Origin: an uncultured bacterium
GTDB taxonomy: Bacteria > Eisenbacteria > RBG-16-71-46 > CAIMUX01
Length of the DNA stretch: 8,940 nucleotides
Reading direction: 5' to 3'
Assembly (NCBI GenBank): GCA_946886185.1
Contig: CAMPIC010000081.1
Location: forward strand, 1-8,940
Shown piece after piece: positions 1 through 8,940 of the stretch; the stretch's first letter is position 1; each line of letters begins with the position of its first letter. The notes beneath the pieces are model-generated. The model was not told the DNA's origin and ran no database searches. It saw only the letters and a program-made list of their open reading frames with translations. The position numbers and the translations under genes are program-made.

Positions 1-237
1 GTTGTGGGTGCCGTTGTGAGTTCCGTTGCTCGCGCCGTTGATGCCGTTCCCGTTGCCATTCCCGTTGTCGTGCCCGCCCTGCTTATCGTCATGGCGGCCG
101 TTCTCGTTGCGCACGACGTTGCCGTTTTCGTGCGCGCCGTTTGCCGAGCCGTTCCGTAGGACGTTCCCGTTCTCGTAGGCGGCGCCGGTCACGCCGTTGC
201 GCATCACCGCGTCACTCTCGTTGGCACCGCCGTCCGG
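1..237 (-). repeat. Low-complexity Asn-Gly-His tract inside isocitrate lyase
   Basis: Residues 745-823 are made largely of Asn-Gly dipeptides (13 NG in about 75 residues) with scattered His, Glu, Arg and Val. It includes two similar blocks, ENGNVLRNG and [11 protein letters not shown], and a pure NGNGNGNG run. In ordinary isocitrate lyases the barrel motif (PIVADAEAG) follows about 20-25 residues after RADQI. Here 88 residues follow without reaching it, so this is an insertion at a surface point before the core barrel. On the plus strand it appears as recurrent GCCGTT/CCCGTT units. The tract continues beyond the left edge. Confidence 0.85.
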
Positions 238-2469
238 CATCTTGGCGAGGCGCTCCGCATGCTCGATCTGGTCGGCCCGCTGCAGCGCGGCGTTCAACCG
301 CTTGACCAGCTGCGGGACCGAGTTCGCCGGATAGAGTGACTGATCGGGATAGGTGTGGCCGGACACGTTCGCATCCGCCGCGACTTGCCAGCCGCTGCAG
401 TAGATCGCCTCCAGTCCTGCGCGCACCATCTGCACCGCCTGATTCCCGGAGAGCGCGCCGAGAGCATGCACGTAATCGCGGGAGGTCAAGAGATCCCACA
501 GCCGATTCGCTCCGATCCTCGCGAGCGTGTATTCGATGCGCACGGAGCCACGGAGCTTTTCCACGTCCTTCGCGGAGTAGGGGCGGACGACTCCGTTCCA
601 GCGATCTGCGGGCTTAGAAACCTGATGGGCGTCGTGCTGCGGGCGGATGGCCACCATGGGGGTCGATCCTCCTTCGTGAGATTTCTCGGCTGCGCCATCG
701 AGAGCGTTCGCCGCCGATGGATCTGGTCGGGACGCGGGACGGGGAACAGAAGCAACTCGCGTGCCTTTCGATAGCGCCGGATTCATTCGCACACTTGTCG
801 GGACACTCGGATCGGGATTCGCGGTCTGCGCGATCAAGCGCTGATATGCCTCAGCAGTGAGGAATTCGGCAGGCTCGGGCGCGGTCGCCAGGTCGGCGAA
901 GAGCCGCGCAGCATCCACGAAACCTCCCTCGAGAAAATGCTGGGCGCCGACTTCCCGGCGTATCCGCAGCAGCTCCTCGGCAAGAAGCACGCGCGCGCGG
1001 GCAGCAGTCACGATCGATCCGTCGGAAAGCGCGACCCGATGCTTCACCCACTGCCAGATCTGGATCCGCGAGATTTCCGCGGTGGCGGCGTCCTCCATCA
1101 ATCCGTACAAGGGAACGCATCCGACACCGCGGAGCCAGGCCGCCAGGTACTGGACGCCCACGCGCAGGTTGAGTCGAAGCGCTTCTTCCGTGCGGGCGCC
1201 GCGCGGAATCGCCAAGAGCTCGTCGCGTGTGACGGCGACGTCGTCGAGGAGGCGATGCCGTTGATGCGGCCCGATCATCTCCGCATGGAACGCGGACCGC
1301 ACCGTATCGATCAAAGCCGGGTGGGCCACCCAGGTGCCGTCGTGTCCGTCGCGCGCCTCGCGGCGTTTGTCTGCCTCGACGGCCGTCAATGCAGCAGCGT
1401 TGGCATCCGAATCGTTCTTGCTCGGAATGAACGCGGCCATCCCCCCGATCGCAGGCGCCCCCCGGCGATGACAAATCTGGATCGCGCGCCGCGCATATGC
1501 CCGCAGGAACGGCTGGTCCATGGTGACCAGGGCGCGATCGGGGAAGATGCGATCCGGATCGTCCTGGAGATTCTTGATGAAGGAGAAGATGTAGTCCCAC
1601 CGGCCGCAGTTGAGCCCCGCGGAATGCTCGCGCAGCTCATAGAGGATCTCCTCCATCTGGAAGGCAGCGGGCGCCGTCTCGATCAACACCGTCGCCCGAA
1701 TCGATCCGCGTGGAACGCCGAGAGCTTCCTGCGCGAAAAGGAAAACGTCGTTCCAGAAACGCGCCTCGTGGCGATGCTCGAGCTTGGGGAGATAGAAGTA
1801 CGGACCCGAACCGCGCCGGATCAGCTCCGCCGCGTTGTGGAAGAAGAAGAGTCCGAAGTCGAAGAGCGCAGCTGGATATGGGACGATTCGGTCCGGCCCG
1901 CCGTCGACCTCCGATCGGACCTCGAGGTGCGCTTCGTCGAGATGGAGCCCGCGAGGGCGGACCACCAAAGTCGCAGTCCGATCCGCGAGACGGTATGACT
2001 TGCCGGAATCGGGGTCGGTGAAGTCGATCTGACGGCGGACCGCGTCATATAGATGGGCCTGCCCCGAGATCATGTTGACCCACGTCGGGGAGGTCGCATC
2101 CTCGAAGTCGGCCATGAACACATCCGCTCCCGAGGACAGCCCGGTCACGATCCGCTTGCGCTCCACCGGGCCGGTCAGCTCCACGATCCGTTGGACGAGG
2201 TCGGGCGGGGCATCCGCGACACGCCACCTCGGATCGGCCACGGCGGGATCCGGAAGGGGGAAATCCAGGCTCGAGCCGCTGGCGTCCCGACGACGGGCCT
2301 GCCTGTCGGCGCGGACCGACAATAACGGATCGATAAATCTGGTTTCCAGCGACGTCAGAAACTCCAACGCCTCGGGTGTGAACAGCCATCCCTGAGCGGA
2401 ATGGGAGGCCGAGTCCACTCTGAAGTGAATCGTGCTGCTTCGCGATCCTTTTCCAGAAGCTGTTAACAT
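1..2469 (-). CDS. aceB-aceA: Malate synthase A - isocitrate lyase fusion, 3' end cut by window edge
   Basis: Bifunctional glyoxylate-shunt enzyme: the lyase splits isocitrate to succinate and glyoxylate, and the synthase condenses glyoxylate with acetyl-CoA to malate. I read the frame codon by codon: 823 codons without a stop. Malate synthase A occupies residues ~1-547. It shows [12 protein letters not shown], the RPRG arginines (171/173), Glu264 in LIETAPAAF, the family signature [16 protein letters not shown] (280-295, Mg-ligand Asp292) and the catalytic-base Asp460 in [13 protein letters not shown] linker follows (548-604). Isocitrate lyase begins at about 605 with [10 protein letters not shown] (623-632), [10 protein letters not shown] (692-701), [13 protein letters not shown] (707-719) and RADQI ending at 735. 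The KKCGH catalytic loop lies outside the window. The start at 2469 is the only ATG before the conserved N-terminus; its Shine-Dalgarno (AGGA, 4 nt spacing) is weak. The family assignment is certain. Whether the cell makes only the fusion is open, because an internal start is present. Confidence 0.95.
655..674 (-). promoter_or_regulatory. Internal ribosome binding site and ATG for the isocitrate lyase part
   Basis: On the minus strand AAGGAGG (674-668) is followed by 10 nt and an in-frame ATG (657-655, residue Met605). The lyase landmark Arg of RWNG then falls at residue 19 counted from this Met, the same offset I recall for E. coli AceA. This looks like the original aceA start site, and it is stronger than the site in front of aceB itself. 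Caveat: GGA GGA also encodes a Gly-Gly in the linker, so the match could be coincidental. Confidence 0.65.
658..828 (-). other. Interdomain linker joining malate synthase to isocitrate lyase
   Basis: Residues ~548-604 are rich in Pro, Ala, Ser and Thr and match neither enzyme. Malate synthase A proteins normally end shortly after the motif equivalent to [10 protein letters not shown], which here ends at residue 545. A hand count of third codon positions gives about 32 G/C of 59 (54 %), against about 26 of 30 (87 %) in a sampled stretch of the synthase domain. The stretch therefore looks like former intergenic DNA that is now read through, rather than long-selected coding sequence. Confidence 0.7.
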
Positions 2470-2535
2470 CAGATCCTGCAATGGTTTGGCGGCAAGCGTC
2501 GGAGATCTTGGAGCCGGAGCGGCACCGGAAACCAA

Positions 2536-2563
2536 ACTATAGCGAATATTATCCTCTATTCGC
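2536..2563 (-). promoter_or_regulatory. Candidate aceB promoter -10 box overlapped by a putative operator
   Basis: On the minus strand TATAGT (2541-2536) resembles a -10 hexamer about 67 bp upstream of the aceB ATG, within the AT-rich patch. Directly upstream of it lies a perfect 7-bp inverted repeat, GCGAATA (2542-2548) and TATTCGC (2557-2563), with an 8-nt spacer. This places it between the -10 and any -35 element, a position typical of a repressor site. No good -35 match is seen. The promoter call is tentative; the inverted repeat itself is directly visible. Confidence 0.35.
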
Positions 2564-2596
2564 CTCCGAACTGCGCCATAAACTTGCGTCCAGCAC

Positions 2597-2622
2597 CGCA
2601 AAAATGCTCGATCTGATTTGCG
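2597..2622. promoter_or_regulatory. Inverted repeat CGCAAA-14 nt-TTTGCG, possible regulator site
   Basis: CGCAAA at 2597-2602 and TTTGCG at 2617-2622 form a perfect 6-bp inverted repeat with centres about 20 bp apart, roughly two helical turns, suiting a dimeric DNA-binding protein. It lies upstream of the candidate aceB promoter. TTTGC/GCAAA half-sites occur in operators of glyoxylate-shunt regulators such as RamB in actinobacteria, but no link to that family is shown here. Confidence 0.3.
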
Positions 2623-2841
2623 CGGAACAGTTTGCCCACTCGGGCGTCGGTCTGGAGGACGTCCCGTCGGTTGTCGGCTATTTATAGGTTGGCGATCGGG
2701 GCTGGCGCCGGCCGCTCGGCAAAAGGTTCGGCTCGGCGGGGCGATGCGACTCGTGAGGGCGACCCAATCACGGGAAGCGACGACGCCAGCGCACGACCCA
2801 TCGTCAGCAACCGACGATTTCGAGCACGAACCCTCGATGGG

Positions 2842-2870
2842 CGGTCAGTGACCGATCCGGAAGACCGGTC
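2842..2870. promoter_or_regulatory. Cluster of CGGTC/GACCG palindromes upstream of the Tricorn gene
   Basis: Within 29 bp there is a 13-bp perfect odd palindrome, CGGTCA-G-TGACCG (2842-2854), followed by the 8-bp palindrome GACCGGTC (2863-2870). The repeated GGTC/GACC half-sites about 215-240 bp upstream of the protease start suggest a binding site for a dimeric regulator. No promoter hexamers could be tied to it. Confidence 0.3.
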
Positions 2871-3066
2871 CATTCGCGACCCGGCTCCGGCACCCGGTCG
2901 AAGCAGGCGGCCGCGACAGACGCCCGATCGCCGGGCGCGTGATGGATCAGCACGCGAACGATGACGAAACGCGCGCGCCGCAGTATTCTGTGGGTCTTGT
3001 CCTGCGACGACTTCCCCCGCTACCTCGGTGACGAACCGGAATCGCCCGAGCCGCAGGAGTACGAAC

Positions 3067-3086
3067 AGAGGAGACGTTCCCAGATG
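3067..3086 (+). promoter_or_regulatory. Ribosome binding site deciding the Tricorn start at 3084
   Basis: AGAGGAGA (3067-3074) lies 9-10 nt before the ATG at 3084. The frame remains open upstream to another ATG at 2961, but that one lacks a good Shine-Dalgarno. The 41 extra residues it would add are charged, match no known Tricorn N-terminus and are not a signal peptide. Confidence 0.7.
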
Positions 3087-6000
3087 GCTTCCGATGCTGG
3101 CTACTATCGACATCCGACGATTCACGGCGACACCATCGTGTTCGTCAGCGAGGACGATCTCTGGTCGGTCCCGGCGAAAGGCGGAACCGCGCGCCGACTG
3201 ACTGCGAATCCGGGAATCATCTCGTTTCCGTCTTTTTCTCCGGACGGCACGCAGCTCGCGTTCACCGGTCGCGATGATGGACCGAACGAGGTCTATGTCA
3301 TGCCTTCGGACGGCGGCACTCCCGAGCGTCTCACCTGGTTCGGCTCCGTTACGCAAGTCGCGGGATGGCATCCGAACGGCAAATCCGTGTTGGCCCCGAG
3401 CGATTGGCGCCAGCCATTCCGGAAGACGCTTCATCTCCTTTCCATTCCGTTGGACGGCGGACAACCGACGCCGATCAAGGTCGGTCCGGCTCGTTCGATC
3501 TCCTACGATCCGAACGGTCCCGGAGTCGTGGTGGGACGCAACTCCGGTGATCCCTCTCGCTGGAAGCGCTATCGAGGCGGCACCGCCGGAACGCTGTGGG
3601 TCGATCGCAAAGGAAACGGCGAGTACCAGCAACTCATCGAGCTCCCGGGGAATCTGGCCGCTCCGATGTGGATCGAAGATCGGATCTACTTCCTCTCCGA
3701 TCACGAAGGTTATGGCAACTTGTACTCGGTGACCCCGACCGGACGAGCGCTTCGCCGGCACACCGATCACGACGACTACTACGTGCGGTTTCCTTCCACG
3801 GACGGCAAGAGCATCATCTATCACGCGGGCGCCGACATCTTCCGCTACGACGTCGCGAACGGTGGATCGCACAAGGTCCTGGTCGAGCTGAAAAGCACCC
3901 GCAGTCAGCGCAACCGGAAGTTCGTTCCGGGAAGCCGCCACCTCGAGTCGTTCGATCTGCATCCGCAAGGACATTCGCTGGCGCTCGTGAGCCGCGGCGG
4001 CCTCTTCACCATGGGTTTGTGGGAAGGAGCGGTGCGCCGTCATGGCGAGGTTTCGCGCGTGCGCTATCGTCTCGGCCGGTGGCTCGCGGATGGAAAGCGG
4101 CTGGTCGCGGTCCACGACGGAGCAGGCGACGAGAGTCTGGTCGTCTTCTCCCCCGAAGGGTCGGGAGAAGGAAAAGTGATCGCGGGAGACTTCGGTCGTC
4201 CGAGCGATCTGTTCGTGCAGCCGAGCGTTCCTGCCCCGAAAGACTCGACGAAAGGAACCGGCAAGTCGTCCAACCGGGCGGCGCGGGCATCCAAGGCGCG
4301 CGCCTCGAAAACCGGCGGCGCCGCGAAGTCCGGCGGGCAGCACGTGGTGCTGATCAATCAACGTCACGAGCTCATCCTCGTGAACGTCGACACGGGAAAG
4401 TCGCGCCTCATCGCGCACACCCGGCTGGGTAACGGCATCAACGGAGCCTGCTGGTCTCCGGATGGCCGTTGGATCGCGTACAGCATGCCGACGTCGAACC
4501 GCACGAGCAGCATCTTCCTCTACGAGATGGCGACCGGGACGTCGACGCAGATTACCCGCAGCGACTTCAACGACACCGATCCCTCCTTCGATCCCGGAGG
4601 CAAGTACCTCTACTTCATCTCGTGGCGCACCTACGATCCGATCTACGACAGCCATTATTTCGATCTCGGATTTCCCAAGGGCTCGCGCCCCTATCTGATC
4701 CCGCTCGCCGGGGACACCGTCTCTCCGTTTTCCGAGGCGACGCGTCCCTTGCGCGCTCCGTCGAGCCATCCGAATCAACAAAATGGAGCCGAGCGTCATC
4801 GCTCTCCCGAGATCGCCCGCGAGATCAAGATCGATCTCGAAGGGATCCAGGATCGGATCGTGGCGTTCCCGGTCGCGGAAGGACGATACGTCCGCATCGA
4901 AGGCGGGCTCGGCCGCGTGCTCTTCTCGAGCGTGCCGGTCGAAGGAAGCCTGGGCTCGGGCTGGTCGCAAGGAGAAAGCGCTCCCAAGGCGCGCCTCGAG
5001 GCATATGACTTCGAGAATCTTAAAGTCGAGAAGGTCTCCGATCAGATCACCTCGTTCTCACTTTCGCTCGACCGGCAGGTCCTCGCCATTCGCACGGGGA
5101 AGCGGCTGCGCGTGGTGAGCGCGTCGACGCGGGAGATTCCGTCGCGGGAAGGTGTGGGCCGCGAAAGCGGATGGATCGACGTCGACCGTGTCCGGGTCGC
5201 CGTCGTCCCGCGAGACGAGTGGAAGCAGATGTTCTCAGAAGCGTGGCGACTCCAGCGGGATCAGTTCTGGACCTCCGACATGTCCGGTATCGACTGGACG
5301 GACGTCAACGCGCGCTATCTTCCCCTGGTCGATCGCGTGGCGACTCGATCGGAGTTCTCCGATCTGATGTGGGAGATGCAAGGAGAGCTCGGCACCTCGC
5401 ATTGCTACGAGATGGGCGGCGACTATCTGCCGCAGCCAAATTGGTATCAAGGCTTCCTCGGCGCCGATCTGACCTACGACTCGCGCGCCCAGAGCTGGAA
5501 GATCGAGCGGATTCCGCGCGGCGACTCCTGGGATCCGAACAGCTCCTCGCCGCTCATGTCGCCGGGTGTCAACGTCAGGCCGGGAGATCGCATTCTCGCG
5601 ATCGGCGGCGAGCCGGTCGGTCCGGATGCCTCTCCGTATGAACGCCTCGTCCATCTCGCGGGCCACGAAGTCGAGTTGGAAGTGTCCAGCAACGGCACCG
5701 GTCCGCACGGGAAGAAGAATCCGGTTCAAGTCCGCCGGGTCGTGATCAAGACGCTGCGCGACGAGACCGCACTGCGCTATCGCGACTGGGTCGAGACCAA
5801 CCGTGAGCGCGTGCACGCGGAGACCAAGGACCGGGCCGGTTACGTCCACGTGCCGGACATGGGTCCGAACGGCTACTCGGAGTTCCATCGATATTTCAAG
5901 CTCGAAGCGCAGCGTGAAGCGCTCATCGTCGACGTGCGCTTCAACGGCGGCGGCCATGTGTCGCAAATCCTGCTGGAGAAGCTGCTCCGACGCAGGATCG

Positions 6001-6455
6001 GCTACGACGTCAATCGGTGGGGCGTGCCCGACTCGTATCCGCTCGATGCGCCGATGGGTCCGCTCGTCGCGCTGACGAACGAATATGCCGGATCGGACGG
6101 CGACATGTTCAGCCACGCCTTCAAGCTCACCAAGCTCGGTCCGCTCATCGGAAAGCGCACCTGGGGTGGCGTCGTGGGAATCTGGCCGCGCCACTCCCTG
6201 GTCGATGGCGCCATCACCACGCAGCCGGAGTTCGCGTTCTGGTTCGAGGATGTGGGTTGGGGGATCGAGAACTACGGAACCGATCCGGATATCGAAGTGG
6301 AGATCCGCCCGCAGGATTACGCGCAGGGTCGCGATCCGCAGCTCGATCGCGCGATCGGCGAGATCCTCAAGGCGCTGCGCAAGACGCCTCCGAAGCTGCC
6401 CAACTTCAAGGATCGCCCCAAGCTGCGTCCTGGTCGCCTGCCCAAGGCGCGCTGA
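3084..6455 (+). CDS. Tricorn protease homologue (S41 family), complete
   Basis: Large cytosolic serine protease that trims the 6-12-residue peptides released by proteasome-like proteases; in Thermoplasma it forms a hexamer. At 1123 residues it is close to the archaeal enzyme (about 1071). Order: six-bladed propeller (~1-310, starting YYRHPTIHGDTIVFVSEDDLW), seven-bladed propeller (~320-690), helical C1 (~708-790), PDZ-like segment (~800-885, containing PGDRILAIGGEPVG), and C2 catalytic domain (~890-1100, DVRFNGGG at 950-957). The catalytic set is present: Ser772-His773 (GTSHCYEMGG), nucleophile Ser1004 with Asp1005 (NEYAGSDGD) and Glu1062 (WGIENYGTDPD). Residues 386-419 form a Lys/Arg/Ser/Ala-rich loop (9 basic, 1 acidic) inserted in the second propeller. 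There is no signal peptide. The first copy of the downstream repeat begins at its stop codon. Divergent from aceB-aceA; none of the Tricorn-interacting factor genes is in the window. Confidence 0.97.
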   Translation: MASDAGYYRHPTIHGDTIVFVSEDDLWSVPAKGGTARRLTANPGIISFPSFSPDGTQLAFTGRDDGPNEVYVMPSDGGTPERLTWFGSVTQVAGWHPNGKSVLAPSDWRQPFRKTLHLLSIPLDGGQPTPIKVGPARSISYDPNGPGVVVGRNSGDPSRWKRYRGGTAGTLWVDRKGNGEYQQLIELPGNLAAPMWIEDRIYFLSDHEGYGNLYSVTPTGRALRRHTDHDDYYVRFPSTDGKSIIYHAGADIFRYDVANGGSHKVLVELKSTRSQRNRKFVPGSRHLESFDLHPQGHSLALVSRGGLFTMGLWEGAVRRHGEVSRVRYRLGRWLADGKRLVAVHDGAGDESLVVFSPEGSGEGKVIAGDFGRPSDLFVQPSVPAPKDSTKGTGKSSNRAARASKARASKTGGAAKSGGQHVVLINQRHELILVNVDTGKSRLIAHTRLGNGINGACWSPDGRWIAYSMPTSNRTSSIFLYEMATGTSTQITRSDFNDTDPSFDPGGKYLYFISWRTYDPIYDSHYFDLGFPKGSRPYLIPLAGDTVSPFSEATRPLRAPSSHPNQQNGAERHRSPEIAREIKIDLEGIQDRIVAFPVAEGRYVRIEGGLGRVLFSSVPVEGSLGSGWSQGESAPKARLEAYDFENLKVEKVSDQITSFSLSLDRQVLAIRTGKRLRVVSASTREIPSREGVGRESGWIDVDRVRVAVVPRDEWKQMFSEAWRLQRDQFWTSDMSGIDWTDVNARYLPLVDRVATRSEFSDLMWEMQGELGTSHCYEMGGDYLPQPNWYQGFLGADLTYDSRAQSWKIERIPRGDSWDPNSSSPLMSPGVNVRPGDRILAIGGEPVGPDASPYERLVHLAGHEVELEVSSNGTGPHGKKNPVQVRRVVIKTLRDETALRYRDWVETNRERVHAETKDRAGYVHVPDMGPNGYSEFHRYFKLEAQREALIVDVRFNGGGHVSQILLEKLLRRRIGYDVNRWGVPDSYPLDAPMGPLVALTNEYAGSDGDMFSHAFKLTKLGPLIGKRTWGGVVGIWPRHSLVDGAITTQPEFAFWFEDVGWGIENYGTDPDIEVEIRPQDYAQGRDPQLDRAIGEILKALRKTPPKLPNFKDRPKLRPGRLPKAR

Positions 6456-6470
6456 TCGGAGCTCGGTAAT

Positions 6471-6506
6471 GCAGGCGCCTCGGATCTCACGATCCGGATC
6501 GTCTGC
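6471..6506 (+). other. Two-storey hairpin, copy 1
   Basis: Outer stem GCAGGCG (6471-6477) with CGTCTGC (6500-6506), 7 bp including one G-U; a 3x3 internal loop (cct/gat); inner stem CGGATC (6481-6486) with GATCCG (6491-6496), 6 bp; tetraloop TCAC. A flanking CTCG/CGAG pair could extend it. There is no following U-run, so it is not a classical intrinsic terminator. It could be an mRNA 3'-end stabiliser, a REP-like element or a site for an RNA-binding protein. Confidence 0.7.
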
Positions 6507-6536
6507 TCGAGGCGCGCTGATCGGGAACTCGGTGAT

Positions 6537-6572
6537 GCAGGCGGTCCGGATCTCACGATCCGCGACGCCTGC
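6537..6572 (+). other. Two-storey hairpin, copy 2
   Basis: Same architecture as copy 1: outer stem GCAGGCG (6537-6543) with CGCCTGC (6566-6572), now 7 perfect Watson-Crick pairs; 3x3 internal loop with a different sequence (gtc/cga); inner stem CGGATC (6547-6552) with GATCCG (6557-6562); identical TCAC loop. The stems and loop are conserved while the internal-loop bases differ, which points to conservation of the fold. Confidence 0.7.
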
Positions 6573-6603
6573 TCGAGCGCGCTGACCCGGACGCAGCGGA
6601 TGT

Positions 6604-6618
6604 AGGAGTCTGGCATTG
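6604..6618 (+). promoter_or_regulatory. Ribosome binding site for a TTG start
   Basis: AGGAG (6604-6608) with a 7-nt spacer precedes TTG at 6616. No ATG or GTG in this frame gives a better start before the first hydrophobic segments. The AGGAG falls in the degenerate third repeat unit, where the other units carry the hairpin arm GCAGGCG. Confidence 0.6.
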
Positions 6619-8940
6619 ATCGAATCGCCGGCCGAGCGCGCGCGCTCCGAGGAGGTAGCGCTCCTCGCCGCGACGCTGGTGGCCGCAGGGATGATCGCGC
6701 AGCAAGTCGCGAGCAAGACCGCGCGCGACGCCCTCTTCCTCGCCACCTTCCCGGTCGAACGACTGCCCGACATCGTGTTGGCGTCGGCGGCGCTTTCGAT
6801 CGTCCTGATCGTCCCGATGACGCGCCTTCTGGTGCGGATCGGACCGATGAGGTTGGTGCAGGTCGCCTGCTTCTCCAGCGCTCTCCTGCTGCTGCTCGAG
6901 TGGTGGCTCTGCCTGGTCTCTCCGCGCACGGGGACGTTGCTCCTCTACCTCCACGTCGCCGCGCTCGGCCCGGCGATCGTTTCGGGATTCTGGTCGCTCA
7001 TCACCGAGCGATTCGATCCCCGCACCGCGCGGCGGCGAATGAGCCGCCTGGTCGCCGGCTCGACGTTGGGTGGTCTGTTGGGTGGGCTGCTGGCGGAACG
7101 GGTCGGCTCCTCCTTCGGAGCGGTGAGCATTCTCCCCATGCTGGCGGCGATCCACTTGATCTGCGGAATCGGGGTGTCACGTTCGCTCGTGCAGCAAAGG
7201 ACGCCTCCCCAGCGCGAGGGGACCGGTCAGTCCGGCCGTGATGCTCGCGCCGCGGGTGGTACTGCGGTCCCTGATGGCGGTGCCACCGATTCGACCGCGC
7301 GCCATGGGCTCGGCACTCTCCTCCGTCCCGGGTACCTTCGCCACCTCGCGATCCTGGTGCTGCTCGGCGCCCTCGCCGCCGGCTTGATCGACTATGCGCT
7401 CAAGATGCGCGCTTCCGAGGCGTACATGGGCCAGGAGGATCCGCTGGTCCGATTCTTCGCGATCTTCTATTCGGCGGCCGCGTTGCTCGCGCTTCTCGTA
7501 CAGACCGTGGTGACTCCATGGATGATGGAACGCTGGGGGCCGAGCCGGACCGCGGGAATGCTTCCCGGATCGGTCGGGTTGGGTTCACTCGTCGCTCTCT
7601 TCGTTCCCGTCCTCCCCATGGCCACCTTGGTCCGCATGACCGAGTCCGTCTTTCGCAACTCCGTCTATCGATCCGGCTATGAGTTGCTGTATGCGCCCGT
7701 CGATTCGGCGGAGAAGCGGCGCAGCAAAGCGTGGATCGACATCGGATGCGACCGCATGGGCGATGGACTCGGCGCGATTGTGGTCAAAGGACTGAACCTG
7801 CTTCCCGCGCAACTTTCGATCGTCGGGCTGTTCGGATTGGCCGTGATCGCGAGCGCGCTGTCTCTGCTCGCCGTTTCGAGGCTCTCGCGAGGATACGTGC
7901 GCACGTTGCAGAAGAGCCTGCTGCAGCGAGCCGAAGCGCTCGATTTGACCCGGTCCACGGAACATCTCTCCCGGTCCACACTCCTGCAAACATTCGCCGC
8001 ATTCGACCGGCGCGAGCTTCTGGCGCAGATCGACCGAAAGGAGCTTCTTGCGCGGGCCAACCAGAATGCGCCTCTCGGAAATCCTTCTACGCCGCCGGCC
8101 GCGGGCGATCCGAGCGACCGGATTTCCGCTCAGGTCCTGGCTCTTCGCTCCGGAAACATCGAGGCCGTGCGCGCCGTGCTCTCCGACGACCCGGTCGATC
8201 CATCGCTCGCCGTTCATCTCATTCCGCTTCTCGCATGGGATGATGTCAGCGACGAGGTGATCCGCGCGCTGCGCGTCATGGCACCGCGCATTCTGGACGC
8301 TCTGATCGAGGCTCTGCTCGACCCCTCGCGAGAGTTCGCGGTGCGGCGGCGTGTTCCCCGAGTGATCGCGGTGGCGGGCAGCGCTCGTGCGGTCGAAGGG
8401 TTGTGCGGAGGACTCGCCGACAAGCGCTTCGAGGTGCGATTCCAATGCGGCCGCGCCCTCGCGATCATCCATCGACGTCACCCGGAAGTCCCCGTCGATC
8501 GCTCCGCCATCCTCGCGGCGGTGCTCCGTGAGCTCGAGGTAGACCGTCCCATCTGGGAAAGCCGCCGGCTGCTCGATCAGCGATTCGAGGAAGCCGACGA
8601 CTCCGACACCTCGGTCGCGGACCGGTTGCTGCGCGAACGGTCGAACAGCAGCTTGGAGCATGTCTTCACGCTGCTCTCTCTGGTGCTCCCCGCCCAACCG
8701 CTCCGCGTCGCGTTTCGCGGCCTGCACACCGGGGACCCGACCTTGCGCGGCACCGCCCTCGAGTATCTGGAGAGCGTGCTCCCTCCTGAAGTGCGCGAGA
8801 AGTTGTGGCCGTTCCTGGAGATCGATCGGATGCGCAACGCTCCGAGCCGACGATCGTCACAAGAGGTGTTGGACCAGCTGATGCGCTCGCATGATTCGAT
8901 CTCCCTCGACTTGAAGCGGCTCGACCGGAACGGCGGGGAC
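6616..8940 (+). CDS. NTT/ATP-ADP translocase-like membrane protein with HEAT-like tail, 3' end cut
   Basis: 775 codons without a stop, running off the right edge. Residues ~13-425 contain about 12 hydrophobic segments, including segments rich in ALSIVLIV, LLLLLEWW and LLGALAAGL. The segment RRRMSRLVAGSTLGGLLGG and the motif KRRSKAWIDIGCDRMGDGLG (367-385) resemble conserved loops of bacterial nucleotide-transporter (NTT, Npt1/Npt2) homologues. A hydrophilic Gly/Ala/Arg-rich loop (189-240) splits the membrane part into two six-segment halves. Residues ~430-500 are charged and probably helical. From ~500 onward there are HEAT-like helical pairs (FEVRFQCGRALAII is typical), then the LRGTALEYLESVLPPEVREK region. 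Substrate is unknown: homologues in free-living bacteria need not exchange ATP, and an MFS-like carrier of other specificity or a non-transporting scaffold is possible. It lies 160 bp after the Tricorn gene in the same direction. By comparison with relatives I remember, the stop is probably not far outside the window. Confidence 0.82.
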   Translation, partial: MIESPAERARSEEVALLAATLVAAGMIAQQVASKTARDALFLATFPVERLPDIVLASAALSIVLIVPMTRLLVRIGPMRLVQVACFSSALLLLLEWWLCLVSPRTGTLLLYLHVAALGPAIVSGFWSLITERFDPRTARRRMSRLVAGSTLGGLLGGLLAERVGSSFGAVSILPMLAAIHLICGIGVSRSLVQQRTPPQREGTGQSGRDARAAGGTAVPDGGATDSTARHGLGTLLRPGYLRHLAILVLLGALAAGLIDYALKMRASEAYMGQEDPLVRFFAIFYSAAALLALLVQTVVTPWMMERWGPSRTAGMLPGSVGLGSLVALFVPVLPMATLVRMTESVFRNSVYRSGYELLYAPVDSAEKRRSKAWIDIGCDRMGDGLGAIVVKGLNLLPAQLSIVGLFGLAVIASALSLLAVSRLSRGYVRTLQKSLLQRAEALDLTRSTEHLSRSTLLQTFAAFDRRELLAQIDRKELLARANQNAPLGNPSTPPAAGDPSDRISAQVLALRSGNIEAVRAVLSDDPVDPSLAVHLIPLLAWDDVSDEVIRALRVMAPRILDALIEALLDPSREFAVRRRVPRVIAVAGSARAVEGLCGGLADKRFEVRFQCGRALAIIHRRHPEVPVDRSAILAAVLRELEVDRPIWESRRLLDQRFEEADDSDTSVADRLLRERSNSSLEHVFTLLSLVLPAQPLRVAFRGLHTGDPTLRGTALEYLESVLPPEVREKLWPFLEIDRMRNAPSRRSSQEVLDQLMRSHDSISLDLKRLDRNGGD

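Follow-up and report, generated by a model that had tools for sequence, protein, structure and literature searches.

Fusions of the two glyoxylate cycle enzymes, malate synthase and isocitrate lyase, have been recognized for some time. The available text of Kondrashov et al. (2006; PMC1630690) counts at least three independent fusions, in nematodes, in Euglena and in the bacterium Anaeromyxobacter dehalogenans, and gives the order of the enzymes as synthase-first in Euglena and lyase-first in nematodes, in agreement with what a sequence-only reading of the present locus had stated. The same text calls the Euglena lineage too fast-evolving to place, and describes a fusion made inside a bacterium, before transfer to eukaryotes, as conceivable. 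No experimental study of a bacterial fusion of this kind was found among the titles and abstracts listed by the literature searches, which lay mostly outside subscription journals.

The gene described here comes from Candidatus Eisenbacteria and lies in a stretch of DNA of 8,940 nucleotides that was analysed as a whole (the window). By published order, the Euglena bifunctional glyoxylate cycle enzyme is synthase-first like the window gene, but eukaryotic, whereas the nematode bifunctional protein, by its published description, contains the same two enzymes with the lyase first (PMC1630690). The Anaeromyxobacter fusions are, like the window gene, bacterial and join the same two enzymes in one frame. 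That of A. oryzae (locus L007, protein P0179) is also synthase-first, but its linker is shorter and lacks a methionine and, unlike the full-length counterpart of the window gene (protein P0001, see below), it carries an extra C-terminal hemerythrin domain (PF01814); P0001 gave no match to PF01814 and ends with the lyase. On both trees described below the Anaeromyxobacter fusions are far from the window's clade.

When P0001 was used as the query against candidates whose length was 0.55 to 1.75 times its own, at least 7,990 were scored and at least 615 matched, and all of the best 120 matches, P0001 included, are synthase-first fusions holding both enzymes. The named sources of these 120 belong to the Myxococcota, chiefly to Anaeromyxobacter and its family, with one from the Planctomycetota. 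The novelty that the sequence-only reading had attached to a synthase-first fusion in a prokaryote is thus lost, and the view that the window holds the first prokaryotic fusion was rejected, since the A. dehalogenans protein has been in print since 2006 (in the available text of PMC1630690) and the databases contain many others.

The fused frame and its full-length counterpart

On the minus strand of the window a frame without a stop extends from 2601 to the window edge at position 1 (Table 1), and an ATG at 2469 opens the reading of a complete malate synthase A. The synthase matches TIGR01344 with 692.6 bits (cut-off 594.5) over model positions 2-510 of 511, matches both PF01274 and PF20659, and can be aligned across nearly its full length to the solved enzymes 3cux and 3cuz; its 11-letter end motif terminates at 832. 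The Arg of RPRG, the Glu of IET and the Asp residues of GRWDY and MEDA, which we take to be the catalytic residues of malate synthase, are all present in these alignments, and R171, E264, D292 and D460 are invariant across 40 alignment rows. Most of the related synthases are listed with a small N-terminal domain, PF20656, which gave no match in the window protein (region 2250-2469) or in P0001. In the frame of the synthase, about 120 residues at the start of an isocitrate lyase are matched by NF011645 and PF00463, the partial lyase alone scoring 198.5 with the former.

The remainder of the lyase, beyond the window, is known from P0001 only, a protein of 1139 aa encoded on a 10,089-base JGI contig that was found by protein search and represents a 90% identity cluster with 6 member sequences. 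P0001 differs from the window at 2 of 823 residues, 789 and 794, both within a low-complexity stretch. Its lyase scores 738.6 bits with NF011645 against a cut-off of 562, and since this completed lyase includes an aligned KKCGHLGGK loop and an ordinary C-terminus, both domains look whole. The sequence-only reading had placed the synthase first in one frame, with its catalytic motifs, and had expected an intact lyase with the KKCGH loop to the left of the window; both claims are borne out, the latter in P0001. The entire junction is identical in the window and P0001, which may derive from a common sample, and because these two sequences are non-identical and agree over the junction, an assembly artefact was set aside as the main reading. 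We conclude that the synthase-lyase fusion in the window is real. With both enzymes in one frame, synthase first, and complete in P0001, the product is predicted to be a single polypeptide with both activities.

Table 1. Features of the window; positions are those of the 8,940-nucleotide stretch
Feature	Position	Strand	Basis or remark
Malate synthase A domain, complete (residues 1-546)	832..2469	-	TIGR01344, PF01274, PF20659, 3cux/3cuz alignment
Stop-free linker, 58 codons, predicted disordered	658..831	-	open frame; P0001 pLDDT < 50
Shine-Dalgarno-like AAGGAGG, 10 bases upstream of lyase ATG, conserved in L001	668..674	-	sequence scan
ATG within the frame, probably initiating a separate isocitrate lyase of 535 aa (length from P0001)	655..657	-	
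Isocitrate lyase, N-terminal part, cut at window end	1..657	-	NF011645, residues 663-784 of ORF
Asn/Gly/His-rich low-complexity insert in lyase, start approximate	1..234	-	pLDDT < 50, P0001 residues 747-854
Tricorn-type protease (PD40 propeller, Tricorn_C1, PDZ, S41)	2961-6455		divergent from fusion gene
Tandem repeat, 66-base unit, 2.3 copies	6434-6585		at protease gene end, before next gene
MFS or ATP/ADP-translocase-like transporter, cut by window end	6616-8940		weak HEAT-repeat match further along the frame

An AlphaFold2 model of P0001, built on a 40-row alignment, has a mean pLDDT of 73.9 and a pTM of 0.56, with a confident synthase and a lyase of mixed confidence. The pLDDT is below 50 at residues 552-619 (the linker), in the lyase insert and in shorter stretches that include the end of the protein, 1106-1139. 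Relative to 6lrp the insert adds about 111 aa. Inserts of varying length, mostly rich in Asn and Gly (and His), occupy one fixed site of isocitrate lyase. They amount to 10 to 48 extra residues in all 12 measurable phylum loci with the window's synthase type (among L087-L098), and occur as well in P0001 (110 extra residues), P0121 (64), P0122 (22) and three loci of Chloroflexi/Anaerolineae (L024, L058 and L079). More than 8 extra lyase residues occur in 17 of 96 loci, a count that includes L073, in which the insert is not Asn/Gly-rich, and L111, which has a different lyase type; none of the phylum loci whose synthase is of another type (L099-L107, L109 and L110) is among them.

Joined and separate genes among the relatives

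The best 80 of the 573 loci returned by the genome scan were analysed. In 66 of the 80 a lyase follows the synthase on the same strand; a stop separates the two in 59, six are joined outright and one, L001, is joined except for one TAA. The six outright fusions are those of Anaeromyxobacter oryzae (L007), Oligoflexia (L008), an uncultured bacterium (L022), Melainabacteria (L026), Obscuribacterales (L030) and a sequence titled Euryarchaeota (L076). Of the others, eight lack a lyase in the stretch covered, one carries its lyase on the opposite strand and five are lyase-first. These lyase-first tandems (L040, L055, L071, L075 and L080) were considered as candidates for a fusion in the nematode order and rejected, as all five have a stop after the lyase. 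The fusion of L076, assigned to a Euryarchaeota archaeon by its title, has a very short linker and a frame of 940 aa.

Within the phylum Candidatus Eisenbacteria, a match was found in 27 of the 47 genomes searched, and 13 genomes carry the window's synthase type beside a lyase. In 11 of these there is a stop between the genes, although for one of the 11 (G040) the match to the synthase stops short, at query residue 464, which leaves the end of that synthase doubtful. The other two are G001, the genome of L001, and G005, in which synthase and lyase are joined without a stop in an open frame of 1068 aa.

On a tree built from synthase and lyase together (41 rows, hand-picked from 212 synthase pieces), P0001, L081/G001 (L081 and L001 are the same gene), L088/G005 and P0121 form a clade with support of 99/91 among operon relatives, and all four members are joined synthase-lyase frames, L081 except for its one TAA. 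P0122, a further fusion in the phylum's part of this tree, is sister to the operon of G029. A synthase-only tree (78 rows, hand-picked from the same 212 pieces) groups P0001 with L081 at 100 and leaves the places of G005 and P0121 unresolved, these two being united with the window's clade only by the synthase plus lyase tree. G005 (L088) and P0121 share with the window their clade, the order of the enzymes and the Asn/Gly-rich lyase insert, and the two-domain architecture that the sequence-only reading had proposed to look for in related genomes is present there.

The starred branches require a minimum of 7 changes of the 'fused' label on the 41-row tree and of 5 on the 78-row, synthase-only tree, changes that may be gains or losses. 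The label is hardly clustered on the former (11 changes against a shuffled mean of 12.5, with 110 of 500 shuffles as low) and clustered on the latter (14 changes against 24.5, with 0 of 500 shuffles as low). These trees make it unlikely that all bacterial fusions go back to one event, and the synthase-first fusions of bacteria probably evolved from aceB-aceA operons on more than one occasion.

Among the best 80 loci, the nearest relative of the window gene is L001, from Candidatus Eisenbacteria HKST-UBA01, with a synthase 69% identical and a lyase start 89% identical. Its TAA (3741-3743) is the codon preceding the FLT motif and is followed in frame by FLTTAAYPLLV and then by 58 open linker codons; by its title the contig has a coverage of cov_2.05. 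The sequence-only reading had pointed to residues 545-605 as the interval in which an in-frame stop in a close relative would speak against the fusion. The TAA lies outside it, at the equivalent of window residue 535, and the L001 linker is open. It could be argued that this TAA betrays two genes that are separate in most of the population, with the window and P0001 representing either a recent stop-loss or a joint assembly error, and such a view is in keeping with the stops in 59 of the 80 loci and with a window linker that has no coding signature (see below). However, the window and P0001 differ elsewhere while agreeing over the junction, the motif that follows the L001 TAA is still conserved and the contig is at cov_2.05, and no stop interrupts the joined frames of G005 and P0121, members of the window's clade. 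Separate genes are thus quite improbable. The TAA itself stems either from an error in sequencing or from a recent break and, because L001 sits in a clade of joined genes, a joined ancestor of L001 is favoured.

In L001 a gene for a short-chain fatty acyl-CoA regulator (PF09856; 521-1954, minus strand), presumably RamB-like, lies between a tricorn-like gene and the synthase, and a protein with the same N-terminus as the tricorn-type protease of the window starts near the L001 synthase. The window has no room for the regulator at that place, with the synthase starting at 2469 and the protease at 2961.

The linker and the probable internal lyase start

The linker comprises 174 bases both in the window and in L001. 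Over its first 156 bases the two are 34.6% identical when ungapped, and with gaps allowed the number of identities, 86, was no better than shuffles reach (mean 80.9, maximum 95). Of the final 18 bases, 17 are identical, including the AAGGAGG ahead of the ATG; this conservation rests on two sequences, the window and L001, between which the linker is otherwise saturated. Differences between them are distributed over the three codon positions as 37/34/31 in the linker and as 13/3/44 in 110 lyase codons, and G+C by codon position is 0.69/0.66/0.52 in the window linker and 0.69/0.47/0.77 in the window synthase. As the coding signature is absent by both measures, there is no sign of selection on the window linker as protein. 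When the linkers are shuffled, the chance of obtaining one without a stop is 0.21 (window) or 0.35 (L001), and thus the open linker is by itself weak evidence. The window linker thus resembles a one-time spacer whose frame has simply stayed open. The linker of G005 is different, with Gln-Pro repeats and a G+C of 0.70/0.47/0.70 that looks coding.

These features bear on the proposal, made in the sequence-only reading, that the fusion channels glyoxylate from the lyase to the synthase. That joined genes recur in many parts of the trees suggests that joining brings some benefit. However, the linker is predicted to be disordered, so that the model offers no fixed arrangement of the active sites, and among the best 120 fusions linkers vary from 11 to 73 residues and in sequence as well. 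Channelling is therefore without support and, in our view, highly improbable.

At least five Shine-Dalgarno bases are present at the lyase start in 48 of 80 operon loci and in two of the nine joined-frame loci, namely the window and L081, with 7 bases each. The other joined-frame loci have 0 (L007, L008, L026 and L076) or 4 (L022, L030 and L088), and the linkers of L007 and L008 contain no Met. L088, from G005, is the only other clade member with DNA compared, and the site before its internal Met is weak. The Shine-Dalgarno scan assigns the site in the window to a GTG one codon downstream of the ATG, at a spacing of 13. A search of 46 phylum genomes for the exact 21-base string that spans the Shine-Dalgarno sequence and the ATG gave a single occurrence, at this gene in G001. 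The RNA of this region shows no exceptional folding, either in the window (z +1.66, 193 of 200 shuffles at least as well folded) or in L001 (z -0.17, 88 of 200).

A strong start signal for a separate lyase, surviving inside a fusion, is the one unusual and new detail of this locus. The simplest reading of the conserved site is that the lyase is probably also started on its own. One frame might then give rise to a bifunctional synthase-lyase and, from the conserved internal ribosome-binding site, to a free lyase, leaving the second enzyme under independent control, a proposal that we regard as tentative and slightly short of an even chance. It could be argued instead that the gene is a plain obligate fusion that makes the bifunctional protein only, with AAGGAGG as an unused relic. 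Indeed, bifunctional protein only is the likely product of Anaeromyxobacter-type fusions, and L007, L008, L026 and L076 have no lyase start with even 4 Shine-Dalgarno bases, L007 and L008 lacking a Met in the linker altogether. An unused relic, however, would be expected to drift, whereas in the window and L001 the lyase-start site is the conserved stretch of the linker, and an obligate fusion is thus unlikely here. The fixed 1:1 stoichiometry that the sequence-only reading had offered as a consequence of fusion is likewise doubtful, because the strong ribosome-binding site and ATG directly before the lyase are the part of the linker that is conserved between the window and L001.

Origin of the fusion and its meaning

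We propose, with a probability of roughly 60%, that the window contains a fused aceB-aceA gene of Candidatus Eisenbacteria that arose from an operon by stop-loss and from which both the fusion and a free lyase are made. An ancestral tandem synthase-lyase operon, as in most relatives, would have lost the stop of the synthase, so that the spacer turned into a disordered linker. As the frame is open, every ribosome that finishes the synthase must continue into the lyase, giving a bifunctional protein of about 1139 aa. What appears to be the old lyase start, a strong Shine-Dalgarno sequence with its ATG, would have been retained and, as it is still present and conserved, ribosomes probably also initiate there to make a free lyase of 535 aa. 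The product would serve the glyoxylate shunt, in which, as established for these families, isocitrate is converted to succinate and glyoxylate, and glyoxylate and acetyl-CoA to malate. Lyases of this family are tetramers, and assemblies would therefore mix tethered and free subunits.

If the dual output is true, selection would act on the nucleotides of the start site and not on the amino acids of the linker. With this locus, the known bacterial fusions of the glyoxylate cycle come to include a lineage of Candidatus Eisenbacteria. The phylum appears to hold several stages, the operon, the joined frame with the lyase start kept and the joined frame with a repeat linker, and the transition from an operon to a fused enzyme can therefore be tested. 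The locus is also relevant to the suggestion, in the available text of the 2006 study, that the fusion could conceivably have taken place in a bacterium and been transferred to eukaryotes afterwards (PMC1630690).
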